From positions 1 through 35,636 of IMG/VR virus record IMGVR_UViG_3300024265_000143: DNA of 35,636 nt; one strand, given 5' to 3'. This document shows positions 1-35,636 of the stretch, piece by piece (positions within the stretch are counted from its first letter, which is position 1; the number at the start of each line of letters is the position of its first letter). The position numbers and the translations under genes are program-made. Source of the DNA: a virus. The notes beneath the pieces are model-generated. The model had not been told where the DNA came from and did no database searches. It saw nothing but the letters and a program-made list of their open reading frames with translations.

Positions 1-2774
1 GCAGCAGCATCTGCTGCTTCTCTAATATTAGCAGGATCAATTTCACCTATTAAACGTTTTACATTTTCTAATGTTTCAGGTTTTACAAATACATCTTCTA
101 ATTGTACATTTTGACCTTGTTCTTGTAAATCAGCTAGATTTTTTAATAATCTTTCAGCAGTTAAGGCGAAACTGAATAATTCTTTATCTGGCCCCGATGA
201 AGCTCTAGCTTTATCTAAACCTAAAACGAATGTATCAATATTACCATTCAATTCTCTTAAACTTCTTCCCGCCGATGCTGATTGAGCAGATATACCTCCA
301 AATGTTTCGGCAGTAACTTTAATAGCCCCAGAAAATGCTTGTTGTATTTCAGCAGCAATTTCAGGGAATCTACTAGTTAATCTCTTAAGAACAGTTTCAA
401 TTGCTCCTTGATCTCCAGTAGCTAATGCCTCATCTATTTTAAATAACTCAGCTAAAGCAATTACCTGTTGAGGAAGCTTTATACCTTCTATTTCAAGACT
501 TTTTTCCAATTCTTTTTTAAATACTTCTCCTACCCCTTGAAAACCTACCTGAGAAGCAAGCCTAGCTGTTTTAGCTAAAGTATTAGCTAATCTAGTTATC
601 AATATACCATCTAATTCTTCTAAAACTTTTATTAAAGATTTTAATTCTTCTTCCATTATAGAAACTTCTTCTTCCGCTTCTCTAGTGGAAAATATGAAAC
701 CTGCCCACATATTTACTGTTAGTAATTCTTTATTTTGTTCTATAGATATACGTGTACTATCAATTTTTAATCCTAATTGCTGAACTCTATCTCTAGCTTC
801 TACAATTGTTCTTCCACCTAAAGATTCAATTAATACAGTTCTAAATTCTGATAAAGCTTCATTTATAGAACCAAAAGTTCCTGCAGTAAATCTTAAAGCA
901 TCTTCTAATTTTTTCAAACTTTCAGGTAACTCAACACCTAATTTTTCAATACCTTTAGCAGTTCTTTTATTAATTTCTGCTAAAGATTCATCTAATTGTT
1001 TTCCCGCATCAATTACTTTTCTTAACTCGGGTGTTATTCCTCTAATAGAATCCCCAAATTTATCCCATAAAGTTGCAAGCACAGCTACTACTATAGAAAT
1101 AATACCTAATGAACTAACTACTCTTGATAGGGCTCCAGCTATAACTCCAGCTGTTCTACCTACTGCTCTACCTAAAGCAAGAAAAGCTATTTGTAATCCT
1201 TTAGTTTGAGTAGTAGCACGTACAGCAAAAAATGCCCAAGCTCTACCCATACTCTTAACACCTGCTATAAAATTAGTTTGAGTAGTATTAAAAGTGCGTG
1301 AAAATCCAGTTAAAACTCTAGAATTAAAAGAAGTTAAAGACGCTTTAAATAATGTAGTTTGAGTTTTAATAAGTGCTAAACTTCGTCTTACCGTTTGATT
1401 ATGGGCATCTTGCGCTTTAGTTAAATTAATAACAGAAGCTGCTCCCTTTCTTTGAGCTTCAGCTAATAAAATTCTAATATTTAATTGATTTTTTAAAGTT
1501 TGAGTTGGTATCCCTACAAGAGCTGCACTACGTTTACCTACAGTTAAACCCGCTCTAATATTAATTTCTTTAGTAAGAGCTTGTCTTTCTACAAGTAATC
1601 TTTCAGCACTTAATTTTTTTTGATTATTTAATAAATTTTGACTAAAACTTTTAGCATCAAGTAATTGTGTAGCATAAAACTTTTTAAATAACTTAGCTCT
1701 AGCTAATAATTGTACTTTAGTTAAACCTACAACTTTACGATTAGCTTCTAAAAGAACTTTTGTCTCCTGAGTTTTAGCTTTAGCTACAGCAGCCAGAGCT
1801 TGACTTGTAGATGTAACACTTAATTGTTGAGCAGCTGCTAAACCAGCTGTAATAGTAGGTATTAATCTTTTACCAACTAAACCAATTAATCCAGCAATTA
1901 AAGCACCGGCTGCAATCTTAGATTTATTAAAACTATTTATTAAAGGGGTTAAACCATCTGTTATAAAAGTTGCCATAACATCCTTTAAATCAGTAACTGT
2001 TGTCAATAACTGTTGAAAAGGATTTGGATCAATATCTACTTGATCAAATACATTTTGACTTTCTTTTATAGTAGCTCGAACAATAGCTTGTTGTCTATCA
2101 AAAGCAGATAATTCTAAAGCTGTCTTACCTATTGTTGCCCCATATTCCTTATAAGCTTGTTCAGTTTTTATAATAACACCTAGAGTTTGAATAATTTCCA
2201 CTCGTCCACGTTGTGAAGCACTAATAAATCTATTTAAAGCTTCAGTTGCAGAGCCTCCAAAAGTTTGTGCAGCCTTAGTAGCGGCAACAGCTAATTCTTC
2301 CATTTGCTTTTCGCCTAAACCAGCAGAGATACCTTTATTAATTACAGGTAAAGCCGCCGCAAAACTAAGTGCTCCTCCTGTAGCCTCTTGTAGTCTTTTA
2401 GTAATAGTTACAACACTAAGTCCAAATCTATTACTAAAATCCTCAGAAGATTTAATCATACTAGATAAATCAGCTGCACGACGTAATATTAAAAAAGCTG
2501 AACTTAAAGCAAACACATTAGCTGCAACAGTAGCATAGACCGCTACTAGCCCGCCCATACCTTGAGCCATTCTTCCAAAATCTTTATTAGTCCTGTTTGC
2601 TCGTCCAGATACACCTTCAAGATTTCTCTTTACCTCATTAACTCGTTTACTAACGCCAGACGATTGTTCTTTAACATTACCCATAGTTTTATTAAGGCGC
2701 TTCAGTTCCTTTTCAGCACGTTTAATACCTTTTTGAGTTAAATCAATCCTTAATGTTACTACCTTATCTGCCAC
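1..2774 (-). CDS. Tail tape measure protein (C-terminus outside window)
   Basis: Open frame of at least 924 codons running off the left edge. The GTG start at 2774 is chosen because AAGGGAG lies about 8 nt upstream. It overlaps the end of the preceding frameshift ORF by 11 nt. The N-terminus is helical and charged (starts MADKVVTLRID), followed by long alanine/glutamine/lysine-rich coiled-coil stretches. There are several hydrophobic segments, for example around residues 66-90, a second near residue 290 and another near residue 540, as expected for a tape measure that sets tail length and may insert into the host membrane. Its place right after a G/GT-type chaperone pair is the classic context. 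Identity rests on position, length and composition; no enzymatic domain was seen in the visible part. Confidence 0.88.
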   Translation of the reverse strand, partial: MADKVVTLRIDLTQKGIKRAEKELKRLNKTMGNVKEQSSGVSKRVNEVKRNLEGVSGRANRTNKDFGRMAQGMGGLVAVYATVAANVFALSSAFLILRRAADLSSMIKSSEDFSNRFGLSVVTITKRLQEATGGALSFAAALPVINKGISAGLGEKQMEELAVAATKAAQTFGGSATEALNRFISASQRGRVEIIQTLGVIIKTEQAYKEYGATIGKTALELSAFDRQQAIVRATIKESQNVFDQVDIDPNPFQQLLTTVTDLKDVMATFITDGLTPLINSFNKSKIAAGALIAGLIGLVGKRLIPTITAGLAAAQQLSVTSTSQALAAVAKAKTQETKVLLEANRKVVGLTKVQLLARAKLFKKFYATQLLDAKSFSQNLLNNQKKLSAERLLVERQALTKEINIRAGLTVGKRSAALVGIPTQTLKNQLNIRILLAEAQRKGAASVINLTKAQDAHNQTVRRSLALIKTQTTLFKASLTSFNSRVLTGFSRTFNTTQTNFIAGVKSMGRAWAFFAVRATTQTKGLQIAFLALGRAVGRTAGVIAGALSRVVSSLGIISIVVAVLATLWDKFGDSIRGITPELRKVIDAGKQLDESLAEINKRTAKGIEKLGVELPESLKKLEDALRFTAGTFGSINEALSEFRTVLIESLGGRTIVEARDRVQQLGLKIDSTRISIEQNKELLTVNMWAGFIFSTREAEEEVSIMEEELKSLIKVLEELDGILITRLANTLAKTARLASQVGFQGVGEVFKKELEKSLEIEGIKLPQQVIALAELFKIDEALATGDQGAIETVLKRLTSRFPEIAAEIQQAFSGAIKVTAETFGGISAQSASAGRSLRELNGNIDTFVLGLDKARASSGPDKELFSFALTAERLLKNLADLQEQGQNVQLEDVFVKPETLENVKRLIGEIDPANIREAADAA

Positions 2775-3548
2775 TAGGTGCTCCCTTAGATCTGGCTTTA
2801 ATTTGTTCTGCTACATCTTTTGCAACAAAATTATCTATGATCGGAATAATATCCCAAGCATATCTTCTAATATAATTTTCAGTATTATATTCGTCGAACA
2901 GTATAGGTAATAGCATTAGTTCTTTGCCTAAGTATTGACCCGAAAAACTCTCCCATCTAGAAGGTAATTTATCATACATATCTAATACCATTTGAGTTTC
3001 TATATATAAATCATATCTATCTACAGGAACCTGTGCTTCATCTGGTTCAGTATTTAACATCTCACACATTTCATAATATTGTACTTTTGTTAAACCTGAA
3101 CCTGATTCAGTTATATAACTTTTTAATCTTTCGATTTCTCTATCGTACTGTTCGATGAAAAGTTTCCCAGGTCTGATAAAACCTCTGTTACCCAATTATC
3201 AAATATAGTACTTGATCGCATTAATTCTAAAGCATTATAATCAGAAAAAGCTAATTCCTTTTCAAGATCATCTCCTACATCTGCTAAAACTAATTCTTTA
3301 ACATATTTTACTTTGAAACCTTTCCAACCTTTTACTATAGATTTTACATATAGTTCTAAAAACATTTCATCATCAAATTCATCAATTGCTTGACGGGTTT
3401 TTGTATCAAATTTTGTTTTTTGACATTTTTTATATAAAGCCTGGTTGCTTTCTTTTGACAAATACGCTAAGTCAAAAGTTAAACCCTCGCATCCAGGAAA
3501 ATCAAAAGTCACTACCTTTTCAGATAGTAACATACTCTTTAAATCCAT
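2764..3548 (-). CDS. Tail assembly chaperone GT-type fusion by -1 ribosomal frameshift
   Basis: The frame 3123-3548 (G) and the frame ending at 2764 (T) overlap, and T is in the -1 frame relative to G. The overlap holds G GGA AAC at 3168-3162, in the correct zero frame (CTG GGA AAC, residues 127-129 of G). Slippage there gives a protein of about 261 aa that continues GKLFIEQYDREIERLK. By analogy with lambda gpG/gpGT, the fusion and the short form together chaperone the tape measure during tail assembly. The first ATG of the T frame (3195) lies inside the overlap and has no convincing ribosome site, so T is probably made only as the fusion. The downstream gene is the tape measure, as expected. 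Confidence 0.85.
3123..3548 (-). CDS. Tail assembly chaperone, short (G-like) form
   Basis: 141 aa product of normal decoding, starting MDLKSMLLSEKVVTFDFPG. The ATG at 3548 is preceded by AGAGGTG at good spacing. It is an acidic, helical protein ending in a Ser/Asn-rich tail, the usual character of gpG-like chaperones. It lies 13 nt after the upstream tube-like gene and before the tape measure. I assign function from synteny and from the slippery site near its 3' end, not from a recognised sequence motif. Confidence 0.8.
   Translation of the reverse strand: MDLKSMLLSEKVVTFDFPGCEGLTFDLAYLSKESNQALYKKCQKTKFDTKTRQAIDEFDDEMFLELYVKSIVKGWKGFKVKYVKELVLADVGDDLEKELAFSDYNALELMRSSTIFDNWVTEVLSDLGNFSSNSTIEKSKD
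3162..3168 (-). promoter_or_regulatory. -1 frameshift slippery heptamer GGGAAAC
   Basis: On the minus strand the sequence CTG GGA AAC places G GGA AAC exactly in X XXY YYZ register with the G frame. It sits 37 nt before the G stop codon at 3125-3123. The -1 frame is open from here to 2764. Confidence 0.88.
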
Positions 3549-3561
3549 GGTGAATCACCTC

Positions 3562-4572
3562 TTATGGCATATTATAAACAACTGTACTATAGTTACCAGA
3601 TTCTTCTTTTGCGACGAATTGAATATCTAGTGATATTATATCTCTAAAAATTTGTCTGGGAATTTGTAATAAAGTTTGTGGTATATTTAATTGTAAACTA
3701 GGAGCAGTTGCTCCGCCTACATTTATTGTTATATCAGCTAAATGAGTACTTTCATAAGTATCTGTTGCTGCATTAGTATTAATAGCGTTAAATAGATCTA
3801 CTGTTTCATTTGTACCTGATTTCATATAGAAAGTTAAACTTCCACTTATTCTTCTGTTTCCTGTAAAATGTCCTATTGGAATAGTAGTTTTTCCTAATAT
3901 ATTTCTACCAAAAAATATATTATTATTACTAAATCTTATAGTTCCCCCTATCAATGCTAATGTATAAGCTATTGAATTCATTGTCAAAGCAATTGTAGAT
4001 AGTTTATTCTTTAAAAAATTATTAGCAGTAGTTCTGTCTGTTGATGTGGGTGGAGTATTGTCCTCAGTTATACTTAATGCTTGTCCAGACCAACGTATTT
4101 CAACTATATTATTTATATCGAAACTAATATCAGCTGAATCAACAACTGCATTGTCTAATCTGTAATTTCCTTCGGATTGATTTGGTTGATCGAACCATAA
4201 AGTGAGATTTCGCAAAGTTGCTACATTTCCATTAGCAAAATCTATAGTAGAGCTAGTAGAGTTACTAGTCAGAGAGTCTACCCCCATTAAACTTACCCAT
4301 AAATATTCTTCTGGGCTTGTAACATTAGTATCTACCAAAGGTAAAACATAAGTTACAAAAGTAAACCGAACTGGGGATACCGCCGAAATGTGTGGCGCTA
4401 AAGTTCTGGTTTGTTCAGGATCTAATGTATTTCTTCCTACCGCGTCTAACCTACTATCTTTAACATAAGAAAAATCTCTTACTTTCAATTGCACCGTATT
4501 AGTTGCATCTGCACTAGCGTTCGGATTTTTTGAAATGTATATGTCAGTATCGCGTTTGAAAAAAACAGCCAT
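3562..4572 (-). CDS. Tail tube-like protein, paralog 2
   Basis: 336 aa beta-rich protein (Thr, Ser, Asn and Val rich). The C-terminal half resembles the neighbouring 405 aa protein: both contain NKLST, an ALxGG segment followed by a (S/A)NN motif, then GHFTG (here about residues 234-238) and a (R/T)(I/V)SG strand ending in K(S/T)G. I therefore read the two as ancient duplicates of one tail-tube fold. The product could be a minor tube protein, a tail-tip or initiator ring protein, or a tube decoration. It ends 13 nt before the chaperone gene. Tail role: good confidence; exact position in the particle: unknown. Confidence 0.7.
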   Translation of the reverse strand: MAVFFKRDTDIYISKNPNASADATNTVQLKVRDFSYVKDSRLDAVGRNTLDPEQTRTLAPHISAVSPVRFTFVTYVLPLVDTNVTSPEEYLWVSLMGVDSLTSNSTSSTIDFANGNVATLRNLTLWFDQPNQSEGNYRLDNAVVDSADISFDINNIVEIRWSGQALSITEDNTPPTSTDRTTANNFLKNKLSTIALTMNSIAYTLALIGGTIRFSNNNIFFGRNILGKTTIPIGHFTGNRRISGSLTFYMKSGTNETVDLFNAINTNAATDTYESTHLADITINVGGATAPSLQLNIPQTLLQIPRQIFRDIISLDIQFVAKEESGNYSTVVYNMP

Positions 4573-4581
4573 TATTATCCC

Positions 4582-4615
4582 TTATTAAAGTGGGTGGAAG
4601 AAGCTCCCACCCACT
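4582..4615 (-). terminator. Hairpin after major tail tube gene
   Basis: A 9-bp perfect stem AGTGGGTGG/CCACCCACT lies between the two tube paralogs. On the minus strand it is followed by TTTAATAAG, which has no long U tract. It is probably a partial terminator or an mRNA-stabilising hairpin that raises upstream tube expression over downstream genes. Confidence 0.6.
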
Positions 4616-4621
4616 AATTCA

Positions 4622-5839
4622 TTAGAATTCGTCTGCGAAATATGCTACAGTTAATTCATTATTTGCTGCGGGATCTGGATTTGCGCCAGTATAAGGTAGA
4701 GCATTGTATGCAATGTCTACCGTAACAACATCTTCGATATTAATTACTGGAATTACCAAGTGAGCTCCTGTCATTGTAAGTTGTACAACGGGTATATCAA
4801 ATGGTGACACCGGTGCTACACCACCAACATTAATAACTAAGTTAAAATCTGTCGGATCTGCCCCAGATGTTGAATTAGAATGAGTTAAAATATCATTCAA
4901 TAATTCAGCTGTATCATCTGCTCCACCTGTTTTTAGGTAGGCTAACATATTACCACTGACTGTTCTCTGTCCTGTAAAATGTCCACAAGGAGTATTTACA
5001 GTTCCTAAAACTTCTGGTGTCAAGAAGGTAATATTATTAGCTACAGTCAAACTACCCCCAGTCAAAGCTAGAGTATAGGTTTGACCATAAGCTGTACCAG
5101 TTTTACCAACTAATGATACCGTTGATAATTTATTTCTAATACATGCTTGTAGTGTAGTAGGTGCAGCCAAATAACCAACTGTTGCTAATGGGAATGCAGA
5201 ATCTTGCAAATCACCAGCATTAGTTAACATAGTTGCTAATGAAGCCACGTCTGTAGTATCTATAACTTCTGCTACACTTGTTCCGAAACCTGTCCAGGTA
5301 ACCGAAGCAATTGCATCAATAGCAAAATCTATTTCTGCTGTATCAATAACAGCACCAATAATATGATACCATACTGGAGCAGTACTCGTTCCCAAATTAA
5401 ATATAAATGATAGTTTTAACAATTCATTAGTATTTGAATCTGTAAAGTCTATTGCTAGACCTCCTGATGAACCACCCTGTCTAGTAGTTGCATTACCATC
5501 TACTGCGGTTGCCACAGCGTTTGTAATTCCGGAAGCCGCTAAAGCTTCCCATAAAATTCTTTCTACAGCATCTACCGTAGAATCAACTGTATCAAAACGT
5601 GGACGCATGTAAGCTTGTATGCTCCAATCTACCGGTTCAATAGCAGTTGTGAATACTTGTTGTCCTCTAACTGGAGTTGTTCCCGCTTCACTGATTTCAA
5701 TTTCTTGTACACCAGTATTAGCTGTGAACGAAAATCCATCTAGAATTGGAACTTCCCAAGTATTACTATCTAAAATGCCAGCGATAGTCTGACTAGTTGA
5801 AACGAACAATTTGGCGTTTCTACTTAAACTAAATGCCAT
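4622..5839 (-). CDS. Major tail tube-like protein, paralog 1
   Basis: 405 aa beta-rich protein starting MAFSLSRNAKLFVS, with GHFTG at about residues 286-290. It shares its C-terminal pattern with the 336 aa protein downstream. It follows the tail-terminator-like gene, precedes the chaperones, and has a strong hairpin directly after the stop. The abundant capsid gene has the same arrangement, which suggests high expression. Assigned as the main tail tube subunit because it is the larger member, has the hairpin, and comes first in the order. Confidence 0.72.
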   Translation of the reverse strand: MAFSLSRNAKLFVSTSQTIAGILDSNTWEVPILDGFSFTANTGVQEIEISEAGTTPVRGQQVFTTAIEPVDWSIQAYMRPRFDTVDSTVDAVERILWEALAASGITNAVATAVDGNATTRQGGSSGGLAIDFTDSNTNELLKLSFIFNLGTSTAPVWYHIIGAVIDTAEIDFAIDAIASVTWTGFGTSVAEVIDTTDVASLATMLTNAGDLQDSAFPLATVGYLAAPTTLQACIRNKLSTVSLVGKTGTAYGQTYTLALTGGSLTVANNITFLTPEVLGTVNTPCGHFTGQRTVSGNMLAYLKTGGADDTAELLNDILTHSNSTSGADPTDFNLVINVGGVAPVSPFDIPVVQLTMTGAHLVIPVINIEDVVTVDIAYNALPYTGANPDPAANNELTVAYFADEF

Positions 5840-5858
5840 TTATTTCTCCTCGTATTTT

Positions 5859-6293
5859 CTATACTTCGTATCTAACCTCTAGAGTAACTTCTCCTACACC
5901 TAGAGGGTTTAATAATCCTTCGTCGTCTGCTAAGGACAGTAATCTAATATCTTCACTAAGGTTATTACCCGCTACTGTTAGATTAAGATTGCTATCTATT
6001 ATGACTTCGATATCATCGAAAATTTCTTCTATTCTATCTTTGGCATCTTCATCATTAACATAAATTCTTATATTAATACCTAAAAATCCCCATTTAAAAC
6101 TACCAGGAAGATATTCTCTTGTTTCTGCGCCTGGATAAACACAGATTAAGGGATAGTCTGTGACTTCATCCCAAAATATTTGTCTACTCTTAACATTGTC
6201 AAACACGTTAGAAACAAAAGGACTACTACCATTCATATTTGTTTTAAATAGTCTGACTATTTCCTCTACAATTTGTGTTCTTTTATTAGCCAC
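5859..6293 (-). CDS. Tail terminator / tail completion-like protein
   Basis: 144 aa. Helical N-terminus (IVEEIVRLFKTNM) followed by strands such as YPLICVYPG and WGFLGINIRIYVND, then a helical DAKDRIEEIFDDIEVII segment and a terminal strand EVTLEVRYEV. This helix-strand-helix order is typical of gpU / T5 p142-like tail terminators. It also fits the position between the head-tail joining genes and the tube genes. It overlaps the upstream gene by 8 nt. No catalytic motif. Confidence 0.65.
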   Translation of the reverse strand: MANKRTQIVEEIVRLFKTNMNGSSPFVSNVFDNVKSRQIFWDEVTDYPLICVYPGAETREYLPGSFKWGFLGINIRIYVNDEDAKDRIEEIFDDIEVIIDSNLNLTVAGNNLSEDIRLLSLADDEGLLNPLGVGEVTLEVRYEV

Positions 6294-7761
6294 TAAGTTT
6301 CACCTTTACTCGTCTAAGAGTAGCTATTTGTTCTTGTTGTAATATTTGTCGAATAGATCGTCCAAATATACCTTTAGGGTCTCTTAGTTGCTTATGTAAT
6401 CTTCCCCCCTTTTCAAAAACCCCATATGGATTTCTCATATACTTTACTTGTGCCCCTAAAGCATTCTTTTCTTTTGTATCAAATAAAGATTGAACTTTAG
6501 CAGATCTAGCAAATCTTCCTGTTCTATAATTTAATTTTTGAGCAGATCCTCCTTTACCCATATTCTCTCTTATTTGATCGTGTAACCTGTCATTAATTAA
6601 ATCAATTAATTGTTGAATATTAGGGCTAGCTACCCTGGCCTCTCTTGATCTAGGTGTATCCTTATCAGCACTCAAACCTGGACCATATACTTTTATTTTT
6701 TGTTTTTTTCTAGCAGAGCTTTTAAAAACTTTATTTATACCGCCCTGTTTAGTTTTTCCTGTCACAAATATTTCTTCAAAAGCTAAAGCATATTGACTTA
6801 ATATTGTAGGACTAGCTGTATATCTTTTTACTAAATCTCTACTAACTACATTTAATATCTTTGTAGCTTCAGCTATAAGCTGTCTAGTTCTAGCTCCAGA
6901 AGTTTGATTATCTTCTGAAAACTCAGCTATAGTAATAGTAATAGTACCAGCCTTTCTACCAGAAGCTTTTAATAATCTAGTACGAATTGCTATACTAGCA
7001 TCAATTCTTATTAATTGATCTCTTATAGCTATTAATTTATTCTTTTCATCTACAGTTAAAAAGGTAGTAATTTGTGTACCTTCTTCACCTTTTTGTCCAA
7101 CAAAATGAACCAAATTTCCTATTCCAGGACCAAAAGTGTGGCCTACATCAAAACCTTGCTTCTTCTTTTTTGCAATAACAGATAGTGCTTGTCCGCTCTT
7201 TTCCGCTAATTTAAATATACCTTTTTCTCTATCTACTTCAATATGTTGAGGTCCTATATCCCCCCCTTTATTATCTTGTCGAATATCTAATCCACCAATA
7301 ACTATAGAAGCTGCTATTTGTTGTCTACGTTCAAGTTTACTGGTAGAAGTATTTATAGTTCTTAAAGCTTGTTCTCTAATATCTTTTCTAACATGAGTAG
7401 TTAAATCACTGATTGTTCTGAAATTAGTACCCTCTACGACATTTCTTTTAGCGTCAACCCAATCAACTTTACCTTTGACGTTGGCTTGATTGAAGTTTTT
7501 TTGTAATGAATTTTTAAAAGACATTTCTACAAAATCAACTACATCTTTCATGTTTATACCTGGAAACTTTTTTTGTATAATAGCTTTATGTTTGTTAACT
7601 AATTTAACTAAAGTTCTACGTTCTATAGAAAATTGTGTTATATTTCTATTTAAATCAGATCTTTTAGTACCTGGTCCCTTTTTAGTTCCTAATATTATTT
7701 GAGCAAAATCTCGAATAAATATTTGAAATAAAACCTCGTTTCCACCGCGTTCTAAAGCCAT
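6286..7761 (-). CDS. Neck / head-closure region protein, large (491 aa)
   Basis: The C-terminal ~90 residues (TGRFARS, then VKYMRNPYGVFEKGG) look like an HK97 gp10-type minor tail or neck protein. The N-terminal ~380 residues are lysine-rich and mostly helical and are not recognised. HK97 gp10 relatives are usually about 110-180 aa, so this is an extended or fused version. A G-rich stretch GFDVGHTFGPGIGNL lies near residue 205. Between the gp6-like connector and the tail terminator, a neck role is the natural inference. The start at 7761 abuts the upstream stop in a coupled arrangement. Confidence 0.55.
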   Translation of the reverse strand: MALERGGNEVLFQIFIRDFAQIILGTKKGPGTKRSDLNRNITQFSIERRTLVKLVNKHKAIIQKKFPGINMKDVVDFVEMSFKNSLQKNFNQANVKGKVDWVDAKRNVVEGTNFRTISDLTTHVRKDIREQALRTINTSTSKLERRQQIAASIVIGGLDIRQDNKGGDIGPQHIEVDREKGIFKLAEKSGQALSVIAKKKKQGFDVGHTFGPGIGNLVHFVGQKGEEGTQITTFLTVDEKNKLIAIRDQLIRIDASIAIRTRLLKASGRKAGTITITIAEFSEDNQTSGARTRQLIAEATKILNVVSRDLVKRYTASPTILSQYALAFEEIFVTGKTKQGGINKVFKSSARKKQKIKVYGPGLSADKDTPRSREARVASPNIQQLIDLINDRLHDQIRENMGKGGSAQKLNYRTGRFARSAKVQSLFDTKEKNALGAQVKYMRNPYGVFEKGGRLHKQLRDPKGIFGRSIRQILQQEQIATLRRVKVKLSG

Positions 7762-8363
7762 TACGGACTAAACCTATATAAATCTAATATTCTACGAATA
7801 TGTGGTGGAAAACTATTGGCTAAATAAGGTAACGGATTATCTAATGTACCACCTAGCAAAGATTTGGTATTTACCTGTTCATTATTTTCATAGTAGTGAA
7901 CTAAATCAATAGCTACTAATTTTAAATCTTCTGGAATATTAGCTACAGTATAACCAGCTAAATAATTTACTTCTAAACTTCTAAAAGATAAGTCATAAGT
8001 ATCTACAAATTTATCTACTGCGGTCTGCATAAATACAGAACCTTCTTCTAAGTCAACAAAATAACCTGTTTTATCTGAAGCACCTTCAGACAAAGTTATT
8101 TGATTGACTCCTCCATCTTGTGAAGTCTTTACACTTACAACTGATATAACTGGAAAAGCTTCAAGAAACACTTTATTAGTTTTTCCATCGTGCCACTCAA
8201 TCTTACCATTACCACTAGTAGCAAATTGCGTAAATTTTCTATTGCAATAATGTTCTACCAATTGAGTAATTTGAGTAATAAGATTCTGAATCTTACCATC
8301 TCTTGTTGTACTAGTAATTGTTTTACTATTTTTATAATCATCAAGTGTTATTAAATCAGCCAT
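7761..8363 (-). CDS. Head-tail connector (gp6-like) protein
   Basis: 200 aa. Begins with the helical pattern typical of gp6/gp15-like adaptor proteins (LDDYKNSKTI, then IQNLITQITQLVEHYCNRKF), followed by a beta domain and a C-terminal helical region. It lies directly downstream of the capsid gene, the usual place for the adaptor ring that binds the portal. Assignment by fold-like sequence pattern and synteny. Confidence 0.75.
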   Translation of the reverse strand: MADLITLDDYKNSKTITSTTRDGKIQNLITQITQLVEHYCNRKFTQFATSGNGKIEWHDGKTNKVFLEAFPVISVVSVKTSQDGGVNQITLSEGASDKTGYFVDLEEGSVFMQTAVDKFVDTYDLSFRSLEVNYLAGYTVANIPEDLKLVAIDLVHYYENNEQVNTKSLLGGTLDNPLPYLANSFPPHIRRILDLYRFSP

Positions 8364-8379
8364 AATATCCCTACGCAGT

Positions 8380-8409
8380 AAAGAGTGGGGGAGAATTCCC
8401 CCACTCTTT
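8380..8409 (-). terminator. Strong hairpin after capsid gene
   Basis: 12-bp perfect stem AAAGAGTGGGGG/CCCCCACTCTTT with a 6-nt loop, between the protease-capsid gene and the connector gene. Only a short T run follows on the minus strand, so it probably gives partial termination or protects the 3' end of the capsid mRNA. Confidence 0.7.
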
Positions 8410-8431
8410 GAATAATTTTAAAATCTATCAA

Positions 8432-10399
8432 TTAAGATGCGATTTCGTAATTAACTGTTGCCTCTCCAGTAATAATATCTTGGAAAGCGAATCTACGAGA
8501 AGAAACGATAACGCGTTTTTGGTTCACGATATCTTTGTCTGCTTCTGTAACGATTCCACGAAGATTACCACTTAGGAAGTTGCTTGCACGTACCATAACA
8601 GCCAGTTGTGTTCCAACTGTACCTGCTGTAATAGCAGCATTGTCAAACATTTGTGAAACAAGTACTTGAACTCCAAAGATTGCACCAACTTGTCCGGTAA
8701 GAATTGTAGCTCTATCACCTAACACGTCGACTGTCTTGAAGTTAGGAAGTTTCATTAGCTCATAGAAGTAATCATGAGATACTAGTAATACTAGTTGACT
8801 TGGGTCAAGCCCATATAATCCTAGATTACGTCTCATATCTACAATATGATCTTCTGTTACATTTGCTTCCCAAGCTGCTCCACCCGCTACTGTAACATCC
8901 GTTGTAAGTGCGCCACGGTTTGTTAATCCAGTAATAGGATCAAAAGAAGCTGATGTTGTTACACCGCCCCCACGTAAGAACGCTAGGTCGGATGCACGAG
9001 CCATTCTGCGGGGAACCGCATCACGAATAATTGGTGCTAATGTAACAATACTATCTTCTTCTTCTTCATAACCAACATACTCGCGTGTTGCTAGTTTATA
9101 GGCAATTAGCGTTTGTTCTAATAGTTGGTGATTTTGTGCATCGCCAGTTGAACCACTTGCTGATTCATCCGCTGGATTATCGCTAGAACGGAACAATGAG
9201 TTATGAACCCATGTTGCATCCCCAGCTTCTGGGTTGATTGGTAGGTTAAGTGTTGGTGTAGTCATAGGAATTGTTGTGAATAGTGGTTCTACAACTAGAA
9301 GCTCACGTAGAGCGTCATGTACACGTGTAGAGTATTCATCTTCCCACTCACCTGTTACGCCAGGATCCCAATGCTCCATCCCGGACTTTTTCGTATAATC
9401 TGTAAATGCTTTTGTTTCTTCAGGTTTCATCCCAAGTACTTTAGACGCATATAAGATTCCGTCTTTTGTGTCTGTACTCATACCAGAGAAAGGTCCTTTC
9501 TTATTGGCATCTGGTACAAACTTCATTTTGCTTTCGCGTTCAGCAGTAAAAGCAGCTTCTAGGTCACCACTTTCAGCGGCAGCCTCTAGGCTTTCTTTAA
9601 TTTCAGCTAAGGCATCGGCTAGGTCACCATCTTTTTCTACTAATTCTTCACGTAGATCTTTGATCAAACGTTCAGCAGCAGTAGTGGCGGTAGCTTCGAT
9701 CTTGTCATTAGCTTCCTTTTCTGCTTTTTCAGCTTCTTCCGCAGCTTTCTTATCCTTATCTAGGTCTCCCTTGACAGCGGCAGAAATCTGCGCAACTAAA
9801 GCTGCAACATCGATAGGCCCTTTTTTAGCCTTATCTTTACTCTTATCATCCATTAAAGTCTCCTCACTTTCTGACTTGATAAATTGATTTCTAAACTCTT
9901 TGTAATCTTCAGTATTATCAAAATTCTTTTCAATACTGAAAAGTGCATTTTGATTCGCAGGAACAGACACTACACTAACTTCAAATAATTCTAATTCTTT
10001 AATAAAGAATACTCCAGATTTTGGATCGAAGTCAGCATCTTTTATCATAAATCCAATACTAAATGCGGAAAGAATTTCTTCCTTAATTAATTCAATGATA
10101 TCGCCTGCTGCTTTGCTAATCTTAGCTGTTATCTTTAAACCCTTGTCATCGACTTCATGATCTATAGTTTTACCTATTGGTCTAGAAGTATCATGAAATG
10201 CCAAAATAACTGGGTTTTTAAGATAGTTAGCTAGAGCATCTACTTTTTTCCATGCATCTAATATAATAACGTCACCTGTTCGGTCCTCGTCATTTGTACT
10301 AGCATGTCCGGTAATAATAAGATCTTCATCTTCTTCACCGTGTGCTGTCTTAGTTTCGATAGGCACGTAGAGTTTTAGAACTTTCTCTTTCGTTAGCAT
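8432..10399 (-). CDS. Prohead protease-major capsid fusion (HK97 type)
   Basis: 655 aa with three parts. Residues ~8-155 form an HK97/U35-type prohead protease (LIITGHAS, VILAFHD with candidate catalytic His69, SAFSIGFM with candidate Ser114, then VSVVSVPAN). Residues ~170-290 are a charged coiled-coil scaffold (delta domain). Residues ~295-655 are an HK97-fold capsid subunit (KDGILYASKVLGM onward, with the late VLVSQMF and FAFQDIITGEATV segments). Protease and capsid are usually separate genes; fused forms are known in some phages. The protease is expected to cut between delta and capsid domains during maturation. No stop or frameshift is seen between the parts. Confidence 0.92.
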   Translation of the reverse strand: MLTKEKVLKLYVPIETKTAHGEEDEDLIITGHASTNDEDRTGDVIILDAWKKVDALANYLKNPVILAFHDTSRPIGKTIDHEVDDKGLKITAKISKAAGDIIELIKEEILSAFSIGFMIKDADFDPKSGVFFIKELELFEVSVVSVPANQNALFSIEKNFDNTEDYKEFRNQFIKSESEETLMDDKSKDKAKKGPIDVAALVAQISAAVKGDLDKDKKAAEEAEKAEKEANDKIEATATTAAERLIKDLREELVEKDGDLADALAEIKESLEAAAESGDLEAAFTAERESKMKFVPDANKKGPFSGMSTDTKDGILYASKVLGMKPEETKAFTDYTKKSGMEHWDPGVTGEWEDEYSTRVHDALRELLVVEPLFTTIPMTTPTLNLPINPEAGDATWVHNSLFRSSDNPADESASGSTGDAQNHQLLEQTLIAYKLATREYVGYEEEEDSIVTLAPIIRDAVPRRMARASDLAFLRGGGVTTSASFDPITGLTNRGALTTDVTVAGGAAWEANVTEDHIVDMRRNLGLYGLDPSQLVLLVSHDYFYELMKLPNFKTVDVLGDRATILTGQVGAIFGVQVLVSQMFDNAAITAGTVGTQLAVMVRASNFLSGNLRGIVTEADKDIVNQKRVIVSSRRFAFQDIITGEATVNYEIAS

Positions 10400-10419
10400 A
10401 TTATTTCCTCGATTAATAA

Positions 10420-11631
10420 TTAATCGTCATCTTCTTCTTCACCAGCTGGTGGTGCTCCACCATCTGTTGGGTCTGCTGCGCTTCCTGCTATGTTAGCGGG
10501 AATTCTGAGTTCATCAGATTCCGGATCTTTATCAGGCTCGAGTCTTAACTCAAGTCGCGCTTCATTTGGGGACATGATACCCCCGTTTACTAATCCTGTT
10601 AAATATTGCGTTTGATCTTTTAGTTCAGGGCGTAAAGCTCTGATCTTAATAACCTCTGGTTCCATGTCCCAGGCGAAAAACCTTTCGTAAGAACCAATGA
10701 TTTTCGCAATTATTGGTAAAACTGTCGTTTCATAAAATAGCTGTATATTTGGTCTTAAATTTGCATTGTTTCCAGAGTTTAGAAGTACTGGTGGTACCCC
10801 CAACGCTTTCAGAATCTTTGTTTCATGAGAAGTTATTGATGCCTCAAAATCTAACTCACTAAACTTAACTTGGCTTATAGGATTAACTTTCATATCCCCA
10901 TCTAAGATTATAGGGCGTTTACCGCCAGAATTAGGCTTGTATTTTGTTATCCAAGCTCTAAGTAACTTTTCTTTAATCTTATCCCCTAAAATATTAGGCG
11001 TTTGAATAATCAATCCTGGTACTGCTGCATTGTCAAAGAAATCATTTTGAAATCCTAACATGCTTTGTAATATTGTTATACTTCTTTTAGCACTTAATAA
11101 TCTACTAGTACCCACATAAACAGATGTAGCAGAGTTATCTTTTGTATGTATAACTTCATCTGGCATAAGCTTAATATCTGAATTATACATATAATGCGAA
11201 ACTTTAGTATTTTCCCCACTTATCACTTCCATTAATTCTGATGGTAAATGATTTAAGTTAAGTCCTTTTTTATCCCATAATTGAAAACAATTACCTGTAA
11301 GTACTAAATCTAATACTAGTTGACGACGGAAGGTATTTACATCTTCATCATCATTTGGACGAAAATTAAGTATAGTCGATAAAGTTTTCTTTCTTACTCT
11401 ACCCCCTTCATGTACAGTAGGTATAGGCAAAACATCTGTAATATTAATGTCTATTTCTGTTGCAGAGTCGGATATCATATCAACTCCACGTCTTACAACT
11501 TCAATATTGTCGAAAGACTTTTCAAAAAAGAAACGTTTTTCAGACGCTTCTATAGTTCCCCCTTCTAAATCGTGAATAGCGCTCTGGTGTCTATTCTTCC
11601 ATTCCCACTCTAATCTCTTGAATATATTCAT
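10420..11631 (-). CDS. Portal protein (HK97 family)
   Basis: 403 aa. Contains the portal pattern: an N-terminal VRRGVDMISDSATEI helix, LDLVLTGNCFQLWDK, a GTSRLLSAKRSI helix, the GVPPVLLNSGN segment, and NGGIMSPNEARLELRLEPD near the C-terminus. The dodecameric portal sits at one capsid vertex and is the docking site of the terminase. It ends in an acidic low-complexity tail (EEEDDD). It lies 20 nt upstream of the capsid gene, in canonical order. Confidence 0.93.
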   Translation of the reverse strand: MNIFKRLEWEWKNRHQSAIHDLEGGTIEASEKRFFFEKSFDNIEVVRRGVDMISDSATEIDINITDVLPIPTVHEGGRVRKKTLSTILNFRPNDDEDVNTFRRQLVLDLVLTGNCFQLWDKKGLNLNHLPSELMEVISGENTKVSHYMYNSDIKLMPDEVIHTKDNSATSVYVGTSRLLSAKRSITILQSMLGFQNDFFDNAAVPGLIIQTPNILGDKIKEKLLRAWITKYKPNSGGKRPIILDGDMKVNPISQVKFSELDFEASITSHETKILKALGVPPVLLNSGNNANLRPNIQLFYETTVLPIIAKIIGSYERFFAWDMEPEVIKIRALRPELKDQTQYLTGLVNGGIMSPNEARLELRLEPDKDPESDELRIPANIAGSAADPTDGGAPPAGEEEDDD

Positions 11632-11640
11632 ATATTACTC

Positions 11641-12222
11641 TCATTGGATAGTGACTACTCCAAGGTAACCTAACCTGTCACCCATACAGCTTGTCATTTT
11701 ATAACTAGTGCATTTGACAGGAATACAATTCCCATCAGGTGTTTGGAAGTCTAACTTTCCGGAAAATTCTCTATCTTCATCAACAGACTTATACCAAGCT
11801 GTTACAACTTCTTCTCGCGTCTTTTGGCAGATGGCGTTAACCCATCCGTGTCCCATAAGTTCACTTGGAGTACGTTGTACTAGCTTACAGTATGTTCTAT
11901 TAACCCAGGTACAGTTTCCTTTTATATCAGTTTCAAACATTGCATCTTCAGTCTCAGCATTTAACGCTCTAAATCTTTCACGAGATAATGCTACTTCTCT
12001 TTCAATTCGACCAAGACTATCTTTCATGGATTTACCACCATTTGGTGTAAGTTCCTCAAAAATAATATCGATCTTGTCTACAGCCTCACTATACTTAGTT
12101 ATAGCTTCCCACATAGGTTTAATTCCTTTTTTGTATAGTAATGTAAAAAGACCTATGCTTACACTAATAGCTGTGGCATAAAATGCGTAATTTTCTACGA
12201 AAAGACTCCATGCTTCAGACAT
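11641..12222 (-). CDS. Membrane-anchored PAS-domain protein
   Basis: 193 aa. One N-terminal transmembrane helix (FYATAISVSIGLFTLLY, about residues 14-30), a helical linker, then a PAS fold from about residue 80 (AMFETDIKGNCTWVNRTYC, LMGHGWVNAIC, FQTPDGNCIPVKC, GYLGVVTIQ). PAS domains sense ligands or redox state, or mediate dimerisation; there is no kinase or output domain here. It sits between HNH and portal, overlapping the HNH gene by 28 nt. Holins with a single N-terminal helix can look similar at the N-terminus, but the PAS part is convincing. Function in the phage is unknown; a lysis-timing or host-sensing role is speculation. Confidence 0.75.
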   Translation of the reverse strand: MSEAWSLFVENYAFYATAISVSIGLFTLLYKKGIKPMWEAITKYSEAVDKIDIIFEELTPNGGKSMKDSLGRIEREVALSRERFRALNAETEDAMFETDIKGNCTWVNRTYCKLVQRTPSELMGHGWVNAICQKTREEVVTAWYKSVDEDREFSGKLDFQTPDGNCIPVKCTSYKMTSCMGDRLGYLGVVTIQ

Positions 12223-12584
12223 TGCTTCTCCCTTTGCTTATCTAACCATCTTTCTTGTTTAGGTGCTGTCGCAAGCGCAGGCCGCTGTCCGTAAACAACA
12301 TGTAGTCGCTGATGACATTTCTTACATAAAGTACGAGCGTATTCAAACATTTCATACGCATATTCTTCTATAAAATCATCGCGAACTGTAATAATATCTT
12401 CCACACAATTAATAGTGATTTTATTGGCCTTTAACCAATTATCAAACAGGATGTCCACAGTGTATAGATGGTGAAAGTCAAGTGACCCACCAACTTCACA
12501 AACGTAGCATAAAGCCTCCTTCACATACCGGCTCTTAGCTCTGTCACGTACATATTTAATTGGAATTCTTTTAAGTGCAGACAT
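12195..12584 (-). CDS. HNH endonuclease-like packaging protein
   Basis: 129 aa. Has CYVC near residue 27, LDFHHLYTVD (the central HH of HNH) and CKKCHQRLH near residue 93, i.e. two Cys pairs for structural zinc around a beta-beta-alpha metal core. HNH proteins beside the terminase and portal genes of HK97-like phages take part in cos cleavage and packaging. The position supports that over a homing endonuclease, which would normally sit inside an intron or between disrupted genes. Confidence 0.82.
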   Translation of the reverse strand: MSALKRIPIKYVRDRAKSRYVKEALCYVCEVGGSLDFHHLYTVDILFDNWLKANKITINCVEDIITVRDDFIEEYAYEMFEYARTLCKKCHQRLHVVYGQRPALATAPKQERWLDKQREKQCLKHGVFS

Positions 12585-12690
12585 AACAAATATAAATGTT
12601 GTATTTCAATTTTTTTCTTCTCATTGTATATATTCTGACATACTTTTAGCAGCAAGTCAAGAAGTATTTTTAATTATGGTGTACAGAAAT
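12585..12690. other. AT-rich gap between HNH and small membrane gene
   Basis: About 106 nt, AT-rich, with no ORF of note. On the minus strand it holds a TTGACTTGC hexamer region and a TATATACAATG stretch that could be a weak internal promoter for the HNH-PAS-portal-capsid genes. Confidence 0.3.
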
Positions 12691-12831
12691 TTAGTCCTCT
12701 AAAAGTATGACCATAAATGCTATAGCAAGTAATCCTAGCATACCCATACCCCCTGCAACCTGATATGCCAAATTAAATAAAAATATACCGAAAACTAAAA
12801 GAAATAAGAAATAAGCACACCCAGATCCCAT
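12691..12831 (-). CDS. 46 aa membrane protein
   Basis: Short ORF starting with the ATG of a TGATG overlap (1 nt shared) with the PagL-like gene stop. The product begins MGSGCAYFLFLLVFGIFLF and has two hydrophobic segments separated by a glycine-rich turn, ending ILLED. The 1-nt overlap argues for translational coupling with the outer-membrane enzyme upstream. A holin-like or partner role is possible but not shown by sequence. Confidence 0.6.
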   Translation of the reverse strand: MGSGCAYFLFLLVFGIFLFNLAYQVAGGMGMLGLLAIAFMVILLED

Positions 12832-13322
12832 CAAAATCTATAGCCACCATTTATCATATTTACTCCAGCATTAGGTCTACTAGTACCTGCATTAGAGTAA
12901 TGTCTGAAGATTCCATAGAATCGTGTATTTGGTATAGAGTACTCTATAGATAAACCATAATTTAAATGACTACTAGTAGCATGACTAGTATTATTAAAGT
13001 AACCTAGTCCAATTCCTAAAATAACGTTATCTAAGAAACCTGGTCCACGTACAATACGTTCACCGAAAACTAACATATTATTTTGAACATTTCGACTTTT
13101 GTAAGTCATATCGCCTATTAGACCAATACCGCCCCGCCATCTTTCATTACGTTCGGATAACATAATATTAAAAGTTTCAAGTTTTATATTATCACTAATG
13201 AATGGTACTCCACCTTCTACGGCAGTTTCAGCACGACCATCATAAGCAAAGAAGATTAAAACTACAATTATAAATGCACCTATAACTAATTTTACTGGTT
13301 TCGGATTGTTAAATAAACTCAT
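12831..13322 (-). CDS. PagL-like lipid A 3-O-deacylase, outer-membrane beta-barrel
   Basis: 163 aa. N-terminal signal or anchor helix (LVIGAFIIVVLIFFAYDG, residues ~12-29) with a possible AEA-like cleavage region. Then amphipathic strands: GGIGLIGDMTY, NVILGIGLGYF, LNYGLSIEYS and RFYGIFRHYSNAG. The HYSN motif (His141, Ser143) and later PNAGVN match the PagL active-site region, and Glu127 is a candidate third catalytic residue. The C-terminal aromatic residue (GGYRF) is the usual signal for outer-membrane insertion. PagL removes the 3-O acyl chain of lipid A. The gene overlaps terL by 4 nt, so it is co-expressed with late genes. It may change the host surface late in infection; that is inference. 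Confidence 0.8.
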   Translation of the reverse strand: MSLFNNPKPVKLVIGAFIIVVLIFFAYDGRAETAVEGGVPFISDNIKLETFNIMLSERNERWRGGIGLIGDMTYKSRNVQNNMLVFGERIVRGPGFLDNVILGIGLGYFNNTSHATSSHLNYGLSIEYSIPNTRFYGIFRHYSNAGTSRPNAGVNMINGGYRF

Positions 13323-14686
13323 GTGATTCCTCCTACTGAGCGTTCGTAAGTATAAATTGCATAACGTATTGCATCAGCACAGTGACTAGCGCGATTATGT
13401 TCTGGCTTTTGTGATTCGATGTTCCAAACGCCAGCATCTGCAGACCCCTTCCATTTGTAGTTGCGCAACGCGTAAATTGATTCATGGCATTCATCATGCA
13501 CGATCAATCTATCATTGTCAATAACGGCGCCTACCGCGCCGATGCCATCAGTTCTAGACTTAATAGCAGCTATTGTAGATATATCATAAATAGAAGCCAA
13601 GTCCCATCTAGTTTGCGCGGCTGCCGAATCACAAAAAATATATTCCAAGTCCCACTTCTCAACTCGAGCTGATATTTCAGCAGCGTGTTTATCAGTGCCT
13701 TTTTCTGCTTGTACGTATTCATCAAGTATAGAATAGATATTCAAACCATCAGAATCTTCATATACTAGCATTACTACAAGAGCAGTTTGATCTCGGAATC
13801 CTAAATCTAATCCGGCTATAATTTCATATCTAGCAGGATTAGCAACGATATCGTGAATCATAATTGTAAGGTCTTGAATAGCTGAACCTTTCAATGCCCA
13901 CACTTGGCCTTCGAACGTTACAAAGTTAGCCATGTACTCTTGCTCAAATTCTGAGTGAGACATAGTCTTTCTAGCTTGGGCTATATCTTTTTTAGAAGCT
14001 CTAGGATTTTCATGGTAATCAGCATGAATTGATAGCCACTCGGCTAAATCAGGATCAGTTGAGAATCCACGTTGAAAAAACTCTCTAAACCAGTTATCTC
14101 CACGTGGTGTAGAGATGAACAAACATTTAGAGTTTAATTTATCTAAAGTTGGGCGCAGAGCTACATTGAATGCTTGGCCACCGGCGTCGTTTAACGCAGC
14201 TTCATCGAAGATGATAAGATCGTAACTTCGCCCAACGGCCGAATCAACTCGACTAACAGAAGCAATCTTAATAAGAGAACCATTTGATAATTCAATAATT
14301 CTATCTTTAGCATTGTCTCGTATGCGTTCGATATCGAACTTGTCAAGTAGCGTGCGTTGTAAGTCCCATGATATACCAGATAAGGCATAATCGGGGCTAA
14401 TAATAAGCACCGATGCTCCAGGCATAAGTGCTACGACTTGCAAAATGATATTTGCAATAAAAGTTTTACCTACTCGCCTAGAAACACATGCAGTAATAAA
14501 TCTATATGAAGGAGAATTAATTGCATTAATAATTGCATTTTGTACTCTATTTGGAACTATCGGTTTGTTTTCCGAGTCCGTCAGTAACTTTAAGTAATTC
14601 TGTATTGGTACCTTTAGAAATCTTTTCGACGCCGATAGTTCCACTATGTGGTTTAATTCTAGATTTGGATCCGAAACTTTTAACAT
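13319..14686 (-). CDS. Terminase large subunit
   Basis: 455 aa packaging ATPase and nuclease. Walker A-like SRRVGKT at residues 69-75 (Lys74), Walker B LIIFDEAA with Asp161/Glu162, and a coupling motif ISTP at 191-194. The RNase H-like nuclease begins at IAGLDLGF (Asp294), with later acidic residues in YIFCDSAA and a final HCADAIRYA. All parts are intact. The N-terminal 140 nt overlaps the preceding 97 aa gene in another frame. The start at 14686 is preceded by a weak AGAGAAG; a slightly later start would not remove a known motif. Confidence 0.95.
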   Translation of the reverse strand: MLKVSDPNLELNHIVELSASKRFLKVPIQNYLKLLTDSENKPIVPNRVQNAIINAINSPSYRFITACVSRRVGKTFIANIILQVVALMPGASVLIISPDYALSGISWDLQRTLLDKFDIERIRDNAKDRIIELSNGSLIKIASVSRVDSAVGRSYDLIIFDEAALNDAGGQAFNVALRPTLDKLNSKCLFISTPRGDNWFREFFQRGFSTDPDLAEWLSIHADYHENPRASKKDIAQARKTMSHSEFEQEYMANFVTFEGQVWALKGSAIQDLTIMIHDIVANPARYEIIAGLDLGFRDQTALVVMLVYEDSDGLNIYSILDEYVQAEKGTDKHAAEISARVEKWDLEYIFCDSAAAQTRWDLASIYDISTIAAIKSRTDGIGAVGAVIDNDRLIVHDECHESIYALRNYKWKGSADAGVWNIESQKPEHNRASHCADAIRYAIYTYERSVGGIT

Positions 14687-14840
14687 TTAATAATTCTTCT
14701 CTTGTGTATAGTGAGCCAGAGGAATCTCTAACTACACCATTTTTATAATCTCTCAAAAAATCGAGAGCAGATTTAATCGGCATATCCTGTGCCACAATAA
14801 CTTCTCTAACTTTGTTCTTTACATAACATGTATATAACAT
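14547..14840 (-). CDS. Small protein overlapping terL
   Basis: 97 aa, unrecognised. Starts MLYTCYVKNKVREVIV. ATG at 14840 shares one base with the upstream stop (TAATG) and has GAGGAA 7 nt upstream, so translation looks real. It overlaps the first 140 nt of terL in a different frame, an unusually long overlap. The C-terminal part is basic and polar. Possibly a packaging accessory; no motif seen. Confidence 0.6.
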   Translation of the reverse strand: MLYTCYVKNKVREVIVAQDMPIKSALDFLRDYKNGVVRDSSGSLYTREELLNVKSFGSKSRIKPHSGTIGVEKISKGTNTELLKVTDGLGKQTDSSK

Positions 14841-15100
14841 TAATATATTCCTCGTATTATCTTTTTGGGGTCAACACATTTTGCACTATGCATTTCATGA
14901 TAAGTAAGAGGATGTGGTATTCTAGATATAGTATATTTTCTTATCATCATAGCACCTCCTGCTTTTTTACAACTAGCAGATGCAATAATATATGTATCAA
15001 CCATTTCATCATAACGTGCTATTTTTTCATAAGGTGATAGTGTTTGACATCCTCCAATTACAATATTAACTATCAATAAGCTTTTCCATAAGTTTACCAT
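14840..15100 (-). CDS. Small lipoprotein
   Basis: 86 aa from the ATG at 15100, which has GGAGAGGG upstream. This is better supported than the earlier in-frame ATG at 15121. N-terminus MVNLWKSLLIVNIVIGGC gives a lipobox (IGGC, Cys18), so the product should be lipidated and membrane-bound. Two further cysteines lie in the mature part. The gene overlaps the end of the small-terminase-like gene by 35 nt. It could be an Rz1-like outer spanin or a superinfection-exclusion lipoprotein, but it lacks the proline-rich stretch of typical Rz1. Confidence 0.65.
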   Translation of the reverse strand: MVNLWKSLLIVNIVIGGCQTLSPYEKIARYDEMVDTYIIASASCKKAGGAMMIRKYTISRIPHPLTYHEMHSAKCVDPKKIIRGIY

Positions 15101-15536
15101 AAGAACCCTCTCCGTATACATTAACCTGAGTATTCTTAGTCAGTCCAACTTCTTTACTAACATCAGCTTGTAATAATTTAGACATATCCATTCTAAATTT
15201 ATGTGCCATAAGTAGTAAGTCAGCTATATCTTTATTAGAACCGATTTCAGCTTCATCAAGCTCTGCCCACTTGCGATCGACTAGATCATCTAGTTTTTCA
15301 GCTATTTGTACCATATGACGATATCCGTGTTCTCTTAATATAGAGTTGACGTAAGTTTTTATAAGTGGTTGTTGTAATACTGCTGCAATTTCATGTGTGG
15401 GTACATCTAGTGACTGAGAGCATTCTTTTATAGAGCATCCATTAGCTAAATAAGTGTTGGCAATTTTTGCTCCGTCAGGACTTATTAATTCTGGGGTAGC
15501 ATCTTCTGAAAATGGTTGTAGTTGATAATCGCTCAT
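15066..15536 (-). CDS. Small terminase subunit-like protein
   Basis: 156 aa. Residues ~20-65 (NTYLANGCSIKECSQSLDVPTHE) form a helix-turn-helix of the kind found in small terminases. A helical oligomerisation region (HMVQIAEKLDDLVDRKW, DIADLLLMAHKFRMDM) and a polar tail follow. Position just upstream of terL with two small genes between supports recognition of packaging sites on phage DNA. Start abuts the upstream stop (TAATG). Confidence 0.72.
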   Translation of the reverse strand: MSDYQLQPFSEDATPELISPDGAKIANTYLANGCSIKECSQSLDVPTHEIAAVLQQPLIKTYVNSILREHGYRHMVQIAEKLDDLVDRKWAELDEAEIGSNKDIADLLLMAHKFRMDMSKLLQADVSKEVGLTKNTQVNVYGEGSYGKLMEKLIDS

Positions 15537-15769
15537 TATTCTAATACACTAAATACTCTATTGAAGAAACCTTCTTTAGTTGCTGCTTTCGCTAAAAAAT
15601 TTGGATTGTCCTCGTCAGCGTCAATGAGCATAACTTTCTCAGGTATATCCATGGTGCTTTCGATTTTGTAACGTTGAACCCGATTTTTTCGAATATACGT
15701 ATTACAATCATGCTTTGATCCAGTGAACAAAATTTCACCATCAAGCGTTTTAATATTTAATTTTTTCAT
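15536..15769 (-). CDS. Hypothetical protein, first gene of packaging operon
   Basis: 77 aa, starts MKKLNIKTLDGEILFTG. No recognised domain. It is the first gene after the minus promoter at 15795-15823 and has TAGGAGAAC at good spacing. Mixed beta and alpha pattern, ending FFNRVFSVLE. Confidence 0.7.
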   Translation of the reverse strand: MKKLNIKTLDGEILFTGSKHDCNTYIRKNRVQRYKIESTMDIPEKVMLIDADEDNPNFLAKAATKEGFFNRVFSVLE

Positions 15770-15794
15770 GCGGTAGTTCTCCTATTAATAAGTT

Positions 15795-15823
15795 AGTGTA
15801 ACACGTCGGGGGCGTCATGTCAA
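15795..15823 (-). promoter_or_regulatory. Promoter of packaging/structural operon
   Basis: On the minus strand TTGACA (15823-15818), 17-nt spacer, TACACT (15800-15795). The -35 is perfect and the -10 matches 4 of 6, including all the key positions. The first gene starts 26 nt downstream. Confidence 0.8.
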
Positions 15824-16085
15824 GAACTTTTTTTGTATTAGGTTTATAGTTTGCACCGGAATTGGTTTTTTGAAAAATCATGGTTGTACACGTGTGGGGT
15901 AGTCCGTTTATAGGGGCTTAGAACGGGTCTAATAACCGCCCCCGGTTGGCACGATTCTTGCCAATAGGTAATGGCAAATTGCGTGCCAATAACCTGGATC
16001 GCTTATACCGATTCGGTATATCAAATCTATTGACTCGAATCGGAAAATCGTGTTATTGTATCTTTACTGACTCGGGAGAAAAATC
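15824..16085. promoter_or_regulatory. Divergent control region with nested palindromes
   Basis: Gene-free region between the divergent structural and early modules. It holds a nested palindrome (TTGGCACG at 15946-15953 with CGTGCCAA at 15982-15989, enclosing TTGCCA/TGGCAA) and an operator-like dyad TATACCG-ATT-CGGTATA at 16004-16020. A weak plus promoter follows (TTGACT at 16030-16035, TATTGT about 18 nt later). It probably switches between the two directions of transcription. No regulator gene is recognised in the window. Confidence 0.55.
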
Positions 16086-16289
16086 ATGGCTAGAAAATTA
16101 TTTACATCAGCTTCACTTTATACCCTTGAAAATGATATCGTTCACGTTCACGTCGCGTGGATGGACAAGGATTATAATTCTGACTCGCTGAAATTCCTTG
16201 CCGAAGGTTATCAACACGCGGTAGAATTGCTTGATACGCTCTTCGGTAATTGGACTGACTGCGACCAGTCAATAGCAAGGAGCGCATAA
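16086..16289 (+). CDS. Hypothetical protein
   Basis: 67 aa, starts MARKLFTSASLYTLEND, with GGGAG about 8 nt upstream. Unrecognised, mixed polar composition. First of three coupled genes; the stop overlaps the next ATG (TAATG). Confidence 0.65.
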   Translation: MARKLFTSASLYTLENDIVHVHVAWMDKDYNSDSLKFLAEGYQHAVELLDTLFGNWTDCDQSIARSA

Positions 16290-16486
16290 TGGGATACTAT
16301 AAAGACAAGGCAATCGAGCAAGAAGAATCCGAGATGGCTTTGGATTTTGACGAACGCAACTACACAGACGGCGGGTACTGGTCAGAACGTGATGCTGAAC
16401 GTGTAATGGCAGAGCATGACGAACTGACTCGAATCGAAAATCAAGCGAAGCTTGAAGACGAACGCCGCACAATTGGAGGATGGTAA
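16289..16486 (+). CDS. Hypothetical acidic protein
   Basis: 65 aa, strongly acidic and helical (EQEESEMALDFDERN). AAGGAG precedes the start. No domain recognised; small acidic early phage proteins often act as inhibitors or DNA mimics, but nothing here proves that. Confidence 0.6.
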   Translation: MGYYKDKAIEQEESEMALDFDERNYTDGGYWSERDAERVMAEHDELTRIENQAKLEDERRTIGGW

Positions 16487-16487
16487 A

Positions 16488-16712
16488 ATGAAGAATTTTC
16501 TAATCGCAATGGCTTTGATTGTTGGACTGCCAAGTTTTTTCATCGGCACATACAAATTGTTCGAGGTGATTGATTGCAACACGGCACAAAAGAATCTACG
16601 ATTCATTGATGCCTGCATCACAGATGATAATTGTAATCTAACAGCACGCGACAGACAGAGCGCAGAAAGCTGGACACGATTAAAATTGGCACGATGCCAC
16701 TCGAAAGACTAA
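16488..16712 (+). CDS. Small exported/membrane protein
   Basis: 74 aa from ATG 16488, with GGAGG upstream. N-terminal hydrophobic segment (FLIAMALIVGLPSFFIGTY) followed by a short Cys-containing domain with four cysteines (DCNTAQ, ACITDDNC, ARCHSKD), suggesting disulfides outside the cytoplasm. Last gene before a terminator. Confidence 0.65.
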   Translation: MKNFLIAMALIVGLPSFFIGTYKLFEVIDCNTAQKNLRFIDACITDDNCNLTARDRQSAESWTRLKLARCHSKD

Positions 16713-16718
16713 CTCAAT

Positions 16719-16743
16719 AGCCCCGCCGAGGCGGGGCTTTTTT
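16719..16743 (+). terminator. Intrinsic terminator
   Basis: AGCCCCGCC-GA-GGCGGGGCT stem followed by a T run, 8 nt after the stop of the small exported protein. Confidence 0.9.
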
Positions 16744-16767
16744 CTGTCTGATCCCTGGAACCAGGCA

Positions 16768-16792
16768 AATGCGAATGAGAATCATTCGCATT
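16768..16792. repeat. Fur-box-like palindrome, copy 1
   Basis: 11-bp arms AATGCGAATGA/TCATTCGCATT around GAA. The central 19 nt match the classical Fur box (GATAATGATAATCATTATC) at 14 of 19 positions. Related copies lie at 17349-17369, 19134-19158, 19722-19746 and 21743-21767. Confidence 0.75.
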
Positions 16793-16827
16793 GGCGCGCC
16801 ATTTTACCATATACACCCCTAGCCTGT

Positions 16828-16875
16828 CAATACGTATATCTACCTATTGCATATATCGTTTGGTTATGAGACAAT
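16828..16875 (+). promoter_or_regulatory. Operator/promoter, copy 1 of 3
   Basis: Dyad CAATACGTA....TACCTATTG at 16828-16849, overlapping a TTGCAT -35 and followed after 17 nt by GACAAT. The same dyad occurs at 19205 and 21823 at the same distance (about 20 nt) from a -10-like hexamer. No gene follows for about 160 nt; the stretch to 17037 holds only this and the next promoter. Confidence 0.5.
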
Positions 16876-16984
16876 CGGGTGTTATGTTAGAAAAATATAA
16901 TATAAATAGAATAAAGGGGTGGGGGGTGGGCGCCAGTGAGTGACGGCAGTATTTTGTACGTGTGTTACGTCCGAAAATATGTGC

Positions 16985-17014
16985 TTGACAATTGGTGGTG
17001 ATTCGTGATAAAAT
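16985..17014 (+). promoter_or_regulatory. Promoter
   Basis: TTGACA, 18-nt spacer, TAAAAT. Drives the leader ORF and the small basic protein. Confidence 0.7.
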
Positions 17015-17037
17015 AAATTATTAACTGGAAGAATAAG

Positions 17038-17088
17038 ATGGATATAAGAGATACCGAAAGAGAACAGACCCTCAAGGAGATAAACTAA
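17038..17088 (+). CDS. 16 aa leader peptide
   Basis: ATG at 17038 with GGAAG upstream; MDIRDTEREQTLKEIN then TAA, overlapping the next ATG (TAATG). It contains the AAGGAG used by the next gene, so it may couple or modulate its translation. Confidence 0.4.
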   Translation: MDIRDTEREQTLKEIN

Positions 17089-17297
17089 TGCCGAAGAATA
17101 GAAAAAGAGTATTACAAAAAGGGGGCAAAAGCGTGAGCATACGTACCAAACACAAAATTGGTGGGCGTAAGGCTAGCAAAGGCACAAATGAAATGAGCAA
17201 TACTGAATTGACAGGCTTGTTAAATAAGGTCAACAAGCGTGATCGTAACAAGCTACGCCGCGCTATACTAGCGCGATTCAAAGATCTCCCAAGCTAG
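17088..17297 (+). CDS. Small basic protein
   Basis: 69 aa, very rich in Lys and Arg (starts MPKNRKRVLQKGGKSV, later KVNKRDRNKLRRAIL). AAGGAG at good spacing. Highly basic with a C-terminal helix, so nucleic-acid binding is likely. Own promoter and terminator make it a single-gene unit. Confidence 0.65.
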   Translation: MPKNRKRVLQKGGKSVSIRTKHKIGGRKASKGTNEMSNTELTGLLNKVNKRDRNKLRRAILARFKDLPS

Positions 17298-17317
17298 GTG
17301 CAGACCTAGCACACTTT

Positions 17318-17347
17318 GCCCTCCGCTGTCAAGGCGGAGGGCCTTTT
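17318..17347 (+). terminator. Intrinsic terminator
   Basis: Stem GCCCTCCGC/GCGGAGGGC followed by TTTTT. A second hairpin (GCTAGGT/ACCTAGC) lies just upstream. Confidence 0.9.
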
Positions 17348-17348
17348 T

Positions 17349-17410
17349 AAATGAGAATCGTTCGCATTCGGGCACCCTCGCAGGTGCGAGGGTGCCCCGC
17401 TACGCGGGGC
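17349..17410. repeat. Compound palindromic repeat, copy
   Basis: Partial Fur-like half (17349-17369), then a perfect dyad GGGCACCCTCGCA/TGCGAGGGTGCCC (17370-17397), then GCCCCGC-TAC-GCGGGGC (17394-17410), then TGTCAAGCG. The same string of parts appears inverted at 21690-21741. Confidence 0.85.
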
Positions 17411-17439
17411 ATGTCAAGCGTTTTATTTGCTTATTTCGC

Positions 17440-17468
17440 TTGTGCCGTACTTGATTTTCTGGTAAACT
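17440..17468 (+). promoter_or_regulatory. Promoter of SPFH operon
   Basis: TTGTGC, 17-nt spacer, TAAACT. The same TAAACTAAA core follows the operator at 21823. Start codon of the SPFH gene is 26 nt downstream. Confidence 0.55.
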
Positions 17469-17493
17469 AAAAACTTGATTTTGGGAGAACAAA

Positions 17494-18009
17494 ATGTTTG
17501 ATAGAATATTCGATTTTTTGGAAAGCGTATGGGAATGGATTATTCCCTTTGTGATCATTGACCAATACGAGCAGGGCGTCGTCCTGAGATTCGGAAAATT
17601 CCAGCGTATCTTAAACCCCGGTCTGCGCTGGATTATCCCGCTAGGTGTAGATGCTGTAAAATATGAAACCGTTGTAAGGCAAACGGCATATCTCGATGTG
17701 CAGTCCATTACTAGCCAAGATGGAAAGTCAGTCAGCGTATCAGCAATTGTTGTGTTTACTATTACCAATATTCGCAAATTCCTGTTAGAAATTGACGAAG
17801 GTGAAACCGATATGACTAACATGGTCTATGGCATCATAACGGATTTTGTCGAGTCAACGATTTGGATAAACATTAGAGGAAAAAACTTCAACAAAAAAGT
17901 ATTAGAAAAATGTCGCCGCGACTGTGAAAATTATTGCGGCGTGAAAATTATTTCAATCAAATGGTCAGACAAAGCAACTGCAAGGAATATCAGATTATGG
18001 AACGATTAA
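17494..18009 (+). CDS. SPFH/Band-7 (stomatin-like) protein 1
   Basis: 171 aa. After an amphipathic or hydrophobic N-terminus (WEWIIPFVIIDQYEQG) come the hallmarks of the Band-7 fold: GVVLRFGKFQRILNPGLRWIIPLG, then a beta-rich region with SITSQDGKSVSVSAIVVFTI and a helix containing VESTI. Cellular SPFH proteins (stomatin, HflK/HflC, flotillin) form membrane cages or microdomains and regulate proteases. This one is short, lacking the long C-terminal coiled coil. GGGAG lies upstream of the ATG. A second, divergent copy is at 32002. Role in infection is not known. Confidence 0.85.
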   Translation: MFDRIFDFLESVWEWIIPFVIIDQYEQGVVLRFGKFQRILNPGLRWIIPLGVDAVKYETVVRQTAYLDVQSITSQDGKSVSVSAIVVFTITNIRKFLLEIDEGETDMTNMVYGIITDFVESTIWINIRGKNFNKKVLEKCRRDCENYCGVKIISIKWSDKATARNIRLWND

Positions 18010-18365
18010 ACGGCTTTTGTAAGGGGGTATCTGCGGGCTTTATTATATGGTTTATTATTGCCCTTATGATTCTATCCGGTTGTGCTAGTTCGCCGGTCGC
18101 TATGCCTTACAACAAGATCGAAAGCGAATACAATATTACGACAACTACAATTCTTGTCCACTGGTATAACTCGGAACAAGAGTTGCAACTATCATTAGGG
18201 CATCGCGGTATAGCTGGATTTTCAGAATGTGAATTGCGTCCCGACTTCAATACATCGTTTTGTGAATTGTGGTTAGTGCGGCCGATAGATGCTAACGATT
18301 ATTACTCATTCGATACTATCGGTCACGAATTCTATCACGCACTAGCAGGGGGTTTCCATGACTAA
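17997..18365 (+). CDS. Lipoprotein with HExxH motif
   Basis: 122 aa from ATG 17997, with AAGGA upstream; an earlier in-frame ATG at 17934 lies inside the SPFH gene. N-terminal helix ends in LSGC (Cys29), a lipobox. The C-terminus has GHEFYHALAGG, i.e. the HExxH zinc-peptidase motif at residues 110-114, only eight residues from the end. A third zinc ligand is not obvious (His121 is a candidate), so the motif may be structural or inactive. Directly coupled to the SPFH gene, so the two may act together at the membrane. Confidence 0.65.
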   Translation: MERLNGFCKGVSAGFIIWFIIALMILSGCASSPVAMPYNKIESEYNITTTTILVHWYNSEQELQLSLGHRGIAGFSECELRPDFNTSFCELWLVRPIDANDYYSFDTIGHEFYHALAGGFHD

Positions 18366-18459
18366 ACAACTTAATTCTTTGGTGTGGGCATTGCTGTTTA
18401 CTATAGGCTTGTTCGCTGGCGTATTGGTCGGACTGTTTACAGTGTGGCTTTTGTCATGA
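18358..18459 (+). CDS. 33 aa single-span membrane peptide
   Basis: ATG overlaps the end of the lipoprotein gene. Sequence MTKQLNSLVWALL... is one transmembrane helix ending VWLLS, with the stop overlapping the next start (ATGA). Too short to classify; tightly coupled on both sides. Confidence 0.55.
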   Translation: MTKQLNSLVWALLFTIGLFAGVLVGLFTVWLLS

Positions 18460-18638
18460 TTAAGGTGGGTAATAGAGTAAGAATTAAAAACTACTCAAAA
18501 ACGTTAAACGGGGAAAAAGGAACTGTAGTACGGCGCGATGGATACTATGTTTATGTTTATCCCGATTGCCAACCGAATAACACCAAATACCCGCTTGAAT
18601 TGTATGACTGCGAATTGGAAAAACTGCCATGCAAATAA
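18456..18638 (+). CDS. Small KOW/SH3-like protein
   Basis: 60 aa from ATG 18456 (ATGA overlap). Pattern KVGNRVRIKNYSKTLNGEKGTVV looks like a KOW/SH3-type beta-barrel start. No other motif. Confidence 0.55.
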   Translation: MIKVGNRVRIKNYSKTLNGEKGTVVRRDGYYVYVYPDCQPNNTKYPLELYDCELEKLPCK

Positions 18639-18823
18639 AAAATTTCGGCATCCGTGATATTGAAAGCGTATGCGAAAACACCACGCGCAGAATGAAAACG
18701 GCACATTACACGTTGCTAGATTCTACCTGCGCACAAGCGAAAAAAGAATTACGCAACTTGCGTATAAACTGCAAAAAATTTGGAGACGATGATGCGAAAA
18801 TATTGGAATCCGGTTGTAGCTAG
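18629..18823 (+). CDS. Hypothetical protein
   Basis: 64 aa, helical and Lys/Arg-rich (MQIKNFGIRDIESVCENTTRRM), with four cysteines. Overlaps neighbours by 10 and 32 nt. Unrecognised. Confidence 0.5.
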   Translation: MQIKNFGIRDIESVCENTTRRMKTAHYTLLDSTCAQAKKELRNLRINCKKFGDDDAKILESGCS

Positions 18824-19025
18824 AAAACATTACAATGGTGTAACGATTGGTTACATCGTTGGATGGAAACACATTCACTGTAACTTTGTGCGAAACATTC
18901 GTGCTGGTTTGATTTTCAAAAAGTTGGGTGATGCGTTACGGTTCAGAGATAATATGGAACGCAAGCGTACTTGCCCGTATGTCGAATTTGAGATAATCGA
19001 GGGGGAAGATAAAACCAGAGTCTAA
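18792..19025 (+). CDS. Hypothetical basic protein
   Basis: 77 aa from ATG 18792 (GGAG 6 nt upstream). Starts MRKYWNPVVARKHYNG. Basic with a C-terminal acidic strand. Last gene before a terminator. Confidence 0.55.
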   Translation: MRKYWNPVVARKHYNGVTIGYIVGWKHIHCNFVRNIRAGLIFKKLGDALRFRDNMERKRTCPYVEFEIIEGEDKTRV

Positions 19026-19044
19026 GACTCCAAGGACGTACCAC

Positions 19045-19072
19045 AAAAGCCTTGCAAATGCAAGGCTTTTTT
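19045..19072 (+). terminator. Intrinsic terminator
   Basis: AAAAGCCTTGCA/TGCAAGGCTTTT perfect stem with AA loop and T run. Confidence 0.9.
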
Positions 19073-19082
19073 GTAAATAAAT

Positions 19083-19188
19083 CGCTTGACAAGCCCGGTG
19101 TAGTCGGGCACCCTCCCACCGGGAGGGTGCCCAAATGCGAATACGTCTCATTCGTATTGGGGCACCCTCGCAGGTGCGAGGGTGCCCC
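19083..19188. repeat. Compound palindromic repeat, copy
   Basis: CGCTTGACA, then dyad GGGCACCCTCCC/GGGAGGGTGCCC (19106-19132), a Fur-like dyad variant (19134-19158), and GGGGCACCCTCGCA/TGCGAGGGTGCCCC (19159-19188). Sequence differences in the arms are matched on both sides, so the stems are conserved rather than the sequence. Confidence 0.85.
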
Positions 19189-19204
19189 ACCTAAAACCTG
19201 GTGT

Positions 19205-19251
19205 CAATAGGTATTTCTACCTATATACTATTTTTCTGATCGGCGTATACT
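19205..19251 (+). promoter_or_regulatory. Operator/promoter, copy 2 of 3 (ncRNA promoter)
   Basis: Dyad TAGGTA-TTTC-TACCTA within 19205-19226, followed 19 nt later by TATACT (19246-19251). The best symmetry of the three copies. Confidence 0.55.
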
Positions 19252-19257
19252 CTCTTT

Positions 19258-19657
19258 ATCGGATCGGGACAGAGAGAAATTAACCCCTCTCATTAAACAA
19301 GAATTTGGTTGTTTAGGAAAACTGCCCCATACCGGTCTAGCAAGAGAAGTGAAAAGAAAGGCTAATCGAAACCACTTGAGCTAGTAGGAGCATCGGAGAT
19401 TGGAACCTTTAAGAATGGTCAAAGGGTGAGTCAAAGAAGATGGTCCACCTTCCCCACCTTCGGGTGGGGATTTATTCAAAGAGATAACGCTTAGGCGAGA
19501 TTTCAAGGGTAGAGAAGCCTAAACTCTTTAAAATTAAGGGCCGACAGATACTCGGGATACAAAATTATCAGAGGAACCAGCCTCTTTAAAAATTTGCAGA
19601 GAACAGCTGCCATAAAAAAATCACGCGCCCCCCATCTTCGGATGGGGGGCTTTTTTT
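19258..19657 (+). ncRNA. Structured noncoding RNA, ~400 nt
   Basis: No open frame of use. Numerous nested helices: GAGAG/CTCTC near 19271, AAACAA/TTGTTT near 19297-19316, CCCCACC-TTCG-GGTGGGG at 19452-19469, AAAGAG/CTCTTT enclosing TTAGGC/GCCTAA at about 19478-19532, and GAGG/CCTC. It ends in a very strong intrinsic terminator. It has its own operator/promoter. Several GGA triplets lie in apparent loops, so a CsrA/RsmA-binding sponge is one idea, but spacing is irregular. 6S RNA and tmRNA do not fit. Family unknown. Confidence 0.75.
19627..19657 (+). terminator. Strong (bidirectional) terminator
   Basis: 10-bp perfect stem GCCCCCCATC/GATGGGGGGC with TTCG loop and seven T. On the other strand it is followed by GATTTTTTT, so it can stop leftward transcripts too. 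Confidence 0.92.
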
Positions 19658-19668
19658 GTCTAAAATAA

Positions 19669-19748
19669 ACGCTTGACAACGCTTGACAGATAGGGCACCC
19701 TCACACCTGTGAGGGTGCCCTAATGCGAATGCGTCTCATTCGCATTCA
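19669..19748. repeat. Compound palindromic repeat, copy
   Basis: CGCTTGACA twice, then GGGCACCCTCACA/TGTGAGGGTGCCC (19693-19720), then Fur-like AATGCGAATG/CATTCGCATT dyad (19722-19746). Confidence 0.85.
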
Positions 19749-19777
19749 GCGCCCGCCGAGCAAAAGACGTTACTCTA

Positions 19778-19806
19778 ATTGTATCACATACGCCTAAGAA
19801 TGTCAA
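19778..19806 (-). promoter_or_regulatory. Leftward promoter
   Basis: On the minus strand TTGACA, 17-nt spacer, TACAAT. It points at the compound repeat and the bidirectional terminator of the ncRNA, so it would make an RNA of roughly 160 nt with no gene. Confidence 0.6.
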
Positions 19807-19833
19807 CACTTATTTTCGATATTATGTCAAATC

Positions 19834-19885
19834 GGGCACCCTCGCAGGTGCGAGGGTGCCCGCTGCGCGGGCGCGTGTCAAGCGA
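19834..19885. repeat. Compound palindromic repeat, copy
   Basis: GGGCACCCTCGCA/TGCGAGGGTGCCC (19834-19861), then GCCCGC-TGC-GCGGGC, then TGTCAAGCG. Same order as at 17370-17419. From here to 20011 I see only a weak promoter (TATACT at 19972-19977). Confidence 0.85.
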
Positions 19886-20011
19886 TTTATTTTCTTTTTT
19901 GCTTGACTTATCCCTGGAGCATGTGCTAGGCAATAGACCACGATATTTTACAACGTGCGGAATTTTCGTGCTATACTTGGTGGCTGGCACTACTCACAAG
20001 AGAATTTGACC

Positions 20012-20488
20012 ATGTTTAAACGCATCCATACTTATGATCTCGACGGGGTTCTGGTTGATACCGCGCACAGATACCGCAACTTGCCAGACGGTAGCATTGA
20101 TATGCCCTACTGGAACAAGAACCACACCGAAGAAAAAATAGCGCAGGACAAAATTTTGCCGCTGGCAAAACAATTCCTTGCCGACTGTTTAAACCCGGAA
20201 ACGTATTGCATACTGTGTACTGTTCGCACAATGCACATACTAGATATTGCGTTTATCGTTGGACGGTTGGGCGCTCCCGACAATTTGCTTATGGTGGGTG
20301 AACCCCGCCCGCCATATTCGCTCGACTACATTTTAAAACGTCGCGCACTAACCCGCATTTTTAATTTGCGGCAATTTTCTAAGCTACCGAAAAAACTTTG
20401 GGAGGATAACATTCGCAACATTGAAAACCTACAAAACCTTTTTGATCGTTGCTACTATGTCCCGTCACGCATCACCGCAAGGAATTAA
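20012..20488 (+). CDS. HAD-like phosphatase/nucleotidase
   Basis: 158 aa from ATG 20012 (AAGAGAA upstream). HAD motif I HTYDLDGVLVDT (Asp9, Asp11) is clear near the N-terminus. A later CILCTVRTM segment fits motif II (Thr), and RRALTRIFNL could hold the motif III lysine or arginine. A DD-type motif IV is weak. The length is short for a HAD with a cap. Likely acts on a small phosphorylated metabolite or polynucleotide end. Next gene starts at the same junction. Confidence 0.7.
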   Translation: MFKRIHTYDLDGVLVDTAHRYRNLPDGSIDMPYWNKNHTEEKIAQDKILPLAKQFLADCLNPETYCILCTVRTMHILDIAFIVGRLGAPDNLLMVGEPRPPYSLDYILKRRALTRIFNLRQFSKLPKKLWEDNIRNIENLQNLFDRCYYVPSRITARN

Positions 20489-20492
20489 AACG

Positions 20493-21215
20493 ATGAGACA
20501 AAAAACTTTTTTGGTAATGGATACTGAAACTACGGGCATTGCGTCAAAGGCTATGGTTTTCGACTTTGCATATGTGATTGCCACGCGTACCAAAATTTTG
20601 TGCGAGCGCAAATTTTTAATACGCGAAATTCTAACTAACCCACGCGTGATGTTAGGCGCGCTTTACGATAGAACATGGCGCGATATGATGGGGGGTAAAC
20701 TGTTTCATCATTACATACCCGGCTTGCATAGCGGCGAACTAGAATTATTTGGCTGGCGCGATGCGTTACAAATTATGCGCGATGACGTTTTGACTTTCGG
20801 CGTTGATGTTATATGCGCGTATAACCTGCCATTCGATTTGGGCGCGTTAAACAAAACGCATCAACGTATCACCGAAAAGAATATTAACCTTTCGCGTTTT
20901 GACTTGTTATGCCTTTGGGAATTTTCCTGCTCGACTGTTTGCAAGGAAGCGTTATATCATCAAGTAGCGCGACAGCAGGGACAAGCGACCGGATGGATTA
21001 CACCGGCCAACAACGTACGAACTAACGCGGAGAAAGTTTACGCATTCTTATCCGGTGATTTGAATTTTGTGGAATCGCATACTGCGTTAGAGGATGCACA
21101 AATCGAAACCGAAATTTTGCAACGCCTGTTAGCAAAACGCAAAACGATCCCGTACAATGTGCTAGATCATATGCCGTGGCGCAAGGCGCAGCAAATCAAC
21201 GGTCAGATGTTTTGA
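20493..21215 (+). CDS. DnaQ-like 3'-5' exonuclease
   Basis: 240 aa from ATG 20493, preceded by AAGGAATTAAAACG. All three Exo motifs are present: FLVMDTETTG (Asp10, Glu12), CAYNLPFDLGAL (ExoII) and SHTALEDAQIE (ExoIII, HxAxxD). Acts as a DEDDh nuclease on DNA or RNA ends. Stand-alone, with no polymerase in the window. Follows the HAD-like gene with 4 nt between. Confidence 0.9.
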   Translation: MRQKTFLVMDTETTGIASKAMVFDFAYVIATRTKILCERKFLIREILTNPRVMLGALYDRTWRDMMGGKLFHHYIPGLHSGELELFGWRDALQIMRDDVLTFGVDVICAYNLPFDLGALNKTHQRITEKNINLSRFDLLCLWEFSCSTVCKEALYHQVARQQGQATGWITPANNVRTNAEKVYAFLSGDLNFVESHTALEDAQIETEILQRLLAKRKTIPYNVLDHMPWRKAQQINGQMF

Positions 21216-21238
21216 CCATCACCCAAGAGGAAAAGAAA

Positions 21239-21625
21239 ATGACCGAAACAAAGGTAAACTACGATGATGAAACCACGACCAAAATCGTGGAAGCGTACAA
21301 GATTGGCGAATCCGATGATCAGCGTAAAGCAATTCTGGAAACGCTGTCAGCGGAGACTGGTAAGACAGTCAAAAGCCTGCGCGCTAAACTGGTCCGGGAG
21401 GGTGTGTACGTTAAACAGACGTACAAGACCAAGACCGGCGCGAAAGCGGAAACCAAGGAAACGATTGTCGAATCAATCGCTGTTCTGATGGATGTTACCG
21501 CAGAGCAACTTGGCGGATTGGAGAAAGCAACGAAACCCGCGCTGCTGAGAATCCGTAAGCAATTCCGGGGTGCTTACGCCGCACTTGCTGGCGAAGATGA
21601 GGCGGGAGAGGAAGCGGCAGAATAG
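21239..21625 (+). CDS. Putative DNA-binding protein, paralog family member 1
   Basis: 128 aa from ATG 21239 (AAGAGGAAAAG upstream). Helix-turn-helix-like stretch TGKTVKSLRAKLVREGVYV, then a basic linker and VESIAVLMDVTAEQLGGLEKATKPALLRI, ending in an acidic tail. The same architecture occurs in the proteins at 22216-22542 and 23108-23539, so the phage carries at least three paralogs. A role in DNA binding or transcription is inferred from the HTH-like core. Confidence 0.7.
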   Translation: MTETKVNYDDETTTKIVEAYKIGESDDQRKAILETLSAETGKTVKSLRAKLVREGVYVKQTYKTKTGAKAETKETIVESIAVLMDVTAEQLGGLEKATKPALLRIRKQFRGAYAALAGEDEAGEEAAE

Positions 21626-21650
21626 CCGAAAATCCCTAGCACGAAATTTG

Positions 21651-21678
21651 GCCCGCGTCAAGGCGCGGGCCTTTTTTT
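21651..21678 (+). terminator. Intrinsic terminator
   Basis: GCCCGCG/CGCGGGC stem and a run of seven T. Confidence 0.9.
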
Positions 21679-21689
21679 CTTTGAAAAAA

Positions 21690-21806
21690 ACGCTTGACAA
21701 GCCCCGCTACGCGGGGCACCCTCGCACCTGCGAGGGTGCCCGAATGCGAATGATTCCCATTCGCATTCGCGAGGGTGCCCGCCCTCCCACCCTGCGAGGG
21801 TGCCCG
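21690..21806. repeat. Compound palindromic repeat, inverted copy
   Basis: CGCTTGACA, GCCCCGC-TAC-GCGGGGC (21701-21717), GGGCACCCTCGCA/TGCGAGGGTGCCC (21714-21741), Fur-like dyad (21743-21767), then two more GAGGGTGCCC pieces. In reverse complement it matches 17370-17419 closely. Confidence 0.85.
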
Positions 21807-21822
21807 ATCCAAAAAACCGTGT

Positions 21823-21871
21823 CAATACGTATATTTACCTATTGACAAGATATGCCTCAACGTGGTAAACT
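21823..21871 (+). promoter_or_regulatory. Operator/promoter, copy 3 of 3
   Basis: Dyad CAATACGTA....TACCTATTG (21823-21844) overlaps a perfect TTGACA (21842-21847). An 18-nt spacer leads to TAAACT (21866-21871). Confidence 0.65.
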
Positions 21872-21877
21872 AAAGGG

Positions 21878-22003
21878 TTAAGACATTTTCCTTATATTAG
21901 AAAAAGCTAATATACGTAACCGGCAAGATATTACCCATTCACACTATCGAGCGCAAGCGGCGCTTGCGCCAGTACCTAGTGCCTGGTGGAGCCTTTTTTA
22001 ATT
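21878..22003 (+). ncRNA. Possible small RNA
   Basis: Gene-free transcript region after the operator promoter. Has hairpins TATATTAG/CTAATATA (near 21893-21915) and GCGCAAGC/GCTTGCGC (near 21951-21969), and ends near a TTTTTT run at about 21995. The last stem before the T run is weak, so the 3' end is uncertain. Confidence 0.4.
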
Positions 22004-22020
22004 ACATGCGCATCCGCGCC

Positions 22021-22049
22021 AGTATACCACGTCGGCATTTCAAAGTCAA
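22021..22049 (-). promoter_or_regulatory. Leftward promoter
   Basis: Minus strand TTGACT, 17 nt, TATACT. Diverged duplicate of the promoter at 22631-22659 (about 40 nt similar). No minus-strand gene lies downstream. Confidence 0.6.
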
Positions 22050-22065
22050 GTCGAAAATTTTTTTC

Positions 22066-22094
22066 TTGACATTACCTGGCCCCCGTGATATAAT
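22066..22094 (+). promoter_or_regulatory. Consensus promoter 1 of tandem pair
   Basis: TTGACA, 17-nt spacer, TATAAT: perfect sigma70 consensus. Confidence 0.88.
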
Positions 22095-22147
22095 ATATTT
22101 ATCAGATGGAAAAGAGCAACAGTATTTAAGGGCAGAAAAAATAGTTC

Positions 22148-22176
22148 TTGACATCTTCCCCAAAATCAGATATAAT
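22148..22176 (+). promoter_or_regulatory. Consensus promoter 2 of tandem pair
   Basis: TTGACA, 17-nt spacer, TATAAT, 40 nt before the next gene. Two perfect promoters in tandem predict very strong expression. Confidence 0.88.
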
Positions 22177-22215
22177 AGTATTTCAAATCGAGATACACAC
22201 AACTGGAGAATAAGC

Positions 22216-22542
22216 ATGACTGACAAAGTAGTTAATTACTCTGACGAGGCCGTTACCGCCCTGCACAACGTGTATGATGGTACCGCATCCGATGAGGATC
22301 GTAAGGCACAGGTTGCAGCACTGGCCGAGGAACTCGGCAAATCTGCTGCATCTATCCGCGCTAAGCTGACCCGTGAGGGCATTTATGTAGCACTGACCAA
22401 GGCCCCAGCTGGTAAAGCACCGGTTCGCAAGGCCACTCTGGTACAGGACATCGCTGATGCACTTAAGGTCGATGTAGACGTGATCGGTTCGCTAGAGAAA
22501 GCAACCAAGAACACACTGGAGCGCATCCTCAAAGCTCTCTAA
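22216..22542 (+). CDS. Putative DNA-binding protein, paralog family member 2
   Basis: 108 aa, starts MTDKVVNYSDEAVTAL. HTH-like LGKSAASIRAKLTREGIYV, basic linker, then VQDIADALKVDVDVIGSLEKATKNTL. Clearly related to the proteins at 21239-21625 and 23108-23539. Driven by tandem consensus promoters and closed by its own terminator, so probably one of the most highly expressed early products. GGAG precedes the start. Confidence 0.75.
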   Translation: MTDKVVNYSDEAVTALHNVYDGTASDEDRKAQVAALAEELGKSAASIRAKLTREGIYVALTKAPAGKAPVRKATLVQDIADALKVDVDVIGSLEKATKNTLERILKAL

Positions 22543-22559
22543 GAGCAACAAAAATGCAA

Positions 22560-22591
22560 GGACCAGGTGGGAAACTACCTGGTCCGTTTTT
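22560..22591 (+). terminator. Intrinsic terminator
   Basis: Perfect 9-bp stem GGACCAGGT/ACCTGGTCC and T run. It would also stop the leftward transcript from 22631-22659 (CCTTGCATTTTTG on that strand). Confidence 0.9.
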
Positions 22592-22630
22592 ATGCGCTCT
22601 GCGCCAGTAGCTGACAGCTTCTCCCATTAT

Positions 22631-22659
22631 AGTATACCATATTGGCATAAACAAGTCAA
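22631..22659 (-). promoter_or_regulatory. Leftward promoter
   Basis: Minus strand TTGACT, 17 nt, TATACT. The transcript would run only about 70 nt into the facing terminator, giving a tiny RNA antisense to the 3' end of the 22216 unit. Confidence 0.55.
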
Positions 22660-22957
22660 GTTGAAGATTTCCCGCCTAACTGGCGCGCTTCGCGCGCAAT
22701 ACGGGCAATAAACGCACTTAAAGTGACTTATATGCACATATTCGAGCATTTAGCGAGATTTAAGCATGGTATACCCCTGTAGTAGTCTATATTGACCCCC
22801 CTGTTGCCACGAAGTGGGGATAAAGTACACATAATTGCCGCCGGAGGCGGCCAGTGTGACAATTAAAGGTTGTATACGTGAGAAAAACTTGACTTGACAT
22901 TTTCTTGGTGCGCCCCGACCTGTAGTAAAAAAGGTCTATTTTTAGCAACCTCGAATT
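22660..22957. other. Gene-free spacer
   Basis: No gene. Contains hairpin GCGCGC-TTC-GCGCGC (near 22682-22697), a short dyad CACTTAAAGTG, and copy 1 of the GCCGCC/GGCGGC palindrome (22835-22853). Confidence 0.5.
22835..22853. repeat. Small palindrome TTGCCGCC...GGCGGCCA, copy 1
   Basis: 19-nt GC-rich dyad. The same sequence lies inside genes at 23584-23602 and, with TT for TC in the centre, at 24751-24769. Confidence 0.75.
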
Positions 22958-23003
22958 AAATAATCATCTATATTGCCATTTTAGGCAATATAGATGATTA
23001 TTT
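22958..23003. repeat. Perfect 20-bp inverted repeat
   Basis: Arms AAATAATCATCTATATTGCC and its exact reverse complement around a 6-nt ATTTTA loop. It lies just beyond the terminator of the leftward operon. Confidence 0.85.
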
Positions 23004-23017
23004 AAAAATTCAAATAC

Positions 23018-23051
23018 AAAAAAGGCCCACATCCGCAATGATGTAGGCCTT
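23018..23051 (-). terminator. Terminator of leftward three-gene operon
   Basis: On the minus strand GGCC-T/A-ACATC hairpin (one C-A mismatch) followed by TTTTTT, about 57 nt after the stop at 23108. Confidence 0.85.
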
Positions 23052-23107
23052 CCCGGAGTAACGCTTATGAGCAATGAGCGTAACTTAATTGTCAAATTTT
23101 AATTTTA

Positions 23108-23539
23108 CTACTTACCCTTATGTAGTATAGTTATAGGATCATAATTATCTGTCTGTTTTTGCATTTCCTGGCGTATACTATCCACCTCAGCAAGAGTAGT
23201 AATTTGTCCTAATGTATCCTCTAGGGTATATGCCATATCTACTACAGTGTTTGATAGAACCTTTAATGTGGCTTTTGGAGCCTTATCGAGCCCTGGAAGC
23301 TTAATATCAAGTGCATCTTCGACACTTCTCACAATTTGTAGCTTAGTAACGGGCGTTTCACCTAACTTAGTAACATACCCCCTAGTAAGATATAATCCAT
23401 CTTTAGACAATTTAGATATAATAGATTTCTTCGGTTTATTCAATATAGTACAAAGTTTAAGTACAGTCTCCATGCACGGATTATCGCAGTATATATCATG
23501 CAGCTTTTTAGTCTCATTCATAGTATATGAACTAGCCAT
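23108..23539 (-). CDS. Putative DNA-binding protein, paralog family member 3
   Basis: 143 aa from the ATG at 23539 (AAGGA 8 nt upstream); longer in-frame starts lie in the upstream gene. HTH-like LNKPKKSIISKLSKDGLYL, linker, then VEDALDIKLPGLDKAPKATLKVL, matching the two plus-strand paralogs. Unlike them it has a C-terminal helical extension (about 40 aa) and lies in a minus-strand operon. Overlaps the previous gene by 8 nt. Confidence 0.7.
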   Translation of the reverse strand: MASSYTMNETKKLHDIYCDNPCMETVLKLCTILNKPKKSIISKLSKDGLYLTRGYVTKLGETPVTKLQIVRSVEDALDIKLPGLDKAPKATLKVLSNTVVDMAYTLEDTLGQITTLAEVDSIRQEMQKQTDNYDPITILHKGK

Positions 23540-23783
23540 CGACATCTTCCTTGTTTTTCCAGTAAAAAGGATAACTCCCGCCCTGGCCGCCTCCGGCGGC
23601 AAGTGGCGCAATATCAGGCGTTATACCTCCAGCGGCAAGTGGCACACCATTTTGTCTACATAATTTGTCAAATTTCTCATATTTGTAAACAGCCTCTAGT
23701 TGTGCTAATTGTGATTCTAGCAAATGCAGTTGAGTTCTTTTTATGTTTACTTCATTCTGTAAATATTGTATGTCGTCTTTCAT
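23532..23783 (-). CDS. Coiled-coil small protein with palindrome insertion
   Basis: 83 aa. N-terminal coiled coil (IQYLQNEVNIKRTQLHLLESQLAQLEA). The C-terminal part carries two near-identical PLAAGG motifs encoded by a duplicated stretch that contains copy 2 of the GCCGCC palindrome. Function unknown. Confidence 0.6.
   Translation of the reverse strand: MKDDIQYLQNEVNIKRTQLHLLESQLAQLEAVYKYEKFDKLCRQNGVPLAAGGITPDIAPLAAGGGQGGSYPFYWKNKEDVDG
23584..23602. repeat. Small palindrome TGGCCGCC...GGCGGCAA, copy 2 (in gene)
   Basis: Exact inverse of copy 1, in frame inside the coiled-coil gene. A partial copy (GCGGCAAGTGGC) follows near 23632. Confidence 0.75.
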
Positions 23784-24880
23784 AATCTTAAATCGTCCTC
23801 TGTGTTCTCTTTAGGTTTTTCTAAGCTACCCTTCCAATTATCAGTAGCAAAGCCCTTTGAATCTTCGTAAGTATCCCCCATCATTTGCATAATACCTGGA
23901 GGTATGTTATTATCTTTAGGTTGTGCACTCATTAATTGTGATATTACAGAATCTGCACTCTTAGGTACTTTATCCCAATCACTAAAACATAGTATCATAT
24001 CAGTACTTCTATGATTACCATACCAACACCAACCTTGTATATGTAAGTGCTTCATACACACACTTGAATCATTAAAAAATTCTACATTTTTAAATTCTTC
24101 TTTACAATCACTAACACTATAGTTAGTAGCGTAGCCTTGATTACTGTCTCTTAATGTAGATATGTATCTACCGTCAAACATTTGTGCTGGCCAATATAAA
24201 TGTTTAATAAGTCCATTCTTTTGTGGACCTCTACCTTTACCCCATTTCTTTTCTCCAGTAGCTGGATCAAGATAAGTACTAGAAAGTCCTTGTCCTAGAA
24301 AAACATCTACTTTATATACATCTTCTATATTATCAACGTCAATACCATGAACCCAAGTCATATAACTACGGTTAAGTACATTTCTAGCACCTAGCAAAGC
24401 TAATGGAACTCCAGTACAAGCAGCTGTATCACCATATGCTTGTTTAGTGTCTGGTTTCCAATAATTGCTGGGAGCCTTTAAATATCTAAGTAATGTAAAA
24501 TTGGCAAAATCCCTAGTATGTACCGTTTTATTACCAATTTGTATACGATGTTTCGGTTCCACAAATAATAAGTCATACAGGTTGCCATGTTTACACAATT
24601 GACCGTATACAGTTGCTATTTGTTTTAATTCTGTTGTTGATAATTTAGGTATCTTACGAGTACTCCTTTCCCAACAATCTTGAGTTAAGTAAGTTAAATA
24701 TCCTTCATCCAATATATCTCTCATTCCATCTCCTAGCTGATTTAGCCCAATGGCCGCCTTTGGCGGCAAATAGGCCAATACTTTATTATTATACGTTATA
24801 GTTACTCTCGTAACACTGTCTTTTTCACCAATAAAAATAATTAAAAAAAATATGATTATAAGTGAGAAAAATTTCTCCAT
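23780..24880 (-). CDS. Exported protein of unknown function
   Basis: 366 aa. Signal-type N-terminus MEKFFSLIIIFFLIIFIG without a lipobox. The rest is soluble with scattered cysteines (DCWERS, QLCKHGN, TAACTGVP, SDCKEE, HIQGWCWYG), consistent with a disulfide-bonded periplasmic protein. Distinct segments ALLGARNVLNRSYMTWVHG and YWPAQMFDGRY were not recognised; a distant likeness to conjugative pilus assembly proteins (TraU) crossed my mind but is not supported. A palindrome insertion encodes LPPKAAIG near residues 37-44. First gene of the operon, after a structured leader. Confidence 0.65.
   Translation of the reverse strand: MEKFFSLIIIFFLIIFIGEKDSVTRVTITYNNKVLAYLPPKAAIGLNQLGDGMRDILDEGYLTYLTQDCWERSTRKIPKLSTTELKQIATVYGQLCKHGNLYDLLFVEPKHRIQIGNKTVHTRDFANFTLLRYLKAPSNYWKPDTKQAYGDTAACTGVPLALLGARNVLNRSYMTWVHGIDVDNIEDVYKVDVFLGQGLSSTYLDPATGEKKWGKGRGPQKNGLIKHLYWPAQMFDGRYISTLRDSNQGYATNYSVSDCKEEFKNVEFFNDSSVCMKHLHIQGWCWYGNHRSTDMILCFSDWDKVPKSADSVISQLMSAQPKDNNIPPGIMQMMGDTYEDSKGFATDNWKGSLEKPKENTEDDLRL
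24751..24769. repeat. Small palindrome TGGCCGCC...GGCGGCAA, copy 3 (in gene)
   Basis: Same dyad with TT in place of TC at the centre, in frame within the exported-protein gene, just after its signal sequence. Confidence 0.7.
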
Positions 24881-24883
24881 TTA

Positions 24884-24953
24884 AGGGAGGCTGCCACGCC
24901 GTAAGTTGGATCCTCCTAAAAGGCACCTCCAAAATACTGCTACCAGCCTCCCT
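24884..24953 (-). promoter_or_regulatory. Structured 5' leader with SD/anti-SD helix
   Basis: On the minus strand AGGGAGGCTG (24953-24944) pairs with CAGCCTCCCT (24893-24884), a 10-bp helix ending 3 nt before the ATG at 24880. The position where a ribosome site should lie reads CCTCCC, the opposite of a Shine-Dalgarno. GGAGGT and AGGAGG lie in the loop. A candidate translational switch. Confidence 0.6.
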
Positions 24954-25004
24954 ACGGGAAATTTTTCATTTATAAAAAGCTCTAGATCGCTCAATATAAC
25001 TAAT

Positions 25005-25033
25005 ATTATATCATACTCGGAAGCAATTGTCAA
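25005..25033 (-). promoter_or_regulatory. Consensus promoter of leftward operon
   Basis: Minus strand TTGACA, 17 nt, TATAAT (perfect). Predicted 5' leader of about 118 nt. Confidence 0.88.
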
Positions 25034-25103
25034 GAACTATTTTTGAGTTAGGGGTTATGTTCTTCGATTAGTGCTAGTCGCTATATAGTTTAGAAATCTC
25101 GAC

Positions 25104-25132
25104 TTGATTATCGTTGCTTGTTGTGATATAAT
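25104..25132 (+). promoter_or_regulatory. Promoter of the small-gene operon
   Basis: TTGATT, 17 nt, TATAAT. Confidence 0.8.
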
Positions 25133-25157
25133 ATATTATAAGTCGAAGGAGCATACG

Positions 25158-25328
25158 TTGAAAGTGAACTGCTACATAATTAAAGAAGTTAATGGGGTAT
25201 ATGTACGTTCTTTAGAGTCGGTTGAAGAAGTTCAACCTGGTTCTGTTATTGAGTGGATTGATGACTATAACGTTAACTCAGCCTATGGTAACACGAAAGA
25301 ATTTATTCGTATCGCGGAGATTGGTTAA
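25158..25328 (+). CDS. Hypothetical protein (TTG start)
   Basis: 56 aa. The in-frame ATG at 25104 lies inside the promoter, so I choose TTG 25158, which has AAGGAG 6 nt upstream. Sequence begins (M)KVNCYIIKEVNGVYV: small beta-rich protein. Stop overlaps the next ATG (TAATG). Confidence 0.6.
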   Translation: MKVNCYIIKEVNGVYVRSLESVEEVQPGSVIEWIDDYNVNSAYGNTKEFIRIAEIG

Positions 25329-25528
25329 TGAATTATATGTTAGTACAACGCACTGGTGATGATGTTAGTAAGCCTTGCGAAATTATTCAAATGTTCACTG
25401 ATGATCAAATACTATTACTTGGTGAGTTTGTACAAGACGCTATAGATAGAGATATTTATGAGCCAGGTGCTCGTGTAGCTGGTACATTCATGCATTTACT
25501 AAAACAACGGGAGAATAAGACCCTATGA
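25328..25528 (+). CDS. Hypothetical protein
   Basis: 66 aa, starts MNYMLVQRTGDDVSKP; mixed alpha/beta, acidic. Overlaps the next start by 4 nt. Unrecognised. Confidence 0.6.
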   Translation: MNYMLVQRTGDDVSKPCEIIQMFTDDQILLLGEFVQDAIDRDIYEPGARVAGTFMHLLKQRENKTL

Positions 25529-25725
25529 AAGTTAGACAGTTAATGAGTATGCTTAGTAGATGTGATCCTGACTTGGAAGTATATGTGCAGGATGCAAATT
25601 GTGCTGTAGCCGATAAACTGGAGTGTGCTTGGGAAAGTGTATATAACACTGAAGATTATTGGGAAGGTGGTGGTATTACTGAAGAATTAGCAGATGGTAC
25701 TAAGTATGTAGTGGTGGGTGCATGA
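25525..25725 (+). CDS. Hypothetical protein
   Basis: 66 aa, starts MKVRQLMSMLSRCDPDLEVYV, a pattern often seen in short phage proteins (helix, then a DLEVYV strand). ATGA overlaps on both sides. Confidence 0.65.
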   Translation: MKVRQLMSMLSRCDPDLEVYVQDANCAVADKLECAWESVYNTEDYWEGGGITEELADGTKYVVVGA

Positions 25726-25796
25726 CTGAAGTATGGGTTTTATCTTGGATTTTTGTTATGGGTACATTTACTCACATGATTTGTAAAGAATGGTAA
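25722..25796 (+). CDS. 24 aa membrane peptide
   Basis: ATGA overlap with the upstream gene. MTEVWVLSWIFVMGTFTHMI... is a single hydrophobic helix. Stop overlaps the next start. Confidence 0.45.
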   Translation: MTEVWVLSWIFVMGTFTHMICKEW

Positions 25797-25969
25797 TAGT
25801 CTGGATCATATTTGTTATTGCTCTCCTTATACTATGTTTCATGCTACCTAGTGGTGGTGGATCATGGGTAAAACGTGACGGTACGATTATCGAGTGGGAT
25901 GGTGAGGGTAATAGTTGGAAGCTAGACCCTGATGGTACATTACATGAGTATTTAAATGATGGACATTAG
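25790..25969 (+). CDS. 59 aa membrane protein
   Basis: ATG 25790 inside the end of the previous peptide. One transmembrane segment (VIVWIIFVIALLILCFML) and a short acidic soluble tail (WDGEGNSWKLDPDG). Confidence 0.55.
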   Translation: MVIVWIIFVIALLILCFMLPSGGGSWVKRDGTIIEWDGEGNSWKLDPDGTLHEYLNDGH

Positions 25970-26396
25970 AAGTGGCGCTAAGTACCCAGCAGGAGCATTG
26001 TCTAACTTTGCTCCTCACCCGTTTGTATTTCGTGAGTGTCAAATAAACTCTATGGAAGGATTTTTGCAGGGTCTGAAGTTCGCTCATCCGGGGATACAGT
26101 GCGAAGTGTTTGAAATGGTAGGGGCAGCAGCTAAGTCTCGTGGTAGACGTAAGAACTATGGTTCAACATTGTGGTTCCAAGGTAACCCAATTTGCAGATT
26201 TAGCGATGAATACCAGGTCTTGTTAAATGATGTTTACCTAGCTATGTTCACTCAAAATAAGAAGGCTAGGGCAGCATTGTTAGCTAGTGGTTCAGCTGTG
26301 TTGAAGCATTCAATTGGTAGACAAAAACAGGCTGATACAGTACTTACTCGTACAGAATTTTGTAGTAGATTAATGAGGATTAGGGATGTGGTTTAA
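25956..26396 (+). CDS. NADAR-family protein
   Basis: 146 aa. Family pattern is clear: YPAGALSNFAPHPF, then SMEGFLQGLKF, YGSTLWFQG, LLNDVYLAMFTQN, and an LLASGSAVLKHSIG segment. The NADAR (YbiA-like) fold is an N-glycosidase. Some members remove ADP-ribose from guanine in DNA and so antagonise DarT-type toxins. In a phage this is a plausible counter-defence or NAD-related function (inference). Starts 14 nt inside the previous gene. Confidence 0.85.
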   Translation: MMDIRSGAKYPAGALSNFAPHPFVFRECQINSMEGFLQGLKFAHPGIQCEVFEMVGAAAKSRGRRKNYGSTLWFQGNPICRFSDEYQVLLNDVYLAMFTQNKKARAALLASGSAVLKHSIGRQKQADTVLTRTEFCSRLMRIRDVV

Positions 26397-26577
26397 ACGT
26401 GGAACATCATACGCCTGGCTAGAACATGGGTATTGTATCTATTTTAATCCAGTAGGGGAATTTCGTACAGCAGTTGATATTAGTGTATCATGGCTACTTG
26501 ATTGTGGTTGGATTAATTGCAAAGACATTCATGTGCCGCAAAAATATCTTAACTATATTAAGGAGAACATTACGTGA
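26386..26577 (+). CDS. Hypothetical protein
   Basis: 63 aa, starts MWFKRGTSYAWLEHG; aromatic-rich, mixed alpha/beta. Overlaps NADAR by 11 nt and the next GTG start by 4 nt. Confidence 0.55.
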   Translation: MWFKRGTSYAWLEHGYCIYFNPVGEFRTAVDISVSWLLDCGWINCKDIHVPQKYLNYIKENIT

Positions 26578-26747
26578 AAGAAGGTGAGGTAATAATTTTA
26601 CTTATAACTGGTCTATGTTCTGTTTTTGCATTTGCAGGATTAGGTTTAGGTTTAATATGGGAACATAATGTACTTGGGTTTGGTTATTTATATGGTGCTT
26701 TTATGCTATTTTGGTTATCAACTGGTATTATTAGAGGAGTTAAATGA
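26574..26747 (+). CDS. 57 aa two-helix membrane protein (GTG start)
   Basis: GTG overlaps the upstream stop (GTGA) with AAGGAG upstream. Two hydrophobic helices separated by LIWEHNVLG, ending IIRGVK. Confidence 0.55.
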   Translation: MKEGEVIILLITGLCSVFAFAGLGLGLIWEHNVLGFGYLYGAFMLFWLSTGIIRGVK

Positions 26748-26878
26748 TGAAACAGTGGCAATTATTTTTAATACTTAGTGCTATTTACGTTAGTCATGTT
26801 ATACCTGACGTCGGTAATCTAGTATTAAGTGGAATATGTTTAGTAACTGCTGTAGTATATGGGGTAATAGGTGAGTAA
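26744..26878 (+). CDS. 44 aa membrane protein
   Basis: ATGATG start overlapping the previous stop; MMKQWQLFLILSAIYV plus a second hydrophobic segment LSGICLVTAVVYGV. Confidence 0.5.
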   Translation: MMKQWQLFLILSAIYVSHVIPDVGNLVLSGICLVTAVVYGVIGE

Positions 26879-27014
26879 AAAAGATTTACAACGTGATTTA
26901 ATGTGGTTGATCTCAGAAATTTTAGTAGATCATAAATTAGGACGTTTAAGTGTTGACTCAGAGGATTGTGCTATGTCATTAAAAGAAAAGTATGGGGATT
27001 TGGAGGATTCGTGA
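26871..27014 (+). CDS. 47 aa hypothetical protein (GTG start)
   Basis: GTG start inside the end of the previous gene; helical and charged (MSKKDLQRDLMWLISEI). Stop overlaps the phosphatase-like start (GTGA). Confidence 0.5.
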   Translation: MSKKDLQRDLMWLISEILVDHKLGRLSVDSEDCAMSLKEKYGDLEDS

Positions 27015-27400
27015 GAGAATATACAAGAAATGTTGATGCGTGTGTAAATAACCGCTATCAAAATTTTGAAGATCATAAGCGTGTGGTAACTGTCTGCTCC
27101 GGCGGATGCTTGCGTTCGCCTACCGCTGCCGTAGTACTAGCAGGTGATCCCTGGAATTATAATACTCGTAGTGCTGGCTTAACTGAAGCATTTGCTATTG
27201 TATTATTCGATGATATTTTGTTTCATTGGGCAGATGAGATCGTAGTTATGGAACAGCACATGAAAAATGAAATTAGACTACGTTGGCCTAATTCAGATAA
27301 GCCTATCATTGTTTTAAACATCCGCGATAACTATAGTTATCGTGATACTGAATTAATGCGTTTAATTAGGGAAAGGTATACACAGTATGAACAACTATAG
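27011..27400 (+). CDS. Low-molecular-weight phosphatase-like protein (GTG start)
   Basis: 129 aa from GTG 27011, chosen because it overlaps the upstream stop like its neighbours. VTVCSGGCLRSPTAA gives the C-x5-R-S/T active-site loop (Cys29, Arg35), followed by NTRSAGL, as in LMW protein tyrosine phosphatases and arsenate-reductase-like enzymes. The late acidic loop DNYSYRD may supply the general acid. Slightly shorter than typical (about 145-160 aa). Substrate unknown. Confidence 0.72.
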   Translation: MREYTRNVDACVNNRYQNFEDHKRVVTVCSGGCLRSPTAAVVLAGDPWNYNTRSAGLTEAFAIVLFDDILFHWADEIVVMEQHMKNEIRLRWPNSDKPIIVLNIRDNYSYRDTELMRLIRERYTQYEQL

Positions 27401-27593
27401 GTTAAAAATAGATTCTAAAAATCATGGTACTTATACATATCGTATTGAAAAATTACAAGATTATGAGTTTGGTGATGATTGGATTCAGTTCGCTATGTTT
27501 ATATCAGGTAGTACTGACAAAGAAGAACTCATTGAAAATGCCAAAAATGTGGTTAAAGAATTTAACAGTATTATAGGGGAATTTAAATTATGA
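27387..27593 (+). CDS. Hypothetical protein
   Basis: 68 aa, starts MNNYRLKIDSKNHGTYTYRI, beta strands then helix (ELIENAKNVVKEFN). Overlaps both neighbours. Confidence 0.55.
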   Translation: MNNYRLKIDSKNHGTYTYRIEKLQDYEFGDDWIQFAMFISGSTDKEELIENAKNVVKEFNSIIGEFKL

Positions 27594-27799
27594 TGAATCA
27601 TGAAAAGGTATATAGTAAAGTAGTTAAAAGAGATACTGCATTTAAAGCAGACTTAATAGCTTCACATCAGAAATTGCCTATGTTTACATTTGATACATTG
27701 GAAATGGGAATGTGGGCCGCTGCTTATAGTGGTTGGGTATTGGGGAAATTTGGCCCAGTAGTGCTTGAACAACGAAGTGCTGAATGGAAATTATTATGA
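27590..27799 (+). CDS. Hypothetical protein
   Basis: 69 aa, starts MMNHEKVYSKVVKRDTAFKAD; central aromatic/glycine stretch MGMWAAAYSGWVLG. Unrecognised. Confidence 0.55.
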   Translation: MMNHEKVYSKVVKRDTAFKADLIASHQKLPMFTFDTLEMGMWAAAYSGWVLGKFGPVVLEQRSAEWKLL

Positions 27800-27963
27800 G
27801 CAGAACAGATTGGAGATTTCCTAGACGTAAAGAACGTAAAGCTGAGGCAAAAGAACGCCAGGAGTATTGTAATTCTTTGAATATAGAACAGCGTATTACA
27901 GTTGCTGAGGACAGACGTGGGGATTCTAAAAAGGAATTGATTAAACTGAGGAAATTACTATGA
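27796..27963 (+). CDS. Small basic coiled-coil-like protein
   Basis: 55 aa, ATGA overlap with upstream gene; starts MSRTDWRFPRRKERKAEAKE, strongly charged helix. Confidence 0.5.
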   Translation: MSRTDWRFPRRKERKAEAKERQEYCNSLNIEQRITVAEDRRGDSKKELIKLRKLL

Positions 27964-28190
27964 GTGATGGGATTTTTGCAGTATTTACGCTGTTCTTTGC
28001 AATACTTATAGGTTTATTTTCCATGGCTGGAATTCAAACTCTATTAACTGATACAGGTGAAATAACGCCAAATGAATTTTATACCGCAGTTGTTACTTGT
28101 GAGAACAATGATGGATTAAAACATTTACATGTTTTAAGTGGCAGTATTTATTGCAATGATGGTGCAAAATTTAGGAGTACAAAAGAATGA
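27960..28190 (+). CDS. Exported/membrane protein
   Basis: 76 aa; N-terminal hydrophobic helix (FAVFTLFFAILIGLFSMAG) and a short soluble part with two cysteines that may pair outside the cytoplasm. Confidence 0.55.
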   Translation: MSDGIFAVFTLFFAILIGLFSMAGIQTLLTDTGEITPNEFYTAVVTCENNDGLKHLHVLSGSIYCNDGAKFRSTKE

Positions 28191-28420
28191 AAGTAACAAT
28201 TAAATTATCACAAAAACAGGAAGATAAGTTATTTTTAGCTATACTAGAAAATGGTATGAAAAATAGCTTTGAAGAAATAGAAAGACTCGATGAAAAAGTC
28301 GAGTTACCAGATTATCAAAAAGTTGACTATTATGATGCTGTAGAGTATTTAAAAGCGGCAAAAATCATTTATGGTTGGCATAGTGTAGACACCTCTGTAC
28401 TAGATAAGTTTGAATTGTAA
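28187..28420 (+). CDS. Hypothetical protein
   Basis: 77 aa, starts MKVTIKLSQKQEDKLFLAILENG; helical, acidic. Unrecognised; coupled on both sides. Confidence 0.55.
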   Translation: MKVTIKLSQKQEDKLFLAILENGMKNSFEEIERLDEKVELPDYQKVDYYDAVEYLKAAKIIYGWHSVDTSVLDKFEL

Positions 28421-28638
28421 TGGTTAATTTTCTCGCTTATGTAATATTAATCTTTATTGCGGTGGCTTTATTGTGGGCATCAGATGATGATAATTTGTGT
28501 GAGTATGCAGAAGCAGAAATTGCTGCATTTGGTATGTGTGCTATGGACACAATGTGTTTTACTAATCCCGATGATTATGCAAATGTAACTTTCTTTTTAG
28601 AAATAGGTAAAAAATATTGTAATAAGGAAAAAGAATGA
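28420..28638 (+). CDS. Exported Cys-rich small protein
   Basis: 72 aa; signal-like N-terminus (FLAYVILIFIAVALLWA) followed by an acidic domain with four cysteines (NLCEYAEAE, GMCAMDTMCF, KKYCNKE). Confidence 0.55.
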   Translation: MVNFLAYVILIFIAVALLWASDDDNLCEYAEAEIAAFGMCAMDTMCFTNPDDYANVTFFLEIGKKYCNKEKE

Positions 28639-28919
28639 ATATGATAATTCATAAAGCTGAAATGTTTCCCGCGGTTAAGATACCCATAGGTAGTAAAGGA
28701 ATGAAAGCTGCTGAATTTGAAATAAAAAGACTTAAAGCTTTATGTGATACTAGATTATGTGAAATCAATAGTTTAGGGGATATAGTAGAACAGGGCCTTT
28801 GTAGATATAATTGTCGCAGACGTGCAGATATTTGGAAGGATGGATTTAATTTCTCTGAAATGGTATCAGGATATACAGCGGATGAAGCATATAAAATATG
28901 GAAGGAAGATAATGAATGA
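28635..28919 (+). CDS. Hypothetical protein
   Basis: 94 aa, starts MNMIIHKAEMFPAVKIPIG; helical with four cysteines (LCDTRLCEIN, GLCRYNCRRRAD). Unrecognised. Confidence 0.55.
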   Translation: MNMIIHKAEMFPAVKIPIGSKGMKAAEFEIKRLKALCDTRLCEINSLGDIVEQGLCRYNCRRRADIWKDGFNFSEMVSGYTADEAYKIWKEDNE

Positions 28920-29139
28920 AGAAGTAACATATTTAGAATTTGAAGATGAAGAAGATTCTAGATCAATGGTATACAAAGATGAAGAACGCACATCATTTAG
29001 AATTATGGTACAGCCTGAAATGTATTTGCTTGCTTTGATTGATGATCCTAAAGCAATTCAAGGTGATGTATTACCTGCAGTGAGACAATTAATGGATGCG
29101 GCATATGAACAAGGTAAACAACTAGGGAAATCATTGTAA
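28912..29139 (+). CDS. Hypothetical acidic protein
   Basis: 75 aa from ATG 28912 (earlier in-frame ATG lies deep in the previous gene). Starts MNEEVTYLEFEDEEDSRS, very acidic N-terminus, helical C-terminus. Confidence 0.55.
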   Translation: MNEEVTYLEFEDEEDSRSMVYKDEERTSFRIMVQPEMYLLALIDDPKAIQGDVLPAVRQLMDAAYEQGKQLGKSL

Positions 29140-29474
29140 TGAGGATGCGAGCAAATGCACGATTAGCCTACGGTGTAATCGTAGATGAAGAAAAAATATA
29201 TGATATTATAGGGGAAGTATATGAAGATGGTTTCTATGAATATATGGAAGATAATTATCCATCATTAGATATAACTTCTTGTGGTGCTGATATGTGTGAA
29301 TTATATGTGGTTGGCCCCATGAATAATTCTAAAAGTGTAGAGTGGGGAGAATGGTTAAAAATCACGAGAAAAGATTTAAAAGATCCCTGGCATACTGTAG
29401 AGTTGGCTAAGTTTTGTGAAGATCACAAAATAGATGATTACTATGGTTGGTATTTAGGGGCATATTTTGGCTGA
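29139..29474 (+). CDS. Hypothetical protein
   Basis: 111 aa, starts MRMRANARLAYGVIVDEEKIYD; acidic, aromatic-rich, ending DDYYGWYLGAYFG. TAATG junction with the previous gene. Unrecognised. Confidence 0.6.
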   Translation: MRMRANARLAYGVIVDEEKIYDIIGEVYEDGFYEYMEDNYPSLDITSCGADMCELYVVGPMNNSKSVEWGEWLKITRKDLKDPWHTVELAKFCEDHKIDDYYGWYLGAYFG

Positions 29475-29793
29475 AATGAATAAGGAAAGATTAATGGAAG
29501 TAACATATAAACAAGGCATGACCACAGTTTGGACCGATGGGGAGAAAATAATAATAAAAAACCCCACCGGTTTTACTCATGTAAAAGCTAATGTTGAAAA
29601 TATATTTGGAATGGGTGAGTATGATAAGATTGCTGATACTCACTATACAATGGATGAAGGCGTTGGCAGATTAAATACTGTTGCCAGGGAATGGAAAATG
29701 GTAGGAGGATATATTCCTCAACGTGCACTAGACGATCTAGAAGCACAAGGCAAGGATGAAAGTTTAATTGATAAATATTTCGGAGGTACTTAA
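29467..29793 (+). CDS. Hypothetical protein (TTG start likely)
   Basis: 108 aa from TTG 29467 with AGGGG 6 nt upstream; the alternative ATG at 29476 has no good site. Beta-rich first half (MTTVWTDGEKIIIKNP). Unrecognised. Confidence 0.55.
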   Translation: MAEMNKERLMEVTYKQGMTTVWTDGEKIIIKNPTGFTHVKANVENIFGMGEYDKIADTHYTMDEGVGRLNTVAREWKMVGGYIPQRALDDLEAQGKDESLIDKYFGGT

Positions 29794-30074
29794 TGTTTGG
29801 AACAATAATTGATGTACTTGGTACATTTACATTTGCACTAGGTTGGCTTATACTTATTTATGGATTGTGGCGCAATCAACGTGTGGCTAAGAAATCTCCT
29901 CTAGTAGATAATACTAATTTTGGGCCACGTGTAGCAGCTATCGTAGAAGTAATACTACATCCTGACCATGCTGCTTACTGGAAAAACCCTAACGGAACTA
30001 GAGTGTTTCCGGCACTGGGTCAAGATTCTAGTGAACAATTTGGTATCAGAGAAGATGATGGTAAAACAACCTGA
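29793..30074 (+). CDS. Membrane protein
   Basis: 93 aa; N-terminal transmembrane helix (GTFTFALGWLILIYGLW), then a cytoplasmic tail. TAATG junction. Confidence 0.55.
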   Translation: MFGTIIDVLGTFTFALGWLILIYGLWRNQRVAKKSPLVDNTNFGPRVAAIVEVILHPDHAAYWKNPNGTRVFPALGQDSSEQFGIREDDGKTT

Positions 30075-30297
30075 ATTTATAGATGTACCTAGCAAAGCAA
30101 TATTAGATGGCGTTTCCCCTAATATAATTAAAGGAATTGAAGCGGCCGATCAAAATACAATAGTGGAGAAAATAGAGTGGACCACCGAAGGCTTAAGAGT
30201 GTGGCTAACACCGAGGAACTTGGAAAACAGTTGCTCACAGAAGCAAGTGTCTCCTTCAGATACTGGCACTCTAGTAAATCCTGTAGAGAACACATGA
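30055..30297 (+). CDS. Hypothetical protein
   Basis: 80 aa from ATGATG at 30055. Starts MMVKQPEFIDVPSKAILDG. Overlaps the previous gene by 20 nt. Confidence 0.5.
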   Translation: MMVKQPEFIDVPSKAILDGVSPNIIKGIEAADQNTIVEKIEWTTEGLRVWLTPRNLENSCSQKQVSPSDTGTLVNPVENT

Positions 30298-30377
30298 ATA
30301 ATCCATACTTTGATAAAACTCAATGTATGGATATTCTTGATGCATTTGATGATAAAGATGAAAAGAGGTTAGCATGA
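30294..30377 (+). CDS. 27 aa peptide
   Basis: ATGA overlap with upstream gene; MNNPYFDKTQCMDILDAFDD..., acidic. The longer reading from 30177 would overlap its neighbour by 121 nt and is less likely. Confidence 0.4.
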   Translation: MNNPYFDKTQCMDILDAFDDKDEKRLA

Positions 30378-30592
30378 AAAGAGTAATAACATTTGGGCCA
30401 TATGAATGGTCAGAAAAAGGTTTTTGGTTTCAAAGAGACTATGTTCAAGAAGGTGCAGTTAGAGTTATTGATAATAGATTACTTCAAGCTGTACCACATA
30501 CAATAGAATTTGACGAACCTAAATATGATACGAAAACTCAAAGTATGGAAACTAGCGAAAAAGTATGGGCTTGGGTACCTATAGATGATTGA
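30374..30592 (+). CDS. Hypothetical protein
   Basis: 72 aa, starts MKRVITFGPYEWSEKGFWFQ; beta-rich. AAAGAGG precedes the start. Unrecognised. Confidence 0.6.
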   Translation: MKRVITFGPYEWSEKGFWFQRDYVQEGAVRVIDNRLLQAVPHTIEFDEPKYDTKTQSMETSEKVWAWVPIDD

Positions 30593-30755
30593 GAAAGAAA
30601 CACTTATAGCAGTAATGGCTATATTAACCGAACGTAAAAATTTAGCAGAATATAAATTTGCTCAAGGTCAAAAAGAATACGGTTTTATTGTACAAGAATT
30701 AGAAGAACAACAAAAAATATTCAGAAGATTACTTAACAGTTTACATACAATATGA
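30585..30755 (+). CDS. 56 aa helical protein
   Basis: ATG 30585 within the end of the previous gene; MIEKETLIAVMAILTERKN..., coiled-coil-like with IVQELEEQQKIF. Confidence 0.5.
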   Translation: MIEKETLIAVMAILTERKNLAEYKFAQGQKEYGFIVQELEEQQKIFRRLLNSLHTI

Positions 30756-30928
30756 TTGTAGATAATAAGTGTTGTAAGTGTAATTATAAGTGGAAAGATC
30801 AACCTGGAGCATTTGCTACCTATAGAGACGAAAGAGGTGCACATTGTCCCAGGTGCGGATCTGTATATTTTAAATGGGTAAGTTATCGAAATGATCTAAG
30901 GAATCATCAAAAAGATTTTCTGACTTGA
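30752..30928 (+). CDS. Zinc-ribbon protein
   Basis: 58 aa; CCKC near residue 7 and CPRCG near residue 34 make a four-Cys zinc ribbon. ATATGA junction with the previous gene. Such small ribbons often bind nucleic acid or polymerase; no partner is visible. Confidence 0.6.
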   Translation: MIVDNKCCKCNYKWKDQPGAFATYRDERGAHCPRCGSVYFKWVSYRNDLRNHQKDFLT

Positions 30929-30952
30929 TATTTCTTGAAAATTCTGTATAAT
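30925..30952 (+). promoter_or_regulatory. Promoter
   Basis: TTGATA, 16 nt, TATAAT. Confidence 0.75.
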
Positions 30953-30993
30953 ATATATTATAGATTTTTCATAAAATATTTAAGGATAAACAT

Positions 30994-31341
30994 ATGCAAC
31001 CTAAGATTTTAGTAGACTCTCTGGATTTAGTATTTCAAGAGGCTAAGATTACTCATCCATATTTTCAAAGTTGGTGGGATGAACTTAAGGATGTGATTGA
31101 CGAAGCTTATCCTGATCTTACATCGATTCAAATTGGTCGTAAGTATGTCATGGAGACAAAGAAAGGACGTGCTATTGTACAGGTAACGAAAGAAAATCAA
31201 AAGACTTGGGTCATGTACGAACTGGAGGGTTCGTCTCGTCCTGGTTGTCGTTGGATGATTGGTAAGACTTGGTGTACTGCCGAAAAAATTCAGGCTGTTA
31301 CCACAGATGCTGTCATTCCCAACACTGTGAGAGTGAAATAA
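30994..31341 (+). CDS. Hypothetical protein
   Basis: 115 aa, starts MQPKILVDSLDLVFQEAKITHP; helical N-terminal half, beta-rich second half (GRAIVQVTKENQKTWVMYEL). First gene after its own promoter; AAGGA upstream. Confidence 0.65.
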   Translation: MQPKILVDSLDLVFQEAKITHPYFQSWWDELKDVIDEAYPDLTSIQIGRKYVMETKKGRAIVQVTKENQKTWVMYELEGSSRPGCRWMIGKTWCTAEKIQAVTTDAVIPNTVRVK

Positions 31342-31342
31342 T

Positions 31343-31513
31343 ATGACATATAGAAAATGGGAAACTGAAGTTGATAACTTTATGGTAGTAAAGTATGGTG
31401 TAGGGATTGATGACATTCCTGATATGCCTTATCGCGATTGGTGGAAGAACGATATGCCAGTTAAAGATGCTGTCAAAGAAGCTATCCGCATAGTTAATGA
31501 AGGAGGATTTTAA
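31343..31513 (+). CDS. 56 aa hypothetical protein
   Basis: ATG 31343 just after the previous stop; MTYRKWETEVDNFMVVKYG..., with DWWKNDMPVKDAVKEAI. Acidic/aromatic. Confidence 0.55.
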   Translation: MTYRKWETEVDNFMVVKYGVGIDDIPDMPYRDWWKNDMPVKDAVKEAIRIVNEGGF

Positions 31514-31514
31514 T

Positions 31515-31724
31515 ATGAAAGCAGGAAGTACAGTTATAAAGAGATGTAATTGTAAATCTAAATATCAAGATTCAGTTCATGGTAAAGATTTGAGAGTACA
31601 TACTGTAGGGTCTGACAAAAGTGGAACTCAATCTATAAATTGTACTATTTGTGGTCCTTCACCTAAATCAATATCTCGTTTAGTGTCTCATGGACGAGTG
31701 CACAATAAGAAAATACACGGATGA
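31515..31724 (+). CDS. Small basic Cys protein
   Basis: 69 aa from ATG 31515 with AAGGAGG upstream; MKAGSTVIKRCNCKSKYQ, later NCTICGPSP. CxC and CxxC could bind zinc. Basic, so nucleic-acid binding is plausible. Confidence 0.55.
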   Translation: MKAGSTVIKRCNCKSKYQDSVHGKDLRVHTVGSDKSGTQSINCTICGPSPKSISRLVSHGRVHNKKIHG

Positions 31725-32011
31725 ATGATGCACAAAAAGAAAGACTTATAAAATTGATAGAGGAATGTGGAGAAGTAATCCAGATTGCCTCTAAAACTTT
31801 ACAGTACGGATTTAACGAAAGATATAAAGATAACTCAGATAATAGAGAACGTCTAGAAAAGGAAATAGCAGACGTTCTTTTTTGGGTGCTCATGTTAAAT
31901 GAGTATGATGATATTAAATTAAATAATATAGATGATTATTTAGTATCAGAAGAAATATATAAAAGAAAAATGGAATATTCACAATATCAACCTGAGAGTA
32001 CGTGGAAATGA
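31721..32011 (+). CDS. MazG-like NTP pyrophosphohydrolase
   Basis: 96 aa. LIEECGEVIQIASK gives the first acidic motif (EExxE) and LEKEIADVLFWVLML the second (ExxD), i.e. the Mg-binding four-helix core of the MazG/all-alpha NTPase fold. Likely hydrolyses nucleotides such as dUTP, modified dNTPs or alarmones; phage MazG is common. ATGA overlap with the upstream gene. Confidence 0.82.
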   Translation: MNDAQKERLIKLIEECGEVIQIASKTLQYGFNERYKDNSDNRERLEKEIADVLFWVLMLNEYDDIKLNNIDDYLVSEEIYKRKMEYSQYQPESTWK

Positions 32012-32541
32012 CTAATTCAGCTTTAGGAAAAGTATTTGATACTCTTTTAAATGCTATCAATTTATTCAGATTTTGGATAGTATTAGACCCATTTGAACAG
32101 GGAATTATATTAAGACTAGGAGAATTTCATAGAGAAGTAGGTCCTGGTTTTCATTGGCGGAGAGCTTTTAATGTTGATAGACTACTTTGGTTAAATGTAC
32201 GTAAAAAAACCAGGGATAGTTGGGAAATGACTCTAACTTCTAAAGATAATAAACCTATAACTATGTCGTTTGATATGATTGTGGAAGTAGTTAATGCCAA
32301 AAAAGCATTATTAGCTGTAGATAGTTGGACTAGTGTAGCATATACTACTTCTAAAATTATGTTATCACAAATAGTAGCTAATACCAATGCTAGTTGTATA
32401 AATGGTTCAGATTTTGCTAAAAAAGTACATAATACTATTAATCTTGTAGTACAAAATTATGGTGTTGAAGTAACTGAGTTCGGTTTAACCGATATGGCAC
32501 AAAGTAAAGCTTATCGTGTATTCACGGGGGCAAGTAAATGA
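32002..32541 (+). CDS. SPFH/Band-7 (stomatin-like) protein 2
   Basis: 179 aa. Same hallmarks as the protein at 17494: FRFWIVLDPFEQGIILRLGEFHREVGPGFHWR, then TLTSKDNKPITMSFDMIVEV and a helix with SQIVANT. Low similarity outside these, so old duplicates or independent gains. Also lacks a long coiled coil. Overlaps the MazG-like gene by 10 nt and is followed by a coiled-coil gene. Confidence 0.83.
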   Translation: MEMTNSALGKVFDTLLNAINLFRFWIVLDPFEQGIILRLGEFHREVGPGFHWRRAFNVDRLLWLNVRKKTRDSWEMTLTSKDNKPITMSFDMIVEVVNAKKALLAVDSWTSVAYTTSKIMLSQIVANTNASCINGSDFAKKVHNTINLVVQNYGVEVTEFGLTDMAQSKAYRVFTGASK

Positions 32542-32720
32542 TAAAGGAAAAACGAATTTTAAGTCAATTACAACTACTATTAAACGGTAAAAATGCAAGA
32601 ATTAGAGACTTAACTGGAGAAATAACAGAATTAAAAAGGAAATTAAATCACAGTATCCTAGTAGTATCTAGACTAGATAAAAAACTTATAGAACTAGATA
32701 AAAACGATAAAAAATCTTGA
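32538..32720 (+). CDS. Coiled-coil protein
   Basis: 60 aa, starts MIKEKRILSQLQLLLNGKNARI; almost all heptad-like helix. Coupled to SPFH 2 (ATGA), so it might supply the coiled coil that the short SPFH protein lacks (inference). Confidence 0.6.
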   Translation: MIKEKRILSQLQLLLNGKNARIRDLTGEITELKRKLNHSILVVSRLDKKLIELDKNDKKS

Positions 32721-32721
32721 C

Positions 32722-32749
32722 TTGATAATTTTTGAAAAAGCTGTATAAT
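32722..32749 (+). promoter_or_regulatory. Promoter
   Basis: TTGATA, 16 nt, TATAAT. Confidence 0.75.
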
Positions 32750-32779
32750 ATATATATAGATTGGGGAAAGGTATCTAAC

Positions 32780-32908
32780 GTGAAAGTTTTATTGATAATG
32801 GTTGTGGCAGTGGTAGCACTTAATTGGTTATACACAGTAGCACCTGGATATGCAGTTTTTATTGGTGGAGTAGCTTTACTATACGCTATACACAGTGAGT
32901 TTGGCTGA
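32780..32908 (+). CDS. 42 aa membrane protein (GTG start)
   Basis: GTG with GGGGAAAGG upstream; two hydrophobic segments around NWLYTVAPG. Own promoter. Confidence 0.5.
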   Translation: MKVLLIMVVAVVALNWLYTVAPGYAVFIGGVALLYAIHSEFG

Positions 32909-32926
32909 GCTAGTTAAAAATAATTC

Positions 32927-32955
32927 TTGACACCTTGTTCATTTTATGAGATAAT
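32927..32955 (+). promoter_or_regulatory. Promoter
   Basis: TTGACA, 17 nt, GATAAT. Confidence 0.75.
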
Positions 32956-32979
32956 ATATTTAAGTTTGAAAATTTTGTC

Positions 32980-33008
32980 TTGAAATGTTATACTAATTTT
33001 GATATAAT
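32980..33008 (+). promoter_or_regulatory. Promoter
   Basis: TTGAAA, 17 nt, TATAAT; second of a tandem pair ahead of the 31 aa peptide. Confidence 0.75.
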
Positions 33009-33045
33009 ATATAAAGTGAAAAATAAATGAGGAGGCAACATTAAA

Positions 33046-33141
33046 ATGATTGATCCCTCAATACTTAATTGGTCGGTTGTTATTTTTATATTTCTAACTA
33101 CATGGTTGTTAGTAACTATGGGAGATACTGACGGTAAATAG
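33046..33141 (+). CDS. 31 aa membrane peptide
   Basis: ATG with GAGGAGG upstream; MIDPSILNWSVVIFIFLTTW..., one helix. Confidence 0.5.
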   Translation: MIDPSILNWSVVIFIFLTTWLLVTMGDTDGK

Positions 33142-33162
33142 TTAGCAATGGAAAAATAATTC

Positions 33163-33191
33163 TTGACAATACGGTGAAAATTTCGTATAAT
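33163..33191 (+). promoter_or_regulatory. Perfect consensus promoter of structured RNA 1
   Basis: TTGACA, 17 nt, TATAAT. No ORF follows for more than 550 nt, so it serves an RNA. Confidence 0.9.
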
Positions 33192-33197
33192 ATAGAT

Positions 33198-33728
33198 ATA
33201 AATTTTAATAACCCGCGAACAAATGAAATCCTCTTGGGAGAGTGTTATTAGTAACGGGTTTAGTCTGCGGATATTAGACTTAAATTCAAGTATGCCCCGC
33301 CTGATAAGCGTAAGAACTATCACAGTTTTCCGCCGCTGAGTGGCGGGTTCTATAAATAACCAGCAGGCGCTTGTATGCCAAGCGATGAAATAATAGGCAT
33401 GGGTTCATTAGCTTCATGATACTATAACCCCGGACTAATAGGTAGAGAGCGACGGCATTCTGCTTTACCGAAAAATAGAAAGCGGTAGATACTGATTATT
33501 AGATTAATGTATCGTCAGGTGTCGGAGTCATACGTTCCCCTTGGCGTCATTGCCAGACGTAAAAGGCAAATCTAATCCACGATGAAGAGTTGTTAGTGTT
33601 AGATTAGTAAAGGATATAAGGGCTTTGATAGGGGTCTTATACCGGACTTAGAAGCAACTAGTATTTTAAGGTAAACAACCACCGGAAATGCCAGTTAAAC
33701 TATTCGTCCGCCCCACGACACGGGGCAT
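33198..33728 (+). ncRNA. Large structured RNA 1 (~530 nt)
   Basis: No coding potential on the plus strand, but dense helices: AACCCG/CGGGTT (33210/33255), CCGCC/GGCGG (near 33330-33346), CGCTTG-TATGC-CAAGCG (33368-33384) whose loop can also pair with GGCAT at 33396 (pseudoknot), TACCG/CGGTA, TACGT/ACGTA enclosing TGGC/GCCA (33531-33561) with a second possible pseudoknot TTGCC/GGCAA, and ATCTAA/TTAGAT. It ends with GCCCC-ACGACAC-GGGGC. Size, pseudoknots and proximity to tRNAs recall ROOL/GOLLD-type phage RNAs, but I cannot confirm a family. Confidence 0.75.
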
Positions 33729-33763
33729 TTATAATCAAACATATTCATAGAGTATTTTTAATT

Positions 33764-33958
33764 ATGGACAAAGAAAAAGAAGATCAACCAAAGGATTATG
33801 TAGAATTTGCAGATTTTCTTAGGGACGAATATAGTTTTTTAACTTGGAATCAAAAGATTTTATATCGTTTGCAAAACCATGTAATCAAGGTAATACTATT
33901 TGTTTTTATGGCAGGAATTTTTACTGGAGCTTATTTAGATAAGTTTCAAATATTATAA
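33764..33958 (+). CDS. 64 aa membrane protein between two giant RNAs
   Basis: Starts MDKEKEDQPKDYVEFADFL; acidic N-terminus and one transmembrane helix near the C-terminus (VIKVILFVFMAGIFTGAYL). The only gene in the last 2.5 kb of the window. No strong Shine-Dalgarno (AGAGTAT). Confidence 0.5.
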   Translation: MDKEKEDQPKDYVEFADFLRDEYSFLTWNQKILYRLQNHVIKVILFVFMAGIFTGAYLDKFQIL

Positions 33959-33960
33959 GG

Positions 33961-34536
33961 TTTTGGCTCAGAGGTAACGTGCTGCAGCGGTTGTGCTTAA
34001 CAACCTTAAAGTCGGGTTAAATTATATGGATAAACTAATATGATGGGAATTAAGGGCTGTTTGGAGTCCTGGCTTCGGCCGCAGATAATCTAGGGCGACC
34101 TAGAAAAAGGAAGAGATTATTCATATCTTCCACCAGGTGACTGGCCTATCTAAGCAAGCTAATGTGCCCTAACCCCTACGTGGGTTGCTTCAATCATTAT
34201 AGGTTGGAGATAAGGTCTACACAGTAGAGGAGATAACTGGATTCGCTGCCCTTTCGGGGGATAACCAAGGTCTGGGAACTAACAGGTTGTGCTGAGTGAA
34301 GCCTTTAACAAAGCTGTTACACTGTAAGGTAAATTAGTAATATAGCAAGTCCAAGAAAGTAATCGAGGGCGGCTATGTAATATCAACGAGAACGGTGCAA
34401 TGCCTAGTAACGTGAAGTATAGCTGAGTATCTGACAAGAGAAAGGTATCGGACGGGTTGTATTTTGTAGCTCAAAAAGGTTGCGAATCAACAGAGGTAGC
34501 TCGTTTGTGGATAAATGGTTAATTTTAAGTGATTAC
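33961..34536 (+). ncRNA. Large structured RNA 2, 5' domain
   Basis: Gene-free. Hairpins include GGTTG/CAACC (near 33990-34006), GGC-TTCG-GCC (34071-34080), CTAGG-GCGA-CCTAG with a GNRA loop inside GATAATC/GATTATT (34084-34120), AAGCAA/TTGCTT enclosing AACCC/GGGTT (34153-34190), TAACAG/CTGTTA (34281-34320), and GGCTAT/ATAGCT (34371-34424) with an AGTA...GAA loop-E-like element. It runs directly into the permuted tRNA with no terminator, so it is probably one transcript with it. Confidence 0.65.
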
Positions 34537-34667
34537 GCAGGTTCGAATCCTGCCGGGATCGCCAAAATAACATTAGTGTGAAAGGAAACATAATTTATAG
34601 TCTCCGTCTAGTGTTATTCTGATGATCCCGTAGCTGAGTCAGGTTTAGCAATTTCATGTCTAGGAAT
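34537..34667 (+). tRNA. Circularly permuted tRNA-Asp (GUC)
   Basis: The 3' part comes first: T arm GCAGG-TTCGAAT-CCTGC (34537-34553), acceptor CGGGATC (34554-34560), G73 and encoded CCA (34562-34564). After a 59-nt linker comes the 5' part: acceptor GATCCCG (34624-34630), TA, D arm GCTG...GG...TAGC (34633-34649), and anticodon arm ATTTC-ATGTCTA-GGAAT (34651-34667) with GTC at 34658-34660. All stems pair and U33, G18G19 and T54-T55-C56 are present; G73 fits Asp. The break falls in the variable loop. Linker strands AATAACATTAG (34566) and CTAGTGTTATT (34608) pair and stack on the acceptor. Sequences outside also pair (TTAAGT/ACTTAA, TTAC/GTAA). Confidence 0.82.
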
Positions 34668-35305
34668 AAACATCGTAAATGATAACATAACTTAATGCAA
34701 AGACTACCTCGGTACGATAGTGAAAATAGCTTAAACCTGAACTCACTTAGGTGGGAATTCAGGGTCGGACAGCTCGCAAGGCTAGAAGGTTTGATGGAAA
34801 GTCGCACGTAAGGGATTAGCGTCCTTGTACAGCTCTGATTAAAGGGTTGGCGGTACACCGAACATTGAGTAGCAATCGTATGACAGCTCGACACGCCGAC
34901 GAGTCTAAACTAGGCAGCTATGTAATAGTAGTGGTAGGAACCACTGGATAAAGTCTTAAGATAGAGGGATACGCAACCTCAATTGTACGGGAACTAAAGC
35001 TATTACGTAAAAGGTATAATCTCAGCCTTTTAAGAATATTTTAATAAGTGGTGCAGATAAGCTAATAGCGCAGGGGAATACTAATAGTTACGTAACCTGA
35101 ATCTGAGAATGCTATCAATATGTAGTACGATGCGCTGGTAACTAAGTAATAATTGGAAAACATATATATAGTCAGTAGGTAGAGGTGCAAACTCTAAGTC
35201 TGACCACCACTTATTAAAATATTTTTAACACCGGAAAGTCGGACTCATTAGACGCTTCTATTAAATGAAGAATTTCGCAGGAGGATTCCCTGCTCTGGTG
35301 GCCAA
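34668..35305 (+). ncRNA. Large structured RNA 2, 3' domain
   Basis: Gene-free continuation after the permuted tRNA. A long-range, nearly 19-bp helix joins 35034-35053 (AATATTTTAATAAGTGGT core) with 35205-35224 and encloses about 150 nt of further hairpins, including GTCAG/CTGAC. Other helices: GTAATAG/CTATTAC (34922/35000), AGTGG/CCACT, GAGG/CCTC, CTTC/GAAG and GCAGG/CCTGC (35277-35293). The motif GCTATGTAATA occurs in both 5' and 3' domains (34373 and 34917), suggesting repeated subdomains. Confidence 0.65.
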
Positions 35306-35311
35306 ACTATT

Positions 35312-35388
35312 GCCGAGGTAACTCAGAGAAAGAGTGCTTGGAGCTTGACTCCAGGAAGTCAGTGGTTGAAGTCCACTTCTCGGCTCCA
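35312..35388 (+). tRNA. tRNA-like, degenerate loops (anticodon unclear)
   Basis: Acceptor GCCGAGG/TCTCGGC (one G-T), D stem ACTC/GAGT, anticodon stem TTGG/CCAG with 6 bp around GCTTGAC, T stem AGTGG/CCACT, T73 and encoded CCA. Oddities: no G18G19 in the D loop, TTGAAGT T loop lacking C56, and no U33. The elbow contact would be lost, so this may be a non-decoding tRNA-like element or a decaying tRNA (UUG, Gln, would be the centre of the loop). Confidence 0.6.
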
Positions 35389-35511
35389 TATTACGCGATT
35401 ATGTTTTTAATAGACAGTTTATGATTGGATGTATAAGTTTAGGTTCTGCAGAACCACTCTTCAAGAAGGTCAAAGACGATGGTGAAACCCCATCTTTTCG
35501 CTCCAAATTAT

Positions 35512-35560
35512 GACGCCGAAGCATATCATTCAGGGATATGGACCGGATAAAGCGTCGCCA
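35512..35560 (+). other. Minimal tRNA-like hairpin with CCA
   Basis: GACGC/GCGTC stem followed by G-CCA, enclosing a CATATC-ATTCAGG-GATATG hairpin with a 7-nt loop. No D or T arm. Sits 6 nt before the terminal tRNA. Confidence 0.35.
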
Positions 35561-35566
35561 TATTAT

Positions 35567-35636
35567 TGCGGGATAGAGCAGTCCGGCAGCTCGTTAGCCT
35601 CATAAGCTAAAGGTCGGCGGTTCAAATCCGTCTCCC
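35567..35636 (+). tRNA. tRNA-Met (CAU), cut by window end
   Basis: TGCGGGA acceptor, D arm GAGC...GCTC with A11-T24 and an initiator-like D loop, anticodon arm TTAGC-CTCATAA-GCTAA, T arm GGCGG-TTCAAAT-CCGTC (one G-T pair). The last few bases lie outside. The D arm looks like initiator tRNA, but the anticodon stem lacks the three G-C pairs of tRNA-fMet, so initiator versus elongator is undecided. Confidence 0.88.

Follow-up and report, generated by a model that had tools for sequence, protein, structure and literature searches.

The window, the whole 35,636-nucleotide stretch analyzed here, is an IMG/VR phage record in which terminase, portal, capsid, and tail genes lie on the minus strand. 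Its right end carries a GOLLD RNA, then tRNA-like elements, and then tRNA-Met. The element of interest, for which the name TL-C is used here, starts 7 nt past the end of its upstream neighbor, TL-B, and is separated by 178 nt from the tRNA-Met downstream. The features are as follows:

34449..35028, plus strand: GOLLD RNA (Rfam RF02032, 100.2 bits, E = 1.5e-26, which is under the family cut-off of 150; context only)
35229..35304, plus strand: TL-B, tRNA-like element CACCGGA...TCTGGTG with a GCCA end and the T-loop AGGATTC
35312..35388, plus strand: TL-C, tRNA-like element of 77 nt with TCCA, assigned from its sequence, Rfam tRNA score (38.6 bits), and fold
35312..35318, plus strand: TL-C acceptor 5' strand GCCGAGG (partner strand, 35378-35384), followed by TA
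35321..35335, plus strand: TL-C D-arm ACTC-AGAGAAA-GAGT, loop without G18G19, followed by G
35337..35355, plus strand: TL-C anticodon-arm equivalent CTTGGAG-CTTGA-CTCCAGG, either 7 bp with the 5-nt loop CUUGA or 5 bp with a 7-nt loop containing C33, followed by AAGTC
35361..35377, plus strand: TL-C T-arm AGTGG-TTGAAGT-CCACT, C56 replaced by G
35378..35388, plus strand: TL-C acceptor 3' strand TCTCGGC and TCCA
35567..35636, plus strand: ordinary tRNA-Met(CAT), truncated by the window end; the next canonical gene of the array

The cloverleaf of TL-C is its minimum-free-energy fold (-28.2 kcal/mol; z = -1.74 against shuffles, a modest value), with stems of 7 bp (acceptor), 4 bp (D), 7 bp (anticodon), and 5 bp (T), all of ordinary length except for the anticodon arm, and TCCA at the end. 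The Rfam tRNA model scores this element well above its cut-off of 29 bits, with an E value of 5.1e-6 in a 2.3-kb search; TL-C is therefore more than a chance resemblance. Thus, the best fold, the tRNA score, and the terminal TCCA confirm the claim of a preceding sequence-only reading that the cloverleaf and CCA are kept at this locus. Among the hallmarks of a canonical elongator tRNA (RF00005), the 7-bp acceptor, 4-bp D, and 5-bp T stems and the NCCA end are present; the combination of G18G19 with T54-T55-C56 and the 7-nt anticodon loop with U33 are absent. The D-loop AGAGAAA contains no GG, and the T-loop TTGAAGT, with G at position 56, is a single substitution away from the ordinary TTCAAGT. 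In the best fold, a 5-nt loop caps the 7-bp anticodon arm; read instead as 5 bp with the 7-nt loop GCUUGAC, the arm has C at position 33, followed by UUG as the "anticodon." U33 is absent in either reading, and the joint loss of G18G19, C56, and U33 that the sequence-only reading had described is real. Loop-loop complementarity replacing the elbow contact was considered by eye and dropped.

The 7-nt reading, in which UUG is followed by A37, is compatible with a working but unusual elongator, for example, a tRNA-Gln(UUG) with C33. Such an elongator is, in our estimate, very improbable: the elbow contacts are absent on both sides, the counterparts of TL-C described below have best folds without a 7-nt anticodon loop, and an ordinary tRNA-Gln(TTG) is already present in two related arrays (L012, position 15746; L013, position 7422). 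TL-C was absent from the fast whole-window Rfam run, from tRNA-family searches of the records, and from the ARAGORN calls. The tmRNA models gave no match over TL-C, their sole hit (12.6 bits; cut-off, 47) being at 34475-34554.

With the 64-aa neighboring protein as the query, two contigs were retrieved. One of these (L002) equals the window over 33001-35636, with TL-C unchanged, and its 53-kb record extends the array, with 16 tRNAs called by ARAGORN in the last 12.2 kb; the other (L003) equals the window over 33001-34842 and stops short of TL-C. The array proteins used as queries led to one sister phage (L012), which shares with the window phage the order GOLLD, Met, Ala, Thr, Gly, Lys, has a phosphoesterase at 70% against that of the window phage, and gives a GOLLD match of 116.7 bits. 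A further contig (L013; 68%) covers the array only in its later part. GOLLD had no match in the records of L009, L010, and L013.

Several other structured elements were observed in these arrays. The GOLLD linker at 34537-34649 contains a circularly permuted tRNA-like module, in the order T-arm (TTCGAAT), acceptor 3' strand with GCCA, a loop closed by a long inverted repeat, acceptor 5' strand, and GG-bearing D-arm; the L012 GOLLD linker (3125-3181) folds in the same way with other letters (ACCCCCC/GGGGGGT). Between GOLLD and TL-B, both phages have a hairpin domain of ∼180 to 200 nt (35030-35228; L012, 3533-3714) whose closing stem is a long AT-rich inverted repeat and whose inner sequence differs between them. 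Non-tRNA array elements that are apparently common to both phages are found at L002 7886-8032 and L012 3894-4040, at L004 2324-2418 and L012 5728-5820, and at L002 8466-8524 and L012 4383-4441; among them, one has a GGGG/CCCC closing stem, one is 83.9% identical over 62 nt, and one has, in the window phage, a TACGGTT/AACTGTA closing stem with GCCA. The arrays also include a permuted (two-piece) tmRNA (L012, 14179-14587; L013, 6008-6415; tmRNA_permuted, 119.4 and 93.4 bits), with the tag ANDNIIAFPIVGNDFGIEAELAMAA in L012; the window phage contig (end of L004) stops in the stretch aligned with the tmRNA start.

The TL-C counterpart in L012 occupies 4045-4120, between tRNA-Met and tRNA-Ala, and reads GCCGAGG-TA-GCTC-AGTTACGTA-GAGC-...-AGTGT-CTCGTCA-GCACT-TCTTGGC-TTCA. 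First spotted by eye, it is also found by a laxer scan (stems, T8, and D stem; CCA not required) as one of three nonordinary L012 hits. G18G19 is absent, a capped hairpin replaces the anticodon loop, and the 3' end is TTCA. At the site that TL-C occupies in the window, L012 has TL-B followed directly by tRNA-Met; thus, the position of the TL-C-like element in the array differs, and no ordinary tRNA with intact loops stands at the TL-C site in this phage, the one relative in which the site can be checked.

The comparison of the two elements revealed an inverted pattern of conservation. Between the window and L012, 13/14 acceptor letters, 8/10 T-stem letters, and 27/32 of all stem letters are identical, compared with 1/7 in the T-loop (stems versus T-loop, Fisher P = 0.0009). 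All 16 pairs are preserved; one pair of the D stem and one of the T stem have changed on both sides. Across 15 pairs of ordinary tRNAs from the same two phages, identity is highest in the T-loop (81%), lower in the T stem (65%), and lowest in the acceptor (59%), all three percentages being depressed by the Met pair, which is out of register by one. The order of conservation in TL-C is therefore reversed relative to these tRNAs. A similar contrast is seen in TL-B, whose L012 counterpart (3715-3806) is identical to it in 11/14 acceptor, 8/10 T-stem, and 1/7 T-loop letters. The acceptor and T stem of TL-B show compensatory paired changes around unrelated T-loops, and the 24 nt around its anticodon arm (GCTTCTATTAAATGAAGAATTTCG), which forms a 4-bp stem and an 8-nt loop rather than the ordinary 7-nt loop, are identical in the two phages. 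A TL-B pattern scan of viral contigs matched these two known phages only.

A third element was found, by its stem-letter pattern, in an unrelated phage (L044; a 62.8-kb record with EF-Ts and glutamine synthetase). This element (L044a; 6015-6097, minus strand) reads GCCGAGA...AGTGT-TCACCAG-ACACT-TCTTGGC-ACCA and has a neighbor (L044b; 5934-6011, minus strand) with an arm capped by UUCG; two more tRNA-like elements lie upstream, and all are spaced by 3 nt. Both L044a and L044b have GG in their D-loops. Picking the L044 copy by stem letters favors high stem identity from the outset, and this identity is therefore not independent evidence. Across the four elements (window, L012, L044a, and L044b), the discriminator base varies (U, U, A, and G), as do the anticodon-arm loops of the best folds (CUUGA, AAUA, AUUG, and UUCG), and the best folds of all but the window element fall short of the full cloverleaf. 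ARAGORN calls neither the L012 nor the L044 counterpart. Next to the tRNA-like elements, L044 also carries a repeated Y-RNA-like motif (∼6330-6900, minus strand; AAGCTTACATAC ... AACAGCTT, by eye), one copy of which combines a weak YrlA match (27.8 bits; cut-off, 69) with a permuted tRNA-like module; none of five records searched, the L044 record included, gave a match to Ro protein (TROVE).

The closest ordinary stems found for TL-C are those of bacterial tRNA-Phe. A scan of 84,980 species genomes for the D-arm start and T stem hit two places, both of them ordinary tRNA-Phe(GAA) genes. With one such gene (L067), the window element shares 29/32 stem letters, the L012 element 28/32, and L044a 27/32, whereas T-loop sharing is 4/7, 3/7, and 1/7, respectively; pooled, the stems agree at 84/96 positions and the T-loops at 8/21 (Fisher P = 7e-6), a comparison in which stem identity is again partly built in, the L067 yardstick having also been found via a pattern of stem letters. 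Since all three elements share 27 to 29 of 32 stem letters with this tRNA, the parent of TL-C probably had Phe-type stems. The window copy has the least changed T-loop of the three, one step from TTCAAGT.

This kinship is also what would be expected of a decaying pseudogene, that is, a captured Phe-like tRNA whose loops were lost neutrally and whose counterparts are independently decayed copies. Along with the closeness of all three sets of stems to tRNA-Phe, the unconserved array position fits decay, as do the state of the L012 copy, which has no CCA and scores 16.3 bits as a tRNA, and the failure to find the L044 copy as a tRNA at E values up to 1. Neutral decay, however, should strike stems and loops equally, whereas the stems are far better kept than the T-loops. 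The loss of stem pairing expected of pseudogenes was not observed: in the window, L012, and L044a elements, all 48 pairs of the acceptor, D, and T stems are intact, a count over few sequences, one of them (L044a) selected by its stem letters. With L044b included, 63/64 such cells pair, and 5/16 pairs show two-sided change; a neutral simulation put the chance of keeping 16 pairs with at least 5 changes below 0.0004 at every rate tried. In 5,671 element pairs, the mean stem identity was 9/24, and the three TL-C elements share 20 to 22. L044a and L044b do not themselves show the inverted pattern (stems, 22/32; T-loop, 4/7; P = 0.67). We consider decay a possible but somewhat doubtful account of TL-C. 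The sequence-only reading had asked about conservation of the stems in relatives and favored a change of shape or function over plain decay; the acceptor, D, and T stems kept in the counterparts through two-sided changes, around loops that differ, speak in its favor.

Retention of the acceptor and T stems while the loops and CCA are free could also reflect a role in cis, in which these two stems only direct RNase P and 3' processing of a long array transcript. RNase P needs the acceptor plus the T stem, and the 178 nt between TL-C and tRNA-Met could possibly hold cargo. Nevertheless, TL-B and TL-C are only 7 nt apart, and the four L044 elements are spaced by 3 nt with nothing between them to release; there is thus no cargo to free in cis at these junctions, which makes processing punctuation less likely. 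Furthermore, ordinary tRNAs already serve in this way, and the D stem and the capped anticodon hairpin are kept as well. Overall, we regard such punctuation as unlikely.

A structural scan of 10 loci, requiring a 7-bp acceptor, a 5-bp T stem with a 7-nt loop, and NCCA, yielded 65 elements, a few of them counted twice where loci overlap; 52 had the T-loop TTCRA and 13 did not, including three with TTTGA and two (L062 and L063) that look like chance. Five Markov resamplings of the same DNA gave no hits. In six annotated tRNA-bearing phages used as a control, 13 ordinary T-loops and 1 other were found when CCA was required, and 52 ordinary and 9 other when it was not. Some hits of the laxer scan are due to chance, and the most that these counts suggest is a rarity of such elements in other phage arrays. 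As read by eye from the structural scan, three sister-phage tRNAs (L012, 5652-5727 and 11925-11999; L064, 7373-7449, minus strand) combine G18A19 in the D-loop with the T-loop TTTGA, giving A19-U56 instead of the elbow pair G19-C56. An annotated "tRNA-OTHER (undetermined)" in Mycobacterium phage Phabba (L083, 15375-15440) adjoins a tmRNA and has a T-loop that looks ordinary.

In pattern scans of viral contigs, GTCAGTG N6-12 CACTTCTYGGC matched 11 stretches: two already known, one (L044) newly found within a tRNA array, and eight others in whose loci ARAGORN calls no tRNA. CCGAGRTARYTCAG N24-44 GTCAGTG gave 14 matches, 3 already known and 11 without an ARAGORN tRNA. A covariance model (R1) built from the L012 and the two L044 elements scored the window TL-C at 48.9 bits and ordinary tRNAs at up to 50.3, and R1 as proof of a family was dropped, since it does not separate TL-C from ordinary tRNAs. 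Among capsid relatives (21 loci), GOLLD was absent in the 8 records searched and an R1 match in 14; these records are fragments of 4 to 46 kb with no tRNA-like match, and their blanks say nothing against TL-C. An exonuclease alignment scan gave 12 loci; ARAGORN, run on nine of them, called tRNAs in L071 (the record of L009) alone. BLAST against phages returned six records for TL-C alone, only at E values of 3 to 10, the 5' part of tRNA genes for the L012 copy, and no records for the L044 stretch. A phage attachment site in a host tRNA gene was likewise rejected, since conservation extends to the 5' acceptor strand and the D stem and no integrase was found (37 proteins scanned, matching 8 Pfam families; the structural half lay outside the set).

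Taken together, the sequences point to a repurposed tRNA more than to a dead copy, given the similar element in the sister phage. The reading we tentatively prefer, on three phages only, is a tRNA-derived RNA, unable to decode, whose stems are the reason for its retention and which most likely works in trans as a mimic or decoy. Like a pseudo-tRNA, TL-C descends from a tRNA, has lost the determinants of translation, and keeps the fold. It would be transcribed together with the array, excised like a tRNA, and then occupy an enzyme that recognizes the acceptor/T-stem half of tRNAs, while staying out of translation; candidate targets are a host defense nuclease acting on tRNAs, a processing or modifying enzyme, and a synthetase. 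The sequence-only reading had suggested, more specifically, a CCA-ended decoy or an aminoacylation mimic; the TTCA end of the L012 copy speaks against any requirement for an encoded CCA in such an RNA. The broader proposal, a family of decoding-incompetent tRNA mimics in unrelated phages, with conserved Phe-type acceptor, D, and T stems and free loops, that decoy host enzymes attacking or processing tRNAs via the acceptor/T half, is rather unlikely at this stage. Phage tRNA arrays are read as serving codon supply or as replacing tRNAs that defenses have destroyed. If the preferred reading is correct, a non-decoding, tRNA-shaped RNA is a part of such arrays that works as a mimic or decoy, and such elements have been overlooked, ARAGORN calling none of TL-C and the L012 and L044 copies.

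Among the papers listed by literature searches, no title or abstract opening describes an anticodon-less tRNA-like RNA in phage tRNA arrays. Several known systems resemble TL-C in part. The staphylococcal non-proteinogenic tRNA-Gly likewise has no G18G19 and avoids translation; unlike TL-C, it keeps its anticodon and serves in cell wall synthesis. RNAs C and D of the T4 tRNA cluster are also stable RNAs of unknown role and are longer than TL-C. YrlA, a bacterial Y RNA (RF02553), is an example of tRNA mimicry by a non-tRNA RNA, but its tRNA-like module is permuted and that of TL-C is not, and no YrlA or Y RNA match over TL-C was found in the Rfam runs on the window and the window stretch. Defense systems offer a different parallel. 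Phage tRNAs have been proposed to evade host defenses that target tRNAs (PMC10264068, PMC11555353), and these reports, together with PMC12851939, describe phage tRNAs that counter tRNA-cutting defenses and a Cas12a3 that cuts tRNA tails. Such defenses make a decoy plausible by analogy, without being evidence that TL-C is one; the first two reports concern phage tRNAs (the title of one names anticodon-loop mutations), whereas TL-C folds without an ordinary anticodon loop. A further partial likeness is the Bacillus cereus pseudo-tRNA tRNA(Other), which, according to PMC3399842, is poorly charged in vitro and stays off polysomes; the same source cites pseudo-tRNAs in peptidoglycan synthesis. As described there, tRNA(Other) is, like the predicted TL-C RNA, a tRNA-like gene outside translation that is kept for another role, but it lies on a bacterial chromosome and has a Trp anticodon, whereas TL-C lies in a phage tRNA array and has no ordinary anticodon loop.
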